Shown here: piece after piece, positions 1 to 64,000 of the stretch
How the letters are laid out: every line of letters starts with the position of its first letter
Numbering within the stretch: position 1 is the first letter of the stretch
Source of the DNA: Undibacterium sp. KW1
GTDB lineage: Bacteria > Pseudomonadota > Gammaproteobacteria > Burkholderiales > Burkholderiaceae_D
Length of the DNA stretch: 64,000 nt
Assembly: GCF_009937955.1 (NCBI RefSeq)
Contig: NZ_AP018439.1
Location: 1,550,001-1,614,000 of the forward strand
Direction of reading: 5' to 3'
The notes under the pieces: generated by a model
Database searches by the model: none
What the model was told of the DNA's origin: nothing
What the model saw: only the letters and a program-made list of their open reading frames with translations
Translations under genes and position numbers: made by a program

Positions 1-404
1 GTGCGCTCGCGCACAGTCTTGCCGCGCTCCAGCACGATAGGGTTAAAACCCATTTCTGCCAGCAGCAGTGCAACAAACAAACCACAAGGCCCAAAGCCGA
101 TCACGACCGGGCGTTTAAATGGCTTGCCATCCGCATGCGTGACAAACTTATAGGACGTATCTGGCGTCTCCGACAGCTTCGTGCGGTTTTTGTGGCTGGC
201 CAGCAAGGCCGCTTCATTCGTCGTCTCTACATCGATTGTATAGATCAAAATGATCGAGGTCTTTTTCCGCGCATCATAGCTACGGCGGAATACCGTAAAA
301 TTAATCAGTTCTTTTTCTGTAATTCCCAATTCCTTCAGCACGGCTATTTTCAGCTCGTCTTCGGCATGGTCCAGCGGGAGTTGTAAATCGGTAATGCGCA
401 ACAT
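1..404 (-). CDS. FAD-dependent dehydrogenase (COG2509-like), 5' part only
   Basis: The gene runs off the left edge, so only the first ~134 residues are present. The start ATG (404-402) opens with MLRITDLQLPLDHAEDEL. The N-terminal ~90 residues match the substrate-independent lead domain of the COG2509 'uncharacterised FAD-dependent dehydrogenase' family. They are followed by a dinucleotide-binding motif, VVIGFGPCGLFVALLLAEMG, and then an acidic residue on strand 2 (LERG), as in FAD-binding Rossmann folds. The family is flavin-binding and cytosolic; its substrate is not established. A nested dyad (421-479) lies directly upstream. The identification rests on the Rossmann motif and overall family resemblance; the C-terminal half cannot be checked. 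Confidence 0.8.
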   Translation of the reverse strand, partial: MLRITDLQLPLDHAEDELKIAVLKELGITEKELINFTVFRRSYDARKKTSIILIYTIDVETTNEAALLASHKNRTKLSETPDTSYKFVTHADGKPFKRPVVIGFGPCGLFVALLLAEMGFNPIVLERGKTVRER

Positions 405-420
405 AAATTCGGTCCGTATA

Positions 421-479
421 ACACTAATAGCGAATGATCTGCTTACATATGTATATATAAGCAGATGTTGTATTAGTGG
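421..479. promoter_or_regulatory. Nested inverted repeat upstream of the FAD dehydrogenase
   Basis: Two nested perfect arm pairs are visible: CACTAATA (422-429) with TATTAGTG (471-478), and inside them ATCTGCTTA (437-445) with TAAGCAGAT (458-466). It begins 18 nt upstream of the start codon at 404, where an operator or a 5'-UTR hairpin would act. No regulator is recognisable, so function is inference. Confidence 0.4.
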
Positions 480-605
480 TTTGATGAATCCGCTATTTTA
501 CCCGCATGTGCATTGATATACGGATTTCCTTGCGAGGAAAGCCGATGTTAACCAGGTATGCAAAATCAATTTTGTATCAAACAGAGAATTTCGCAAAGCC
601 GTAAA

Positions 606-726
606 ACTCCTTCCCCTTCAAGGGGATGAAGTCGGGATTTCACAAAGCCTGCTTTGTGCCGACAAAATCCAAGCCGCCTATGAGCGGCGCAGTGGAGGGC
701 TTAGGGTGAGGATGAGTTCCGGTCGA
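606..726 (+). repeat. Structured intergenic repeat, family A, copy 1
   Basis: About 120 bp closely related to a second copy at 38134-38250. Three hairpins can be drawn: CCCCTT/AAGGGG (613-626), an outer GTCGG/CCGAC stem enclosing CACAAAGC/GCTTTGTG (631-665), and GCCGC/GCGGC (673-688). The unpaired block GCGCAGTGGA that follows is identical in both copies. The stems differ between copies by paired changes. There is no coding potential. Confidence 0.7.
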
Positions 727-763
727 TCAGCGAAATCAGCGCTATATAGATAGCCCTCGAACC

Positions 764-800
764 CGTCGCTCCTGCGCAAGCAGGAGCCCAGCGTCGATCG
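764..800 (+). repeat. Dispersed repeat, family B, copy 1
   Basis: The core GTCGCTCCTGCGCAAGCAGG followed by AGCCCAGCG recurs with variations at 8670-8705 (inverted), 8824-8861 and, in part, 49204-49227 (inverted). CTCCTGC and GCAGGAG form a short hairpin. It is a small palindromic intergenic repeat of unknown role. Confidence 0.55.
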
Positions 801-1105
801 TGAATGAGGCGTGATGTCCGTTCACAGACATTCCATAAATAATAAGAAAGCAAAAGGGTGCGCGCAGCGCACCCCTTGATTATGCTTTTTCTACAAACGC
901 CCTAAATAATTTACGCCAGGGTCTTGCAAAGGGGAGAGGAAGTTTGCTATAGTTCGCCTCCCGCTGAAGAGCGGGAGAGAAGAGAAGCAAAGCTGGAGAT
1001 TGGGCGGAGAAGTTAAAAGCTGCGGAAAGATCTGGTTGCTGTGAATAGTTTGCAACGGTTTAGCTAGTTCGCAAGAACGAAACAAAACGAAATGAGTTGC
1101 AGGTG
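801..1105. other. Noncoding stretch before the rRNA promoter
   Basis: No credible gene is seen here. The one open frame (complement of 891-1085) lacks a ribosome binding site and family features. The stretch may hold upstream activating sites for the rRNA promoter, but none can be named. Confidence 0.5.
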
Positions 1106-1134
1106 TTGACAGCGGCGAATAAGTGCTTCATAAT
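1106..1134 (+). promoter_or_regulatory. rRNA operon promoter (sigma-70 type)
   Basis: A consensus -35 TTGACA (1106-1111) and a -10 CATAAT (1129-1134) are separated by 17 nt. Transcription would begin near 1141, giving a leader of about 290 nt before 16S, which is normal for an rrn operon. A further upstream promoter is possible but not evident. Confidence 0.8.
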
Positions 1135-1218
1135 CTCGTTTCTCTGCTGCTGACGCACACAACGCTGCGACGCAAAACTGGATGAATAAGTAGTCCGGTT
1201 AGGTAGAAAAGATTTAGG

Positions 1219-1229
1219 TTCTTTAACAA
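1219..1229 (+). promoter_or_regulatory. boxA antitermination site in the rrn leader
   Basis: TTCTTTAACAA matches the boxA element used by the NusB/NusE antitermination complex on rRNA operons. A second copy (GTTCTTTAACAA) lies at 3334-3345, ahead of 23S. Confidence 0.75.
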
Positions 1230-1254
1230 TTAACAGTCAATAAATGTGGGCACT
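1230..1254 (+). other. 16S pre-rRNA processing stem, 5' arm
   Basis: This 25-nt arm is complementary (two mismatched positions) to 2981-3005, just beyond the 16S 3' end. Together they form the long stem that closes the 16S precursor and is normally cut by RNase III. Confidence 0.75.
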
Positions 1255-1433
1255 TGGTGAAGCGCACCATTCGATCTAGGTTGAATGGAATGCTTAAATA
1301 ATATAGCAAGTGTTCACAAGAAATAACAAAGCAAGACGATGATTCAGAGATGAGTCATTGAACTGTCAGTATTTTGAGTGAGCGATGTGTCAGTCACATG
1401 ACACAGTTCAGAAATGAACACAAAACAGAGATT

Positions 1434-2964
<1,531 letters not shown>

Positions 2965-3050
2965 GAGTAGCGCGTAGTTAAGTGTCCACACTTATTGACT
3001 GTTAATGATAATGAACAGAGAACACAGGTAAGAGATCATGTTCCCGAAAA

Positions 3051-3126
3051 GGGGGATTAGCTCAGCTGGGAGAGCACCTGCTTTGCAAGCAGGGGGTCGT
3101 CGGTTCGATCCCGTCATCCTCCACCA
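3051..3126 (+). tRNA. tRNA-Ala (anticodon TGC)
   Basis: A complete cloverleaf of 76 nt: acceptor GGGGGAT pairs with ATCCTCC, the anticodon stem CCTGC/GCAGG encloses TTTGCAA, the T loop is GGTTCGATC, and the CCA is encoded. It is one of two tRNAs in the 16S-23S spacer and is the first of the pair here, the reverse of the E. coli Ile-Ala order. Confidence 0.97.
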
Positions 3127-3152
3127 AGATTCTGGTAGAAGTAATAGGAATC

Positions 3153-3229
3153 GGGTCTGTAGCTCAGTTGGTTAGAGCACCGTGTTGATAACGCGGGGGT
3201 CGTTGGTTCGAGCCCAACCAGACCCACCA
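3153..3229 (+). tRNA. tRNA-Ile (anticodon GAT)
   Basis: A complete cloverleaf of 77 nt with acceptor GGGTCTG/CAGACCC, anticodon loop TTGATAA in a CCGTG/CGCGG stem, T loop GGTTCGAGC and encoded CCA. It is the second tRNA in the rrn spacer and is co-transcribed with the rRNAs. Confidence 0.97.
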
Positions 3230-3333
3230 CAAGATCTCGACAGTGCAAACGTAAGTCAGTGCATAGTAAGAATAGAGCACAGAGATTTAGGTTTGTACTT
3301 TCAAAGCGAAAGACATAGTAATAAGTAGTTCTC

Positions 3334-3345
3334 GTTCTTTAACAA
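3334..3345 (+). promoter_or_regulatory. boxA antitermination site ahead of 23S
   Basis: GTTCTTTAACAA repeats the leader boxA (1219-1229). The rest of the 3230-3642 spacer holds the 5' arm of the 23S processing stem and no other feature I can name. Confidence 0.7.
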
Positions 3346-3365
3346 TTTAGAAGAAGTAAAGTAGA
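3343..3365 (+). other. 23S pre-rRNA processing stem, 5' arm
   Basis: This 23-nt arm is complementary (two mismatches) to 6684-6706 downstream of the 23S gene. The pair closes the 23S precursor as an RNase III stem. Confidence 0.7.
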
Positions 3366-3642
3366 AATAATCAAAATTATTTCTGTAAAGAGAGGTTGGT
3401 GAGTCAGCAATGACGAGCTAATCGAATTTATGGAAGGGTTGTGATTGTATCGAACAAACATAGTATTAAAAAGCGAGTTTGAAAAAGCTGTCGAAAGACA
3501 AGTTTTAGAAAAAATCAAATTCCTTGAGATACGGCAAACGCTAAAGTAATACTCATAAGTAGTAAAGAACTATAACCGGTTTTTGGTGATGAACCTGGGA
3601 TTGAAGAGATTCGATAACAGACACCAGAAGCTAACGTTATAG

Positions 3643-6514
<2,872 letters not shown>

Positions 6515-6757
6515 TATAACCTTAGCAGGTAATAGGCTACGACAAGTATTGTGAAGTGTTTGCGAAATGTGCTAGCTGTGGAAACAGCAGGCAAGTTCGA
6601 CAGCAGTCACAACCACTACCTCAAGCGATGGTCTCGCTTGGGGTAACAAAACAAATTTGATTAGTGCGAATAAGATCGCACACTCTACTTAACTTCTTCT
6701 GAATTGGATTTGTTGCCAGCTACAAAACAACGTAGCGATCAACGAATCAACAAGTTA

Positions 6758-6872
6758 TGCCTGATGACCATAGCTAATCGGTACCACCCCTTCCCATCCC
6801 GAACAGGACCGTGAAACGATTACGCGCCAATGATAGTGCTGCAACCAGTGTGAAAGTAGGTTATCGTCAGGC
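6758..6872 (+). rRNA. rrf: 5S ribosomal RNA
   Basis: The 5' TGCCTGATGACC pairs with the 3' GTCAGGC. The conserved CCCATCCCGAACAGGACCGTG and GCCAATGATAGTG blocks are present. At about 115 nt it lies in the normal position after 23S. Confidence 0.95.
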
Positions 6873-6886
6873 TTTTATTCCGCATA

Positions 6887-6920
6887 CCCCCACACAAGCT
6901 ATTGTGTGGGGGTTTTGCTT
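6887..6920 (+). terminator. Rho-independent terminator of the rRNA operon
   Basis: A perfect 11-bp stem CCCCCACACAA (6887-6897) / TTGTGTGGGGG (6902-6912) with loop GCTA is followed by TTTTGCTTTTG. It stands 14 nt after 5S. Confidence 0.92.
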
Positions 6921-6966
6921 TTGCGCGAACGGAAATGCATCGGGCCGTAGCAAACAAAAACTACGT

Positions 6967-7070
6967 CAAGACCTCTCAACACAGAGGCACGGAGACACAG
7001 AGGGGCACTGAGAAAGGCAAAAGCAGCAAAAAACGAAGAGAAATCTCTACTTTTACTCTGTGTCTTTGGT
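6967..7070 (+). repeat. ACACAGAG-type dispersed repeat, copy 1
   Basis: CAAGACCTCTCAACACAGAG followed by GGAGACACAGAGG and an AGAAAGG block matches, in reverse complement, the element at 49267-49333. The second half (CTCTGTGTCTTTGG, 7057-7070) is partly complementary to the first, so the unit may fold on itself. It lies between the rrn terminator and the IS element. There is no coding potential. Confidence 0.6.
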
Positions 7071-7126
7071 TTTTTTTATTTCATTCTTTGGACTATATAG
7101 CTCCACTACCGCAGTAGGGTAATGAA

Positions 7127-7139
7127 ATGGACGCCCCCC
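7127..7139 (+). repeat. IS left inverted repeat
   Basis: ATGGACGCCCCCC is the exact reverse complement of 8587-8599. Confidence 0.88.
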
Positions 7140-7205
7140 TCCCAAACGGCATCGTGATGTGCCAAAGTAGAGTTTCGACAAACTACTTAACAGAAGGGAA
7201 GCGTC

Positions 7206-8246
7206 ATGGAAAAGATTACCGTAATTGGGCTGGATTTGGCAAAGAGTATTTTTCAAGTTCATGGTGCCAATGCCCGAGGCAAGAAGCTGCTGTCGAAGAA
7301 ACTCAAGCGTAGCGAAGTCATGGGATTCTTTGCATCACAGCCACCGTGCCTGGTAGGCATGGAAGCCTGCGGAGGAGCTCACGAATGGGCGCGGCAGATC
7401 CAGTCACTTGGGCATGATGTCAAACTGATGGCACCCCAGTACGTCAAAGGCTTTGTACAAGGAAACAAGACCGATGCCAGAGATGCCGCAGGTATCGCAG
7501 AAGCAGCAGTAAGAGAAAGTATCCAGAGAGTGACGATACGCAGCCGTGAAGAACAACAGATACAAGCCCTGCACAGAGTAAGAGAAGCCTGGGTCAAACA
7601 CCGTACTGCGACCGCCAACCAGATACGGGGCCTGCTCGCTGAGTTTGGTCAGATACTCACTCCCGGCCTGCGCCACCTGCGCCGTGAAGTCGCCCTCTGG
7701 CAAGAGCAAAGCCGCGGCATGCTCGGCATACTCAACGGCCTGGTCGATGAGTTACTGCAGTATCTCAGTGAGTTAGAAGAAAGAATTGGTCAAGTAGAGA
7801 AACAGATCAAACAAGTACTGCAAAGCAATCCCGCCTGCAAACTGATAGAAACCATCCCCGGCGTAGGCGTCCTCACCGCCACCGCCATCATCGGCAGCTT
7901 TGGACGGGCAGAGAACTTTACAGAAGGACGCAAGTTTGCCAATGCCCTGGGGCTGACACCGAGGGAACACAGCAGTGGTGGCAAACAAGTTCTGCTGGGG
8001 CTCAGCAAGCGAGGCAATGGTTATGTACGCAAACTCCTCGTCCATGGGGCCAGGTCCGTCTTGCAGGCCAGGATCAACAAACCGGCCTATGCCGAAGACT
8101 GGGTCGTAAAACTGGCCAAAAGGCGGGGACACAACATCGCCGTGTGCGCTCTGGCAGCCAAGAATGCCAGGAGGATCTGGGCGATGCTGCAGAGCGGAGA
8201 AGTATTCCGTGCTGATCATGCGCAGACCAACGACGTCTGCACATGA
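7206..8246 (+). CDS. IS110-family transposase (DEDD recombinase)
   Basis: 346 residues, full length for the family. The N-terminal RuvC-like DEDD domain shows GLDLAKSIF (Asp at ~9), GMEACGGAHEWA (Glu at ~52) and NKTDARDA (two Asp at ~90). A coiled central region follows (about 170-205). The C-terminal transposase_20 domain (IPGVGVLTA, then NALGLTPREHSSGGK and KRGNGYVRKLLVHGAR) carries the serine used in strand exchange. The start is supported by AAGGGAAG about 7 nt upstream. The protein excises and inserts the element through a circular intermediate, guided in this family by an element-encoded RNA. The frame is intact, so the element may be active. Confidence 0.95.
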   Translation: MEKITVIGLDLAKSIFQVHGANARGKKLLSKKLKRSEVMGFFASQPPCLVGMEACGGAHEWARQIQSLGHDVKLMAPQYVKGFVQGNKTDARDAAGIAEAAVRESIQRVTIRSREEQQIQALHRVREAWVKHRTATANQIRGLLAEFGQILTPGLRHLRREVALWQEQSRGMLGILNGLVDELLQYLSELEERIGQVEKQIKQVLQSNPACKLIETIPGVGVLTATAIIGSFGRAENFTEGRKFANALGLTPREHSSGGKQVLLGLSKRGNGYVRKLLVHGARSVLQARINKPAYAEDWVVKLAKRRGHNIAVCALAAKNARRIWAMLQSGEVFRADHAQTNDVCT

Positions 8247-8255
8247 TCAGCACGG
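8207..8255 (+). other. Long hairpin spanning the transposase stop codon
   Basis: CCGTGCTGATCATG (8207-8220) is exactly complementary to CATGATCAGCACGG (8242-8255). Inside, GCAGAC (8222-8227) pairs with GTCTGC (8235-8240). The result is a ~20-bp stem with one mismatch and a 7-nt loop. The TGA stop (8244-8246) lies in the 3' arm. No clear U tract follows, so it is probably not a simple terminator; it may mark the 5' edge of the guide RNA or regulate the transposase. Confidence 0.7.
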
Positions 8256-8586
8256 TTTGAAAGAACAGTAGCAACCACAAAGCAGGGGCGAGGCAGGAAG
8301 CCAGGTGAAGTAAAAACGTCATGCAGTAGCAGGAAAAATAGCAGCAAAGACAAAGAAACGGAGCACACCACCGATTGTTTGGGCAAACTCAAATGAAGAC
8401 AGGACAGGTCAGACCGGGATGGTCAATAGCTCGTTCGGCGCACTGTGCGATCAGCACGATAGGGTGATTGAGCGACCATCAGCGTATTTCATCATGCGTC
8501 AGCAGTCATCAAGCGGCTGCAATAAAGACCGAATGTATGGCTGCAATCGACTATGTCAGGTTTAATTTGAAAATGCTCTTGCAAAT
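8247..8586 (+). ncRNA. Probable guide (bridge/seek) RNA region of the IS
   Basis: This is a 340-nt noncoding stretch between the transposase stop and the right inverted repeat. In IS1111-group elements the RNA that specifies donor and target DNA is transcribed from this side. The sequence has no credible ORF. The motif GATCAGCAC from the stop-codon hairpin recurs at 8451-8459. RNA boundaries and loops cannot be set by eye. Confidence 0.5.
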
Positions 8587-8599
8587 GGGGGGCGTCCAT
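8587..8599 (-). repeat. IS right inverted repeat
   Basis: GGGGGGCGTCCAT is the exact reverse complement of 7127-7139. Confidence 0.88.
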
Positions 8600-8669
8600 G
8601 TATGCGCCGTGCGCACCAGCCGTCTGATCACTTATTCCCCCTCTTGATCACCGGCACGGTTCATCGACC

Positions 8670-8705
8670 AACGACACTGGGCTCCAGCCTGCGCTGGAGC
8701 GACGA
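8670..8705 (-). repeat. Dispersed repeat, family B, copy 2 (inverted)
   Basis: Contains CTGGGCTCCAGCCTGCGCTG and GAGCGACGA, the reverse complement of copy 3 (8824-8861) with a few differences. The two copies are inverted about 120 bp apart and could pair. Confidence 0.55.
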
Positions 8706-8823
8706 ATTTGAGGCTGGCTCTCTTACAACCTGTGCGACTGGCTGCCAGCATCGCTACCATTGTTGACGCTGTCGCTCAAATCTTTGCATCCGCATGCGCG
8801 TGTTTCAACGTGAAAACTTAACA

Positions 8824-8861
8824 TCGTCGCTCCAGCGCAGGCAAGAGCCCAGCGGCGTTCG
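8824..8861 (+). repeat. Dispersed repeat, family B, copy 3
   Basis: TCGTCGCTCCAGCGCAGGCA followed by AGAGCCCAGCGGCGTTCGT resembles copies at 764-800 and, inverted, at 8670-8705. The wider 8600-9193 interval holds these repeats and no gene I can support. Confidence 0.55.
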
Positions 8862-9193
8862 TGGATTAACGGAGGCGTCCGCTTCAGGATATGCACTTGT
8901 CCAGTCACTAAATTGGGGCGTATTTTGAGCATTCGTTGTGATAAATTTATGTGAAACTATCAACTCATCGCTGTAACTCAGGTAGAGGTTGACATGTTGA
9001 AACCACCACTGCGCAAGCTGGTGATCTAAAGTCAAAGCTCAAAAAGCGAACTCGCGAGGTATAAACTGATGCCTCCTGTACTATGGATACGATTTTCAAT
9101 ATCCACTCATCAGTTTAAGCATACCGTTAATCGACTAGCTTTTGATTCCAGGATGCAATTACGCATATCATGTCTGAAACTAAGGTGACAAAA

Positions 9194-9777
9194 ATGACCA
9201 ACAAACATCAAAACCGATCTGAGCGGCAAAGCGGGTACACAATTATTGAAGTGATGATTGTTGTTGCCATTATCGGCATTATTTCAGTATTTGCAGTACC
9301 CCAGTTCAGGAACATGCTCAGTGGTGGCCGTGTAAGGACTACGACAGATTCACTGTTGCATGATCTGCTTCTGGTAAAGACTATTGCACGTGAGCGGGGG
9401 GCGGTGTAGTGATCTGCAAGAGCGATAACCCAGAAGCTGCGATACCGGCATGTTCTGCTGTGGCGAGCAATGCACTAGGCAATACTGGCTGGGCAGGTGG
9501 CTGGATTGCCTTCAAGGATGCAAACATTGACGGGCAATTTAATGCTGGCGATAGTTTGTTGTTCGTTCAACCTGCAACCATGCGGGCTTTTACTGAAGGC
9601 TCTGTTGTTCCAAATCCAAATGTACAGGCGCTGACTTTTAATGCGACAGGGCAAAATATGGGAGGGGCAGTGCAATTTTACGTGAAAGGTAATGACCCAG
9701 ATGTAACTCGGAACCGTTATGTATGCGTCGGCATTGGGGGGCGGATAATGGTTTCAAAAACCGCTGCCTGTAATTGA
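9194..9777 (+). pseudogene. fimT: GspH/FimT-type minor pseudopilin, frameshifted
   Basis: The first frame (ATG 9194, preceded by AAGGTGA) encodes a class III prepilin signal, QSG/YTIIE with Glu at +5, then a hydrophobic helix and the start of the pseudopilin domain. It stops at TAG 9407-9409. The rest (VICKSDNPEAA... to TGA 9777), typical of GspH/FimT C-termini and ending in a Cys-containing strand, is in another frame from about 9409. One extra G in the G6 tract 9396-9401 would restore a continuous ~195-residue protein (ARERGGGVVICKSDN). So this is either a real one-base deletion, phase variation or a sequencing error. It would prime type IV pilus assembly at the inner membrane and heads the pilVWX-Y1-E cluster. 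Confidence 0.8.
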
Positions 9778-9791
9778 GAATTGAGAGCGTC

Positions 9792-10328
9792 ATGAAACAA
9801 CATATATTGAACAAGCAGGCCGGTGCGTCGATGGTGGAGATTGTTGTGACGATCATTATCATTGCAATTGGTTTGCTGGGCGTCGCCAGTTTGCAGGCAA
9901 ACACGATGCGGTACTTAAAAGTTGCCAATCAACGCACCGAGGCTACTCAGGCCGCATATGATTTGAGTGAGCGCATGCGTGCAAATGGTCAGGGTGTCAA
10001 AAATTCTGTCACTGGCGCAGCATCATACACTTACACGACAGCCTATGCGACGACGGTTACAAGCTTGCCTGCCATGCCGACTTGCGGCGGTCCCCGTTGC
10101 ACTCCTGCTGAGGTTGCTGCTATCGATATCAATGACTGGCTGAGAGGCTTATCAAATCGCCTGACAGATGGTGCGGGGTATATCGTGCCAGTCGCACCGA
10201 CAGGGTACGATGTTGTCGTGATGTGGAAGGAAGCTAACCTGACTATTGTTGACCCAGCATGCCCTACGGCTACCGCTCCGGCACCTGGTATAGGTGTGCG
10301 TTGTTTCACTGTCAGGTTTTCGCCATAA
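9792..10328 (+). CDS. pilV: Type IV pilus minor pilin PilV
   Basis: 178 residues. The class III leader ends AG/ASMVE with Glu at +5, followed by a long hydrophobic helix (VVTIIIIAIGLLGVASL). Then come the PilV-typical 'RYLKVANQRTEATQAAYDLSERMRAN' block, a variable Gly/Thr-rich middle and a Cys-containing C-terminus (CFTVRFSP). The start is ATG 9792 with GAGAG just upstream; an in-frame TTG at 9774 is less likely. It lies 14 nt after the fimT stop and 11 nt before pilW. Minor pilins PilV/W/X/E form the priming complex at the pilus tip and are processed by the prepilin peptidase PilD. Confidence 0.9.
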   Translation: MKQHILNKQAGASMVEIVVTIIIIAIGLLGVASLQANTMRYLKVANQRTEATQAAYDLSERMRANGQGVKNSVTGAASYTYTTAYATTVTSLPAMPTCGGPRCTPAEVAAIDINDWLRGLSNRLTDGAGYIVPVAPTGYDVVVMWKEANLTIVDPACPTATAPAPGIGVRCFTVRFSP

Positions 10329-10339
10329 CTGAGGTAAAT

Positions 10340-11290
10340 ATGAAAATGACGAATTTACGCGATCAGCAAGGCCGGACTTTAGTGGAGTTGATGATCTCCC
10401 TTGCAATTGGTTTAATTATCATGTTGGCTGTTAGTACTTTGTATGTGACCAATACACAGACGTACAGGGTAACCGATGACAAAGCGCTCATGGAAGAAGA
10501 TGGCCGCCTGGCTTTGGCTACTTTGGCATTCAATATAAGAATGGCAGGATATGGACAACTGACAAACGGGTCGCCTTCTTTGATTGCTGGCGGTGGTTTT
10601 ACTAATTATACGGGGGCAGGCCAGGCGATCGAAGGGTGTACAGGGGGCTTCTCTTCAGCTACTGCCGTTCCCCCTGTGTGCGCCGGTGGTACCAACCCCG
10701 ACTCATTTCTGATCCGGTATGTGATTGATGGCCTCAATTCAAATTCCAGCGGTGGTGTTCCGGCAGATTGTTTGGGGCAGGCGGTTACAACAGTGCCTGC
10801 GATTGTTGAAAATCGCTTTTATGTTCAGCTAAATCCTGTAACAGGGCGCAGGGAGCTCTATTGTGCAGGGAATGGCGGCACGGTACCTGGTGCAACCAAT
10901 GTTTTACCTGGGCAACCTATAGCAGATAACGTTGTCGATATGAAAGTAACCTATGGTTACGATCAGGATGATAATCAATCTGTTGATGGCTTTTATACTG
11001 CGGCGCAGTTGACAGATGTAGCAACGACTGTACCCATGCCAGACTATCAAGTTAAGGATCCATTAACGGTGCCCGCTGAAACCAGGGCACTTATGACGAA
11101 CCGCTTCTTTAAAGTTCTTTCTGCGAGGGTTTGTCTAGTGATGCGATCTGCTAACGATAACATTACGCCAACAGCACAAAAATATCGTGACTGTAGCGGC
11201 AATCTTGTCACTGCAACTGACAAAAGATTATATGCAGCTTTTTCTAGTGTCATTTCTTTGCGTGGCCGCACGAATGGGAGAACCTTATGA
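10340..11290 (+). CDS. pilW: Type IV pilus minor pilin PilW
   Basis: 316 residues. The leader QQG/RTLVE fits prepilin peptidase cleavage, followed by LMISLAIGLIIMLAVSTLYV. The 'EEDGRLALATLAFNIRMAGYGQ' segment is diagnostic for PilW; several Cys pairs follow in the C-terminal half. The ATG at 10340 is chosen over an upstream in-frame codon at 10259 because GAGG stands 5 nt before it and the leader then has normal length. It overlaps pilX by 4 nt (ATGA), so the two are translationally coupled. It acts in the pilus-tip priming complex with PilV, PilX and PilY1. Confidence 0.92.
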   Translation: MKMTNLRDQQGRTLVELMISLAIGLIIMLAVSTLYVTNTQTYRVTDDKALMEEDGRLALATLAFNIRMAGYGQLTNGSPSLIAGGGFTNYTGAGQAIEGCTGGFSSATAVPPVCAGGTNPDSFLIRYVIDGLNSNSSGGVPADCLGQAVTTVPAIVENRFYVQLNPVTGRRELYCAGNGGTVPGATNVLPGQPIADNVVDMKVTYGYDQDDNQSVDGFYTAAQLTDVATTVPMPDYQVKDPLTVPAETRALMTNRFFKVLSARVCLVMRSANDNITPTAQKYRDCSGNLVTATDKRLYAAFSSVISLRGRTNGRTL

Positions 11291-11880
11291 TAAGAAATTA
11301 CTCATCGCAACGTGGATTTGTGATGCTGACTTCCATGATTTTTCTGATGGTCCTGACGATGCTGGCGATTACTGCGGTGAGACGTGCTACTCAGGAAGAG
11401 CGATTTGCTCGTAGTATAAGGGAGCAAAACTTGGCATTCCAAGCTGCAGAAACTGCTTTGCGATATTGTCAAAGAGATTTTGAGCTCACCAATAAAGGTA
11501 GTGTGTTGCCAGCTGGTCTGGACAGGACTGTGAATAATATTCCCATCAATTTATATGTGCAGACCACCGATGATAATCCTCCTCCGGTACTCTGGGCAAC
11601 CAAGGCAAACTGGGCAACTAAAGGTTTTCGCTTACCGGCAAACACTGTTCCAAATGTGGCTAATCAGCCAGAATGCATGATAGAAGCATGGTTTATACCT
11701 AAGGTTAAGGATCCAGCACATCCTGAGAACGATCCCGTATTTTCGGCGAGCGGATCAAATGAAGGTACCAATGACCTGCAACACCAGACTAACTATGTGA
11801 TTACTGCCAGAGGAGAAGGGAGTACAAACCTTTCAGTGATCTGGTTGCAAGTGACTTTATATATCGGTTCCGCAACATAA
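11287..11880 (+). CDS. pilX: Type IV pilus minor pilin PilX
   Basis: 197 residues. The leader SQRG/FVMLTSMIFLMVLTM shows the Gly -1, but position +5 is Thr rather than Glu, as is usual for PilX/GspK-type tip pseudopilins. The 'AVRRATQEERFARSIREQNLAFQAAETALRYCQ' block is characteristic of the PilX N-terminal domain. Cys residues are present in the C-terminal part. The start overlaps the pilW stop by 4 nt. It probably caps the priming complex and links it to PilY1, whose gene follows after 152 nt. Confidence 0.9.
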   Translation: MIRNYSSQRGFVMLTSMIFLMVLTMLAITAVRRATQEERFARSIREQNLAFQAAETALRYCQRDFELTNKGSVLPAGLDRTVNNIPINLYVQTTDDNPPPVLWATKANWATKGFRLPANTVPNVANQPECMIEAWFIPKVKDPAHPENDPVFSASGSNEGTNDLQHQTNYVITARGEGSTNLSVIWLQVTLYIGSAT

Positions 11881-12032
11881 GTGGCATTTTGTGATGCATA
11901 TCGCGTCAATTTACTCTGCGGGCCCTTTTGCCAAACATTGATGTTTTAGTCTCAATAAATTTGATCACTATAGATTCAATGGTGTGGTAGATGGCAACTG
12001 GCAGCAGAAGAATGAACATTCAGGGGAAGACC

Positions 12033-15000
12033 ATGAAGAAAATAAATAAACCGCTAACCGTGTGTTTGATCGGCTCTTTAATTGGGCAGTTAATTGCGCC
12101 GAGCTTGGCATACGCAACAATATCAAATGCTCCACCACTGGTGAAGCCCAATGTGCCACCTAATATATTTTATACCCTCGATGATTCTGGCTCCATGATG
12201 TGGGAAATGATGCCAGATAATATCGCCAGAACGGGTAGTGGTGACGTTACGGGTAAGGGCTATGATAACTATATTGATGGTTGCGGTGGTAATTGCTGGG
12301 TGACCAATGTGTTTCCCAAGCCAGCCAATGTGTATAACGTTGGCGGCGCAGGCGATTATGATATTGGTCACAGTATTGTTGTTGGGTTTAATCATAATAT
12401 TACAGTCGCGCGTTGGCGTTCGTCAGACGTCAACAAGGCGTACTACGATCCCAAGATTTTGTATCAGCCTTGGGCGGATCCTAATGGTGGCCTGATGGCA
12501 CCTGCCAACCCCTTATCAGCGCTCTATAACCCTGTTGCACCAAGTGGTGGAACAAATACCAATGCAATTAATTTGTCAGTTAATCAGACTTATGCCAACG
12601 GCGCTTATGGATGGCTGGCTGATGACGCTACATCGTACAACACTAATGGCAGAACGATTTTCCCAGCCCTTTATTATGTATATAAAGGCACCCTAGGATG
12701 CAACCAGTCCACGCTGGCTTGCTTTGATCGTTATGAAATCAGGACTGGAACAGTTTTTCCTGCGAAAGCGGCAGCACGTACAGACTGCGCTGGTTCGGCA
12801 TGTACAATACCTGAAGAGTTGCAGAATTTTGCCAACTGGTTCCAATATCATCGGTCCCGTATCCTGACCGCGCGCGGCGGCAGTGGCCAGGCTTTTTCCA
12901 AGCAAAATTCTACGATCCGCGTTGGATTTGGTACCATTAATACTACTGGCACTGTTATTAACAAGGTCTCAAATGACTTCAGTGCCGCTAATAAAACCAA
13001 TTTCTTGAATACTTTGTACAAGCAGAGAATGCCAGCTGCGGGTACTCCATTGCGCAAGGCTGTTGATGAGGTTGGTCAATATTTCAAAGACACGTCAATT
13101 ACTGGTCCATGGCAGACGACTTCCGGTGTCGGGTTGGCCTCAACGCAATTAACTTGCCGCCAAAATTATAATATCTTAATGACTGATGGCTATTGGAACG
13201 GTACGGCTGCTGGAGGTGGGCGCAATGGTAACTATGATGGTACCAATGGCCCAACAATCACCAGGCCAGATGGAACAACTTATCAATACACACCCGCTAA
13301 ACCGTACACCGATACTTTTAGCGATACGCTGGCAGATATAGCCTTTTATTATTGGGCAAATGATTTGCGCACAGATTGGCCGGCAGCGAAGAAAAATGTA
13401 CCAACCACATCGGCTGACCCAGCTTTTTGGCAACATCTGACGCAGTTCACAGTGGGTTTGGGTGTCAAAGGCACGCTGGATCCAAGCACTGATTTGCCCG
13501 CCTTGACGAGTGGTGCCAAGGTCTGGCCAGATGGCTCTATCAATCAGATTGACGATTTGTGGCATGCCGCTGTTAATTCCCGTGGCAAGTACTTTAGTGC
13601 ATCCAATCCTACGGAGTTTGCCGCAGCACTTGATTCTTCTTTGAACACGATAGCAGAGCGTGTCGGCGATGCTGCTGCAGTAGGTACTTCCAGTAATACC
13701 GTGCGCGCAGGTAGTAGTATCTTTACTTCGACTTACCGCACGTCTGACTGGTCAGGTCAACTGGTGCAAAGATTGTTGGATGATAACGGCGTCATTACAG
13801 GGACTGGCTGGACTGCGACGACTCCTGTTTTCTCCACCAGGCAAAATAATGTATTTACCTATATCGATTCGGCAATAAAAGGTAAAGTCTTTAGTTACTC
13901 CAATCTTGCACCTACAGACAAGGCTTATTTTGATACAGAGGCAGCTACTTATCCGGCAACCACCGTCACTGGAACCAATATAGTCGATTACATCATCGGC
14001 GGCCCGGATTTGAACCGTCTTCGTCCGCGTACGGTTCCATTTGGTGATTTTGTAAACTCTGCTCCTCAATACGTCAAAGCAGGTGATGACAGTGGCTATA
14101 GTTATATGCCAACTGGCACGCCTGGCAAAGGCACTTATGGTGCCTATTTGTTGAGTAAGTACAATCGTACCCCTATGGTATACATAGGGGCAAACGATGG
14201 CATGTTGCATGCGATTAATGGAACCACAGGTGTAGAGGAGTTTGCTTATATTCCAAAAGCCGTTATGAGCAATTTGCCATTGCTGTCACGCACAACCTAT
14301 GGGCACAGATTTTATGTTGATGGTACGCCTACAGTAGGTGATTATTATGATGGTGGCTGGAAAACAGCTTTGGTTGGGACGACTGGTGCTGGTGGCAGAG
14401 CTGTTTACGCCATGGATGTCACAGTGCCTACTCGCCCTAGCTTTAATGAAGGCAAGATTTTGTGGGAAATTAACTCTACAACACAGCCTGAATTAGGATA
14501 CACCATTGGTACTCCCCAAATCGGACGGATGCCTAATGGTGATTGGGTTGCCATCTTGGGGAACGGCTATGAAAGCAATTCCAAAAAGGCCATGTTGTTC
14601 ATCATTCGCCTGAGTGATGGCGTGGTGACCAAAATAGATACTGGTGTGGGAAATGCAACTACACCTAATGGACTGGCTACGCCAAAATTGATTGTTGGCT
14701 CTGATGCAACTATTAAAGCCATTTTTGCTGGTGATTTGCTGGGTAATTTGTGGAAATTTGATGTAAAGAGTTCAGGCACTACGATTGCATTTTCTGGCAC
14801 ACCTTTATTTCAGGCAAAAATTGGTGGTGTTGCACAGCCAATCACAGTCCAGCCTGATATGATTCCACATAGTAATGGTGGAATGATGTTGCTGTTTGGC
14901 ACAGGGAAAATTTACGAAACGGAAGATGCTTTGAATACTGACGTTCAATCTTTGTATGGCGTGTGGGATCAAACTGGTGCATCTGGTGTCAGTTCTCCAA

Positions 15001-15524
15001 CTGCTATCTCAAGTAGTCAGTCTGCCCTGCAAAAACGAACCTTGAGCTGGTCTGGTTCCAATGCTTATACAGTCAGTAATGAAACGATTGACTGGACAAG
15101 TAAACGTGGCTGGTATATGAATTTGAACTTGAGTACAGGTGAACGTCTGACCATTGATCCGCAAATGTTCTTTGATGAGATAGTGTTCACCACTATTATT
15201 CCAGCCAGTGCTGTAGATACTTGTTCTTCAGACGGTAAATCAACAACATTTATTTTGAATGCCATGAACGGTAATGTTTTCCCTTACCCTACGTTTGATA
15301 CGAATGGCGATAATAAAGTGACTTCTGCAGATGCGATTATTGCTGGTAAGCAGGGTGGTTTGACCTTTGGATCTACGTTGCTGAAAAATGGTTCGTCGGC
15401 AATTATTTATCAACCGGTATCATCTGGTGCAGGTTTATCCGGTAATGGAACAAATGCTTCAGCTATTGCTCCAAGTTACAACCCTACCAGACGTATCTGG
15501 AAGCAGATATTGCGTACTGATTAA
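12033..15524 (+). CDS. pilY1: Type IV pilus tip adhesin PilY1 (PilC/PilY family)
   Basis: 1163 residues, the usual length. A signal peptide (about 1-28, ending AYA) is followed by a von Willebrand A-like domain with the metal motif DDSGSM (D50, S52, S54) and an MTDGYWNG segment. The C-terminal PilY1 beta-propeller (about 670-1110) contains YIGANDGMLHAINGTTGVEE. Near its end is an EF-hand-like calcium loop, DTNGDNKVTSAD (D1089-D1100). Calcium binding by this domain controls pilus retraction in Pseudomonas; the same role is inferred here. The ATG at 12033 is chosen for the AGGGGA ribosome site. The protein is exported and sits at the pilus tip as an adhesin and assembly factor. Confidence 0.95.
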   Translation: MKKINKPLTVCLIGSLIGQLIAPSLAYATISNAPPLVKPNVPPNIFYTLDDSGSMMWEMMPDNIARTGSGDVTGKGYDNYIDGCGGNCWVTNVFPKPANVYNVGGAGDYDIGHSIVVGFNHNITVARWRSSDVNKAYYDPKILYQPWADPNGGLMAPANPLSALYNPVAPSGGTNTNAINLSVNQTYANGAYGWLADDATSYNTNGRTIFPALYYVYKGTLGCNQSTLACFDRYEIRTGTVFPAKAAARTDCAGSACTIPEELQNFANWFQYHRSRILTARGGSGQAFSKQNSTIRVGFGTINTTGTVINKVSNDFSAANKTNFLNTLYKQRMPAAGTPLRKAVDEVGQYFKDTSITGPWQTTSGVGLASTQLTCRQNYNILMTDGYWNGTAAGGGRNGNYDGTNGPTITRPDGTTYQYTPAKPYTDTFSDTLADIAFYYWANDLRTDWPAAKKNVPTTSADPAFWQHLTQFTVGLGVKGTLDPSTDLPALTSGAKVWPDGSINQIDDLWHAAVNSRGKYFSASNPTEFAAALDSSLNTIAERVGDAAAVGTSSNTVRAGSSIFTSTYRTSDWSGQLVQRLLDDNGVITGTGWTATTPVFSTRQNNVFTYIDSAIKGKVFSYSNLAPTDKAYFDTEAATYPATTVTGTNIVDYIIGGPDLNRLRPRTVPFGDFVNSAPQYVKAGDDSGYSYMPTGTPGKGTYGAYLLSKYNRTPMVYIGANDGMLHAINGTTGVEEFAYIPKAVMSNLPLLSRTTYGHRFYVDGTPTVGDYYDGGWKTALVGTTGAGGRAVYAMDVTVPTRPSFNEGKILWEINSTTQPELGYTIGTPQIGRMPNGDWVAILGNGYESNSKKAMLFIIRLSDGVVTKIDTGVGNATTPNGLATPKLIVGSDATIKAIFAGDLLGNLWKFDVKSSGTTIAFSGTPLFQAKIGGVAQPITVQPDMIPHSNGGMMLLFGTGKIYETEDALNTDVQSLYGVWDQTGASGVSSPTAISSSQSALQKRTLSWSGSNAYTVSNETIDWTSKRGWYMNLNLSTGERLTIDPQMFFDEIVFTTIIPASAVDTCSSDGKSTTFILNAMNGNVFPYPTFDTNGDNKVTSADAIIAGKQGGLTFGSTLLKNGSSAIIYQPVSSGAGLSGNGTNASAIAPSYNPTRRIWKQILRTD

Positions 15525-15541
15525 ATCATAGAGGTGCTCAA

Positions 15542-15991
15542 GTGTTAATTAAGAAATCGGAAGCTGGCTTTACTCTGATAGAGATATTGATTGTGGTCGT
15601 TATTTTGGGGATATTGGCCGCAATCTCTGTCCCTGCATATACCGATAATGTCAGGCGGAGCCGACGTGCGGATGCGCGTTCTGTTCTAACGCAAAATGTG
15701 CAATTCATGCAGAGCTTCATGACTGCGAACGATCGTTATGACAAGATGCGTGACAACACCCCGGTTGCCCTGCCTATGCTGGTGAGCCCGGTAGGTGCTA
15801 CGGGCAGTAATATTGACTATGACATCAGTTTCACGATAGCACCAACGGCGACTACTTTTAGCGTTCGTGCTGTACCGCGAGCCGGTGGCAGGATGGCCGC
15901 AGATGGCTGTGGCACTTATGCGATCAATGAAAGTGGTGCAAGGTCGAATGTGGGCAATACTTTATCTGTCGATACCTGCTGGACCAAGTAA
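15542..15991 (+). CDS. pilE: Type IV minor pilin PilE
   Basis: 149 residues from a GTG start with AGAGGTG 5 nt upstream, only 17 nt after the pilY1 stop. The leader EAG/FTLIE with Glu at +5 and the helix ILIVVVILGILAAISVPAYTDNVRRSRR are classic. The C-terminus (GCGTYAINESGARSN... DTCWTK) carries the Cys pair forming the D-region loop of ComP/PilE-type minor pilins. It closes the minor pilin operon; the major pilin gene is not in this window. Confidence 0.9.
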   Translation: MLIKKSEAGFTLIEILIVVVILGILAAISVPAYTDNVRRSRRADARSVLTQNVQFMQSFMTANDRYDKMRDNTPVALPMLVSPVGATGSNIDYDISFTIAPTATTFSVRAVPRAGGRMAADGCGTYAINESGARSNVGNTLSVDTCWTK

Positions 15992-15992
15992 T

Positions 15993-16023
15993 AAAAATCA
16001 GGAGGAGCTTTAGCTCTTCCTGA
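15993..16023 (-). terminator. Terminator of nrdR, overlapping its stop codon
   Basis: On the minus strand an 11-bp stem (arms 16013-16023 and 15998-16008, one G-U pair) with loop TAAA is followed by five T (15997-15993). The nrdR stop codon TAA lies in the loop. On the plus strand the same hairpin lacks a T tract, so it would terminate pilE transcription only weakly. Confidence 0.8.
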
Positions 16024-16462
16024 CCTCTTGTATCGCCTCGGCAAACTCGGATACATCTTCAAAGCTTTTATACACAGAAGCGAAGCGGATGTAGGCGATT
16101 TTGTCGAGGCGCTTCAATTCGCGCATGACCAGTTCACCCAGGTGGCCGGACATGACTTCGCGCTCTCCGCTGGACAATAATTTTTCTTCTATTCTTTGTA
16201 TTGCTGTCTCGACTGCTTCGGCAGATACCGGACGCTTGCGCAATGCCAGCATCAGGCTGGCGCGCAGTTTGGCGGTTTCATATTCTGTGCGGCTGCCGTT
16301 TTTCTTGACGATCACAGGCATCACCAGTTCTATACGCTCATAGGTGGTAAAACGTTTGTCACAGTCGGCACAACGGCGGCGGCGGCGTATGACATTGCCT
16401 TCTTCTGAAACTCGGGTGTCGATGACCTGGGTGTCATCGAGGTGGCAAAAAGGGCATTTCAT
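16010..16462 (-). CDS. nrdR: Transcriptional repressor NrdR
   Basis: 150 residues. The start is ATG 16462-16460, giving the family-typical MKCPFC; an upstream in-frame extension is not conserved. The zinc ribbon (residues ~3-34: CPFC... CADC) is followed by the ATP-cone domain (about 49-139). NrdR senses ATP/dATP and represses ribonucleotide reductase genes by binding NrdR boxes. The pairing with glyA upstream on the same strand is common in proteobacteria. A terminator lies between the two genes, so nrdR may be read from its own promoter or by read-through. Confidence 0.96.
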
Positions 16463-16515
16463 GGCGTATGGTGCTCCATTGGTTTTTATAATTGATTTTA
16501 TAATTCGATGATACA

Positions 16516-16545
16516 AAAAAGCCACTCAAGCGAGTGGCTTTTTAT
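16516..16545 (-). terminator. Terminator between glyA and nrdR
   Basis: GCCACTC/GAGTGGC (16521-16527, 16532-16538) with loop AAGC is flanked by A and T tracts on both sides. It would act in either direction and marks the end of the glyA transcript. Confidence 0.8.
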
Positions 16546-16602
16546 TGTACTGCCTGATACTTAAGCCCTGCTTTGGTTGAATCTCTTAAGCTTGATGAAT
16601 CA

Positions 16603-17853
16603 TTACGCTTGATAAACCGGGAATGCATCTGTCAATTGTTTGACTTCAGCTTTCACGCGTTCTATCGTTGCTGCATCATGCGGATTGTCGAGTACGTCCG
16701 CAATCAGGTTACCCACTTTAACTGCTTGCTCTTCCTTGAAACCACGGGTAGTGAAAGCCGGGCTGCCAAGGCGGATGCCGGAAGTGATCATCGGTTTTTG
16801 TGGGTCGTTCGGGATACCGTTCTTGTTGCAAGTCATGTGGGCAGAGCCCAGGATGGCTTCGGCTTCTTTACCTGTCAGGTTTTTAGGACGCAAATCCACC
16901 AGCATCACGTGGGATTCTGTACGGCCAGAAACGATACGCAGGCCGCGTTCAGTCAGGGTATTTGCCAGCGCAGCAGCATTCTTGACGACTTGTTCTTGGT
17001 AAGCCTTAAATTCTGGTGTAAGTGCCTCTTTGAAGGCAACTGCCTTACCAGCGATCACATGCATCAGCGGGCCACCTTGCAGACCTGGGAAAATCGCAGA
17101 ATTGATCTTCTTGGCGATCGCTTCATCATTCGTCAAAATGATACCGCCACGTGGGCCGCGCAGGCTCTTGTGGGTAGTGGAGGTGACGACGTCTGCAAAA
17201 GGTACTGGGTTAGGATACACACCAGCAGCGATCAAGCCAGCATAGTGGGCCATGTCCACCATGAAGTAAGCGCCGATTTCTTTGGCGATCTTGGAGAAGC
17301 GCTCAAAGTCGATGCGCAGCGCAAATGCGGAAGCACCGGCGATGATCAGTTTAGGCTTGGTTTCACGCGCCAGTTTTTCCATGGCATCGTAGTCTATATC
17401 TTCTTGTGCATTGAGGCCATAAGAGACGACATTGAACCATTTGCCAGACATATTCAAAGGCATGCCGTGGGTCAGGTGACCACCTTCAGCCAGGCTCATG
17501 CCCATGATGGTGTCGCCTGGGTTCAACAAGGCAAAGAACACGCCCTGGTTGGCTTGTGAGCCAGAATTAGGCTGCACATTGGCGAAATTGGCATTGAACA
17601 ATTGCTTCAGACGGTCAATCGCCAGTTGCTCGACCACATCCACATGCTCGCAACCACCGTAGTAGCGCTTGCCTGGATAGCCTTCAGCATATTTGTTGGT
17701 CAACTGGGAGCCCTGGGCTTCCATGACGGCAGGGGAACAATAGTTTTCAGAGGCGATCAACTCGATATGCTCTTGTTGACGGACATTTTCTTTTTGTATC
17801 GTAGCAAACAGTTCTGGATCTACGTTGGCGAGGGTATGATTTTTTGCAAACAT
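16603..17853 (-). CDS. glyA: Serine hydroxymethyltransferase
   Basis: 416 residues, full length. It converts serine and tetrahydrofolate to glycine and 5,10-methylene-THF, feeding one-carbon metabolism and purine synthesis; it is cytosolic and PLP-dependent. Visible landmarks are IELIASENY (33-39), [15 protein letters not shown] (53-67), VDMAHYAGL with the PLP-contacting Asp/His, and the Schiff-base lysine K229 in [13 protein letters not shown]. The ATG at 17853 follows AGGAA. A ZTP riboswitch (17949-18078) with its own promoter lies in the leader, so expression probably rises when 10-formyl-THF is low. Confidence 0.98.
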
Positions 17854-17919
17854 GGCGGTTCCTGATTATTCCTGTTAATAAACAATGATTGTTGTTAATG
17901 AGGTGTCTGAAACGGATAG

Positions 17920-17953
17920 GGGCAGCCTCATTGCTTTTACCATCAGGCTACCC
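17920..17953 (-). promoter_or_regulatory. Candidate expression-platform hairpin of the ZTP riboswitch
   Basis: On the minus strand GGGTAGCCT (17953-17945) pairs with AGGCTGCCC (17928-17920), a 9-bp stem with one G-U. Its first GGG overlaps the riboswitch segment GCGCCTGGG, so ligand binding and this stem would compete. No T tract follows, so it is not an ordinary intrinsic terminator. Confidence 0.45.
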
Positions 17954-18078
17954 AGGCGCACGGCTGGAGTCAGATAGACTCCGAAATCTCACGCTTCCCG
18001 ATGGATCTCCATCTTGGGCCAGGATGCTTGCCCGTCTAACAGGGCAGATATGGCCACTTCGCCAGTCACGTGAGATGA
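17949..18078 (-). ncRNA. ZTP (pfl-type) riboswitch controlling glyA
   Basis: On the minus strand the aptamer has GTGACTGGCG (18069-18060) preceded by ATCTCAC, which pairs with GTGAGAT (17992-17986) after the conserved GGGAAGC. The 3' conserved segment GCGCCTGGG (17959-17951) follows a CCG. These are the diagnostic conserved blocks and P1 helix of the ZTP/pfl class, which binds the purine intermediates ZTP/ZMP and commonly precedes folate and purine genes such as glyA. The middle (about 18000-18050) is a variable helix. The aptamer begins just after a sigma-70 promoter and ends about 95 nt before the glyA start. Confidence 0.88.
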
Positions 18079-18090
18079 AATGGTGCAAGG

Positions 18091-18119
18091 ATTTTACGTG
18101 ATGGCGTTTGAATGGGCAA
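18091..18119 (-). promoter_or_regulatory. glyA promoter
   Basis: On the minus strand a -35 TTGCCC (18119-18114) and a -10 TAAAAT (18096-18091) are separated by 17 nt. Transcription would start near 18084, just before the riboswitch aptamer. Confidence 0.65.
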
Positions 18120-18277
18120 GTGCCAGCAGTGGTATGGCAAAAATTAATTTTCACACAAGTATTGCCTTGAAATTTTTAGCTTCCCGATATTGGATGGCAA
18201 AACCACTTAAAATAGTATGCTTCAGAGCTGCAAACGTCAGCTAGGCAAATTACCCACAAAAATTGAAGGAATTCAGC

Positions 18278-19030
18278 ATGATCGTCTTGATTACAGGCGC
18301 AAGTTCAGGTTTTGGTGAAGAAATGGCACGCAAATTTGTCCGCGAAGGCCATAAAGTCATTGCTGCAGCACGCCGCAAAGACAGGCTGGACGCCTTGCAA
18401 GCAGAGCTAGGCGCTGCCTTGTTGCCAGTCACGCTGGATGTGACCAGCAAAGATTCCATCAAACAGGCTTTGGCTGGATTAAGTGCCGAATGGAAAAATA
18501 TTGATGTGCTGGTCAATAATGCTGGTTTGGCCCTAGGTACAGAGCCTGCCCACCTGGCGTCCCAGGATGAATGGGATACCATGATAGACACCAATACCAA
18601 GGGCCTGGTGACAGTTACCAGGGCCATCCTGCCAGACATGGTGGCACGTGGCAGTGGTACGGTCATCAATATAGGTTCGGTGGCTGGTGAAACACCTTAT
18701 CCAGGTGGCAATGTTTATGGCGCGACCAAGGCTTTTGTCGATCAGTTCACCCGCAATTTGCGTGCTGATCTGGTTGGTACAGGTGTTCGTGCAACCAATA
18801 TTGCTCCTGGCCTATGTGGTGGTACTGAATTTTCCAATGTGCGCTTCCGTGGCAATGATGATGCGGCAGCCAAGGTCTATGAGGGCACCGTACCGCTGAC
18901 AGCCATCGATATCGCTGAAACAGCCTACTGGATCGCTACTTTGCCTGCGCATGTGAATATCAATCACATAGAAATGATGCCTACTTGCCAGGGCTATGGG
19001 CCGCTGGTCATCAAGCGCAATACTGCTTGA
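18278..19030 (+). CDS. ydfG: NADP-dependent 3-hydroxy acid / serine dehydrogenase (YdfG-type SDR)
   Basis: 250 residues, classical short-chain dehydrogenase. It oxidises L-allo-threonine, serine and 3-hydroxy acids with NADP in E. coli. Landmarks: cofactor motif TGASSGFG (6-13), basic AARRKDR for NADP, NNAG (near 81-84), catalytic Ser in INIGSVAGE and YGATK. The C-terminal PAHVNINHIEMMP is typical of YdfG. Start ATG 18278 is preceded by GAAGGA at 7 nt; a TTG at 18263 in frame is disfavoured. It is transcribed divergently from glyA. The same family includes malonic semialdehyde reductases (RutE/YdfG-linked), so the physiological substrate is uncertain. Confidence 0.93.
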   Translation: MIVLITGASSGFGEEMARKFVREGHKVIAAARRKDRLDALQAELGAALLPVTLDVTSKDSIKQALAGLSAEWKNIDVLVNNAGLALGTEPAHLASQDEWDTMIDTNTKGLVTVTRAILPDMVARGSGTVINIGSVAGETPYPGGNVYGATKAFVDQFTRNLRADLVGTGVRATNIAPGLCGGTEFSNVRFRGNDDAAAKVYEGTVPLTAIDIAETAYWIATLPAHVNINHIEMMPTCQGYGPLVIKRNTA

Positions 19031-19075
19031 TTTTCATCAGGTCTCAGGCTTTGCTGAGATGTAAATTTGCTCTGC

Positions 19076-19099
19076 CTGCTGCCAAATTGATGGCAGCAG
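19076..19099 (+). terminator. Possible weak terminator after ydfG
   Basis: CTGCTGCCA/TGGCAGCAG, a perfect 9-bp stem with loop AATTGA, stands 45 nt after the ydfG stop. There is no T tract, so it may act only as an mRNA-end or pausing hairpin. Confidence 0.35.
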
Positions 19100-19159
19100 T
19101 AGCTCCTTTGAGTGACAAAGAGTAAATATGCGCACTGAATAGCTGGTAAAGTTTATACT

Positions 19160-19570
19160 ATGAAAACAGAATTTGTATGGCCGGTCAGGGTCTACTATGA
19201 AGATACTGATACCGGTGGCATCGTTTTTTATGCGAATTACCTGAAGTTTTTTGAGCGTGCCCGTACCGAGTGGCTCAGGGCGGCAGGCGTCAATCAACAG
19301 CAAATGGCAGATGAGCATGGCCTGATGTTTGTCGTCAAAGCCACTGCAGTCGAGTATCATGCACCCGCGAGGCTGGATGATGAACTAAGACTCACCGTCG
19401 TGGTCGAAAAGCTGGGCAGGGCGTCTGTACAGTTTGTACAAGAAGCCTGGTGTGGCCAGCGTTTGCTGGCCTCAGGCAAGATCAAGGTTGCTTGTGTCAG
19501 CAAGACTGAGGTCAGACCGGCGGCAATTCCTGCTGACGTGCTGGCACAGATAGACAGAGATGCTGGCTGA
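19160..19570 (+). CDS. ybgC: YbgC-type acyl-CoA thioesterase (tol-pal associated)
   Basis: 136 residues, hot-dog fold. The active-site signature YYEDTDTGGIVFYANYLKFFERARTEW (about 12-38) carries the catalytic Asp. YbgC hydrolyses short-chain acyl-CoA and acyl-ACP and in E. coli interacts with phospholipid-synthesis enzymes; it is cytoplasmic. It heads the classical ybgC-tolQ-tolR order, 59 nt ahead of tolQ. No strong ribosome binding site is seen before the ATG at 19160. Confidence 0.95.
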   Translation: MKTEFVWPVRVYYEDTDTGGIVFYANYLKFFERARTEWLRAAGVNQQQMADEHGLMFVVKATAVEYHAPARLDDELRLTVVVEKLGRASVQFVQEAWCGQRLLASGKIKVACVSKTEVRPAAIPADVLAQIDRDAG

Positions 19571-19629
19571 AATTATTTTATTTTAGGGCGGCAACATTGC
19601 CCGGTGTTTTGTTTTTGAATTGATTCAAT

Positions 19630-20325
19630 ATGACTGTTACCCAAGACCTTTCATTTTTAAGTCTGATCACGAATGCCTCTATTCTGGTGCAACTGGTCAT
19701 GGCATTGCTGCTAGGCGTGTCACTGACGAGCTGGACTTATATCTTCAGTAAAATGTTCGCCATCAAAAAAGCGCGTGGACAAACTGAAGAGTTTGAACGC
19801 AATTTCTGGTCTGGTGGCAATCTGGTTGATCTGTATGCAGCGGCGACCAATAGCCGTCGTACTGGCCGCGACACTAGCGGTGCGCTCGAACGCATCTTTG
19901 AAGCCGGCATGAGCGAATATCACAAGGTAAAGACAGCCAATAAAACCACGCTGGATGCCACCGCCATGCTCGATGGCGCGCGTCGTGCCATGCGTGCGTC
20001 TTACCAGCGCGAGATGGATTTGCTGGAATCACACCTGTCCTTTCTTGCGTCCGTCGGCTCGGTCTCGCCTTATATAGGTCTGTTCGGCACGGTCTGGGGC
20101 ATCATGAATTCTTTCCGTGGTCTGGCGAATGTGCAGCAGGCGACACTGGCTGCCGTCGCTCCTGGTATTGCTGAAGCCCTGATTGCTACTGCGATAGGCT
20201 TGTTTGCTGCTATACCTGCCGTGCTGGCCTATAACCGTTACTCCCACGATATCGATAGACTGGCGATACGCTTTGAAACCTTTATCGAGGAATTCTCCAA
20301 CATTCTCCAGCGTCAGTCACGCTAA
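19630..20325 (+). CDS. tolQ: TolQ proton-channel subunit (ExbB/TolQ family)
   Basis: 231 residues. There are three membrane segments (about 16-37, 135-155, 170-195) and the family motifs LESHLSFLASVGSVSPYIGLFGTVWGIMNSF and AEALIATAIGLFAAIPAVLAYN. With TolR it forms the inner-membrane motor that uses the proton motive force; in the standard system it drives TolA-Pal during outer-membrane constriction. Its neighbours ybgC and tolR support TolQ rather than ExbB. The usual partners tolA, tolB and pal do not follow here. Confidence 0.94.
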   Translation: MTVTQDLSFLSLITNASILVQLVMALLLGVSLTSWTYIFSKMFAIKKARGQTEEFERNFWSGGNLVDLYAAATNSRRTGRDTSGALERIFEAGMSEYHKVKTANKTTLDATAMLDGARRAMRASYQREMDLLESHLSFLASVGSVSPYIGLFGTVWGIMNSFRGLANVQQATLAAVAPGIAEALIATAIGLFAAIPAVLAYNRYSHDIDRLAIRFETFIEEFSNILQRQSR

Positions 20326-20341
20326 GGCAGAGTGAGATAGC

Positions 20342-20785
20342 ATGAGTACCCTGCGTGGCGAACGTAAACGCAAATTCAAGGCAGAGATCAACGTTGTGCC
20401 GTATATCGACGTGATGCTGGTGTTGCTGGTGATTTTCATGGTGTGCGCACCGATGACCAATCCCAGCGTCATCAACCTGCCTACTGCCGGGCAATCTACC
20501 CAGCCGCCATCTGATTATATAGAAATCACCTTGCGGCCCGATGCAGCTTCCACTATCAGCATCAACAGCAAAGCCGGTAACAATGGCAACAACCGCCAGG
20601 AAAGCAAGGAAGAAGCCAAAGACCGCAAACAACTGATGCAAAAACTGCGTGAGTATCATGATGCCAAGCCAGAGTTGTCTGTGCTGGTTTCTGCTGACAA
20701 GGGCATGATTTATGACGAGGTCATACAAGTGATTTCAGAAGCAAAAAAACTGGGTATCAATCGCGTTGGTCTGGCGACCAAGTGA
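20342..20785 (+). CDS. tolR: TolR (ExbD/TolR family)
   Basis: 147 residues: a short basic N-terminus, one membrane helix (about 20-38) with the essential proton-path Asp in NVVPYIDVMLVLLVIFMV, and a periplasmic domain ending VIQVISEAKKLGINRVGLATK. It partners TolQ in the PMF-driven motor. It starts 17 nt after the tolQ stop. A low-complexity linker (NGNNRQESKEEAKDRKQ, about 80-97) lies within the periplasmic part. The next gene, tamA, begins 11 nt after the tolR stop, so the motor genes and tamAB look co-transcribed. Confidence 0.94.
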   Translation: MSTLRGERKRKFKAEINVVPYIDVMLVLLVIFMVCAPMTNPSVINLPTAGQSTQPPSDYIEITLRPDAASTISINSKAGNNGNNRQESKEEAKDRKQLMQKLREYHDAKPELSVLVSADKGMIYDEVIQVISEAKKLGINRVGLATK

Positions 20786-20795
20786 GTTTTTGCAG

Positions 20796-22676
20796 ATGCA
20801 GATAAGACTGCGCCCCTTACTGATGCTGTTCTGTGCTGCCGGTTTATGCGGTGCTGGCTTGGTGAGAGCGCAGCAGTCAGGACAAACTGAAACCTCTTCT
20901 GCTCAATCAACACCAACTGCTGCGTCTGCTCAGTCTGTGCAAATGCCTGAGGCAGACAACGAAGCTGTTTCCACCTCCAGCAGTGGCCGTTTGCAACTGG
21001 TTGCTGCCAAATCACACTGGGCTGATTTGCTGAGGGAACATATCCCTGAATTTGCCAGCAATGCTGAAGCGCAGAATATCACTCCCGCACTGATCAGACG
21101 GTTGCGCCTGGATATCAGCAATATCCTCACTACTGAAGGTTATTTCTCGCCGCAAATCCAGTTTGATAATCCAGATCAGGCGCTGGCACCAGCCTCCACA
21201 AATAAAATCATCCATGTGACTGTGGAAGCCGGCCAGCGCACCATCATAGAAAACGTGTCTGTGAAAGTGCAGGGCCCCATGGCAGACGCGATTGATGCTG
21301 GTGACAAGGCTGTCACTAAAAGGCGACGGGCCCTGCAAGAAGACTGGGGCCTCGCAGTTGGACAGCCATTCCGTGATGCTGACTGGAGTGATTCAAAAAA
21401 TCAGCTGCTGGAAAGCCTGCGCTCAGATGCCTATGCCTCAGCCAGCATGACATCCAGTGAAGCAAAAATAGACGCTGACCAGCATAGCGGCATCTTGCAA
21501 GTAGAAGTCGATAGTGGCCCGGTATTTACCCTGGGTGATTTGCGTGTCACTGGTTTGCAGCGTTACCCTTCCTGGCTCATAGAACGTTATCAGGCACCCA
21601 AAAAAGGTGAGGTTTATTCACGTTCGCGCTTGCTGGATTTCCAGCGTTCCCTGCAAAACTCCGCTTACTTTGCCACCGTCGCAGTAGGCATAGATCCTGA
21701 TCCAGAAAAAGCCGACGCCGTACCCGTGGATGTGACCGTGGTCGAGCGCCAGGCCCGTGACCTGAGCTTTGGTCTCGGTTACAGCACCAACACCGGTTAC
21801 CGCAGCGAAGTTGCCTATCGGGACCGCAATATACTTGAGCAGGCTTGGGATTTGCGCAGTGCCGTCAGGCTCGAGCAGCGCAGGCAACTTGGATATGCGG
21901 ATATTTACCTGCCACCGCGTGAAAGCAAATTCCTCGATTCTTTTGGTGTGCTGGTGGAGCGCGAAAATATCGCCGGTGTGCGCTCCAGCCGTTACGCTCT
22001 CGGCATCAAGCGCACCAGCACACGCGGCCATCTCGAACAACGCCTGGGTCTGAACATCGTCAGGGAAAAAATTTCCCCAGATGGTGAAGCAGAAGAGGTC
22101 AACAAGGCACTGGTTGCCAGCATAGGCTGGACTTGGCGTGATGTTGATCAGCCTTTCGATCCACGTAAAGGGCAGATCTTGCAGTTCGATCTTGCCGCAT
22201 CTGAAAAAGCCTTGTTCTCTGACCAGCGCTTCATACGCAGCTATGCCAAATATCAGCGCTGGATACCAGTTCGCAAAACCGATACCGTGATCTTGCGCGC
22301 AGAGCTTGGTGCTGTTATTTCCAAAGATGAACAGGGGATACCTGAAGATTACCTGTTCCGCACTGGCGGTAGTACCACCGTGCGTGGCTATGGTTACCAA
22401 ACCCTGGGCATACAGCACATAGGCAGCACACGTGGTGGCCGCGTGCTGGCAACGGCCAGCGCTGAATATGTACACTGGCTTAACTCTTCCTGGGGCGCTG
22501 CCACTTTCCTTGACGTGGGCAATGCCGCCGACAACTTTCGTGAGTTGAATTTAAAGCAGGGCATGGGTGTTGGTGCACGTTACAAGACGCCTGCGGGGCC
22601 GATTGCGCTTGATCTGGCTTATGGTCGCCAGACCAAAAAAGTCCGGCTGGATTTTTCTATCGCCATTGCTTTCTGA
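20796..22676 (+). CDS. tamA: TamA, outer-membrane BamA-family protein
   Basis: 626 residues from ATG 20796, which gives a proper signal peptide (about 1-25, ending VRAQ); the frame is open further upstream inside tolR but that is not expected to be used. POTRA domains occupy about 65-330 and a 16-stranded Omp85 barrel the rest, with FRTGGSTTVRGYGYQTLG (the conserved L6-type VRGY motif). It ends in a terminal Phe (SIAIAF), the BAM recognition signal. TamA works with TamB in outer-membrane protein and lipid assembly. The stop is followed at once by the tamB ATG (one nt between), so the two are coupled. Confidence 0.92.
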   Translation: MQIRLRPLLMLFCAAGLCGAGLVRAQQSGQTETSSAQSTPTAASAQSVQMPEADNEAVSTSSSGRLQLVAAKSHWADLLREHIPEFASNAEAQNITPALIRRLRLDISNILTTEGYFSPQIQFDNPDQALAPASTNKIIHVTVEAGQRTIIENVSVKVQGPMADAIDAGDKAVTKRRRALQEDWGLAVGQPFRDADWSDSKNQLLESLRSDAYASASMTSSEAKIDADQHSGILQVEVDSGPVFTLGDLRVTGLQRYPSWLIERYQAPKKGEVYSRSRLLDFQRSLQNSAYFATVAVGIDPDPEKADAVPVDVTVVERQARDLSFGLGYSTNTGYRSEVAYRDRNILEQAWDLRSAVRLEQRRQLGYADIYLPPRESKFLDSFGVLVERENIAGVRSSRYALGIKRTSTRGHLEQRLGLNIVREKISPDGEAEEVNKALVASIGWTWRDVDQPFDPRKGQILQFDLAASEKALFSDQRFIRSYAKYQRWIPVRKTDTVILRAELGAVISKDEQGIPEDYLFRTGGSTTVRGYGYQTLGIQHIGSTRGGRVLATASAEYVHWLNSSWGAATFLDVGNAADNFRELNLKQGMGVGARYKTPAGPIALDLAYGRQTKKVRLDFSIAIAF

Positions 22677-22677
22677 T

Positions 22678-25600
22678 ATGAGCGAAAACGAAAAAAATCA
22701 GACAGAGCAAAAAACGCCCGCTAAAAAAAAGCGGAGTCATTTGCGCCGCTTGAGCATGTTCATCCTCAAGCTGTTGATGATATTGATCGTCGTGTCCGGC
22801 CTCGTCCTGACCTGGATGTACAAAACTGAGAGTGGCACCAGAGCTGCGCTGGCACTGATAGAAAATGTCAGTCTTGGCAGCCTCAAATTCCGTGGCGTGC
22901 AAGGCACACTGGATGACGAACTCAAACTCGACGAATTCAGCTTGGTTGCCCAGGATTTGCATATCAATGGCAGCGCCATCTCCTTGCGCTGGCGGCTTGG
23001 CGCTTTATGGCGACGTCAGCTGGATATCACCAGTCTGCAATTAAGCGCTTTGACTATCGCCAGCAGATCCAGCAAAAAAGCCTCCAGCGTACCTGTTGAT
23101 ATAGGACTACCCTTTAGCCTGAGTGCGCCAAAGCTGGCGCTGGGGCGCTTGCATATCGCTACCCTGACTGATGATGGCAAACAGCTGGAGACCCTGAAGC
23201 TCAGTGCACTGACTGGCAGTTTTTCTTATCAAGACAATTTATACAAAGCGCAAACCACATTCAGCAGCCCCTGGGGTAATTTGAAAGGCGAAGCTGCACT
23301 GGGCAGCTACACTCCTTTCAAGCTGGATAGTCGCCTGAGCCTGCAAGGCCAGGTCCAGGAGGACATCCCGCCCGTCATTTTGCAGGGCGTGGTTTCCGGC
23401 AACCTGCATGATATGCAAATCGCGCTGGAAGCTGTATTGGATAGCGCGGCAGAAAAAAATATCCGTAATCAGAACCTGCAAGGACATGCCAGGGGGCGTA
23501 TCAATTCATTTGCTGCGCCGTATGTACGCGAGCTTGACATTGATGTGCAACACTTTGACCCGTCCGCCTGGCAGGTCAATGCACCTCATGCAGACTTGCG
23601 TGTATTGACGAAGTTGAAACCGATAACAGATGAGAAAAATGTAGAAAAAAATACAGGAAAAAACGCGCAAAAAAATACTGTATTTGGTTTGACTGGTCCT
23701 ATCAATATTCAGAACAGCCAGGTGGCCAGCATCAATAAACAAGGTTTGCCAGTGCAGTCGCTGAGTACCAAATTGTTCTGGCAGGGCCAGCATTTGAGTC
23801 TGACAGACCTGGCAGTGCAACTGGCCGGCAAAGGCAAGTTGCAAGGTCAGGCTGATGTTAATTGGCAAGCGGCGCAATTGCAGGCTGACCTGAAACTGAA
23901 TCTGGCTAATATAGACCTGAACCAGATCGACCAGCGCCTGCATGCCAGTAATATCAAGGGCCAGTTTTCTGCACAGACAGCGAAAGACAAAAGCATCAAT
24001 CTGCAAGCACAGTTACAAGATGCCCGCGCCAGCCTGAAAGCAGAAGCCAGTTACCATCCTGAGAAACTGCTTCTCGATTTGAATAAATTTGATCTGCAGG
24101 CAGAAGATGCTCATCTGCAGGGTGCAGGTGACATCAGCTTTGTAGGCAAGCAGGCATTCAACGTCAAGGCCAGCCTCAAAGATTTTGACCCCGCACGCTG
24201 GGTGGCAACACCGGCAGGCCGCTTGCAGGCAGACTTCAGCGCCCGTGGCCAACTGTCGCCGCGCCTTGATGTACAAGTCAATCTGCAGCAATTGCTGGGC
24301 CAATATGCAGGCCAGCCTGTGCAGGCAGCGCTGGATGCGCGCTGGCTGCAAGACCAGCAACTGCAAGTCAGGCAACTGGATGCGCACTTTGGTAAAAATA
24401 CAGTGACAGCACAAGGCAACTGGGGTGGTACCGGTGACAGCTTGAAATTCAATATTGATGCCCAGGACTTGAGTCACCTGAATCCCTTGCTTAGCAACTG
24501 GCAACTGGCATTGGGCGGCAAGCTGAAGGCAGATGCGGTATTGCGGGGCCGTTTCGATGAGCCCGCAGGCAGTCTTGATGCCTTGGCAGAGCAAGTCATG
24601 ATTAAACGTGGTAGCCAGCAATTTACCATTGCCCAGTTAAAGTCCAGCCTGAATCTGGCTAACGGTGCCAAAGGCCAGTTTGATGGCGAGCTCGTGGCCC
24701 AGCATCTGGGTGGTGATCTTCCGGCCCTGAGTTCTGCGCCTGATAACCCCGATAAACTCGCGCATGTCAGTCTCAAATTGCAGGGCAGGCGTGATGCCCA
24801 CAAGCTGAGCCTGGAAACCATCTTTCCTAATAAACAGGTACTGAGCCTGGTCGCGAATGGCAGCATGCAGGCCAGTGCAAAAAATGACACTGCCTGGTCA
24901 TGGAATGGGCAATTGCAGGCCTTGAATTTGAATGGCAAACCTGATCTGCGTTTACAAAGTTCAGCACCATTACAGGTGTCGGCACAGTCTGTACGCCTGG
25001 GTGGCCTGTCGCTGCAAAGCGCACTGGGCAAGCTGGAACTGGAAGAACTGGAATGGACACCTGCCGCACTCAAAACCAAAGGGCAAATCAGCGATGTACA
25101 GGTGCTGGAAATTGCCAAACTGTTTTATCCGCAAAATGCAGTCACAGGTAATCTGCGTCTGAATGCGCAATGGAAATTGCAATTGACCGAGCAAGCCCAG
25201 GGAGAAATCAAATTGCAACGCCAGAGCGGTGATTTGCGCTTCAATGATCCTGAGGGGACTGGTACTTCAGTCGCCCTGGGCATACGTGATGTGCAATTGC
25301 AGATGAAACTGGGTGGCCTGGTCGCCGGTAGCGATAGCGAAAACCTCAGTCTTGATCTGCTTGCCGATGGCAGCCGCCTGGGCCAATGGCAAGCGAAGCT
25401 CAATTCCCGCCTAAGCAAACAAAACGATGCCTGGACCATACTGGCCAGTGCACCCCTCAGTGGCCAGGTCACGGCAGCAGTTCCCGACTTGCAATGGCTG
25501 GGGCCTTTTGTCAATCCTGGGGTGGTACTCAAGGGCAAGCTGAACGCCGATGCGCGCCTGTCTGGCACCATAGGCAAGCCTGGCTATCGCGCCAACCTGG

Positions 25601-26844
25601 CAGGGCGGGAGATGGAAATCGCTTTCGCCTCAGAGGGTTTGTTATTGCCAAACGGCAGCCTGGATGTGCAGATAGAAGACAAACATCTGAAGCTGACGAA
25701 TCTGCAATTTTCCAACACCGTCGCCAACATGCCGCGTCATGCGCAATTCAGGGATGAGAACTGGATAGGCCGCAAAGGTGAGTTCAAGGCCAGTGGTGAT
25801 ATCGACATGGGCAAAGAGACTGGCAGCATACAGGCACAATGGACACAATTTCCACTGCTGCAGCGCAAGGACAGATGGCTGCTGGTATCTGGCCAGGCGA
25901 ATATCGTTGAAGCCAATGATATCTGGAGCCTGACCGGCAAGGTGCTGGCTGATGGCGCCTACTTCAGGCTGCCCAAGTTGCCGCCGCCCAGCCTTTCCAG
26001 TGATGTGGTTGTCGTACGCAAGACTGACAAGGCAGTTACTAAGGCAGCAGAAGCAGAAAGTAATAGAAAAGGTCTCAAGACCCGCATTGATGTCAGCTTC
26101 GACATGGGGCCGCGCTTCGTGTTTGTTGGCCGTGGCCTCGATACGGGCCTGGAAGGCAGCCTGCGGCTGCGTTCCAGCGATGGCAGCCCCTTGCAGGCGA
26201 ATGGGTCCATACGCACCGTCAAGGGCGCGTATGAAGGCTATGGCCAGCAACTGGCAATAGAGCGGGGTATCCTGAACTTCCAGGGGCCACCGTCCAACCC
26301 TGGCCTGAATATCCGTGCCTTGCGCAAGGGTTTGCCTGTTGAAGCAGGGGTAGAAGTGGTCGGTACAGTCAGCGCACCGCAAGTCAGGCTGGTGTCAGAA
26401 CCAGAAGTGCCGGATGCTGAAAAACTCTCATGGCTGGTGCTGGGGCGTGGTTCTGACCAGCTTGCCAGTGGCGACGCCTCATTGCTGATGTCGGCAGCGA
26501 CAGCGATATTTGGTGGTGATGGCAGCCGCAATGTGCCGCGCGACATTGTGCAAGGCCTGGGCTTTGATGAGTTTTCGATAGGTTCTTCATCGAATGGTTC
26601 AGGCAGCCGCCTGCCAGTGCAGACGATTGCCGGTTCAACCGGTACCACCAATGCCACTACCGACCAGGTCGTCAGCGTAGGCAAGCGCATCATGCCGGGC
26701 CTGGTGTTGTCAGTGGAGCGCGGCTTGTCAGATGCCAGTGGCGGCATCAAGCTGAGCTGGCAACTGACCCGGCGCATCAGCATCACAGGCCGTACTGGTG
26801 CTGAGTCTGCGGTGGATGTGAATTACACTTTCTCCTTTAATTAA
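22678..26844 (+). CDS. tamB: TamB, AsmA-like inter-membrane bridge protein
   Basis: 1388 residues from ATG 22678 (MSENEKNQ), directly after the tamA stop. A Lys-rich cytoplasmic start is followed by one membrane anchor (about 29-47) and a very long repetitive beta-rich periplasmic region with many LQGQADV/LKLQG-type strands. The C-terminal TamB domain (DUF490/PF04357) holds YEGYGQQLAIERGILNFQGP... and ends NYTFSFN. The family forms a hydrophobic groove spanning the periplasm and supports anterograde phospholipid transport and outer-membrane protein insertion. It is slightly longer than the E. coli protein (1259). A strong bidirectional terminator follows. Confidence 0.93.
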   Translation: MSENEKNQTEQKTPAKKKRSHLRRLSMFILKLLMILIVVSGLVLTWMYKTESGTRAALALIENVSLGSLKFRGVQGTLDDELKLDEFSLVAQDLHINGSAISLRWRLGALWRRQLDITSLQLSALTIASRSSKKASSVPVDIGLPFSLSAPKLALGRLHIATLTDDGKQLETLKLSALTGSFSYQDNLYKAQTTFSSPWGNLKGEAALGSYTPFKLDSRLSLQGQVQEDIPPVILQGVVSGNLHDMQIALEAVLDSAAEKNIRNQNLQGHARGRINSFAAPYVRELDIDVQHFDPSAWQVNAPHADLRVLTKLKPITDEKNVEKNTGKNAQKNTVFGLTGPINIQNSQVASINKQGLPVQSLSTKLFWQGQHLSLTDLAVQLAGKGKLQGQADVNWQAAQLQADLKLNLANIDLNQIDQRLHASNIKGQFSAQTAKDKSINLQAQLQDARASLKAEASYHPEKLLLDLNKFDLQAEDAHLQGAGDISFVGKQAFNVKASLKDFDPARWVATPAGRLQADFSARGQLSPRLDVQVNLQQLLGQYAGQPVQAALDARWLQDQQLQVRQLDAHFGKNTVTAQGNWGGTGDSLKFNIDAQDLSHLNPLLSNWQLALGGKLKADAVLRGRFDEPAGSLDALAEQVMIKRGSQQFTIAQLKSSLNLANGAKGQFDGELVAQHLGGDLPALSSAPDNPDKLAHVSLKLQGRRDAHKLSLETIFPNKQVLSLVANGSMQASAKNDTAWSWNGQLQALNLNGKPDLRLQSSAPLQVSAQSVRLGGLSLQSALGKLELEELEWTPAALKTKGQISDVQVLEIAKLFYPQNAVTGNLRLNAQWKLQLTEQAQGEIKLQRQSGDLRFNDPEGTGTSVALGIRDVQLQMKLGGLVAGSDSENLSLDLLADGSRLGQWQAKLNSRLSKQNDAWTILASAPLSGQVTAAVPDLQWLGPFVNPGVVLKGKLNADARLSGTIGKPGYRANLAGREMEIAFASEGLLLPNGSLDVQIEDKHLKLTNLQFSNTVANMPRHAQFRDENWIGRKGEFKASGDIDMGKETGSIQAQWTQFPLLQRKDRWLLVSGQANIVEANDIWSLTGKVLADGAYFRLPKLPPPSLSSDVVVVRKTDKAVTKAAEAESNRKGLKTRIDVSFDMGPRFVFVGRGLDTGLEGSLRLRSSDGSPLQANGSIRTVKGAYEGYGQQLAIERGILNFQGPPSNPGLNIRALRKGLPVEAGVEVVGTVSAPQVRLVSEPEVPDAEKLSWLVLGRGSDQLASGDASLLMSAATAIFGGDGSRNVPRDIVQGLGFDEFSIGSSSNGSGSRLPVQTIAGSTGTTNATTDQVVSVGKRIMPGLVLSVERGLSDASGGIKLSWQLTRRISITGRTGAESAVDVNYTFSFN

Positions 26845-26859
26845 AACACTATTAAAAAA

Positions 26860-26899
26860 GGGAAGGCAATCTGTCTGGATTGTCTTCCCTTTATCTTTT
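26860..26899. terminator. Bidirectional terminator between tamB and the M16 peptidase
   Basis: GGGAAGGCAATC (26860-26871) pairs with GATTGTCTTCCC (26878-26889), 12 bp with one G-U and a 6-nt loop. TTTATCTTTT follows on the plus strand, and an A tract precedes the stem so that the minus strand also gets a T tract. Confidence 0.9.
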
Positions 26900-26933
26900 C
26901 CGCGCCCATGTTTGCCGCAGACATTGCACCGGA

Positions 26934-29798
26934 TTATTTCTTCTGTTCAGGATAAAGCACAATCTGCGCATAGTTCTGGAAGTTGAAATAACGCTGCGCT
27001 GCCTCCTTGATCTGTGTCGGCGTGATGGCGCGTATGCGTTTATCCACCGACAAGATGGCCTCTGCCTCGGTTTTATAATAGACCGCGCCTTGCAGATGGT
27101 TCAGCCAGCTTTCATTGCTGCGCAATTCTTCCTGGTGCGCTTTCAACCAGGATTGCTTGACCTTGTTCAGGTCTTCCAGTTGCGGGCCAGACTGCTGTAT
27201 TTTCTTGATTTCGGCAAACAGGGCAGCAATGACCTTATCCACGTTTTCTGGGCTGCAAGGCAATTCTGCATCTATGCTGTACCTATTTGATGGAATACGT
27301 TCAAAAGAGCCATTCAGGCCACCACTGTAAATCAACCCCTGCTTTTCGCGCAGCACATCAATGACCTTCAGATTCAGGATATCCACCATCGCATGAAAGC
27401 GTGCATTTTCTTCCCGCGTATAAGTGGATGTGCCGTTGAAGCTGAGTACCACAGTACTTTTTTCTTCATTGCCGGCATAGACATCTTTCTTGACGACACC
27501 TTGCACAGGATTGATATGCAAATCCTGATATTCGGTCTTGATGTCCGTATTGGGCAAGCTGGCGAGATAGGTGGCGATCAGCGGCCTGATCTTGTCCAGT
27601 TCAAAGCTGCCAACAAAAATAAAGTGCAAATCCTTGGCGCTACCAAAACGGGATTGATAAATTTCCATACTGCGGTCCAGCGAAATCTTGTCAAAATCCT
27701 CTACTCTTGCCAGGCGCGGCACGCGTGGATTGTCTTTGTAGATGGTCGTGGTAATTGCTTCTGAGAAGACGGCTTCAGGACGTGCCCAGGTGTTCCTTGC
27801 CAATTCCTTTTGTGAGCTGATCAGTGACTGAAACATTGCTTCATCCTTGCGCGGGCTGGTCAGACGCAGGTACAGCAACTGCAACATGGTTTCTATATCG
27901 CTGGCACCAGACGCACCGCCTATGCTTTCAGAATAATTATCCATGCTGGTGCGGACATTGGCTGATTTGCCTGCCAGGGTTTCCTGTAAATCTTTCTGGC
28001 TGAAATTTCCCATGCCCATGCCCCAGACGACGGGATTACTGTAATACACATTAAAATAATCTGCGTCAGAGAACAAAGACATGCCGCCTGCACGACGGGC
28101 GCTCATCAAGACCTGGTCATTCTTGAAGTCGGTTTTTTTCAAGCTGACTTTAACGCCATTCGATAAAGTCATCTCCACCAGACCCAGCAGTTTGTTTTCT
28201 TTTTCAGAAACGATCTTGCCGGGCGTAGGAAGAGTAGTCATCAAGCTGGCGCTGGCTGCTTTTTCTGTGCGGGCCTGCAATGGCTTTTGCTCTGCCGTGG
28301 CAGTCATCGCCAGCAAATCTGTTTCACTTGGTATGGTCTCGCCTGTCTTGTTTGAACCCACATAAAACGCCAGCCTGATACTGTCATCCGGTGTTGCGTT
28401 CCTGGCGAACTGATTCATCTCTTCCAGTGAAATACCTTCGGCAAATTCCTTGAAGTACAGGTATTCATTCTTGATGCCAGGGATAGGTTCATTGGTCAGG
28501 AAGTTGCGTATATATTCTGCGGCAAAGGTCGCAGAATTGGATTTGCTGCGCTCGTTGAACATGCTTTCATATTCACGCGCTTCGATTTTCTTGGCGCGGT
28601 CAAACTCCGCTGCAGTAAAACCAAATTGACGTATGCTGTTTTTCTCTTGCATCAATGCATCCAGCGCGGCTTGTGTTCCAGATGGTGACAATATCGCGGT
28701 CGCTACAAAAGAATCATAGCCTGCTACCACAGGTTCGCTACCGGCAGACGCGCCCAGGAAAGGTGGCCTGGCCTGTTCCGTCAACGCACCCAGGCGGCGG
28801 TTCAGCATGGATTTGTAGAAATTGCGGATGATATCCTGACGATAGTCCCCTATGACTTCATGCGTTGGCTGCTTCTCCAGTGGATAGCGTAGCATCAGCA
28901 TGTTATTCGTGGCCTCCTTGTCGGTGATAACCATGGTCTTGGAGGCGGTATTTTTGGGGATATTGATTTCTGGCCGTGCACGCGCAGGTACCGGGTTTTT
29001 CAAGCCTGAAAAATACTTGTATATCATTTTCTCGGCATCATCCGGCTGTACGTCGCCGATAACGACTACCGCCATCAGGTCTGGCCTGTACCAATCCTTG
29101 TAAAAACGGCGCAGGGCATCATGCTTGAACTGTTTGATCGTGTCTTCCTTGCCTATGGGCAGGCGCTCTGCATATTTGGAGCCATTGAATACCTCTGGCA
29201 GCAATTGGCGCATCATGCGGTCACTGGCACCTTTGCCCAGCCGCGCTTCTTCCAGGATAATGCCGCGTTCCTTGTCGATATCAACAGCCTTCATCTCCAC
29301 ACCCTGTGCCCAGTCAGCCAGTACCTGGAAACCAGTTTTCAAATAGGCCGGTTTGTCGGTAGGGATGGGCAGGATATACACCGTTTCATCAAAGCTGGTA
29401 TAGGCATTCAGATCAGCACCGAATTTCACGCCTATGGATTGCAGGTAAGAAATCAGTTGATGTTTCTTGAAATGCTTAGAGCCGTTGAAGGCCATGTGCT
29501 CAGTAAAATGCGCCAGACCCTGTTGATCATCATCCTCCAGCACCGACCCGGCTTTTACCACCAGGCGCAGCTCCACTTTCTTTTGCGGATTATTATTCTT
29601 CTGGATATAGTAAGTCAGGCCATTTTCCAGTTTGCCCTTTTTCAGGTCGGGATTGATGGGCAGGGGATCGTTCAGGCTAATTTCTGCCACTGCAGGAAGG
29701 CTCGCAGGCAGGATAAATGCAAGCAACATCAGGCTGGCAACCAGCCTCCTGGCGGGGGTGATTGATTTTATTGCTGAGATAGCAAGGGTATTCGGCAT
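26934..29798 (-). CDS. M16-family zinc metallopeptidase (PqqL-like), exported
   Basis: 954 residues. A signal peptide or anchor (about 20-38, LVASLMLLAFILPASLPAVA) precedes two M16 halves. The N-terminal half has the inverted zinc motif HFTEH (97-101) and the third ligand E177 in KERGIILEE. The C-terminal half (about 545-950) has the fold but no HxxEH, as expected. This 'clamshell' arrangement matches the PqqL/pitrilysin-like periplasmic proteases that degrade peptides. The gene stands alone, convergent with tamB; the substrate is not known. Confidence 0.9.
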   Translation of the reverse strand: MPNTLAISAIKSITPARRLVASLMLLAFILPASLPAVAEISLNDPLPINPDLKKGKLENGLTYYIQKNNNPQKKVELRLVVKAGSVLEDDDQQGLAHFTEHMAFNGSKHFKKHQLISYLQSIGVKFGADLNAYTSFDETVYILPIPTDKPAYLKTGFQVLADWAQGVEMKAVDIDKERGIILEEARLGKGASDRMMRQLLPEVFNGSKYAERLPIGKEDTIKQFKHDALRRFYKDWYRPDLMAVVVIGDVQPDDAEKMIYKYFSGLKNPVPARARPEINIPKNTASKTMVITDKEATNNMLMLRYPLEKQPTHEVIGDYRQDIIRNFYKSMLNRRLGALTEQARPPFLGASAGSEPVVAGYDSFVATAILSPSGTQAALDALMQEKNSIRQFGFTAAEFDRAKKIEAREYESMFNERSKSNSATFAAEYIRNFLTNEPIPGIKNEYLYFKEFAEGISLEEMNQFARNATPDDSIRLAFYVGSNKTGETIPSETDLLAMTATAEQKPLQARTEKAASASLMTTLPTPGKIVSEKENKLLGLVEMTLSNGVKVSLKKTDFKNDQVLMSARRAGGMSLFSDADYFNVYYSNPVVWGMGMGNFSQKDLQETLAGKSANVRTSMDNYSESIGGASGASDIETMLQLLYLRLTSPRKDEAMFQSLISSQKELARNTWARPEAVFSEAITTTIYKDNPRVPRLARVEDFDKISLDRSMEIYQSRFGSAKDLHFIFVGSFELDKIRPLIATYLASLPNTDIKTEYQDLHINPVQGVVKKDVYAGNEEKSTVVLSFNGTSTYTREENARFHAMVDILNLKVIDVLREKQGLIYSGGLNGSFERIPSNRYSIDAELPCSPENVDKVIAALFAEIKKIQQSGPQLEDLNKVKQSWLKAHQEELRSNESWLNHLQGAVYYKTEAEAILSVDKRIRAITPTQIKEAAQRYFNFQNYAQIVLYPEQKK

Positions 29799-29925
29799 AA
29801 ACAGCGGTGCAGGCTAGATAAAAATGCCAGTGTACTCTGTTGGCGGAATACCTGTGGCGTGGGCTTTGTATCGATTTGCTACAGAACTGGGAGACGGAAC
29901 AAAGGGCTTGTGGATGAAATGTCTT

Positions 29926-30714
29926 CTAGCTACCGCAGCCCCCACCACAACCACCACCGCAACTGCTGCCACAGCTTGATCCGCCGCCATCGCAACCGCC
30001 TGAGTCACTGCTGCTGCCGCAACTGCTACCGCCGCCGCAGGATGACCCCGTATTCGCCGCTTGCGCCTGTTTTTTGATCATTTCTTCATAGGTCAGGGTA
30101 GTGATCAGGCCAGCCGCCAGCAACTGGGCTGCCCCGAAGCTCTCAGGGTAAGTCGATTTACCTTCTCCCGTACCCCGGCCATTCATATTCTGGAAACCGA
30201 TGCGGCTGGTGGTGGCAAAGTAGGCATAACCATGCGGCATGTGCAGCTTGCTGTCGAGTGCAAACAGGCGGGGCAGGGTGGGTTTGCCAGGCCAGATACC
30301 ATCTACCCTTTGTGCAGTCACCAGGCAGTTGGCCAGTGCTGCATCCATGTCGGAAGCCATGTTCTCTGCTTCTACATGCGGTATGGTGCTGCCAAAATGT
30401 TTGCAGCAAAAATTGTCAAGGCTGATCGATGACCAGCTGTTCCAGGCATGCCAGACTGAGTCGGCGGCTTTTGAAGGCAGGGCACAAGCCTGCTTGCTGC
30501 GGCTGACGCAACTGAAAAACATCATCAGCCCCTCTGCCGCGCGGGCAAAAAAAACGGCATCACTAGGGATGCCGGGGAATTCATACTTCGCTTTTGCCTG
30601 CCAAAGCAGGAACACTGCATTCGGTATCTCGACCAGTTGACGCCTGTAATCTGAATATTGAACAATATTTTTGGCCCGCATCATCTGGTATTTTTGTTTT
30701 AATTTACTTAACAT
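29926..30714 (-). CDS. Uncharacterised protein with GRDP-like motif and Cys/Gly/Ser-rich tail
   Basis: 262 residues, starting at ATG 30714 behind AAGGAG. No signal peptide is seen. Residues ~84-115 (DSVWHAWNSW...DNFCCKHFGSTIPHVE) resemble the 'vWHaf...Y..fC..fG..iHH' signature of glycine-rich domain-containing proteins (PF07173-like). The last ~40 residues are almost only Gly, Ser and Cys, with seven Cys spaced 3-8 apart (CGGGSSCG... CGGGCGGGCGS). Such tails could bind metal, form disulfides or be modified; none of these is shown. The gene is between the M16 peptidase and the DUF2867 operon on the same strand. The assignment to PF07173 is tentative. Confidence 0.7.
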   Translation of the reverse strand: MLSKLKQKYQMMRAKNIVQYSDYRRQLVEIPNAVFLLWQAKAKYEFPGIPSDAVFFARAAEGLMMFFSCVSRSKQACALPSKAADSVWHAWNSWSSISLDNFCCKHFGSTIPHVEAENMASDMDAALANCLVTAQRVDGIWPGKPTLPRLFALDSKLHMPHGYAYFATTSRIGFQNMNGRGTGEGKSTYPESFGAAQLLAAGLITTLTYEEMIKKQAQAANTGSSCGGGSSCGSSSDSGGCDGGGSSCGSSCGGGCGGGCGS

Positions 30715-30867
30715 CGTCTTTAATCTCCTTTTCTCTTTTGTTTTAGTGATTTCATCTTAGAAGAGATTTATGACAATTACGTGACAAAAATGATGAGGGA
30801 AAACACGTATACAGTTTACCTGTTAAATCAAGCAAGATGGTATCTTGAGCCCTCGCTAATACCACCC

Positions 30868-31377
30868 TCAGGCTCTTGCCAATACCGCCGGGGCAATCAC
30901 CTTGTGTGCCGGCCCCACGAACAACATATATGCCCGCCCCAGGTTATTGTGTACATGCACCACGGTGGTGACTGCAATGAAGGGCTGACCATCCCGGGTT
31001 TGCTTACTGACCGATACCTTGACATCAAGATGTTTGTCAGAATCACAGAGTATGACTTCTTCATCAGATTTATACACCAGAGAAAATATCCCGGCCCTGT
31101 CGCCTACCTGATATGCCTCGGCTGGTTTGCTTTTGTTCAGCGACTTCATGCCACCCAGGTTTTTCAAGCCAAACAGGCCAACCACGCGATTACGTATGCC
31201 CATCAGAGCATTGACCCAGCCCGGTGTTCTTGCAAAGGTATCCATGTAGATTTGCATTGCACTCAGATCTGCATGAGGGAAGGGTGTTTGGTAGCAGTCG
31301 TAAAAGTAAGCGCCTGGTACATCTTCAGCGATCTTGCTTGATGCCGGGACTGCTGTTTCCGTGATCTTGTTTTTCAT
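30868..31377 (-). CDS. DUF2867-domain protein
   Basis: 169 residues from ATG 31377-31375 (MKNKITETAV). The start overlaps the preceding gene's stop by 4 nt; a longer in-frame extension inside that gene is unlikely. The domain shows VPGAYFYDCYQTPF, GWVNALMGIRNRVVGLFGLK and a C-terminal VVHVHNNLGRAYMLFVGPAHKVIAP, which fit the DUF2867 family. Its biochemical role is unknown. It ends the tetR / ABC1-kinase / DUF6463 / DUF2867 operon. Confidence 0.78.
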   Translation of the reverse strand: MKNKITETAVPASSKIAEDVPGAYFYDCYQTPFPHADLSAMQIYMDTFARTPGWVNALMGIRNRVVGLFGLKNLGGMKSLNKSKPAEAYQVGDRAGIFSLVYKSDEEVILCDSDKHLDVKVSVSKQTRDGQPFIAVTTVVHVHNNLGRAYMLFVGPAHKVIAPAVLARA

Positions 31378-31763
31378 GCTGCCTGCCCCTGGTTTGCGTT
31401 TATGTTCACCAATGCAATTGCGGCAGGCATGGCCAGCCAAAAGCCGGACGTGGGCATCAGTATGACAGCAAAGATGCTGCAGAGCAGGAGACCCAAACCC
31501 AGCGTGCGTGCTTCAGTAAAATCAGGTTTGCGTTCCAGACTGTTGATGGTCATGCCGAGAAGTAAAAATGGACCACCAAACAGCAAGAACCATGTCGCCG
31601 CCGAACGTAAAGGGTCACGATTGACGGTATTGAATACTCCTCGCTCCAGCATGCCCACAAAAACTGGACCAAAGAGTAGAAAGGCAGCTATCGTGTGCAG
31701 AGCGGCAACGGCGATCAGATAATTACCTATCCAGATTTTCCGGCGCTTAGTTGGTATTGACAT
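31374..31763 (-). CDS. Small membrane protein (DUF6463-like)
   Basis: 129 residues with four hydrophobic segments (about 10-32, 53-72, 85-103, 106-122), probably an inner-membrane protein. The start at 31763 follows AAGGAGC. It overlaps the upstream ABC1-kinase gene by 17 nt and the downstream DUF2867 gene by 4 nt, so the three are translationally coupled. The family assignment is from overall resemblance only. Confidence 0.65.
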   Translation of the reverse strand: MSIPTKRRKIWIGNYLIAVAALHTIAAFLLFGPVFVGMLERGVFNTVNRDPLRSAATWFLLFGGPFLLLGMTINSLERKPDFTEARTLGLGLLLCSIFAVILMPTSGFWLAMPAAIALVNINANQGQAA

Positions 31764-33099
31764 GACTTGCTCCTTGTTTAGTCCAGGCTATTTCAGTGTT
31801 GACGACAGCACCCATCTTCTTGAGCATATTCATCAGCCCCAGGTAGGCGCGGTCAAAATAAGGTACGTCTTCATGCCAGCCCGCCAGGATGCCTGACAGC
31901 AGTCTGCTATGTTCTGCATTGATGGTTTTGGGGTAGGGCGATTTATTGCTGAAGTCAAATTCACTGCTTTGAAATGCTTCCATCTTCCAGGCATGCAGGT
32001 CGGCAAGTGCGGTCACTACACTTTGATCAAATTCATCTTGCGTCACTGCATCAGAGAACAGACTCAGATCTATATATGCCAGACGCAGGATGCGATTACG
32101 CTCAGCCACATCGGTCATCAGCAAGGCACGCCAACTGCGCGCCATGGCATCACAAAAATTGTACGAAATTTTATTGGTGCAACCAAAATCCAGTACCGCC
32201 AAACGCCCACCCGACATGAATAAAAAATTGCCCGGGTGTGGATCAGCATGCACGCGGCCCAGTTCACATACACTGAACCAGAACCAGTCAAACAGCAATT
32301 GCCCGTAGTGATTACGCTGTGCCTGGTCAGGCGCTGTCGCCAGCCATGCATCCAGGTGCAGGCCATCTAGTCTCTCCATCGTCAAGACCCGCTTGCGCGA
32401 CATCTCAGCTATGCATTTGGGGATAACTATGCCCGGTAAATTCACCCGCTCATGAAACCAGCTGAGTTGCATGGCCTCATGTTCATAATCCAGCTCTTCG
32501 CCCATCTTTACTTCCAACTCGCTCATGAAGCGGTCTATCACCTCCTTACGTGGCAAGATGGTGGTACCCATGGCCATGGTCTGGAAGATACCGCGTAACA
32601 TGCGCAGATCACTGCCGATGGCAGCGGCAATGCCGGGGTATTGCACTTTCACCGCCAAATGCCTGCCATCAGCCAATCTGGCATGATGTACCTGTCCCAA
32701 ACTTGCTGCAGCAAAGGCATGTGCATCAAATTGCGCATACAGGTGTTCTGGAGCTTCGCCAAATTCACGCTGGAACACTTTGTGGATCAGTGCGCGGTTC
32801 AGCGGCGTAACCTGATGACAGCCTTTCGCCAGTTCGCGGCGTATGCCTTCCGGGAGAAAATCGGCTTCCATACTCAGCAATTGCGACACCTTGAGGGCAC
32901 TACCTTTTAACTGGTTCAGTGCCTTGAACAGTATGCGCCCCAGCTCAGCTTCATGTCTTTCTTGCGCAGCTTGCTTGTCATCGTCGCTGCGCAACATTTG
33001 CCGCGCCTTGTGCCCCAGCTTGCTGGCACCAGCCTGTGCCAGCGCCAGGCCAGTGATGGCAGTTCTGCCCAGCTTGCTGGCAGGTGGTGCCTTGTTCAT
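31747..33099 (-). CDS. ABC1/UbiB-family atypical kinase-like protein
   Basis: 450 residues. The family signatures are present: an N-terminal extension with KVSQ at 70-73 (normally KxGQ; here Gly is Ser), the Ala-rich loop AFAAASLGQ (about 128-136), the lysine in VKVQYPG (151), HADPHPGN (284-291) and DFG (304-306). UbiB/AarF proteins are ATP-binding and support ubiquinone synthesis or lipid homeostasis. This one lacks the C-terminal membrane helices of UbiB and sits with a TetR regulator, so it is probably not the housekeeping UbiB. It overlaps tetR by 4 nt. Confidence 0.88.
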   Translation of the reverse strand: MNKAPPASKLGRTAITGLALAQAGASKLGHKARQMLRSDDDKQAAQERHEAELGRILFKALNQLKGSALKVSQLLSMEADFLPEGIRRELAKGCHQVTPLNRALIHKVFQREFGEAPEHLYAQFDAHAFAAASLGQVHHARLADGRHLAVKVQYPGIAAAIGSDLRMLRGIFQTMAMGTTILPRKEVIDRFMSELEVKMGEELDYEHEAMQLSWFHERVNLPGIVIPKCIAEMSRKRVLTMERLDGLHLDAWLATAPDQAQRNHYGQLLFDWFWFSVCELGRVHADPHPGNFLFMSGGRLAVLDFGCTNKISYNFCDAMARSWRALLMTDVAERNRILRLAYIDLSLFSDAVTQDEFDQSVVTALADLHAWKMEAFQSSEFDFSNKSPYPKTINAEHSRLLSGILAGWHEDVPYFDRAYLGLMNMLKKMGAVVNTEIAWTKQGASHVNTN

Positions 33100-33827
33100 C
33101 GCACGTCCCCTAGACCATTGCGCACAAGCTTGACCATTTCCAGCAAACCAGAACCATTTTGCATGATGCGTGACAACTGGTTGCGCAACATGAAGCTGGC
33201 CAGCTCAGATACTTTATTGACGATGCCACTCTTCAAAGCCATCACCAGTATCGCCAGCGTCATGTCCACCAGTTGCGTGGTATTCGAGAATTCTTCCGAG
33301 TCATCCTTGAGCCAGTAAGCAATGACAGCAAACAGATAATCACCAAACAATCCACCGATGAGGTTCTTGAAATCGCAAGGAGAAATATCGCCACGATGCT
33401 CCGCCTCTTCCAGCAGGCTGATAATTTCCTGCTTCAGGGTTTGCTGGCCTGGCATATTGTCGCGCATCATCAACAGTGGGGATTTGCCAAAGATATCACG
33501 TGTGATTTCCACAAACTCACGGTCGCCCAGCAAGAGCTCCAGCAAGGCATCCACCAGCCTTTGCAGCTTTTCTTGTAGGGTAAATTCGTCCCAACCCGGT
33601 GTTTCCTGCACAACTTCCAGCGTTATTTCTATACACAGCTCATAGTAAGCCAGCAGGATTTTTTCCTTGCTGGGGAAGTACTTGTAAATCGTCGCATCCC
33701 CTATACCCGCCTCACGGGCAATCTGCTTCATGGTGGCAGCGTCATAGCCTTTTTCTGTAATCAGATCAACGGCAGTGCGTATCAAGGTGCGCCGGGTTTG
33801 CTCTTGCTGGGACTTGGAAGTTTTCAT
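33096..33827 (-). CDS. TetR-family transcriptional regulator
   Basis: 243 residues. The N-terminal helix-turn-helix (about 11-57) reads RTLIRTAVDLITEKGYDAATMKQIAREAGIGDATIYKYFPSKEKI, with the family-typical IYxYFxSKE. The C-terminal ligand domain is unassigned. It is the first gene of a four-gene operon with overlapping starts and probably autoregulates it; an inverted repeat at 33894-33910 is a candidate operator. Confidence 0.92.
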   Translation of the reverse strand: MKTSKSQQEQTRRTLIRTAVDLITEKGYDAATMKQIAREAGIGDATIYKYFPSKEKILLAYYELCIEITLEVVQETPGWDEFTLQEKLQRLVDALLELLLGDREFVEITRDIFGKSPLLMMRDNMPGQQTLKQEIISLLEEAEHRGDISPCDFKNLIGGLFGDYLFAVIAYWLKDDSEEFSNTTQLVDMTLAILVMALKSGIVNKVSELASFMLRNQLSRIMQNGSGLLEMVKLVRNGLGDVR

Positions 33828-33893
33828 AATCGAGACGAACTTCTATAAAAATGGTGGTTTAGTTCCATTAATATATACAGTGTTTCGTTAAAT

Positions 33894-33910
33894 AACAAGG
33901 TTTACTTGTT
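33894..33910. promoter_or_regulatory. Candidate operator of the TetR-ABC1 operon
   Basis: AACAAG (33894-33899) and CTTGTT (33905-33910) form a perfect inverted repeat with a 5-nt centre, in an AT-rich region 67 nt upstream of the tetR start. Position and symmetry suit a TetR-type site; no direct evidence. Confidence 0.35.
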
Positions 33911-33954
33911 TAATGGAGGGTTTGTGTTGATTGGGCTGAGGGAGGTGGATAGGG

Positions 33955-34057
33955 CGTAGGTTGGGCTACGATTTATCAGCCCAATACTGGGCCTCTGCAA
34001 ACGTATACGTTATTTAAACGCCGAGTGTTGGGCTGATACCCCGTAGCCCAACCTACG
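33955..34057. repeat. Large imperfect palindrome (REP-like) between the helicase and tetR
   Basis: GTAGGTTGGGCTACG (33956-33970) is the reverse complement of 34042-34056. Inside, ATCAGCCCAA (33975-33984) pairs with TTGGGCTGAT (34028-34037). It can fold into a ~100-nt hairpin or cruciform and lies downstream of the helicase operon. It resembles the dispersed palindromic elements common in proteobacteria. Confidence 0.7.
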
Positions 34058-34078
34058 GGGGGCAAAGATATAATTGTG

Positions 34079-36337
34079 TTAATTAACAACCCACCACCCC
34101 GGCAATAAAGCCCGCACATCGCCCCGCCCAAACCGGTCATCAATCAAATACACCACACCCTTGTCATCCGTCTGCCGTATGACCCGCCCCGCCGCCTGCA
34201 CCACCTTTTGCAAACCAGGGTAAAGGTAAGCATAGTCATACCCCGACCCAAAAATCTTATCCATGCGCAGTTTGATTTGCTCATTGATGGGATTGAGTTG
34301 CGGCAGGCCCAGCGTCGCAATAAACGCACCTATCAGGCGAGTACCAGGCAAATCTATGCCTTCACCAAATGAGCCGCCGAGAACAGCAAAAGCTATTCCC
34401 TGGCTATCCTCAGTAAACCGCGCCAAAAACTCTTCACGATCTGCCTCATTCATACGCCGGGTTTGCAAACGCACAGGAATATCAGGATGCGCGTTGATAA
34501 AACTGCTACTAACCTGGGCCAGATAATCAAAGCTGCTGAAAAAGGCCAGATAATTGCCAGGCTGCGCATGATACTGCCGCGCCATCAATGCCACGATAGG
34601 GGCAACAGAACGCGTACGGTCAGCATAACGGGTAGAGACGCTATCCACCACATGCACCTGCAACTGATCAGCAGAGAAGGGCGATTCCACATTCACCCAT
34701 GCCGTGCCCTCGGGCAGGCCTAGCGTGTCGCAATAATAATTCCAGGGGCTGAGCGTGGCCGAGAACAGCGCTGTCGTATGGCTGGCCGCAAAACGCGGCG
34801 TCAAAAAAGCCGCTGGCACGATATTGCGTATGCATAGCGTCGATGTGCCATGCGCTTTGCTGACATCGAATATCGAATGATCAGCAAAGCTTTCTGCCAG
34901 ACGGTTGAACAGCAAGGCATCCAGATAAAACTGCTGCAAATCCGGCGCTAACTGACTGGGGTTGTCAGCAAAGTAAAGACCAATTTCTGTGCATAGCCTC
35001 GTCAATGCTGCCAGGAGTTTTTCTGGTATCTCAGCATGCGGCTGGTAATCAGTTTCCTGTTCTTTTTCCAGTTGCAGCCAGGCGCGATACAAGCTGTCCA
35101 AAGTTTTTTTGAGCGCTGGCGGTGGCGACTTGCGCAAGCGCTTCAGGCTATCGCGCTGCAACTCTGCGCTATACATCTGGCGCGCCCGCGTCACCATATT
35201 GTGCGCCTCATCCACCAGCACGGCGACTCGCCAGTTGTTCACTATCGTTAAACCATGCAGCAAAGCATAGAGATCAAAATAATAGTTATAGTCACCAATG
35301 ATGACATCGGCCCAGCGTGCCATCTCTATGCCCAGATAATAAGGGCAAACCTGGTGAGCGAGAGCAACGCTGCGCAAGCCTTCCTTGTCCAGCAATTGTT
35401 GTTCAGCAGCGGCAGCGCGCGCAGCAGGCAGGCGGTCGTAAAAGCCTTTGGCCAACGGGCAGGCATCACCGTGACAAGCCGCTTCAGGATATTCACAGGC
35501 CTTGGTCTTGGCGACCAGTTCCAGTGTGCGCAAGCCTAGCTTTGGTGTGCTGTTCTGGATATTGCCCAGCGCATCCAAAGCCAGTTGCCGCCCTGATGTT
35601 TTTGCTGCCAGATAAAAAATCTTGTCCAGCTTGTGTTCAGCAGTGGCCTTTAACAGAGGGAACAAACTGCCTATGGTCTTGCCGATGCCAGTCGGTGCTT
35701 GCGCCAGCAGACAACAGCCGCGCGTGCTGGCTTTGTACATCGCTTCGGCCAGTTGCCTTTGCCCTGGCCGGAATGTCGCATGCGGAAAAACCATGTCTGT
35801 AATAGCCAGATCACGCGCAGCACGATGAGCCACTTCCTGCTCGCCCCAGGCAATAAAGCGCCCGCACAACAAAGCAAAAAAATCTGCCAGTTCAGTAGCA
35901 GCCAAGTCCTGCTGCAGCACCGTTTCTTTCTGACTTTGTATATTGAAATACACCAGCGCCACACTGATCTTTTGCAAGCCCAGTTTCTCGCACAGCAAAT
36001 GTCCATACACCTTGGCCTGCGCCCAATGCAAATGGCGGTGGTTGTCTGGCATGGCACGCAAGTCACCCAGATAGGTCTTGATCTCTTCTATCTGCTGCAA
36101 GTCGGGGTCATAACCATCAGCACGGCCACGCACATGCAAGCCGCCATGCTGGCCTTCCAGCTTTACCTCGCGCTGGTAGTTGCTGCTTCTGCGCAAGGCC
36201 ACTGTCGCGTGCCCGGCCATGCCTTGCTCGGCAGTGGGCGAGGGTGTAAAGCGTAAATCCAGGTCACCTTGCTTGGCCGTGAACTCGCACAGGGCACGCA
36301 CGGCCACTGTATAGCTGGCGGTGCTCTCAATGCTCAT
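34079..36337 (-). CDS. XPD/DinG-type Fe-S DNA helicase with N-terminal nuclease-like domain
   Basis: 752 residues. The first ~170 show a PD-(D/E)XK-like pattern (D74 in GRADGYD, E85-I-K87). The helicase core has Walker A APTGIGKT (214-221), DEAH (376-379) and a C-terminal motif VI-like QAAGRVIRQ. Four cysteines at 281, 288, 293 and 331 would hold the 4Fe-4S cluster typical of XPD, DinG and YoaA. The protein should unwind DNA 5'-3', with repair roles at forks or crosslinks. Its start overlaps the FAN1-like gene by 4 nt, so both are one operon behind a LexA box. Whether the nuclease-like domain is active is not known. Confidence 0.9.
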   Translation of the reverse strand: MSIESTASYTVAVRALCEFTAKQGDLDLRFTPSPTAEQGMAGHATVALRRSSNYQREVKLEGQHGGLHVRGRADGYDPDLQQIEEIKTYLGDLRAMPDNHRHLHWAQAKVYGHLLCEKLGLQKISVALVYFNIQSQKETVLQQDLAATELADFFALLCGRFIAWGEQEVAHRAARDLAITDMVFPHATFRPGQRQLAEAMYKASTRGCCLLAQAPTGIGKTIGSLFPLLKATAEHKLDKIFYLAAKTSGRQLALDALGNIQNSTPKLGLRTLELVAKTKACEYPEAACHGDACPLAKGFYDRLPAARAAAAEQQLLDKEGLRSVALAHQVCPYYLGIEMARWADVIIGDYNYYFDLYALLHGLTIVNNWRVAVLVDEAHNMVTRARQMYSAELQRDSLKRLRKSPPPALKKTLDSLYRAWLQLEKEQETDYQPHAEIPEKLLAALTRLCTEIGLYFADNPSQLAPDLQQFYLDALLFNRLAESFADHSIFDVSKAHGTSTLCIRNIVPAAFLTPRFAASHTTALFSATLSPWNYYCDTLGLPEGTAWVNVESPFSADQLQVHVVDSVSTRYADRTRSVAPIVALMARQYHAQPGNYLAFFSSFDYLAQVSSSFINAHPDIPVRLQTRRMNEADREEFLARFTEDSQGIAFAVLGGSFGEGIDLPGTRLIGAFIATLGLPQLNPINEQIKLRMDKIFGSGYDYAYLYPGLQKVVQAAGRVIRQTDDKGVVYLIDDRFGRGDVRALLPGWWVVN

Positions 36338-38004
36338 GGCTCAGTCTCTAGCCATTCCAGATAGCATACTGTCACCGGCATATCATGTGTCGCGCAAAAG
36401 TCAAGCCATCGCTTCTGGTTATCCTGCAACTTGTCGCCCGGCCCTTTGACTTCTATCATCTGGTAACGCCGTTCTTGCGGCCAGAACTGTATCAGGTCAG
36501 GGAAGCCATTGCGGTTGGCGCGTATGTCCAGCAAGATGCGCTCAAAACTATGTTTCAGATGTTGTGCAGGTATGCACTCCAGCGCCATCTCCAGCAAGTC
36601 TTCAGACAACACACTCCAGAACACAAAAGGCGACTGCAAACCAGACTTGGTCGCATAAGTTTGCCGTATGGTCTGGCGATAAGCACCTGTATCAAGCTGC
36701 GCAAAACAGGTGGCAAAATCATCCGCCCGCCGCGCCTGAAAATCAACACTCAACAAATCCGTAGGCCCACGCTGGAAAGGGTGAAAAAACGCCCCCGGTA
36801 TCGCCTTGAAAATCACAGGCCAGCACAACAAACCAAATAGAGAATTGATAAGCGCATTCTCCACATAAAACACTGGCGCGTCATCTGTATGTAAATGATC
36901 ACGCACCACATACTCGACCACATAATCTTCTTGCGGAAAGGGCAGGCGCAAGGCCAGCTCTGTCGGTGGTTTGCTGGGCGCCTTGGCGGCTTTAGCCAGC
37001 CCCAGCTTGCGGGCAAGGCGCGGTGCAATACGCAACATCTGCTGATGCTCTGCCTCACTCTCAGGCGCTTGCTGTGCCAGCGTCAGCAAATCATAGGCGG
37101 CCTGCGTCTGTTCACTCTTCTCGAGCACACGTATGGCACGCAAGCGCGCGCCTGGGTAAGTGCAGCCCGCATACACCTGCTGCGCCAGAGCCCAGTCCTT
37201 TTGCTTTTCCAGGTACTCACCAATCTGGTACAACAAGCGGTTACGGCGGCTGGCAATCCATGCATTGTCCACTGCATGCAAACCAGTCGCAGCCAGTTGC
37301 GCCAGCACTTCAGGCACAGGCTGCTCCGCATGAAAAGCCTCACGACAGGCATGCAAAGCCAGATAAGCATCAATATCCGCACGACAGCCAAAGCCACGCG
37401 AGGCCGCAGAAAACTCCACCTTTTCATATTGGAAAATACCCAGGTCAGACAACACAAACTCAGACCAGTCCTGATACAGATTACCAAAAAACAGCAAGCG
37501 CAAACGATCGCACAAATCCTTGTTCAGCACCTGATAAGCAACATCATCCACGGCACCCATAGCCCCCGCACACCAGGCAGAAAAAGCCTGGCTACCCGTA
37601 TGCCGCAAACTAAACAAGCCCAGTTGCTCAGCCTTGGACAATTTCTTTTCAGCAGGCGTCATCGCCAGCACCAAAGCCAGCTCAGGCTTTTGCAGCAAAT
37701 CAAACAAGCCAGCAATATCAAGCACAGGATCAGCCTGCACCCAACCCACATCCACCAGCGCCTGCATCGCCGCACAGGTATCACCAATCTCGCCATACAC
37801 CAGCTTGCTAGCCCTGAACACGCAACCCTTGCGCATCACCATCCGCACAAACAAAGCCCGCGACGCCTGCGGCAGCTTGCCAAACTGCGCAATAAACGCC
37901 TGCTCATCATCAGCCAACAAATCCGCATAGCGCCCACCCACCCAGCCCAGCACAGCCTGGAAGTTTTCAAGGTAGTAAAAAGGATTATCCAGATTGGCAA
38001 GCAT
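36334..38004 (-). CDS. FAN1-like structure-specific nuclease (VRR-NUC domain)
   Basis: 556 residues. The C-terminal VRR-NUC domain carries the active-site residues D503 in GFPDLIQF, E518-V-K520 in MIEVKGPGD, and a following Gln (KLQDNQKRW). An upstream Glu in the 400s would complete the site. The N-terminal part is helical and includes a SAP-like/TPR-like region, as in bacterial FAN1 (e.g. Pseudomonas). FAN1 cuts 5' flaps and unhooks interstrand crosslinks. It is the first gene of a two-gene operon with the Fe-S helicase; a perfect LexA-type box lies 25 nt upstream of its start. It acts on DNA in the cytoplasm. Confidence 0.9.
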   Translation of the reverse strand: MLANLDNPFYYLENFQAVLGWVGGRYADLLADDEQAFIAQFGKLPQASRALFVRMVMRKGCVFRASKLVYGEIGDTCAAMQALVDVGWVQADPVLDIAGLFDLLQKPELALVLAMTPAEKKLSKAEQLGLFSLRHTGSQAFSAWCAGAMGAVDDVAYQVLNKDLCDRLRLLFFGNLYQDWSEFVLSDLGIFQYEKVEFSAASRGFGCRADIDAYLALHACREAFHAEQPVPEVLAQLAATGLHAVDNAWIASRRNRLLYQIGEYLEKQKDWALAQQVYAGCTYPGARLRAIRVLEKSEQTQAAYDLLTLAQQAPESEAEHQQMLRIAPRLARKLGLAKAAKAPSKPPTELALRLPFPQEDYVVEYVVRDHLHTDDAPVFYVENALINSLFGLLCWPVIFKAIPGAFFHPFQRGPTDLLSVDFQARRADDFATCFAQLDTGAYRQTIRQTYATKSGLQSPFVFWSVLSEDLLEMALECIPAQHLKHSFERILLDIRANRNGFPDLIQFWPQERRYQMIEVKGPGDKLQDNQKRWLDFCATHDMPVTVCYLEWLETEP

Positions 38005-38028
38005 GGGGCAGGGGAGTAGCGTTTAAAT

Positions 38029-38048
38029 AACTGTATATGCATACAGTT
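38029..38048 (-). promoter_or_regulatory. LexA (SOS) box upstream of the FAN1-helicase operon
   Basis: A perfect 8+8 inverted repeat AACTGTAT / ATACAGTT with 4 nt between. The core CTGTATATGCATACAG fits the CTGT-N8-ACAG LexA consensus of E. coli and other proteobacteria. It ends 25 nt before the ATG at 38004, where it would block transcription. Confidence 0.82.
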
Positions 38049-38133
38049 TAACGCAATGTGGGATGAAGGGTAAACGAGAACTGCAGTCAATTCCGTCTGT
38101 ATTGAAGCTGCAACGGTTAAAATACCGCCACGT

Positions 38134-38250
38134 ACTCCTTCCCCTTCAAGGGGATATTTGTGGGAATTCGCAAAACATGTTTTGCGCCACAAATATCTAA
38201 GCTGCATACTTGCAGCGCAGTGGAAGGTCGGGATGGGGATGGGTTTCAGT
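38134..38250 (+). repeat. Structured intergenic repeat, family A, copy 2
   Basis: Second copy of the element at 606-726. Its stems are GATATTTGTGG/CCACAAATATC (38153-38163 and 38186-38196), enclosing CGCAAAAC/GTTTTGCG (38168-38185), and GCTGC/GCAGC (38200-38215). The unpaired GCGCAGTGGA block is conserved. Stem bases differ from copy 1 by compensating pairs. Confidence 0.72.
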
Positions 38251-38309
38251 CGAAAACCCCAGGTGCAATTTGCCCTCCCATCTGCTCACAATTTCCAAAA
38301 GATTAAAAA

Positions 38310-38675
38310 ATGAACAAAGCCGAAGCCATACAAATCGCCAACGATTCCCTGCAAGCCAACGTCCTCAACGAAGGCAACACCCAATTCTCCCAAGTCGTCC
38401 GCTATGGCAACGACGAAGGCTGGTGGCTCAACATCCCCTTGACCAACTTCAGAAAAGAAAACCACTTCCTCATCTGCAGCGAAAAAGCCAAAATCATCCG
38501 CCACCTGATGATCAAAGCCAACAACATCTTAAGCCCCGCCACCAAGTTCCGTGTCAAGGACGGCATCGCCGACATCTTCATCTCATCCGCCAACCCCAAA
38601 CGCCTGACCGATGTGCTGCAAGGTGGTAGCAAGTACAGTTTTAATAAGCATTTGGTGGATGAGCATAGGTATTGA
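38310..38675 (+). CDS. Hypothetical protein, 121 residues
   Basis: I do not recognise this family. The protein starts MNKAEAIQIANDSLQANVLN and has an aromatic stretch GWWLNIPLTNFRKENHFLICSE and a C-terminal GGSKYSFNKHLVDEHRY. It is soluble with no signal peptide or membrane helix. The amino-acid pattern looks like a real gene, and codons end often in C, unlike the AT-rich restriction genes that follow. The ribosome binding site is weak. It stands alone between the family A repeat and the type I restriction remnant; whether it belongs to the acquired block is unclear. Confidence 0.6.
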   Translation: MNKAEAIQIANDSLQANVLNEGNTQFSQVVRYGNDEGWWLNIPLTNFRKENHFLICSEKAKIIRHLMIKANNILSPATKFRVKDGIADIFISSANPKRLTDVLQGGSKYSFNKHLVDEHRY

Positions 38676-38817
38676 CATCAAAAAAGTAATATTCAATTGT
38701 AAAATAAAATATATAACGTTGATATTCAATATCAGATGTGGTTCCGTTGATATTGTTCAGCATTGTCAATTTGTATAAATCTATACCCCATTCTATTTCT
38801 TATTAAAATTAACTTAC

Positions 38818-41049
38818 ATGCAAAACACGCAACATCAAAATCTTGTCGGCTTTATTTGGAATATTGCGAACAAGCTGCGCGGCCCTTATCGCCCTCCTCA
38901 GTACCGTCGAGTAATGCTTCCATTGATTGTGCTCCGTCGCTTCGATTTGGTGCTCGCTGAAAACAAACAGAAGGTATTAAACGAAAAGAAACGTCTTGAA
39001 GATAAAGGCATCAAGGGGCCTGCACTTGAAAAAGCCTTGTCACGTATTGCTGCTACTGATCGCACTCAAGAGTTGTTCAATACCAGTGGTTTCACTTTCG
39101 AAAAACTGTTGGACGACGCTCCCAACATCGCAGGTAATTTGATCGCCTACATCCAAGGGTTTTCTCCCCGTGCTCGCGATATCTTTGACAAATTTGAATT
39201 TGAGACTGAAATCGCAAAGCTGGATGAGGCAAACAGACTGTTCTTAATCATCAGAGAGTTTTGTTCAGGAGAGGTTAATTTATCTCCTAAAGTCATCAAT
39301 AATTTGCAAATGGGATACTTGTTTGAGGAGTTAGTACGTAAATTCAACGAGCAAGCAAACGAAGAAGCTGGTGATCATTTTACTCCGCGAGAAGTAATCC
39401 GACTGATGGTGCAGTTGTTGTTCACTGGGGAAGATGATATTTTTAAGCCGGGTGTTTATCGTAGCGTCTACGACCCAACTGCGGGAACTGGTGGGATGTT
39501 ATCCGAGTCGGAAAAGCATATGAAAGAGAAAAATCCTGATGCTCACATCGAACTTTTTGGTCAGGAATATAACCCTGAGTCTTACGCTATATGCTGCTCC
39601 GATCTGCTGATCAAGGACGAACCGATCAACAACCTTATCTATGGAGATACTCTGGGCATCAAGGAAGCCAAGAATAAGACCAATGGCTTCGTACCGCACG
39701 ACGGACACCCAGAAAAAAAATTCCACTACATGCTGGCCAACCCACCCTTTGGCGTGGAGTGGAAGCCGGAGCAAGATTTCGTGCGTGAAGAGTACGAAGC
39801 CCAGGGATTCTCCGGTCGTTTTGGTGCTGGTCTTCCACGTATCAATGATGGCTCGCTACTCTTTTTGCAACACATGATCTCGAAAATGCATCAGCCACCT
39901 AAGTTTGTCAAAGGCAAGAATGTAGGCGGAGATGGTTCCAAGATCGCAATCGTGTTTAATGGCTCACCCCTGTTCACTGGAGACGCAGGATCAGGCGAAT
40001 CCAATATCCGGCGCTGGATCATTGAACGCGACATGCTCGATGCCGTCGTGGCCCTGCCAGACCAGATGTTCTACAACACCGGCATCTATACCTATGTGTG
40101 GATCGTCACCAACAAGAAACCCTCTCATCGCCAAGGCAAGGTGCAGTTGATTGACGGCACGCGCCATTTCAAGAAAATGGACAGAAGCTTAGGTAATAAG
40201 CGCAATGAGCTCTCAGATGATCACATTAAAGAATTGGTGCGCTTATATGCCGAGTATGAACACAGTGCAGAAAGTGAAGTGATTGTTGAAATTGACGGAA
40301 AACCAAAGAAAGTTAATCGTGTTTGTAGCAGGCTCTTCAATAACCATGAATTTGGCTTTCTCAAGATAACCGTGGAGCGTCCGCTGCGCTTGAATATCCA
40401 AGCCAGCGCCGAACGAATTGCGAAATTGGACGAACAAAGCGCCTTTGTCGACTTGGCCAGCAGCAAGAAGCGCAAGGACGATACCGCCTATCGTAACGAA
40501 ATTGCAGCGGGGCAGGAAACACAAGCTGCAATCAAGTATACCCTGCTAAGAATGGATGGTGATACACGATACCTTAATAGGCTTGCATTTGAGTCGGTGC
40601 TCGAAGTTGCCTTGAAAAAGGCTGGCATCAAGATCGGTGCGTCGATCAAGAAGGCCATCTTGCTTGCACTGTCCGAGCGCGACCCCAAAGCAGACATTTG
40701 TCTGGATGCCAAAGGCAACCCTGAACCAGATGTCGAACTGCGCGACACGGAAGTAGTGGCCTTGCCGAAGGACATTGGATTGCCACTGCCATTGGGTTAC
40801 GACAACGAAACCGACCACGACAAGCTGCTGGCCTTGGTCAAAGACCACTGCGAGGACTATCTCAAGGCCGAAGTCATGCCCCATATACCCGATGCATGGA
40901 TTGACCACAGCAAGACCAAGGTGGGCTATGAAATTCCGCTCACCCGGTGCTTCTACATTTACCAGCCACCGCGCCCGCTAGAATTGATTGCGCACGAAAT
41001 CAGTCAGCTAGAAAAAGACATTTTGGCTATGCTGAGGGAGGTAGTGTGA
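38818..41049 (+). CDS. hsdM: Type I restriction-modification methyltransferase subunit (HsdM)
   Basis: 743 residues, complete. An N-terminal HsdM domain (about 8-140) is followed by the N6-adenine methylase core, with motif I DPTAGTGGM (about 220) and motif IV NPPF (about 308). The protein methylates adenine at the site chosen by HsdS. The 38676-38817 upstream region is very AT-rich and probably holds the promoter. The last base of the HsdM stop is the first of the next start (TGATG). Because hsdS is truncated, this methylase may have no working specificity partner. Confidence 0.93.
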   Translation: MQNTQHQNLVGFIWNIANKLRGPYRPPQYRRVMLPLIVLRRFDLVLAENKQKVLNEKKRLEDKGIKGPALEKALSRIAATDRTQELFNTSGFTFEKLLDDAPNIAGNLIAYIQGFSPRARDIFDKFEFETEIAKLDEANRLFLIIREFCSGEVNLSPKVINNLQMGYLFEELVRKFNEQANEEAGDHFTPREVIRLMVQLLFTGEDDIFKPGVYRSVYDPTAGTGGMLSESEKHMKEKNPDAHIELFGQEYNPESYAICCSDLLIKDEPINNLIYGDTLGIKEAKNKTNGFVPHDGHPEKKFHYMLANPPFGVEWKPEQDFVREEYEAQGFSGRFGAGLPRINDGSLLFLQHMISKMHQPPKFVKGKNVGGDGSKIAIVFNGSPLFTGDAGSGESNIRRWIIERDMLDAVVALPDQMFYNTGIYTYVWIVTNKKPSHRQGKVQLIDGTRHFKKMDRSLGNKRNELSDDHIKELVRLYAEYEHSAESEVIVEIDGKPKKVNRVCSRLFNNHEFGFLKITVERPLRLNIQASAERIAKLDEQSAFVDLASSKKRKDDTAYRNEIAAGQETQAAIKYTLLRMDGDTRYLNRLAFESVLEVALKKAGIKIGASIKKAILLALSERDPKADICLDAKGNPEPDVELRDTEVVALPKDIGLPLPLGYDNETDHDKLLALVKDHCEDYLKAEVMPHIPDAWIDHSKTKVGYEIPLTRCFYIYQPPRPLELIAHEISQLEKDILAMLREVV

Positions 41050-41378
41050 TGGGATACGCTCAATACAACGAGCGGGATGGCTCAGGGGTTTCATGGTTGC
41101 AACAAAAACCCAGTCATTGGGGAATCAAAAGATTGAAATTCTCAACTGACATCATCAACAACAAAGTAAGCGTTGAAGATTCACCATTGCCTTATTTCGG
41201 CTTGGAACATATCGAATCATGGACAGGGCGGAAAATTGAAGGGGAAATTAGTAATAGCGAAGGACTGGCATCTTCTTTTGCAGTAGGGGATGTACTATTT
41301 GGAAAGTTGCGCCCATATCTTGCCAAAGTTCATTTGGCTCAAAGACACGTTCTTCCTACCCTTCAATGTGGGGCATGA
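41049..41378 (+). pseudogene. hsdS: Truncated HsdS specificity subunit (N-terminal fragment)
   Basis: About 109 residues. The first ~97 are a normal HsdS start: SWLQQKPSHWGIKRLKF, then a TRD-like VLFGKLRPYLAKVHLA, the block that usually opens the first target-recognition half-domain. A complete HsdS has about 400-450 residues with two such domains. After HLA the frame reads QRHVLPTLQCGA and stops at 41378, which is out-of-frame hsdR sequence. A deletion joined hsdS to hsdR near 41336-41342. Confidence 0.85.
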
Positions 41379-43782
41379 GCATGGCTCTGGTAACCCAACA
41401 GTGGCTGGGGATGTGCGCACTTCCTACCTTTGGCGCAAGGTATTGACTCGTGACAGCCTGATGGACATCCTCGCGCGCTTCATGCATCTGGATGTAGAGG
41501 AAAAAACTGTCGTTACTGAGAAGGGTATCAAGCGGCACCGCAAAGAGTCGATGATCTTCCCGCGTTACCACCAATTGGACGCAGTTCGGGCACTCACAGA
41601 CCACGCACAAGCACATGGTTCAGGACATAATTACTTGATCCAACACTCTGCTGGCTCGGGCAAATCGAATTCGATTGCTTGGTTGGCGCACCGCCTCTCG
41701 AGCCTGCACGACGCTAATAACGAAAAGATTTTTCATTCGGTGGTGGTGATTACCGATCGGCTAGTACTAGATCAACAATTGCAAGATACGATCTTTCAGT
41801 TTGAACACAAGCTGGGTGTAGTGCAGAAGATCGATGAAAACACTCAACAGTTGGCGAAGTCTTTGGCTGATGGCGTGCCGATCATCATTTCCACTATACA
41901 AAAATTCCCCTTTATCACTCAAGCCATCCATACATTGGAGGCTAACGGCAAAGGCGTAGCGATCTCGACTGCGGGCAAGCGCTTTGCGGTGATCGTGGAC
42001 GAGGCCCACAGTTCGCAAAGTGGTGAAACCGCGATGGAGTTGCGCAAGATCTTGAACAAGGACGGTATTGAAGCTGCTATCGCTTCGCAGTTACTCGATA
42101 TGGACGATGATACCTTGAGCGAAGAAGCTAAGAAGGAGTTATTACGCGAGCAACTCAAGCGAGCCAAACAGCCTAACTTAAGTTTTTTTGCCTTCACCGC
42201 AACGCCCAAGTTCAAGACTTTGGCTGTTTTTAATGAGCCCGGCGCTGAAGGCAAAGCGCCGTTTCATCACTACAGTATGCGCCAAGCTATTGAAGAAGGC
42301 TTTATTCACGACGTGCTTGCGAACTACACCTGCTACAAACGTTACTACAAACTGATCCAGAAGGTGGAAGTTGATCCCGAAGTACCTCGCCGCAAGGCCG
42401 CCCGCGCACTTGCGCGATTCGTCGAGTTTCATGATTATGAGATTGCACAGAAGGTAGAAGTAATCGTTGAGCATTTTCGCACCCATACTCGTCACAAGAT
42501 TGGTGGCCGGGCAAAGGCAATGGTGGTCACTGGCTCGCGCGAACATGCTGTGCGTTACAAGCTGGGGTTTGACAAATACATCAAAGACAAAGGTTACACT
42601 GATGTGAAGTCACTAGTTGCTTTTTCGGGAGAGATCACGCTTAAAGAGTTTGCTGACAAAAAATTCACTGAAGTGAATATGAATAGTGGAATCAAAGAAT
42701 CCGAGCTGCCAGAGAAGTTCAACACCGAGGAATATCAAGTCTTGCTAGTGGCGGAGAAGTACCAGACAGGATTTGACCAGCCTCTGTTGCATAGCATGTA
42801 CGTTGATAAACGCCTGTCAGGTATCCAGGCAGTGCAGACATTATCGCGCCTGAACCGAACAACGCGCGGCAAGACCGACACCTTCGTACTTGATTTTGTG
42901 AACGAGCCCGCAGATATCTATACCGCCTTCAAGCCTTATTACGAGGCGACGGATAAGGGGGATGACACCGATCCGCAGCAGCTCAACACGCTGGCATATA
43001 CGCTGGGAGGCTGGAAGATTTACACCGAAGCGGAGATCAGTGCGTGGTGTGAGATCTGGTTCCGCAACAGGTTAAATCCAACTGGTGGTGAACACAAAAA
43101 ATTGAACAGCATACTTGACTTGGCAATTGACCGATTTAAATTGCTCGACGAAGAAAATCAGAATTTATTTAAAGGGCAGTTGGTCAGTTTCCGTAATTTA
43201 TATAGTTTTGTTTCGCAGATCATTCCTTATCAAGATTCTGATCACGAGAAACTATATACCTATGCCCGTTTTTTACTGACCAAGTTGCCCAGCTTGATTG
43301 ATAGCCGTACTATTCAAATAGACGATGAAGTTGAGCTGAAATATTATCGTTTACAAAAGATCAGTGAGGGCGCGATCGATTTAAGAGTTGGTGAGGCTGA
43401 GGCTGTTTACGGGCCAACCGAAGTTGGTACTGGTCAAGCCGACGAGGAGGTGCAATTGTCAACATTAGTCGGAAAATTGAATGATCGATTTGGGACGGAA
43501 TTTACTCCAGCAGATCAGTTGTTTTTTGATCAGGTGCGCGAAACAGCGGTAGCTAATAAACAATTGCAACTGGCTGTTATGGCTAATTCCATTGAAAATT
43601 TTGAACCGGTTTTTAATCAACAATTAGAGAATCTTTTTGTTGAAAGAATTGATGGTAACGAGGAAATATTTATACGCCTTATGAATGACGAGGCTTTTCG
43701 CGGCGTAGCAGCGGGGCATTTGATGAGGGCAGTTTTCCACCAAGTGAAGGCAAGACTGAATGCTTCAAGGGGTGATGACTAA
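41290..43782 (+). pseudogene. hsdR: HsdR translocase subunit lacking its N-terminal nuclease domain
   Basis: From about 41343 the frame encodes KDTFFLPFNVGHEHGSGNP, which is normally near residue 200-250 of HsdR, then Walker A QHSAGSGKSNS (about 120), VDEAHSSQ (about 237), FAFTATPKF (about 303), and the C-terminal helicase and HsdR domains to the stop. The ~250 N-terminal residues that hold the PD-(D/E)XK endonuclease are gone. The open frame begins at an ATG within the hsdS remnant (41290), with AGGGG next to it, so an 830-residue ATPase-only protein might be made. It cannot cut DNA without that domain. Confidence 0.85.
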
Positions 43783-43845
43783 CTTGTTGGGTAAATTCGT
43801 GCATGTTAAAAATTTGAATTTTCGATACTAATTGAGGCCAATGCA

Positions 43846-44796
43846 GTGACTATTCCTGACTATCAAACATTGATGCTGCCATTATTGCGATTGGCCAGTG
43901 ATTCGCAAGAACATCGGTTTCGTGATGCGGTTGAACAATTAGCTCAGGAGTTCAAGCTGACGGATGAACAGCGAGACACCATGCTACCAAGCGGAACAGG
44001 CTTGCAATTTGATAATCGGGTTGGATGGGCAAGAACTTATCTGAAGCAGGCCGCTCTTCTTGAGTCAAGAAAGCGCGGCTTCTTTAATATCACGGCGAGA
44101 GGGAAAGAACTTTTAGCTAAAAATCTTTCTCGGGTTGACAATTCTGTGCTTGAGCAATATCCCGAGTATTTGTCTTTCAAGCTGCGTCGCAGTGAAGACA
44201 AGGGCGTGCAGGATGCAAGCGGTGTTTTGCAGCCCACTTCAATTGACACTACCAAAGTGGAGCAGCTGGAAGCTACACCTGAAGAGTTATTTTCTCAGGC
44301 TTATCAGCGGCTCCGCAATAATCTTGAATCTGAATTGCTTGAGCAAGTGAAAGCTGCATCGCCTTCATTTTTTGAGAGGCTGGTTGTCGATCTGCTTGTC
44401 AGTATGGGTTATGGCGGTTCTCGTCAGGATGCGGGCCGAGCAGTTGGCAGAAGCGGTGATGAGGGGATTGATGGCATCATCAAAGAAGACAAGTTAGGTC
44501 TTGATGTTATCTACATACAGGCGAAACGCTGGGAGGGTACAGTTGGGCGCCCTGAAATCCAGAAGTTTGCCGGAGCCTTGCAAGGGCAGAGAGCTAACAA
44601 AGGCGTCTTCATCACTACTTCTAGCTTTACCAAGGAAGCGGAAGAGTATGTCCGCATTATCCCGTCGAAGATTATTTTGATTTCAGGCGAACAGTTGGCA
44701 ACACTGATGGTTGATCATAACGTTGGAGTTTCGCCAGTCAGTAAGTTTGAGCTAAAACGCATAGACTCAGATTATTTTGATGGGGAAAATGTATAA
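43846..44796 (+). CDS. mrr: Mrr-type restriction endonuclease
   Basis: 316 residues from a GTG start with GAGG upstream. The N-terminal winged-helix Mrr_N domain (about 6-90) precedes a linker and the Mrr catalytic domain (about 165-290). The PD-(D/E)XK motif is GDEGIDGII... DVIYIQAKRW (Asp near 205-208, Gln-Ala-Lys near 225). Type IV enzymes of this kind cut methylated DNA. It lies 63 nt after the hsdR remnant and seems intact. With HsdM present and the type I nuclease gone, it may be the remaining functional restriction gene of the island. Confidence 0.93.
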   Translation: MTIPDYQTLMLPLLRLASDSQEHRFRDAVEQLAQEFKLTDEQRDTMLPSGTGLQFDNRVGWARTYLKQAALLESRKRGFFNITARGKELLAKNLSRVDNSVLEQYPEYLSFKLRRSEDKGVQDASGVLQPTSIDTTKVEQLEATPEELFSQAYQRLRNNLESELLEQVKAASPSFFERLVVDLLVSMGYGGSRQDAGRAVGRSGDEGIDGIIKEDKLGLDVIYIQAKRWEGTVGRPEIQKFAGALQGQRANKGVFITTSSFTKEAEEYVRIIPSKIILISGEQLATLMVDHNVGVSPVSKFELKRIDSDYFDGENV

Positions 44797-44902
44797 ACAG
44801 TTAATTTGAGAAAAGCAGCGATGAAGTCGCTGTTGTTCGAGGGATTGTTGGTCAGCCTAAGTTGTCAGTCACCTTCGAATAAGATTTCCATCTTCAAAAA
44901 CC

Positions 44903-44930
44903 AAAAAAGCCCTTGAATAATCAAGAGCTT
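44903..44930 (-). terminator. Terminator of tRNA-Leu
   Basis: On the minus strand a 10-bp stem (44930-44921 with 44916-44907; one G-U) and an ATAA-complement loop are followed by T residues (44908-44903), 10 nt after the tRNA 3' end. Confidence 0.8.
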
Positions 44931-44940
44931 AATCAGTGAT

Positions 44941-45025
44941 TGGTGCCGAGAGCCGGAATCGAACCGGCACGCCTTGCGGCGCGGGATTTTGAGTCCCGTG
45001 CGTCTACCTATTCCGCCATCTCGGC
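44941..45025 (-). tRNA. tRNA-Leu (anticodon CAA)
   Basis: An 85-nt class II tRNA with long variable arm. Acceptor GCCGAGA/TCTCGGC, anticodon stem CGGGA/TCCCG enclosing CTCAAAA, T loop GGTTCGATTCC and an encoded CCA (44943-44941). It reads UUG codons. Confidence 0.97.
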
Positions 45026-45118
45026 AACGCAGAACGAAATTATGACAGAGCCGTCAAAATTTTGCAAGCGGCCTGCTGCTTTTGCCGGGTTTGCTGGTTT
45101 TGTTATTTTTGTTATTCA

Positions 45119-46543
45119 TCATGGGTTTCTGCCTGGCTGGTCGAAATTCACGTTCCTGCGCCACATGGCGGGAGTGGGGAAGCGTTTTTGGACTATGCGC
45201 AGGTAGTACCACAGGCTGAAGGCGACGATGGCGAGGCTGGTGCTGTTGGCCATCCAGAAGCCTGCTGCGCCGTGCAAAAAGGCGGGGCTGATGTTGTAGG
45301 GGGCCAGGCCGAGGATGACGCCGCCACCGAGGCCGCAGCCCCATAGGGCGAAGGCGTACAGGATGGTGGGGACGATGGCGATTTTATAGGCGCGCAGGAT
45401 GAAGGCGGTGGTGACTTGTATCGCATCAAAAATCTGATATACCGAAATAAAGGTGAACAGCGGGAAGGCTGCGGCGATGATGATGGGGTTGGATGTGTAG
45501 GCGTGCAAAATCAGGTCGCGGCTGAACCAGATGGCGATGCCGATGGGCACAGCCAGCATGGCAGCGAGGATGATGCCGGCATTGCCGGTGACGCGGGCGG
45601 CCTGCATTTGTTTGGCACCTATGGCTTGCGCAACCAGGGTGCCGGTGGCGCTGGCAATCGACAGCGGCAGCATATACAGGATGGTGCCAAAGTTGGCGGT
45701 GAGCTGGTGGCCGGATACTGCGACTTCACCGAGGCGCGCGATGAACAGGGCCATGAAGGCAAAGGCGGTGACTTCGATGAGATAACTCAGGCCCATGGGT
45801 ATGCCGAGGTGTAGCAGGCTGCGCAGGGCTTTCCAGTTGGGTTTGACGAAGCCTGTGCCAAACAGTGCAAACAATTCATAATATTTGACGTGTTTGAGCA
45901 TGAGCCAGCCAGTGATGAGCATGAGCCAGGCATTGACGGCAGTAGCAGCCGCGCAGCCGGGGCCGCCCATGGCGGGTATGCCAAGGCCACCAAAAATGAA
46001 CAGAGTATTGAGCGGGATTTTTATCGCCAGTGCTGCTAGTTGTATGGCCATGACCATCTTGGGGCGGCCCACAGCATTATTGAGTGCGCCGTAAATCCTG
46101 AAGCCCAGCGTGGCGGGCAGGGCGATGGCCAATATTTGCAGATATTGTGCAGCCTTGTCATTCAAGGTTGGCGAGGCTTGCGCGATGGAGAGCAGGCTAT
46201 TTGGGAACAGCAGGATCAGGCAGCCTATGCAGGCCAGAAAGCCGCCTAGCCATACGCCTTGTTTGATTTCTTCGCCTATTTTTTTGAATTTGCGGGCACC
46301 GAATAATTGGCCAACGACAGGGGAGATGGCTTGCAAGATGCCGTTGAGGCCGACGAAGATGCTGACGTAAATCGAGATACCGATGGAGAGTGCGGCCAGG
46401 TCAGTCGCCGAGAAGCGCGAAGTCATGGCTGTGTCTATCACCCCATTACCCACCACTGCCATCTGGCCCACCATCATGGGCCATGACAGTGAGGCGATGC
46501 GCTTGATGTTGCCGCGCAGCGTGCTGGGGTGTTCGGTCTTCAT
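45119..46543 (-). CDS. MATE-family multidrug/Na+ antiporter (NorM-like)
   Basis: 474 residues from ATG 46543 (MKTEHPSTLRGNIKR); a longer in-frame start lies inside the neighbour and is rejected. Twelve hydrophobic segments in two halves are visible, with MATE signatures such as SWPMMVGQMAVVGNGVIDTAMTSRFSATDLAALSIG and, in the second half, GIPMGLSYLIEVTAFAFMALFIARLGEVAVSGHQ. It exports cationic drugs or metabolites using Na+ or H+. It overlaps the upstream glycosyltransferase gene by 4 nt (ATGA), so both are co-translated. Confidence 0.92.
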   Translation of the reverse strand: MKTEHPSTLRGNIKRIASLSWPMMVGQMAVVGNGVIDTAMTSRFSATDLAALSIGISIYVSIFVGLNGILQAISPVVGQLFGARKFKKIGEEIKQGVWLGGFLACIGCLILLFPNSLLSIAQASPTLNDKAAQYLQILAIALPATLGFRIYGALNNAVGRPKMVMAIQLAALAIKIPLNTLFIFGGLGIPAMGGPGCAAATAVNAWLMLITGWLMLKHVKYYELFALFGTGFVKPNWKALRSLLHLGIPMGLSYLIEVTAFAFMALFIARLGEVAVSGHQLTANFGTILYMLPLSIASATGTLVAQAIGAKQMQAARVTGNAGIILAAMLAVPIGIAIWFSRDLILHAYTSNPIIIAAAFPLFTFISVYQIFDAIQVTTAFILRAYKIAIVPTILYAFALWGCGLGGGVILGLAPYNISPAFLHGAAGFWMANSTSLAIVAFSLWYYLRIVQKRFPTPAMWRRNVNFDQPGRNP

Positions 46544-48264
46544 TGCTGCTTGCGCTGGAACAGGGTAAACAATTCGTCGTTGTCGGCGGCGCGGTGGCCC
46601 GACCACAGGACTGTCCATTGTTCTTGCTTGTATTCTGCTGGTAGAGCGGGCTCATTTCTGGATTTCTTGCTGTTCTGTACCAGCAGGAGGTGGCAGTCGT
46701 GATCAGAGAATCCGGCAAACTGCAGCTTGCCAAAATAGGCGAATGAGGCGCGTTGCGATGGGCCTATGTGGGCTTGTATGCAGCCCATATTGGCGGGTAC
46801 TTTTTGTGCCAGTTCTTTGGCCAGTGGTGCATAGCTGACCTTTTGATTGACCCATGGCAGCCCCAGGCTTTGTATCAGCAGCCAGCACAGGATCACACCA
46901 CCACTGGATAAGACAACTGCACGCCACAAGACCGCAGGTTGCCTGGATATGCGCCAATATACGAGGCGGAACCAGGCTACGGTCGCTGCCAGGGCAATGA
47001 TGAAGGCAAAGACGCTGAAGCTGGACTGATAGCCCGGCACCATGCTGGCTACTTTCCTGGACATGCCAGCAGGCCAGCCAGTCTGGTCTGCCAACCAGTA
47101 CAGCCAGATAAAGCCCGCCGCCGCAGTAAAGACGATGACCGAGAACCAATCCACGGCGTTGATGGCGCTGCGTTTCATGGTCGGCAAACCAAAGGTGGCA
47201 AGTATTGCCAGTGCGGGCAGTATCGGTAAGAGTATGGCTTCTTCAGACTGATGATTGAAGATGCCGAGCACGGCAAAACAGATCAGAAAGCTGACTGGCA
47301 ATGAGATATGCAGGGCTTTTTCTTGTTTGCGCCAGGCATAAATTGCCCAGGCTGCAAATGGCCAGGCGGGCCAGCTAAACCAGATACCATAGCGGAACAG
47401 GTAGCTGACGCTGTCTATATTGGGGAAATTGAACTGACGGTAGTTCCACAACATCCATGCCTGATAAGGCGAGCTGTCATAAGGATGCGCCAGGTTGATC
47501 GTGATGAGCCAGGTGCCTGCAATGGCAATCGCCACAGGCAGGGTGGTGTTGATCAGGTATATCAACGGCTGGCGTTGCTGGCGGTAAGCGCAGACTGCCA
47601 GCAGGCTGATCCATAGACCAGTTGGCAATACCCAGCCACGGGTTAATACCAGCAAGCCTAAGATGCCACCAATTTTTGCAGCGGTAAGCCTGGCAGGTTC
47701 GTCGAGCAGCCGTACGCACAGATACAATGTGCAGGCGATCAGGGATATCTGCAGTGCTTCTGCACTGGTTTCATGGCTGCGCAGCAGGAGTCCAAGGCAG
47801 CCAAGGTAAATCAGCAAGGCACCGTCAGCGAGGGTACGGCCAAAATCGCGTGCTTCTGGCTGGCCACCAAAGGCCAGTTTCAATGGCTGGGCTTCTGGCC
47901 TGCGGCCCAGCAGGTAAGTGGCATACCAGACCGAGAGTGAGCCTAGCAGGAAGCAGATGCCAGTACTCAGGCGGGCGGCCATGGGTTCGCCCACCAGCCA
48001 GCCAAATAATTTAATGCAGATGGCACCGAGCCAGAAAGCCAGTGGGCCTTCTTCTGGCATGGGCAGGCCGACGATGTGTGGCCACAACCAGTCAGCCAGA
48101 TTGCCATGTGCCATGGTCCACATGATGCCAAAGCCAGCGGCATCGTCACCTTTCCAGGGGTCTCGGCCTATCAGGCCGGGCAGGATATACAGGAGACAGA
48201 GGGCGATGATTCCCCAGCGCGGTAGCGCAACTGTTGCGGCAGCAGGAAGTCGGACTGGCTTCAT
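46540..48264 (-). CDS. ArnT/PMT-like membrane glycosyltransferase (GT39/GT83)
   Basis: 574 residues with about 11-12 membrane helices. The N-terminal segment LPGLIGRDPWKGDDAAGFGIMWTMAHG, with a DPWK-E/DD pattern in the first periplasmic loop, and EGPLAFWLGAICIKLFG are typical of ArnT-type lipid-linked sugar transferases. The last ~110 residues form a periplasmic domain. Such enzymes transfer a sugar from undecaprenyl phosphate to lipid A or proteins; the acceptor here is unknown. It precedes and overlaps the MATE gene. Confidence 0.8.
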   Translation of the reverse strand: MKPVRLPAAATVALPRWGIIALCLLYILPGLIGRDPWKGDDAAGFGIMWTMAHGNLADWLWPHIVGLPMPEEGPLAFWLGAICIKLFGWLVGEPMAARLSTGICFLLGSLSVWYATYLLGRRPEAQPLKLAFGGQPEARDFGRTLADGALLIYLGCLGLLLRSHETSAEALQISLIACTLYLCVRLLDEPARLTAAKIGGILGLLVLTRGWVLPTGLWISLLAVCAYRQQRQPLIYLINTTLPVAIAIAGTWLITINLAHPYDSSPYQAWMLWNYRQFNFPNIDSVSYLFRYGIWFSWPAWPFAAWAIYAWRKQEKALHISLPVSFLICFAVLGIFNHQSEEAILLPILPALAILATFGLPTMKRSAINAVDWFSVIVFTAAAGFIWLYWLADQTGWPAGMSRKVASMVPGYQSSFSVFAFIIALAATVAWFRLVYWRISRQPAVLWRAVVLSSGGVILCWLLIQSLGLPWVNQKVSYAPLAKELAQKVPANMGCIQAHIGPSQRASFAYFGKLQFAGFSDHDCHLLLVQNSKKSRNEPALPAEYKQEQWTVLWSGHRAADNDELFTLFQRKQQ

Positions 48265-48314
48265 ATCTGGGTGGTGGAGGGAAAGGATGCTTATTGTAGG
48301 GTAAAGCTGTAGTA

Positions 48315-48342
48315 AAAAAGGCAGCCTGGGCTGCCTTTTTTA
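48315..48342 (-). terminator. Terminator downstream of rpmE2
   Basis: GGCAGC/GCTGCC (48320-48325, 48330-48335) with CTGG between is flanked by A6 and T6 tracts, so it works in either direction. On the minus strand it ends rpmE2 before the glycosyltransferase gene. Confidence 0.88.
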
Positions 48343-48447
48343 CTAAAAACTCTTGGGAACCACAGACTGTCTTGCGTACTCCGCAATTTTGTATTAGCAG
48401 GGCTGCCCCTGCCAATGCATGAAACCGTGCTGTGTTTCCCTTGCCGA

Positions 48448-48714
48448 TTAGTTGGCGACAGAAGTCTTGGAACCGACTTTGCCGAACTTTTGGCGGAATT
48501 TTTCAACGCGACCGGCTGTATCCACGATTTTGTGTTTGCCAGTGTAGAAAGGATGAGATTCTGCAGAAACCTCGATCTTTACCAGTGGGTATTCTTTACC
48601 TTCAAACTCACCTTTGTCTTTGGTGCCGATAGTTGAACGTGTGATGAATTTGAAATCGCAAGATACGTCGTGGAACAGAACTTCGCGATAATTTGGGTGG
48701 ATGCCGTCTTTCAT
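48448..48714 (-). CDS. rpmE2: 50S ribosomal protein L31 type B
   Basis: 88 residues from ATG 48714 ([23 protein letters not shown]). The frame is open further upstream, but that extension is not part of the family. It has only one cysteine, so it lacks the zinc-binding Cys set of type A L31. Type B copies usually replace L31A when zinc is scarce. It is often repressed by Zur in such cases; I see no clear Zur box upstream. It binds the 50S central protuberance. Confidence 0.96.
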
Positions 48715-48994
48715 GCTTGCCTCAAGATAGTGTAGGTAGCCAATAAGCACTTCGTCGGTCGCCCTGCTTCTTGACCCGATTGCATTATCACTTGCCAAAG
48801 GTTAAATAATTGTCTGGATTTTGGACGCCCAAAATGCCAAGCCGATGATTATACAATGAAAATTGGGAGTTTTGCGATGGGATGTTGTCGGAGTCGGGGG
48901 CTTATTGTAGAGAAATTTGAGGTGGATAAGGTTGGCTTGAGTGAGATTGCGTTATTTATTTAATATGTTTCTATCCTTTTTGCCACGACTTATT
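48715..48994. other. Noncoding leader of rpmE2
   Basis: This region should hold the rpmE2 promoter and 5' UTR. I see no gene and no recognisable regulatory element. The rest of the 48715-49420 gap is repeats. Confidence 0.5.
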
Positions 48995-49159
48995 CTAGTG
49001 AACTGTAACAGTGAAAATCGGAGTGCCTGCCACGTGCGCGACGATCATGGCTGCGTTGCAAATACTCGCGATAGCCCCGCTATCGCTGCGTTTTGCGTCT
49101 TGCCCTGATGCGTCGGGCACATGTCCTTCACTCTCGATTTCACTGTTACAGTCCACTAG
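48995..49159. mobile_element. MITE-like element with 22-30 bp inverted ends
   Basis: The ends, CTAGTGAACTGTAACAGTGA... (48995-) and its near-complement ending at 49159, match at 21 of the first 22 positions and more loosely to about 30. The element is 165 bp, has no ORF and contains internal palindromes such as GCGATAGC/GCTATCGC (49068-49087). These traits fit a miniature inverted-repeat element moved by a transposase elsewhere. Confidence 0.65.
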
Positions 49160-49170
49160 TTTGTTACGAA

Positions 49171-49228
49171 CGCCAATGGTGCGCCAGCCCGGTAGGTTTC
49201 TGCCTGTGCAGGAGCGACGAATTTGAGG
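49171..49228 (-). repeat. Dispersed repeat, family B, copy 4 (partial)
   Basis: GAGCGACGAATTTGAGG (49211-49227) is identical to 8697-8713 of copy 2, preceded by a related CTGTGCAG block. Only about half of the unit is present. Confidence 0.45.
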
Positions 49229-49266
49229 GTGGTTTCTTTGCATGAGCTTCCGGATATCTTCGATTT

Positions 49267-49333
49267 TTCTCAGTCTTTCTCTGTGATAGCTCTGTGTCTC
49301 TGTGTCTCTGTGTCTCTGTGTTGAGAGGTCTTG
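49267..49333 (-). repeat. ACACAGAG-type dispersed repeat, copy 2
   Basis: The reverse complement of the element at 6967. The 8-bp TCTGTGTC unit is repeated about three times in tandem (49290-49320), followed by TTGAGAGGTCTTG, which is identical in both copies. Confidence 0.6.
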
Positions 49334-49420
49334 AATTTAAGGAACCATAGACTATCAGACCCATAGTCACCCCTAACTTGATAAAATCCCCATTTTTGCA
49401 CCAAATCCTGAAGGAGAAAC

Positions 49421-50050
49421 ATGACGACGAGCTATCTGGGTATGAGTTCGATGTTGCATACCATTGAAGTCGCCGGGATACTGGCTTTTGCCAGTTCGGG
49501 ATTTATTGAGGCGCGGCGCAAGCGTATGGATGTGGTGGGGGTGTTCACTGTGGCCTTCATCACGGCCTTTGGTGGCGGCACCCTGCGTGATCTGCTATTG
49601 GACAGGCGGCCCTTGTTCTGGGTGGAGAATCAGGAATACCCTATCCTGATCTTTGTCATGTCGATTATCGCCATCCCGTTTTTGCGGCATTTACGTAATG
49701 CCGTGACTGAAAACGCCATTGTCCTGGCCGATGCCTTAGGACTGGGTCTGTTCAGTGTAACCGGTGCATCCCTGGCGCAAGAAGCGCAGATGCCCATGTT
49801 TGTCTGCGTGATGATGGGGGTTATTACCGGGATTTTTGGTGGAGTTTTGCGCGATATTATCTGTAATGAAATACCGCTGGTGTTCCGCCGCAGCCACTTA
49901 TATGCGACCTGTGCGTTTGCCGGTTGCTGGACCTACCTGATACTGAACTGGCTGGAGCTCAATGAAGGTGTAGCCCTGGGGTTTGGTGTGGGCATCTGTT
50001 TCGTACTGCGCATGATGGCAGTACGGTTTGACTGGAAATTGCCGGTCTAG
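49421..50050 (+). CDS. TRIC-family (UPF0126) trimeric cation channel homologue
   Basis: 209 residues with seven predicted membrane segments and the duplicated family motif GGGTLRDLLL (about 50) and GGVLRDIICNEIPLVFRR (about 145). This inverted duplication defines the bacterial/archaeal TRIC family (PF03458), which forms K+-permeable channels. The gene is preceded by CTGAAGGAGAAAC, a good ribosome site. It is the sole gene between the repeats and acrR. Confidence 0.9.
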   Translation: MTTSYLGMSSMLHTIEVAGILAFASSGFIEARRKRMDVVGVFTVAFITAFGGGTLRDLLLDRRPLFWVENQEYPILIFVMSIIAIPFLRHLRNAVTENAIVLADALGLGLFSVTGASLAQEAQMPMFVCVMMGVITGIFGGVLRDIICNEIPLVFRRSHLYATCAFAGCWTYLILNWLELNEGVALGFGVGICFVLRMMAVRFDWKLPV

Positions 50051-50071
50051 CCAGGTTTTTCCTGGCCTTGC

Positions 50072-50755
50072 CTAGTCCTGGTTATTGACGACCAGTTGCA
50101 GGCCGCATTCTTTTTCTGCTGGTCTGGCTTTTTTCAGGGGCGGGCGGGCGACCAGGCCTGCCAGGAACATGTCTATCATGTCTTCTGCGTGCAGCATCAG
50201 GCAATAGGCGGATGAGTCTTCCAGCCATTCATGGACTATGCCTATGACATAGGCGTGGATGGCCTGCATGGCGATCCAGGTGTCGGTGTCAGGATGCAGT
50301 TGCCCCTGATTAACCGCCTGCTGGACCATGGCCTGCACTTTGGACAGGCATTCAACCCGTTTTTCACTTTCGACGCTGAAGAAGATCAGATCGCTGTTCT
50401 TTTCACAGCGATGAAAAATGATGTCAAACACATTTTGCTGGCGAGGGTTGCCAGTCACCAGATTGAGGAAGTGAACGTTGAGTTGCCTGATACCGGCAAG
50501 CGGGTCTTTTTGTGGTGTGGAAACAATCTCGTTGAGCAAAGCTTCCATGGGCAGGAAGGCGCGGTCACACATGGCCTGGAACAGGGCGTTCTTGTCCTTG
50601 AAGTGCCAGTAGATGGCGCCGCGCGTCATGCCTGCTGCGCTGGCAACATCATTGAGTGTGGTACTGGTGACACCTTTTTCGGCGAACACTTTTTCTGCCG
50701 CGTCTAGCAGAGTATTATAAGTTTCCTGTGCTTCTTCTTTCGTCTTCCTGACCAT
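50072..50755 (-). CDS. acrR: AcrR/TtgR-type TetR repressor of the RND pump
   Basis: 227 residues from ATG 50755 (MVRKTKEEAQ), behind AAGGAA; a longer in-frame start is unlikely. The helix-turn-helix (about 9-56, TLNDVASAAGMTRGAIYWHFKDKNALF) and the C-terminal TetR_C_2-like domain are those of AcrR/TtgR/SmeT regulators that release DNA when bound to drugs. It is divergent from the acrA-acrB-oprM operon, and the AcrR-type operator at 51318-51341 overlaps that operon's promoter, so it is the probable repressor. Confidence 0.92.
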   Translation of the reverse strand: MVRKTKEEAQETYNTLLDAAEKVFAEKGVTSTTLNDVASAAGMTRGAIYWHFKDKNALFQAMCDRAFLPMEALLNEIVSTPQKDPLAGIRQLNVHFLNLVTGNPRQQNVFDIIFHRCEKNSDLIFFSVESEKRVECLSKVQAMVQQAVNQGQLHPDTDTWIAMQAIHAYVIGIVHEWLEDSSAYCLMLHAEDMIDMFLAGLVARPPLKKARPAEKECGLQLVVNNQD

Positions 50756-51315
50756 TTTGTTTCCTTTGTGTACGCGGCAAATTTTTATCGCGACGTACAA
50801 ATTTTTTTGCTGTCTCTTCGTTATTGTATGTGATCACTGCAGGGTGAAAAGCGCTGAAAGCCTGAGGCTCGCTACTAATCACACTGCGTGATTAAGACAT
50901 GTATTCCGGTTATACCGTTTTTATGTTTTTAAAACCTGCATTGTTACGCATTGATACTGCTCTACATTTAAAAAAACGACCTGTCACAGATCAAATTTGT
51001 TGCCTCGCAGCAGAAATTTATTGTCTGCTTTATACTTGTTTACTTGCCTGTCTTGCTAGCCTCTATCAGCCCTCGGGATCGGGATGTCATGAGGCTTTCA
51101 TCAGGCTGCTTTATAAAGCATTTAAATACCGCGCTTGTCATTCATGCTGCTAATGACCGCAAACAATTCTTGTTAATTTGACCATGGCTCACGAAGAGCC
51201 ATATAAATATAGCCCAAGAGAAACTGCACCCTTAGGCGCTGGTTTTTCATAGGTAAGCATCAATTCAGATCTCACCCAAATCCCTGTTTTACCGTAGGGC
51301 TGTTTAAAAACTTTA
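50756..51315. other. acrR-acrA intergenic region
   Basis: It is about 560 nt, long for this type of locus. The 84-codon frame at 50899-51153 is Cys- and Leu-rich without family features or a ribosome site, so I leave it out. It presumably holds the acrR promoter; I cannot fix its position. Confidence 0.5.
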
Positions 51316-51343
51316 TTTACAAACATTCGTGAATGTATATAAT
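51316..51343 (+). promoter_or_regulatory. Promoter of the RND efflux operon with an overlapping AcrR operator
   Basis: A -35 TTTACA (51316-51321) and -10 TATAAT (51338-51343) are 16 nt apart. A 24-bp near-palindrome (51318-51341) with centre ACATTCGTGAATGT covers the space between them. It closely resembles the E. coli AcrR operator recalled from the literature (ACATTTGTGAATGT centre). Repressor binding there would block RNA polymerase. Confidence 0.8.
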
Positions 51344-51380
51344 AGCACACCGCCTTTCCTTTTAGAAGAAAGAATCTCCT

Positions 51381-52754
51381 ATGCGCTCCCCTGCAAAACC
51401 AATAATAAATGTATTTAAGCTAACTTCAGTGACTAGTCATATGACGCAGGCTTTGCCTGCTTTGCGTATTGCTGCTATCAGCCTGCCTTTACTGGTGCTG
51501 GCTGCCTGTGGCGATAAAGGGGCTGCCAATGCTGCGGGCCCAGGCAAGATGCCTCCACCAGAAGTGAATGTCGTTACCGTACAGCCACGTAACCTGGGTA
51601 TGGACTTTGAATATGCGGCGCAAACCGCAGGTTCACGCGAAACTGAAGTGCGGGCCCGTGTTGCCGGTATTTTGGAAAACCGCCTGTATGAAGAAGGTTC
51701 CCGTGTTAAAGCCGGCACAGTCCTGTTCCAGATCGACCAGGGTGCTTACCGCACGCAACTGGCCTCTGCTGAAGCGTCCGCTGGGGTGGCAGAAGCCAAA
51801 CTGAACCAGGCCAAACGCGAATTTGCCCGTCTGACACCACTGGCAGCAGAAAAAGCCATCAGCCAGAAAGAATTTGATGACGCCAAGTCTGCGCTGGAAA
51901 CAGCAGAAGCCAGCTACAAGCAAGTGCAGGCTCAGGTGAATGAAGCCAAACTCAACCTGGGTTATACCCGTGTTGTAGCACCGATTGATGGTGTGACTGG
52001 CGTTGCTGCCAAATCAAACGGTAGCCTGGTGACAGCAGCAGATAGTTTGCTGACCACCATCGTGCAAACTGATCCTGTGTATGTCAACTTCAGCGTACCG
52101 GAAGCCGATTACCTGAAACTGAGCAAGGACGTAGGCGCAGGCAAGATCGCGTTGCCTGGCAAGAAAACCAATAACGGTAGTCTGGCGTTCGATGTGCAAC
52201 TGAAACTGGCGGATGGCAGTACAGCCCCGGTCACCGGCAAGATGAACTTTGTCAGCGAAAAAGTAAACCCGGCTACCGGCGGTTTTGATGCCCGTGCCCA
52301 GGTGCCTAATCCTGATGGCACATTGCGCCCTGGCCAGTTTGTACGCGTGATACTCAGCGGTGCTACCCGTAGTGCTGCCATTGCGATACCTCAGCGTGCT
52401 GTGATTGACAGCCCTATGGGCAAGATCGTATTTACGGTGTCGCCAGATAACAAGCTGGTGCCAAAGCCGGTTGAGCTGGATGGCTGGTCCCATGGTGAAT
52501 GGATAGTGACCAAGGGTTTGCAAGGTGGTGACCGCGTATTGGTGGATGGTTTCATCAAGGCGCATGATCCTGGCATGACGGTAACGCCAATCGCGATTAC
52601 AGCCAATGCTGCAGCCCAGGCTGCACCAGCGGGTGCACCACCAGGTGCTCCTGCTGCAGGTGGCAAACCACCTGCCGCCAGTGCATCCGCTTCAGCACCT
52701 GCAGCATCTGCCGCATCTGCAACACCGGCTGCCAGCGCAGGGGAAAAACACTAA
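51381..52754 (+). CDS. acrA: RND efflux periplasmic adaptor (AcrA/MexA family)
   Basis: 457 residues from 51381, or 437 if Met21 (51441) is used. The latter gives a better lipoprotein signal, LLVLAAC with lipidated Cys at 43 (or 23). Biotinyl-lipoyl, alpha-hairpin (about 130-190, repeated AEASAGVAEAKLNQAKRE) and beta-barrel domains follow. An Ala/Pro-rich tail (about 415-450) is unusual in length. The adaptor joins the AcrB pump to the OprM channel. Confidence 0.94.
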   Translation: MRSPAKPIINVFKLTSVTSHMTQALPALRIAAISLPLLVLAACGDKGAANAAGPGKMPPPEVNVVTVQPRNLGMDFEYAAQTAGSRETEVRARVAGILENRLYEEGSRVKAGTVLFQIDQGAYRTQLASAEASAGVAEAKLNQAKREFARLTPLAAEKAISQKEFDDAKSALETAEASYKQVQAQVNEAKLNLGYTRVVAPIDGVTGVAAKSNGSLVTAADSLLTTIVQTDPVYVNFSVPEADYLKLSKDVGAGKIALPGKKTNNGSLAFDVQLKLADGSTAPVTGKMNFVSEKVNPATGGFDARAQVPNPDGTLRPGQFVRVILSGATRSAAIAIPQRAVIDSPMGKIVFTVSPDNKLVPKPVELDGWSHGEWIVTKGLQGGDRVLVDGFIKAHDPGMTVTPIAITANAAAQAAPAGAPPGAPAAGGKPPAASASASAPAASAASATPAASAGEKH

Positions 52755-52828
52755 GCCCGTATCTTCAAGCCAAAGTATCAAGCTGAAAATCCGCTGCATA
52801 ACAAAGCTAAGGCTACAAGGAATAATTC

Positions 52829-55800
52829 ATGTTCTCAAAATTTTTCATTAACCGGCCGATCTTCGCGACAGTTTTATCGCTGATCATCGTGCTGGCCGGT
52901 CTGGCCGCCTTGCGCGTCCTGCCGATTTCGCGCTACCCGGAGATTTCTCCGCCGGTAGTGAATGTGACTGCGGTCTATCCAGGCGCGTCTGCCGAGGTGG
53001 TTGAACGTACCGTCGCTGGCCCTATCGAAGAGCAGATCAACGGCGTGGAACACATGCTGTATATGGATTCTGTATCTTCTGCTGACGGTCGTGTGTCGAT
53101 CAACGTCACATTTGAAGTCGGTACCGATCTGGATATCGCTGCAGTTAACGTCAACAACCGCGTGCGTCAGGCTGATGCCAAGCTGCCGCAAGAAGTACGC
53201 CGCCAGGGTGTGACAGTGTCCAAGAGTTCGTCCAACTTTCTGGTCGTAGCTGCCTTGTTCTCACCTGATAACCGTTACGATGCGCTGTATCTGTCCAACT
53301 ATGCAACGCAAAATGTGCTGGATGCATTGAAGCGTGTGCCTGGTACCACCAATATCCAGATTTTCGGTGCCAAGGATTATGCGATGCGTATCTGGATGCG
53401 TCCTGACCGCATGGCACAACTGGGTGTGACGGTTGCCGATATATCGAACGCGATTACTGAGCAAAATGCCCAGTATGCAGCAGGTAAAGTAGGTGCCCCA
53501 CCAAACAATACCGAAGAACTGACGATGACAGTGACGGCCAAAGGCCGCTTGCTGGAACCGTCTGAGTTTGCCAATATCATCGTCAAGTCGGCCAAGGGTG
53601 GTTCTGCCATCCGTATCAGTGATGTCGCACGTGTCGAGCTGGGTTCCAAGGATTACAACCTGTATGGTCGCGTCAATGGTCACCCATCTGCGAATATCGG
53701 TGTGTTCTTGCAGACCGGCGCGAATGCGCTGGAAACGCGCAAAGCAGTAGAACAAACCATGAAAGACCTGAAAGCCAAGTTCCCTGAAGGCATGGAATAT
53801 GCCACGCCGTATGACACCACACCTTTCGTGACGGAATCCATCGCTGAAGTGTTGAAAACCCTGGCAGAAGCCATGGTGCTGGTGTTCATCGTGGTGTATC
53901 TGTTCCTGCAAAGCTGGCGCGCAACCATCATCCCTACATTGGCTGTGCCGGTATCGCTGATTGGTACCATGGCTGGTCTGCATTTGCTGGGTTACAGCAT
54001 CAATACGCTGACCTTGTTCGGTATGGTGCTGGCGATTGGTATTGTGGTCGATGATGCGATCGTGGTGCTGGAAAACGTTGAGCGTCTGATCAATGAAGAA
54101 GGCATGACACCAAAAGATGCAGCGATTGAGGCCATGCATGAAGTGACTGGCCCGGTTATCGCGATTGTGCTGGTGCTGGTAGCGGCTTTCGGCCCTATCG
54201 CCTTCCTCGGTGGTCTGGCGGGTGAATTGTATCGTCAGTTCTCGGTCACGATTTCTATCGCTGTGGTCTTGTCCGGTATCGTTGCCTTGACATTGACACC
54301 AGCTTTGTGCGCGATCCTGCTCAAGCCAGGTTCAGAAAATCATAACCGTTTCTTCACCTGGTTTAATGCTGCCTTTCTGCGTTTGACCAAGCGTTACACC
54401 AATGGCGTGACCTTCTTCATGAAGCGTGCTGTTCTGGGTATCGCACTGGTGCTGGGTATGGTGGCATTGACTGGTTTGTTGTGGAAAAACGTACCTGGTG
54501 GTTTGGTGCCGGATGAAGATCAGGGTTATTTCATTGGTGCGGCGATCATGCCGGACGGTGCTTCGCTGGATCGTACTGATGCGATGGTGCGTCAGGTTGA
54601 ATCTATCATGAAAACCAACAAGAACATCGATACTACCTTTGCGCTGGTTGGTCTGGATTTCCTGGGCGGTGGCGGCTTGAAATCTTCTGCTGCAACCATG
54701 TTCTTCCCGTTGAAGCCTTGGGAAGAACGTAACCAGTCTGCACAGCAGATGGTGGGTGAAAGCTATATGAAAACTGGCCGTATCAAGGAAGGTTTGCCTT
54801 TGTTCTTTGCCCCGCCTGCGATTCAAGGTCTGGGTCAGACCGGTGGTTTTGAGTTCTATCTGCAAAATGCCGGTGAAGGCGGTGTCAAACGCCTGGCACA
54901 ACTGTTGCCATTGCTGATTGCCGAAGCCAACAAACAGCCAGAACTGGCTGGCGTTAAAACTTTGTGGCAAGCCAATTCACCACAGTTGTATGTCGACGTG
55001 GATAATGAAAAAGCACGCTCCATGGGTGTGGCCTTGTCTGATGTGTATAACACCCTGGCCGCAACCATGGGTAGTTACTACGTCAATGACTTCAACAAGA
55101 ATGGCCGTATCTACACCGTACAGTTACAGGCCGAAGGCCAGTACCGCGCCAAGCCAGATGACATAGGCAGCATGTATGTGCGTTCTGCCACTGGTCAGAT
55201 GATACCTGTGCGCGCTTTCACGACCATCAAGTTCATCACCGGTCCTGATTCTGTACAGCGCTTCAATGCCCTGCCTGCGATTAAATTGCTGGGTGATGCC
55301 AAACCAGGCTACAGCTCCGGCCAGGCAATTGCAGCGATGGAAAGAGCAGCGAAGAATGTCTTGCCAGCTGACGTAGTCTATGACTGGGGTGGTGCTTCCT
55401 TCCAGGAAAAACGCAGCAGCAATGCGGCTGGTCTGGCATTGGGCGCTGGCGTGCTGATGATTTTCCTGATCCTGGCTGCACAGTATGAGAAATGGTCTCT
55501 GCCATTCTCGGTCTTGCTGGCCATGCCTTTCGGTATCTTCGGTGCCTTGCTGGCGGTGTATCTGCGTCACTTTAATAATGACGTGTACTTCCAGATTGGT
55601 CTGGTGACGCTGTTGGGGCTGTCGGCGAAAAATGCGATTCTGATTGTGGAATTCGCGGTCATGAAAGTGCATGAGGGATATGCACCGGTGGCTGCGGCGC
55701 TGGAAGCGGCACGCTTGCGCTTCCGTCCTATTCTGATGACTTCGCTGGCGTTTATTTTGGGTGTGGTACCACTGGCTTTCTCGCACGGCGCTGGTGCTGC

Positions 55801-55984
55801 TGCGCGTCAATCCCTGGGTACTGGTGTATTGGGCGGTATGTTGGCAGCGACTTTCCTGGCGATCTTCTTCGTGCCTTTGTTCTTCAAGCTGATCAATGAC
55901 AGACGCTTGAAAACCACTGAGCAGGATTTTGAGCACCCTGTCCATATTTTGCACAATGCGCCTCAAGCAGATGTGAAGGAATAA
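52829..55984 (+). CDS. acrB: RND multidrug efflux transporter (AcrB/MexB, HAE-1)
   Basis: 1051 residues, full length. The N-terminal MFSKFFINRPIFATVLSLIIVLAGL, the proton-relay pair D408-D409 in GIVVDDAIVVLENVER, and K934 in SAKNAILIVEFAV are present. The large periplasmic loops carry the drug-binding pockets and docking domain. It exchanges H+ for a range of drugs. It lies 74 nt after acrA and 2 nt before oprM. Confidence 0.97.
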   Translation: MFSKFFINRPIFATVLSLIIVLAGLAALRVLPISRYPEISPPVVNVTAVYPGASAEVVERTVAGPIEEQINGVEHMLYMDSVSSADGRVSINVTFEVGTDLDIAAVNVNNRVRQADAKLPQEVRRQGVTVSKSSSNFLVVAALFSPDNRYDALYLSNYATQNVLDALKRVPGTTNIQIFGAKDYAMRIWMRPDRMAQLGVTVADISNAITEQNAQYAAGKVGAPPNNTEELTMTVTAKGRLLEPSEFANIIVKSAKGGSAIRISDVARVELGSKDYNLYGRVNGHPSANIGVFLQTGANALETRKAVEQTMKDLKAKFPEGMEYATPYDTTPFVTESIAEVLKTLAEAMVLVFIVVYLFLQSWRATIIPTLAVPVSLIGTMAGLHLLGYSINTLTLFGMVLAIGIVVDDAIVVLENVERLINEEGMTPKDAAIEAMHEVTGPVIAIVLVLVAAFGPIAFLGGLAGELYRQFSVTISIAVVLSGIVALTLTPALCAILLKPGSENHNRFFTWFNAAFLRLTKRYTNGVTFFMKRAVLGIALVLGMVALTGLLWKNVPGGLVPDEDQGYFIGAAIMPDGASLDRTDAMVRQVESIMKTNKNIDTTFALVGLDFLGGGGLKSSAATMFFPLKPWEERNQSAQQMVGESYMKTGRIKEGLPLFFAPPAIQGLGQTGGFEFYLQNAGEGGVKRLAQLLPLLIAEANKQPELAGVKTLWQANSPQLYVDVDNEKARSMGVALSDVYNTLAATMGSYYVNDFNKNGRIYTVQLQAEGQYRAKPDDIGSMYVRSATGQMIPVRAFTTIKFITGPDSVQRFNALPAIKLLGDAKPGYSSGQAIAAMERAAKNVLPADVVYDWGGASFQEKRSSNAAGLALGAGVLMIFLILAAQYEKWSLPFSVLLAMPFGIFGALLAVYLRHFNNDVYFQIGLVTLLGLSAKNAILIVEFAVMKVHEGYAPVAAALEAARLRFRPILMTSLAFILGVVPLAFSHGAGAAARQSLGTGVLGGMLAATFLAIFFVPLFFKLINDRRLKTTEQDFEHPVHILHNAPQADVKE

Positions 55985-55986
55985 TA

Positions 55987-57429
55987 ATGTCTGGAACAAA
56001 ATTCATATTAACGACACTGGTTGCCAGCATGATGCTGGCAGGCTGTGCCTCGGTAGGGCCTGACTACCAGCGCCCGGCGCTGGAAACTCCGGCCAGCCCC
56101 GGTGTGGTGGTCACGCAAAATAAACTGGCAGCAGTTGATTATGCAGCCTGGTGGAAAAGCTTCCAGGACCCAGTACTTGACGGTCTGCTCGATGAAGCGG
56201 CCAAAAATAACCAGGACTTGCTGCTGGCCGCAGCGCGTATAGAAGAAGCACGTGCAGTTGCTGTCGGTGCCAATTCGAACCGCTATCCCAGTGTGGATGC
56301 TAACCTCGGCGCAACCCGTACCCGCACGAGTGAAAATGCCGGTAAGCTGGGTGCCGGTGCCAGCCCGTACAGCAAAGACTTTCAACTGAGCCTGACAGCT
56401 TCGTATGAAGTCGATTTCTGGGGCAAGCTGGCGCGTGCCGATGAGGCAGCCCGTGCGCGTTTGCTGGCGCAGGAAGCCAATCGTGGCCTGGTGCAAAGCA
56501 GCCTGTATGCGAATGTGGCGCAGACTTATTTCAGCCTGCGCGCAGCCGATGCACAACTGGCCCTGGCTGATTCGACCTTGAAGACTCGCCAGGAAAACCT
56601 GCGTTTGCAACAGCGCCGTTTCAAGGCAGGTGCAACCAGCGAACTTGATTTGCATGTAGCTGAATCTGAAGCAGCCGCATCGGACATCAGTTATGCTCAA
56701 GCCAAGCAAGCCTTGTCAAACATAGAATCGACACTGGCTGTTTTGCTGGGCCGTTCTGCCAGTGCGATTGCGCAGCCTGTGATTGCACGTGGTAATGAAA
56801 TAGACAGCCTGCATCAGCAATTGACGATGCCTGCAGACTTGCCATCTGATTTGCTGAACCGCCGTCCGGATATCCTGTCGGCAGAGCAGGCGCTGGTCGC
56901 TGCCAATGCAGATATCGGTCAGGCCAAGTCACAATATTTCCCTAGTGTTAAATTGACGACGACTGCTGGTTATGAATCCAGGATATTCCAGGACTTGATC
57001 AATCCGGCATCGCTGTTATGGAGTCTGGGTAGCAGTCTGGCGCAACCTATCTTCCGTGCCGGTGCAATTGGTGCGGTAGTACAAGGCGCGGAAGCCCGCA
57101 AGAACCAGGCCCTGGCTCAATATGTGCAGGCAGTGCAGGGCGCTTTCCGTGATGTGCATGATGCGCTGAATAATACGGCGGCTAATGAGCAGGTCAACCT
57201 GGCTTCCGAGCGCAGGGTGGTCGCATTGAAAGATTCATTGCGCCTGGCGGATTTGCGCTACAAGAATGGCTATAGCAGCTATCTGGAAGTCTTGAACGCA
57301 CAACGCGACCTGTACCAGGCACAGTCCAGCCTGATCGACAGCAAGCGTGCGCAATTGTCTGCCGTGGTCAGTATCTACAAGGCGGTGGGCGGAGGCTGGA
57401 GCAAGCCTGAGGTTTTGGCCAGCAAGTAA
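55987..57429 (+). CDS. oprM: Outer-membrane efflux channel (OprM/NodT family)
   Basis: 480 residues. The lipobox LAGC (Cys20) follows a short signal. Two outer-membrane-efflux repeats (about 60-260 and 275-470) include SYEVDFWGKLARADEAARA and DLPSDLLNRRPDILSAEQALVAANADIGQAKSQYFPS, the signatures of NodT factors. It forms the trimeric exit duct for the AcrAB pump. The start is 2 nt after the acrB stop; a terminator follows. Confidence 0.95.
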   Translation: MSGTKFILTTLVASMMLAGCASVGPDYQRPALETPASPGVVVTQNKLAAVDYAAWWKSFQDPVLDGLLDEAAKNNQDLLLAAARIEEARAVAVGANSNRYPSVDANLGATRTRTSENAGKLGAGASPYSKDFQLSLTASYEVDFWGKLARADEAARARLLAQEANRGLVQSSLYANVAQTYFSLRAADAQLALADSTLKTRQENLRLQQRRFKAGATSELDLHVAESEAAASDISYAQAKQALSNIESTLAVLLGRSASAIAQPVIARGNEIDSLHQQLTMPADLPSDLLNRRPDILSAEQALVAANADIGQAKSQYFPSVKLTTTAGYESRIFQDLINPASLLWSLGSSLAQPIFRAGAIGAVVQGAEARKNQALAQYVQAVQGAFRDVHDALNNTAANEQVNLASERRVVALKDSLRLADLRYKNGYSSYLEVLNAQRDLYQAQSSLIDSKRAQLSAVVSIYKAVGGGWSKPEVLASK

Positions 57430-57463
57430 GTGATAATGTAATAAAGTAAAAAAAGTAAAGCAG

Positions 57464-57496
57464 CGGGCCAGTCTCAAAACTGGCCCGTTTCTTTTT
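57464..57496 (+). terminator. Terminator of the efflux operon
   Basis: CGGGCCAGT (57464-57472) pairs with ACTGGCCCG (57479-57487), 9 bp with a 6-nt loop, and is followed by TTTCTTTTT. It lies 34 nt after the oprM stop. Confidence 0.9.
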
Positions 57497-57643
57497 GGGT
57501 TTGCGATTCTTCAAGGCGTTACATTTTGCTACTTACGCTTGTTACTCTCACTTACAGCTTGGCTGTCATCGGCACTTTCTGATGAGTCGTTATAGGCATG
57601 TGACTAGCACAAGTAACTTATAACCCCAGATAAGGATTGCATC

Positions 57644-58228
57644 ATGAAAACAAAATTTATCCCCTTGTTATTGGCTGGTTTGCTGACAGGTTCTGTATTC
57701 GCACAAAGCGTCAGCGGCGATGTACAGCGCAATGTGAACCAGCAAGCACGTATAGAAGAAGGCTTGAAAACCGGGCAGTTGACGACCAAGGAAGCTGGCA
57801 AACTGGAGCGTGAGGAAGCGGCTGTCGCACGTGAAGAGCATAAGGCATTGAAAGATGGCAAACTGAACCAGCAGGAAAAAAACAAGCTGGCCAGAATGCA
57901 GGACAAGGCCAGCGCCGATATTTATGTGGAGAAGCATGATGCCCAGGTTGGCAACCCCAAATCAGTATCCAGCAAACGCATGCAGGCTGATGTGCAAAGA
58001 AATGTGAACCAGCAACAACGGGTTGAAAATGGCATCAAGTCTGGCGAACTGACCAATCATGAAGTGGCAAAGCTGGAGAAAGGTCAGGCAAGAGTCGATC
58101 ACAAAGAAGCCCTTGCTGCAAAAAATGGTCATGTCGGCGCGGCTGAACAGCGCAACATACAGCATGCTGAAAACCATCAATCGAAAAAAATCCACAAGGA
58201 AAAAACGGATGATCAGGTTCGTGGCTGA
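57644..58228 (+). CDS. Exported protein with two tandem ~80-residue repeats
   Basis: 194 residues with a signal peptide (1-20, ending SVFA). Two repeat units (about 26-104 and 116-194) each start DVQRNVNQQ-R-E-G-K-G-LT and carry a hydrophilic, coil-like 'LE...A.V..EE..A...G' part, ending near EKxDxQVxx. The sequence is very rich in Lys, Glu, Gln and Asn. Related short periplasmic proteins with 'RI..G...G.LT..E...L' units occur in proteobacteria; function unknown. It has its own terminator and stands alone. Confidence 0.78.
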   Translation: MKTKFIPLLLAGLLTGSVFAQSVSGDVQRNVNQQARIEEGLKTGQLTTKEAGKLEREEAAVAREEHKALKDGKLNQQEKNKLARMQDKASADIYVEKHDAQVGNPKSVSSKRMQADVQRNVNQQQRVENGIKSGELTNHEVAKLEKGQARVDHKEALAAKNGHVGAAEQRNIQHAENHQSKKIHKEKTDDQVRG

Positions 58229-58247
58229 TCTGCGCGCTTGTTAATGC

Positions 58248-58291
58248 AAAAGCCGGGCTCCTGACTCCTGTTAGTGGCCCGGCTTTTTTCC
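58248..58291 (+). terminator. Terminator after the repeat-containing exported protein
   Basis: AAAAGCCGGGC (58248-58258) pairs with GCCCGGCTTTTTT (58277-58289) around an 18-nt loop. It lies between two convergent genes (plus strand upstream, SCO on the minus strand downstream), so it probably serves both. Confidence 0.85.
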
Positions 58292-58333
58292 TTGATCTCA
58301 ATTGCTGATTTGTATCAGCTCAATCTGATTAAT

Positions 58334-58984
58334 TTAAGGCGCCGCAGCGGCAGTGCCAGCATCCAGGCCTTTGAGTGCGAGTTTTATCTTCTGCAAGAAT
58401 TCATCATCAACTGACCCCAAGGTGCCGCTACGGGCGAGTATGCGGCCATTTTTATCCAGCAAAATCAGAGCGCTGGTATGGTTGAATTCACCGCTGTCCA
58501 TTTGCCGGTATTGAATATTTAATACCGCAGCCAGTTGTCTCACGGATTTTTCACTGGTGCGTGCAAGCACCCAGTGCTGCGTATCCAGTTCCCTGGCTTT
58601 GGCGATGGATTGCAAAGTGGCGACCTTGTCCCTGGCCGGATCGAGGGTCACCAGCAGGACGGATAAATGAGATTTCTCTTTTTCATCCAGCTTTTTTTCC
58701 AGCATGCGTATGGTGTCTATCAGCATGGGGCAAACATATTCACATGAGTTGTAGAACATGCTGGTAATCACGATATTGCCGGCCTGGTCTGCCAGTTTGA
58801 AGTTTTGGGCTTGCTGATTTTCCAGGCTGATCGGTAAACGGTAAACAGAGTCACCTGGTATTGACTGTATTTTGGGCTGTACTTTTGTTGTTGCTACTGC
58901 TTCGCTGCTACCTGCATGTGCATGCAGTGCAAGCAGTAGAAAAGAGGCCGCAATGGCCTTCCATGTGTTCAAAGCTGATGTCAT
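58334..58984 (-). CDS. SCO1/SenC-family copper chaperone
   Basis: 216 residues with a signal peptide (about 1-24). The thioredoxin-like fold has the copper motif CEYVC (C81, C85) and the third ligand H169 in FNHTSAL. SCO proteins deliver copper or reduce thiols at copper enzymes, classically the CuA site of cytochrome oxidase. Here the gene overlaps nirV by 4 nt and follows nirK in the same direction, so it probably helps metallate the copper nitrite reductase. Confidence 0.93.
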   Translation of the reverse strand: MTSALNTWKAIAASFLLLALHAHAGSSEAVATTKVQPKIQSIPGDSVYRLPISLENQQAQNFKLADQAGNIVITSMFYNSCEYVCPMLIDTIRMLEKKLDEKEKSHLSVLLVTLDPARDKVATLQSIAKARELDTQHWVLARTSEKSVRQLAAVLNIQYRQMDSGEFNHTSALILLDKNGRILARSGTLGSVDDEFLQKIKLALKGLDAGTAAAAP

Positions 58985-59793
58985 TTTTTTTCTTCCTTGA
59001 GGTCGCGCGCACAGCGGAAACCCAGATTGTCGGTCGTGCTTGCACCGGTCAGCGATGACAGCAGGGCTACCCGCATCAGGATCGCGTAGTTTTCCTTGTT
59101 TTGCAGGCTTATGGCACCGGCACCGCAGAATTTCAGTTTGTCCGGATCACCCTGGGTACGGCTGTCAGCGCTGATCAGCAGGGCATTAAAGTCACTGACC
59201 CATTCCCATATCAGGCCATGCATATCCCGGACACCATAATAATTTGGCGCATGGCTCATGTTGGTTGACGACTGGGCTGGTGATTCTGAATACCATGAGA
59301 GTATGCGCGCACGCCAGGCCGGGTCACTGCGGGCATCGGCATGTTGCTCATCTGCCGCTGCCACGAGCTCCCATTCATACCAGCTGGGCAGGCGCGCGTC
59401 TTCCGATTCACAGTAAGCCTGGGCTGCATGCCAGCTGACGCTGGTAATTGCCTGCGTCAATTTCTTTTCATTCCCCACATCACTTGCCGATGCCCACGCA
59501 TGCAAATAGCTGGCATCTGCAAAGATAGAGGCGATCTGATCCCGCTGCCATTCAGGATGGATGTGCAGGAATTGCTGGTATTCCCCCGTTGTTACCGGGC
59601 TGGTGCGCATGGCAAAGGATGGGACCCTGGCCATGTCCTTTACATTGGGCCCAGACAATACACTGGCGAACTGCTTGCCAGGAATGGCAACATATTCAGC
59701 GGCACAGATAATCGCAGGAGCCAGCAAGAAGACCGTCCCCAGCAAAGCCTGCCCTAACTTTGATTTGCTGCCACGCCTGTTACAGTTCGCCAT
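58981..59793 (-). CDS. nirV: NirV, formylglycine-generating-enzyme-like (SUMF1) protein
   Basis: 270 residues. A signal peptide or anchor (about 13-31) is followed by the FGE-sulfatase fold: MRTSPVTTGEYQQFL, SVSWHAAQAYCESEDARLPSWYEWELVAA, WEWVSDFNALL and LGFRCARD at the end. In denitrifiers such proteins next to nirK are called NirV; their exact function is not known. The gene follows nirK after 65 nt that contain a 12-bp tandem repeat and overlaps the SCO gene by 4 nt. Confidence 0.88.
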   Translation of the reverse strand: MANCNRRGSKSKLGQALLGTVFLLAPAIICAAEYVAIPGKQFASVLSGPNVKDMARVPSFAMRTSPVTTGEYQQFLHIHPEWQRDQIASIFADASYLHAWASASDVGNEKKLTQAITSVSWHAAQAYCESEDARLPSWYEWELVAAADEQHADARSDPAWRARILSWYSESPAQSSTNMSHAPNYYGVRDMHGLIWEWVSDFNALLISADSRTQGDPDKLKFCGAGAISLQNKENYAILMRVALLSSLTGASTTDNLGFRCARDLKEEKK

Positions 59794-59794
59794 A

Positions 59795-59830
59795 TATTGA
59801 TCTATTTATTGATCTATTTATTGATCTATT
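59795..59830. repeat. Three perfect 12-bp tandem repeats between nirK and nirV
   Basis: TATTGATCTATT is repeated three times without mismatch. It ends 2 nt before the nirV start codon (minus strand), where a ribosome binding site would lie; none is visible there. Confidence 0.85.
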
Positions 59831-59858
59831 GACCGATGGATCGTTCAGTTGATGAGTT

Positions 59859-61367
59859 TCAATGTGCCGCTGCTTTGGCAGGCACAGCCCTGGCACGCTC
59901 GGCCTTGACTTCACTGGTCAGTATGCGTCCGCCCTTGTTGCCCCAGCTATTCAGGACATAAGTCAGGATATTGGCGACTTCGTCATCATTCAACTGGTTC
60001 ATGGCAGGCATGACGGAATCAAAATCTTTGCCATTGACACTGACTTTGCCACTTAAACCACGCAGCAGTACGCCTATTGATCTTTGTGGGTCAGTATTGA
60101 GGTAGTCAGACTGTGCCAATGGCGGGAATACGCCGGGCAAGCCCGCGCCATTTGCCTGATGGCAGACTGAGCAGGTGCCCGCAAACAATTGTCCGCCTGC
60201 ATTAACCTGGTCCTGCACTGTCAGTGTGCCACTCTCTGCTGCCTTGGCTGCTGTGCTGACCGCAGACAGATTCGCTTGTGCACGGTCACCCAGATAAACT
60301 GAATCGAGTTCTTTGCCTGAGTAGATATCCTTCTTCTCTGCGCCATCGACTTTCATGATGGCCAGTGCACCTTTATTGAATGCGCGGAAAATTGAGTGAT
60401 CGACCAGTACATAGCTGCCAGGCACCTTGGTCTCGTATTCAACCACTGCTGCACCGCCAGCCGGGATGAGCGTAGTTTGTACATTTTTCTGGAAATTGCT
60501 GCCACCTTCAAAACGTACCTTATCAAAGATGGCTCCAATTACGTGGAAGCTGGATACCAGGTTGGGGCCGCCGTTACCGACGAACAGGCGAATTTTCTCA
60601 TCTGTTTTGGCAGTCAGGGCTTTGTCACCCGTCAGGGCACCTTCGGCGCCGTTGAACAGGACATAGGTTGGTTTTTCATCGATGGCTTTTTCCATGTCGA
60701 AAGGCTGGTAACCTTTTTCACGGTATTTGCCGGTGGTGTAGAAATCACCTTGCATGACATAGTATTCACGATCTACGGGTGGCAGGCCTTGTGGTGGTTC
60801 AACCAGGATCAGGCCATACATGCCGTTGGCAACATGCATGCCCACAGGCGCAGTCGCGCAGTGATAGACATAGATACCTTCATTGAGTGCCTTGAAGGTG
60901 AATTGTGATTCATGGCCAGGTGCAGTGAAGCTGGAAGATGCGCCACCGCCAGGGCCAGTTACGCCATGCAAGTCAATATTGTGTGGCATCTTGCTGCTGG
61001 GGTGATTCTTGAGATGGAATTCAACCGTATCACCCTGACGCACACGAATGAAACTTCCTGGCACGGTGCCGCCGAAGGTCCAGAACATGTATTTCACACC
61101 TTCAGAGATAGCCATTTCCTTTTCCACGACTTCCAGCTCGACAATGACTTTTGCCGGATGGTTGCGTTTTATTGGTGGAGGAACAAAGGGTGGGCTGGTC
61201 AGTACTGCACGTATGACTGGCCCCTGGGGAGGGCCAAAATCACCAGTGCCTTTGTTGCTTTTACTGTCTTTACTCTCCGCCGCATGCGCTGACAAAGTCA
61301 GGAACAGCGAGACGAACAAGATGCGTGCAAGCAGGGATGCAAAAAATCCTCTGAAAATGTTTTTCAT
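59859..61367 (-). CDS. nirK: Copper nitrite reductase NirK with C-terminal cytochrome c domain
   Basis: 502 residues, signal peptide about 1-30. Two cupredoxin domains hold the type 1 copper ligands H129, C170, H178 and M183, the type 2 copper ligands H134, H169 and H324, and the catalytic D132 and H275. The [13 protein letters not shown] loop is like Neisseria AniA (class II). A C-terminal c-type cytochrome domain carries C399-S-V-C402-H403 and a likely axial Met near 453. The enzyme reduces nitrite to NO in the periplasm, with the haem relaying electrons. It heads nirK-nirV-SCO. Confidence 0.97.
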
Positions 61368-61451
61368 GTGAACACCTTTTGTATGTGTAGGCTATAAACC
61401 CGAGGGAAATTACTTTGCTGTTCACAATACTGGTGTCTTTCTCAAAAATCC

Positions 61452-61465
61452 TTGATATGAAATAA
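61452..61465 (-). promoter_or_regulatory. Possible imperfect FNR/DNR site upstream of nirK
   Basis: TTGAT-N4-AATAA has one perfect half site and one poor half (ATCAA expected). It lies 85 nt upstream of the nirK start. The position fits, but the match is weak. Confidence 0.35.
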
Positions 61466-61546
61466 GAAGCTGAAAACTTTTAAGGGCAGGACATGGTTTT
61501 CAGTGCACAGTGCCTGATAACAACAGATTGATTGAACTGGCGTATG

Positions 61547-62002
61547 TCATGTCCGCTTTATTTTCTTGTCCGCAAAAAGCTGTATTTTGCCAAGGCTGTT
61601 TTTTTGCGCGATCAGGTCGGCCAGTGTCACTGCATCAAGCACTGATAGATAGGAGTCTGTAGCCCGGCTCAGTACGCCTTTTAAAATGCAGGCACCTGAG
61701 TAGGAGCAGGTATTGCTGTGACGGTCAAAGCACTCTGCCATATCGAAATCAGATTCAGCGTTGCGTACCACGTCACCTATATTAATCTTTTCTGGTGGCA
61801 GATTCAGTTTCAGGCCGCCATTGCGGCCACGTATGGTTTCTACCATGTTCGACATTCCCAGTTGATGGACAACCTTGGTCAGGTGGCTTTTCGAGATGCT
61901 GTGCAACTCGGCGATCTCCTGTATGGTCACCAGCCTGTCCTCATGTTGTGCCAGGTACATCAGGGTGCGCAAGGTGTAGTCGGTGAATGCGGTCAATCTC
62001 AT
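61547..62002 (-). CDS. nsrR: NO-sensing Rrf2-family repressor NsrR
   Basis: 151 residues from ATG 62002 (MRLTAFTDYTLRTLMYLA), chosen over the adjacent ATG at 62005 for spacing from AGGAA. The winged helix (about 25-70) is followed by three cysteines, C91, C99 and C105 in MAECF... NTCSYSGAC, that bind the iron-sulfur cluster damaged by NO. NsrR represses NO-detoxification genes. It is divergent from norB with a 292-nt shared control region. Confidence 0.93.
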   Translation of the reverse strand: MRLTAFTDYTLRTLMYLAQHEDRLVTIQEIAELHSISKSHLTKVVHQLGMSNMVETIRGRNGGLKLNLPPEKINIGDVVRNAESDFDMAECFDRHSNTCSYSGACILKGVLSRATDSYLSVLDAVTLADLIAQKNSLGKIQLFADKKIKRT

Positions 62003-62114
62003 CATGGTTCCTAAGTGCTGTGCATGCAATGGGAGGTATGAGCACTCCGCATTGGCTCGTTAAGATGCATATAGTATAGATGTTTATAAGCCTGGTCTTA
62101 CAAATCTCGGAAAA

Positions 62115-62128
62115 TTGATCTTCATCAA
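62115..62128. promoter_or_regulatory. FNR/DNR-type box between nsrR and norB
   Basis: TTGATCTTCATCAA is a perfect TTGAT-N4-ATCAA site for FNR, ANR, DNR or NnrR, centred 173 nt before the norB ATG and 120 nt before nsrR. It points to activation in low oxygen and/or NO. Confidence 0.82.
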
Positions 62129-62294
62129 GGGTTTTGCATTAAACATTCATTTGTTTTGTATCTTTAAATACATGCATATAAAATGAATCTTTAATGAAGC
62201 AAGTCTGTTTGTGCTGCCATGCTGCCATAGCTCGGGCGCCAAAACAGGTTTTGTATCAGGAAACTTTTTCAATTTACCAATAAGGAATCACGCC

Positions 62295-64000
62295 ATGCAT
62301 GCCACGCGTAAACTCTGGACTTGGCTCGCTGTCATCTGTGTTCTGTCATTTACCGTCCTTGGCTGGGTGGGCACAGAAATTTACCTGACTGCGCCGCCTA
62401 TTCCCAAACAAGTCGTCAGTGTTGACGGCACTGTCTTATTTTCTGAGGGGCAGGTAGGGCGCGGCCAGGAAGCCTGGCTATCTGCGGGTGGGCAGCAGCT
62501 TGGCACGGTATGGGGCCATGGCAGTTATGTCGCACCTGACTGGTCTGCTGACTGGTTGCACCGTGAATCACTGGCCCTGCTCGATATCTGGGCGCAAAAA
62601 GAGGCGCAGACATCTTATGAGCAACTTAGTCCGGGCCGCCAGGCCGAGTTGAAGGCTCGCCTCAAAGAAGAAATGCGGCGCAATACCCACGATGCCTCTG
62701 GCAATGTGATTACTGTGAGTGCAGACCGTGCCAAGGCTATACAAAGCGTGGCGCAGCATTATATGGCCTTGTTTGGCAATGATCCTTCATTGGAAAACTT
62801 GCGTGAGCAATATGCGATGAACCGAGGCAGCCTGCCAGAAATCAAGGACTTGCAAGCCTTGCCTGCATTCTTTTTCTGGTCGGCCTGGGCCGCCGCCACA
62901 GACAGACCGGGCGCGGCTGACCTCAGCTATACCAGCAACTGGCCGCATGAACCCCTGGTCAATAATACGCCGACTGCAGGTGCAGGCATCTGGTCCATCG
63001 CCAGTGTCATACTGATGATCGCGGCGATTGCGGGGATGATTTTTTATCACTCCATCAGCAAGGAAGAGAGTGATCCCGTACCTCCCAAGGCTGATCCCTT
63101 GTTTGACCTGAAGCCTACTCCTTCCATGCGGGCAACCAGGAAATATTTCTATGTCGTCATAGGCTTGATACTGGCGCAGGTTGGCATGGGCGTGATTACT
63201 GCCCATTATGCAGTCGAAGGCCACAGCTTCTTTGGTTTTCCGCTGGCTGACATATTGCCGTTCACTGTCAGCCGCACCATACATACGCAATTTGCCGTCC
63301 TGTGGATAGCCACAGCCTGGCTGGCGACGGGCCTGTATATTGCGCCTGCCATTTCTGGCCATGAGCCTAAATTCCAGAAGCTTGGCGTCAATGTGTTGTT
63401 CTATGCCTTGCTGTTTATCGTGGTCGGCTCCACCGCATTTGGCTGGCTGGGCAGCCTGCAGCACAAAGGCAATGAATTCAGTTTCTGGATAGGCAATCAG
63501 GGACTGGAATTCACCAGCATGGGCCGGGTCTGGCAAATACTCCTGTTCGTCGGCCTGTTGTTCTGGGTGACCTTGCTGGGACGCGGCTTGATGCCTGCAC
63601 TGAAAAAACCATCCGAGAGCCGTGGTCTGATTGCCATGGTATTCCTGGCTGCCATGTGCATAGGCGGTTTCTATGCCACTTCACTGACCTGGGGTCCACA
63701 TACCCATTACTCCATGATTGAATACTGGCGCTGGTGGCTGGTGCATCTGTGGGTAGAAGGCTTCTTTGAGGTGTTCGCTACCGCAGTGATTGCCCTGCTG
63801 TTCACCCGCCTGGGCCTGATCCGTGCAGCAACGGCGAATAGTGCAATTATCCTGGAAACCATCGTCTTCCTGTTTGGTGGCATCCTGGGGACTTTGCATC
63901 ACCTGTATTTCACCGGCACCCCCACTTTTGTCATTGCCATTGGTGCCATGTTCTCTGCGCTTGAAGTTGTGCCGCTGGCCATGATAGGTGTTGAGGCTTT
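62295..64000 (+). CDS. norB: Quinol-dependent nitric oxide reductase (qNor), 3' end off the window
   Basis: The first ~568 residues are present; the frame is still open at the right edge. The ATG follows AAGGAA. The N-terminal membrane segment plus a hydrophilic periplasmic extension (about 40-220, VLFSEGQVGRGQEAWLSAGGQQLGTVWGHGSYVAPDWSADWLHRE), where the cytochrome c subunit would dock in cNor, mark the fused quinol-oxidising type. Membrane helices follow with haem ligand histidines (HTQFAVLWIATAW, TWGPHTHYSMIEYWRWWLVHLWVEGFFEVF, LGTLHHLYFTGTP). It reduces NO to N2O, removing the product of NirK. Confidence 0.95.
   Translation, partial: MHATRKLWTWLAVICVLSFTVLGWVGTEIYLTAPPIPKQVVSVDGTVLFSEGQVGRGQEAWLSAGGQQLGTVWGHGSYVAPDWSADWLHRESLALLDIWAQKEAQTSYEQLSPGRQAELKARLKEEMRRNTHDASGNVITVSADRAKAIQSVAQHYMALFGNDPSLENLREQYAMNRGSLPEIKDLQALPAFFFWSAWAAATDRPGAADLSYTSNWPHEPLVNNTPTAGAGIWSIASVILMIAAIAGMIFYHSISKEESDPVPPKADPLFDLKPTPSMRATRKYFYVVIGLILAQVGMGVITAHYAVEGHSFFGFPLADILPFTVSRTIHTQFAVLWIATAWLATGLYIAPAISGHEPKFQKLGVNVLFYALLFIVVGSTAFGWLGSLQHKGNEFSFWIGNQGLEFTSMGRVWQILLFVGLLFWVTLLGRGLMPALKKPSESRGLIAMVFLAAMCIGGFYATSLTWGPHTHYSMIEYWRWWLVHLWVEGFFEVFATAVIALLFTRLGLIRAATANSAIILETIVFLFGGILGTLHHLYFTGTPTFVIAIGAMFSALEVVPLAMIGVEA

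Follow-up and report, generated by a model that had tools for sequence, protein, structure and literature searches.

Tol-Pal operons are usually arranged in the order ybgC-tolQ-tolR-tolA-tolB-pal-cpoB. The window analyzed here, a stretch of 64,000 nucleotides from Undibacterium sp. KW1 that covers 1.55-1.61 Mb of a two-contig genome of 6.69 Mb, resembles this operon in its leading genes, ybgC-tolQ-tolR, which are arranged as usual. The genome contains all seven genes, and its kin keep the order tolA-tolB-pal-cpoB. However, tamA and tamB are located between tolR and tolA, and in the sub-clade to which the window belongs tolA-tolB-pal-cpoB are found elsewhere. As in the described translocation and assembly module (TAM), tamA and tamB are adjacent and encode an Omp85 barrel and an AsmA-like bridge, but here the pair resides inside the tol-pal row, and the TamA proteins of the clade form a group of their own in the tree. 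Split tol-pal loci with Tol parts at two places, which presumably cooperate, have been described for other Proteobacteria. According to the available part of PMC12204202, those loci are broken after tolQRAB or tolQRA and none after tolR, whereas here tolR and tolA are parted and the motor half carries tamAB; the word TamB occurs zero times in the main text of that paper. Full-text literature searches, which reached few subscription papers, found no report of a tolQR-tamAB arrangement, and the papers naming tamB and tolQ together concern Zymomonas and, as far as their titles and the beginnings of their abstracts tell, contain no such arrangement. The locus represents a real and fixed variant of the tol-pal operon that is specific to one clade, and its forms make up a clear evolutionary series (Table 1).

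Table 1. Features of the tol/tam locus in coordinates of the window.
Feature	Position	Strand	Basis
SDR oxidoreductase (YdfG-like), conserved upstream neighbour	18278..19030	+	profile and kin-locus comparison
ybgC, tol-pal-associated acyl-CoA thioesterase	19160..19570	+	TIGR02799, 166.3 bits (cut-off 141.35)
tolQ	19630..20325	+	TIGR02796, 282.4 bits (cut-off 221)
tolR, membrane-segment Asp in PYIDVMLV	20342..20785	+	ExbD and TIGR02801 profiles
tamA, Omp85-family barrel and POTRA domain	20796..22676	+	Pfam, NCBIfam and solved-chain matches
tamB, AsmA-like bridge, one N-terminal hydrophobic stretch (residues 27-45)	22678..26844	+	
intrinsic terminator after tamB, 16-pair stem	26857..26892	+	terminator scan

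The gene order ybgC-tolQ-tolR-tamA-tamB, as given in an earlier note on this DNA, was confirmed, with gaps of 10 nt between the tolR stop and the tamA ATG and 1 nt between the tamA stop and the tamB ATG, and the terminator which the note had placed at the end of the locus was recovered as well. Pfam and NCBIfam profiles support the gene names, with shortfalls on the equivalog cut-offs for three of the products: TolR scored slightly below its cut-off (TIGR02801, 115.5 bits against 127.3; Pfam ExbD, 96.7 over 25.4), and TamA (NF047950, 235.1 bits against 625) and TamB (NF047952, 267.5 bits against 825) scored far below theirs. The sequence features of a TAM are present. TamA has a POTRA domain (Pfam, 38.7 over 21.3) and an Omp85 barrel (Pfam, 101.1 over 24), and TamB, encoded next to tamA, has an N-terminal helix, a long bridge and a C-terminal domain (PF04357, 178.8 over 22.4, residues 1031-1387). 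By sequence comparison, TamA matched the solved chains 8us1, 4c00 and 9xdc, and TamB matched 9xdc, 23sp and 5vtg. The SDR oxidoreductase gene is not part of the novelty, since it also precedes tolQ in L088, a relative whose tol genes are arranged as usual. A 1177-aa ORF is located upstream of the tol/tam locus at 11991-15524 of the window.

The earlier note had described tamA-tamB as standing in place of tolA-tolB-pal, which is misleading. In this genome tolA-tolB-pal-cpoB form a minus-strand row at 3.39 Mb with no tolQR adjoining, and all four products exceed their curated cut-offs: TolA (TIGR02794, 70 bits over 59.45), TolB (TIGR02800, 498.4 over 343.15), Pal (TIGR02802, 140.6 over 125.35) and CpoB (YbgF; TIGR02795, 125.4 over 90.1). 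A loss of tolA-tolB-pal was thus ruled out. This TolB is the only one encoded in the genome and its gene is 1.82 Mb from tolQ; the usual contiguous order tolQ-tolR-tolA-tolB-pal does not occur in this genome. A duplicate TolQR, which the note had considered, was also ruled out, as only the tolQ of the window exceeds the TolQ cut-off among eight PF01618 matches genome-wide. The suggested search for a second tolQR together with tolA-tolB-pal therefore yielded the latter genes with cpoB but no further tolQR, and a megablast search for plasmid copies gave no match. As all Tol parts are intact at 1.55-1.61 Mb and 3.39 Mb, the Tol system is complete and encoded at two places. Other ExbB/ExbD pairs are present in the genome. 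A tonB-exbB-exbD-exbD row occurs three times (G000:C1 near 1.194, 1.697 and 2.082 Mb; L002, L003 and L004, with the order read in L003), its aligned pieces being 94.6-99.3% identical, and a further ExbB/ExbD-like pair (L007, G000:C1 near 0.987 Mb) follows a bamE-like gene and dapB, all named from their translations alone.

A scan of named genomes returned 36 loci, of which 31 hold tolR, and tamA follows tolR in every one of these 31. The remaining five comprise two loci beginning within tamA (L112 and L122), a betaproteobacterial MAG (L123; TamA 41% identical) with 6.5 kb of upstream sequence without tolQR, and two loci of distant Bdellovibrionales (L124 and L125). All 32 rows measured, with starts chosen by script, have a gap of -4 to 33 nt between tolR and tamA. 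After tamB, tolA comes next in 15 kin loci; 14 of them continue with tolB-pal-cpoB, and in the remaining one the contig ends. Such unsplit loci were found in Solimicrobium silvestre, Sapientia aquatica, Undibacterium amnicola, U. seohonense, U. flavidum, U. fentianense, Undibacterium Jales W-56 and in MAGs, and in Solimicrobium, Sapientia and one related MAG the gaps along tolR-tamA-tamB-tolA measure only -8 to 18 nt. Because tolA follows tamB in these kin, the ancestral row was tolQR-tamAB-tolAB-pal-cpoB, and tamAB were inserted between tolR and tolA and did not replace tolA-tolB-pal. The earlier note had held that a complete tolA-tolB-pal cluster co-regulated with this tolQR would speak against its proposal, and the kin, in which all of these genes share the same row, come close to that.

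The split form was observed in 14 loci in addition to the window; here no tolA is present inside the 10 kb read after tamB, and the tolA row is located elsewhere. L110 and L122 count as neither split nor unsplit, since their sequence stops or begins too early. In one MAG (L102 and L166, the same genome), tamB and tolA are 3.6 kb apart, and the interval encodes a TetR regulator together with a Lactamase_B_2 metallo-hydrolase. This pair was located upstream of tolA at L166:9490-11297, L162:4131-6000 and L168:5560-7419. Of the 13 split loci read, two (those of U. rugosum and U. squillarum) have it before the relocated tolA, and the others have various other neighbours at this position.

To determine the distribution of the linkage, genomes were sampled at increasing taxonomic breadth. 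A TolR match was obtained for 42 of the 43 Undibacterium genomes, and tamA was found directly after tolR in each of these 42; the remaining genome was a 56%-complete assembly. As the joint is present in all of these genomes, it is not due to chance, and the same 42-fold recurrence rules out an assembly artefact. A family sample of 116 genomes contained 99 with rows for both TolQ and TamA, and tolQ and tamA were adjacent in eight: five of five with the genus code g1 (Undibacterium), three of three with the code g42 (Solimicrobium silvestre, Sapientia aquatica and an uncultured Oxalobacteraceae MAG) and none of the 91 others, in which the closest same-contig tolQ-tamA pair is 45.6 kb apart. Conservation in relatives, on which the earlier proposal had in part depended, thus holds for Undibacterium, Solimicrobium and Sapientia and does not extend to the rest of the family sample. 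Within the family, tolQ is no more than 3.5 kb from tolB in 105 of 114 genomes, and the nine exceptions are the eight linked genomes and G004, in which tolQ is 1.1 kb from a contig end. Only TolQ-type rows were kept and weaker ExbB-like rows were dropped; a TolQ row was retained in 114 of 116 family genomes and in 98 of 99 matched phylum genomes.

Class (140 genomes, 73 with both TolQ and TamB) and phylum samples (100 genomes, 68 with both), which share some genomes and in which PF04357 spans only the end of TamB, contained a single genome with the two less than 10 kb apart, namely that of the window; direct linkage outside the clade was not found in either sample. In six phylum-level genomes the spacing between tolQ and TamB was 14.7-18.6 kb, with other genes between them. 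Three genomes of one gammaproteobacterial family (f144; L224, L225 and L226) have tolQ and the TamB domain 14.7-15.3 kb apart and in the same direction. In L224 and L225, where the gene calls are clear, cpoB and tamA are 5.5-5.9 kb apart and the intervening genes are partly on the opposite strand, which amounts to a loose Tol/TAM neighbourhood.

The order of events was addressed with two trees. In a TamA tree of 84 rows (quick IQ-TREE, SH-aLRT support), the 33 clade rows, including L112, whose tolR link fell outside the sequence seen, grouped together (100), as did the 15 split genomes (98), and L102 was placed as their sister (98). A TolB tree of 64 rows, representing the unlinked half, gave the same order: the split genomes grouped together (95) with L166 as sister (91), and 32 clade rows were separated from the other family rows (90). 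The tree tool warned of long branches among the rows outside the clade. Judging from these sequences, the simplest history would comprise one tamAB insertion and one break between tamB and tolA, with the small TetR/metallo-hydrolase insertion at the tamB-tolA joint perhaps preceding the break. Several independent breaks, which the varied upstream neighbours of tolA had suggested, were not supported by the TamA and TolB trees. A recent acquisition of tamAB from beyond the family was also not supported, as clade and family TamA branch together, apart from six of seven outgroup rows; L213, the one other outgroup row, falls among family TamA as a long branch, and the TamA tree does not settle the place of the clade within the family. 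TamA of the window shares 92-93% identity with its counterpart in Undibacterium pigrum, 47-63% with clade TamA and 32-41% with the best family TamA outside g1 and g42. Two family genomes with one genus code (g44; L084 and L085) have TamA from two different deep branches, so that replacement or relocation of tamAB may have happened on more than one occasion within the family.

As the insertion and the break are each a single event, they provide no statistical support for a function. The arrangement might be a neutral rearrangement, in which tamAB landed by chance in the operon and was kept since its excision would break an important operon, with no function beyond shared transcription. The occurrence of only one insertion and one break fits such a scenario, and so does the result that, the window aside, none of the class-level (73) and phylum-level (68) genomes with both genes showed direct linkage. 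However, the joint between tolR and tamA stayed within its narrow range in all 32 rows though TamA diverged to about 50% identity, whereas the joint between tamB and tolA loosened and broke. We therefore consider a purely neutral origin possible but rather unlikely.

The linkage is real, tightly spaced and conserved across the clade, and a link between Tol and TAM was therefore worth proposing. The specific claim that TolQR powers TamAB was not supported, and the membrane helices count against it. The helix by which TolA docks on TolQ carries a conserved Ser (S18) and a conserved His (H22; PMC12583513, in part). The membrane histidine was detected in 33 of 34 TolA rows, both split and unsplit, a count in which L102 and L166 represent the same genome, L171, the only miss, begins at a contig end, and for L103 the pattern caught an upstream string while the printed sequence shows the histidine. 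The position of the serine, four residues before the histidine, reads Ala in the printed rows, and thus only half of the SHLS-type motif of TolA is kept. In TamB, by contrast, a histidine within the most hydrophobic 19 residues occurred in only two of 31 rows, which belong to two sister species, and the other 29, including that of the window, have none; L110 and L113 were skipped because of contig ends, and L114 was counted with an evidently incomplete N-terminus and a best stretch of only 0.87. In the window and in L091 the literal string SHLRRLS precedes the TamB helix; L090 and L092 lack this string, and it was taken as chance. When TolQ was aligned to chain 8odt, which we take to be E. coli TolQ, S28 was kept (S31), I29 was replaced (L32) and the position of N5 read S. 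The Asp in PYIDVMLV of TolR is, judged by resemblance, the proton-path Asp. TolQ and TolR thus display the TolA-binding and proton-path positions of a Tol-Pal motor despite the L and S substitutions. From the known contact between TolA and TolQ, TolQR is predicted to serve TolA still, and no contact with TamB is predicted.

These helices weigh against a direct drive, in which the N-terminal helix of TamB would dock on TolQ in the manner of TolA and proton flow would move lipids or proteins. Such a drive would fit the conserved adjacency, the tight spacing and the finding that at the break tolQR stayed with tamAB rather than with tolA. Yet TolA keeps its TolQ-contacting histidine, the TamB helix of the window has none, and the genome has no second TolQR. 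In addition, anterograde phospholipid transport in E. coli is described as diffusive and not energy dependent (PMC11226057, in part), which makes the premise of the earlier note, an unresolved energy source of TAM, weaker than stated, and E. coli TamB is reported to be targeted to the poles and not to division sites (PMC12977461, in part), where the Tol proteins gather (PMC12204202, in part). The main text of a paper on the TamAB structure, as far as available, contains no word starting with 'proton' or 'tol' (PMC12800296). Direct proton drive of TamAB is unsupported by the sequences compared; we regard it as very improbable, and a proton-driven bridge as a long shot.

Two further arrangements of motor and bridge were considered. 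TolQR and TamAB might form one assembly in Undibacterium and its sister lineage, in which the motor would gate or localize TamB via a contact that does not involve the histidine, e.g., through the periplasmic domain of TolR, so that the proton motive force would control when and where lipid and outer membrane protein transfer occurs and TolA would be a second, competing output; this we consider highly improbable. Alternatively, TolA might have been driven by another ExbBD pair since the break, leaving TolQR as a motor for TamAB only. The genome does contain other ExbB/ExbD pairs, and the distance between tolB and tolQ would allow for it. However, among the window and its three closest relatives, all of them split, TolQ is 97.8-100% and TolR 99.3-100% identical, where TamA is 90-93% and TamB 83-86% identical. 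As TolA also retains the motor-binding histidine, and tolQ, tamAB and tolA share one row in the unsplit kin, a motor reserved for TamAB is barely credible.

We favor, with moderate confidence, the reading that tamAB was inserted into the tol-pal operon and the row was later split, that TolQR still drives TolA, and that tamAB is co-expressed with the Tol motor, which would tie the supply of lipids and outer membrane proteins to envelope maintenance. The insertion between tolR and tolA would have occurred in the common ancestor of Undibacterium, Solimicrobium and Sapientia and would have produced the row ybgC-tolQ-tolR-tamA-tamB-tolA-tolB-pal-cpoB. In one Undibacterium sub-clade, which includes the genome studied here, this row would have broken at the tamB/tolA joint, and tolA-tolB-pal-cpoB would have moved elsewhere. 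TolQR would remain the Tol motor acting on TolA, now encoded at a distance, and together with TolA, TolB, Pal and CpoB would constitute an ordinary Tol-Pal machine, while TamAB would be an ordinary TAM made from the same message as the motor. The account builds on the observed order, spacing and distribution of the genes, on the single insertion and single break on two trees, on the full set of Tol parts and on the TolA histidine.

A single transcript probably covers tolQR-tamAB. A weak 6-pair terminator-like site at 20766-20781, which overlaps the end of tolR just before tamA, counts against a single message, as would a conceivable internal promoter ahead of tamA, in a consensus scan that overall was at shuffle level (10 terminator-like sites against 9.4 and 6 promoter-like sites against 6.4). 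Such a shared message would couple production of the bridge, which supplies phospholipids and outer membrane proteins, to production of the motor, which holds and constricts the outer membrane. Any benefit would thus arise through co-expression, and a joint dosage could balance lipid supply and lipid accumulation in the outer membrane. TamB is a proposed phospholipid supplier (PMC12977461, in part), and tol-pal mutants accumulate phospholipid in the outer membrane, although a direct role of Tol-Pal in lipid traffic is considered doubtful and any role indirect (PMC7391070, in part). As another bridge, YhdP, is also present (745.6 bits over 519.15), TamB need not be rate-limiting.

Bridge genes inside a motor operon represent a natural genetic link between two systems of outer membrane maintenance, and the intact, insertion-bearing and split forms provide a ready comparative series. 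They also demonstrate that the conserved tol-pal order can accommodate two additional genes (about 6 kb) and can be severed between the motor and transducer genes. Within the displaced half, TolB of this genome (G000:C1:3393690-3394982, corresponding to L010:5691-6983) shows 87-88% identity to that of the three closest relatives, compared to 94-98% among these three, and its terminal branch in the TolB tree measures 0.16 compared to 0.009-0.039 in these relatives.
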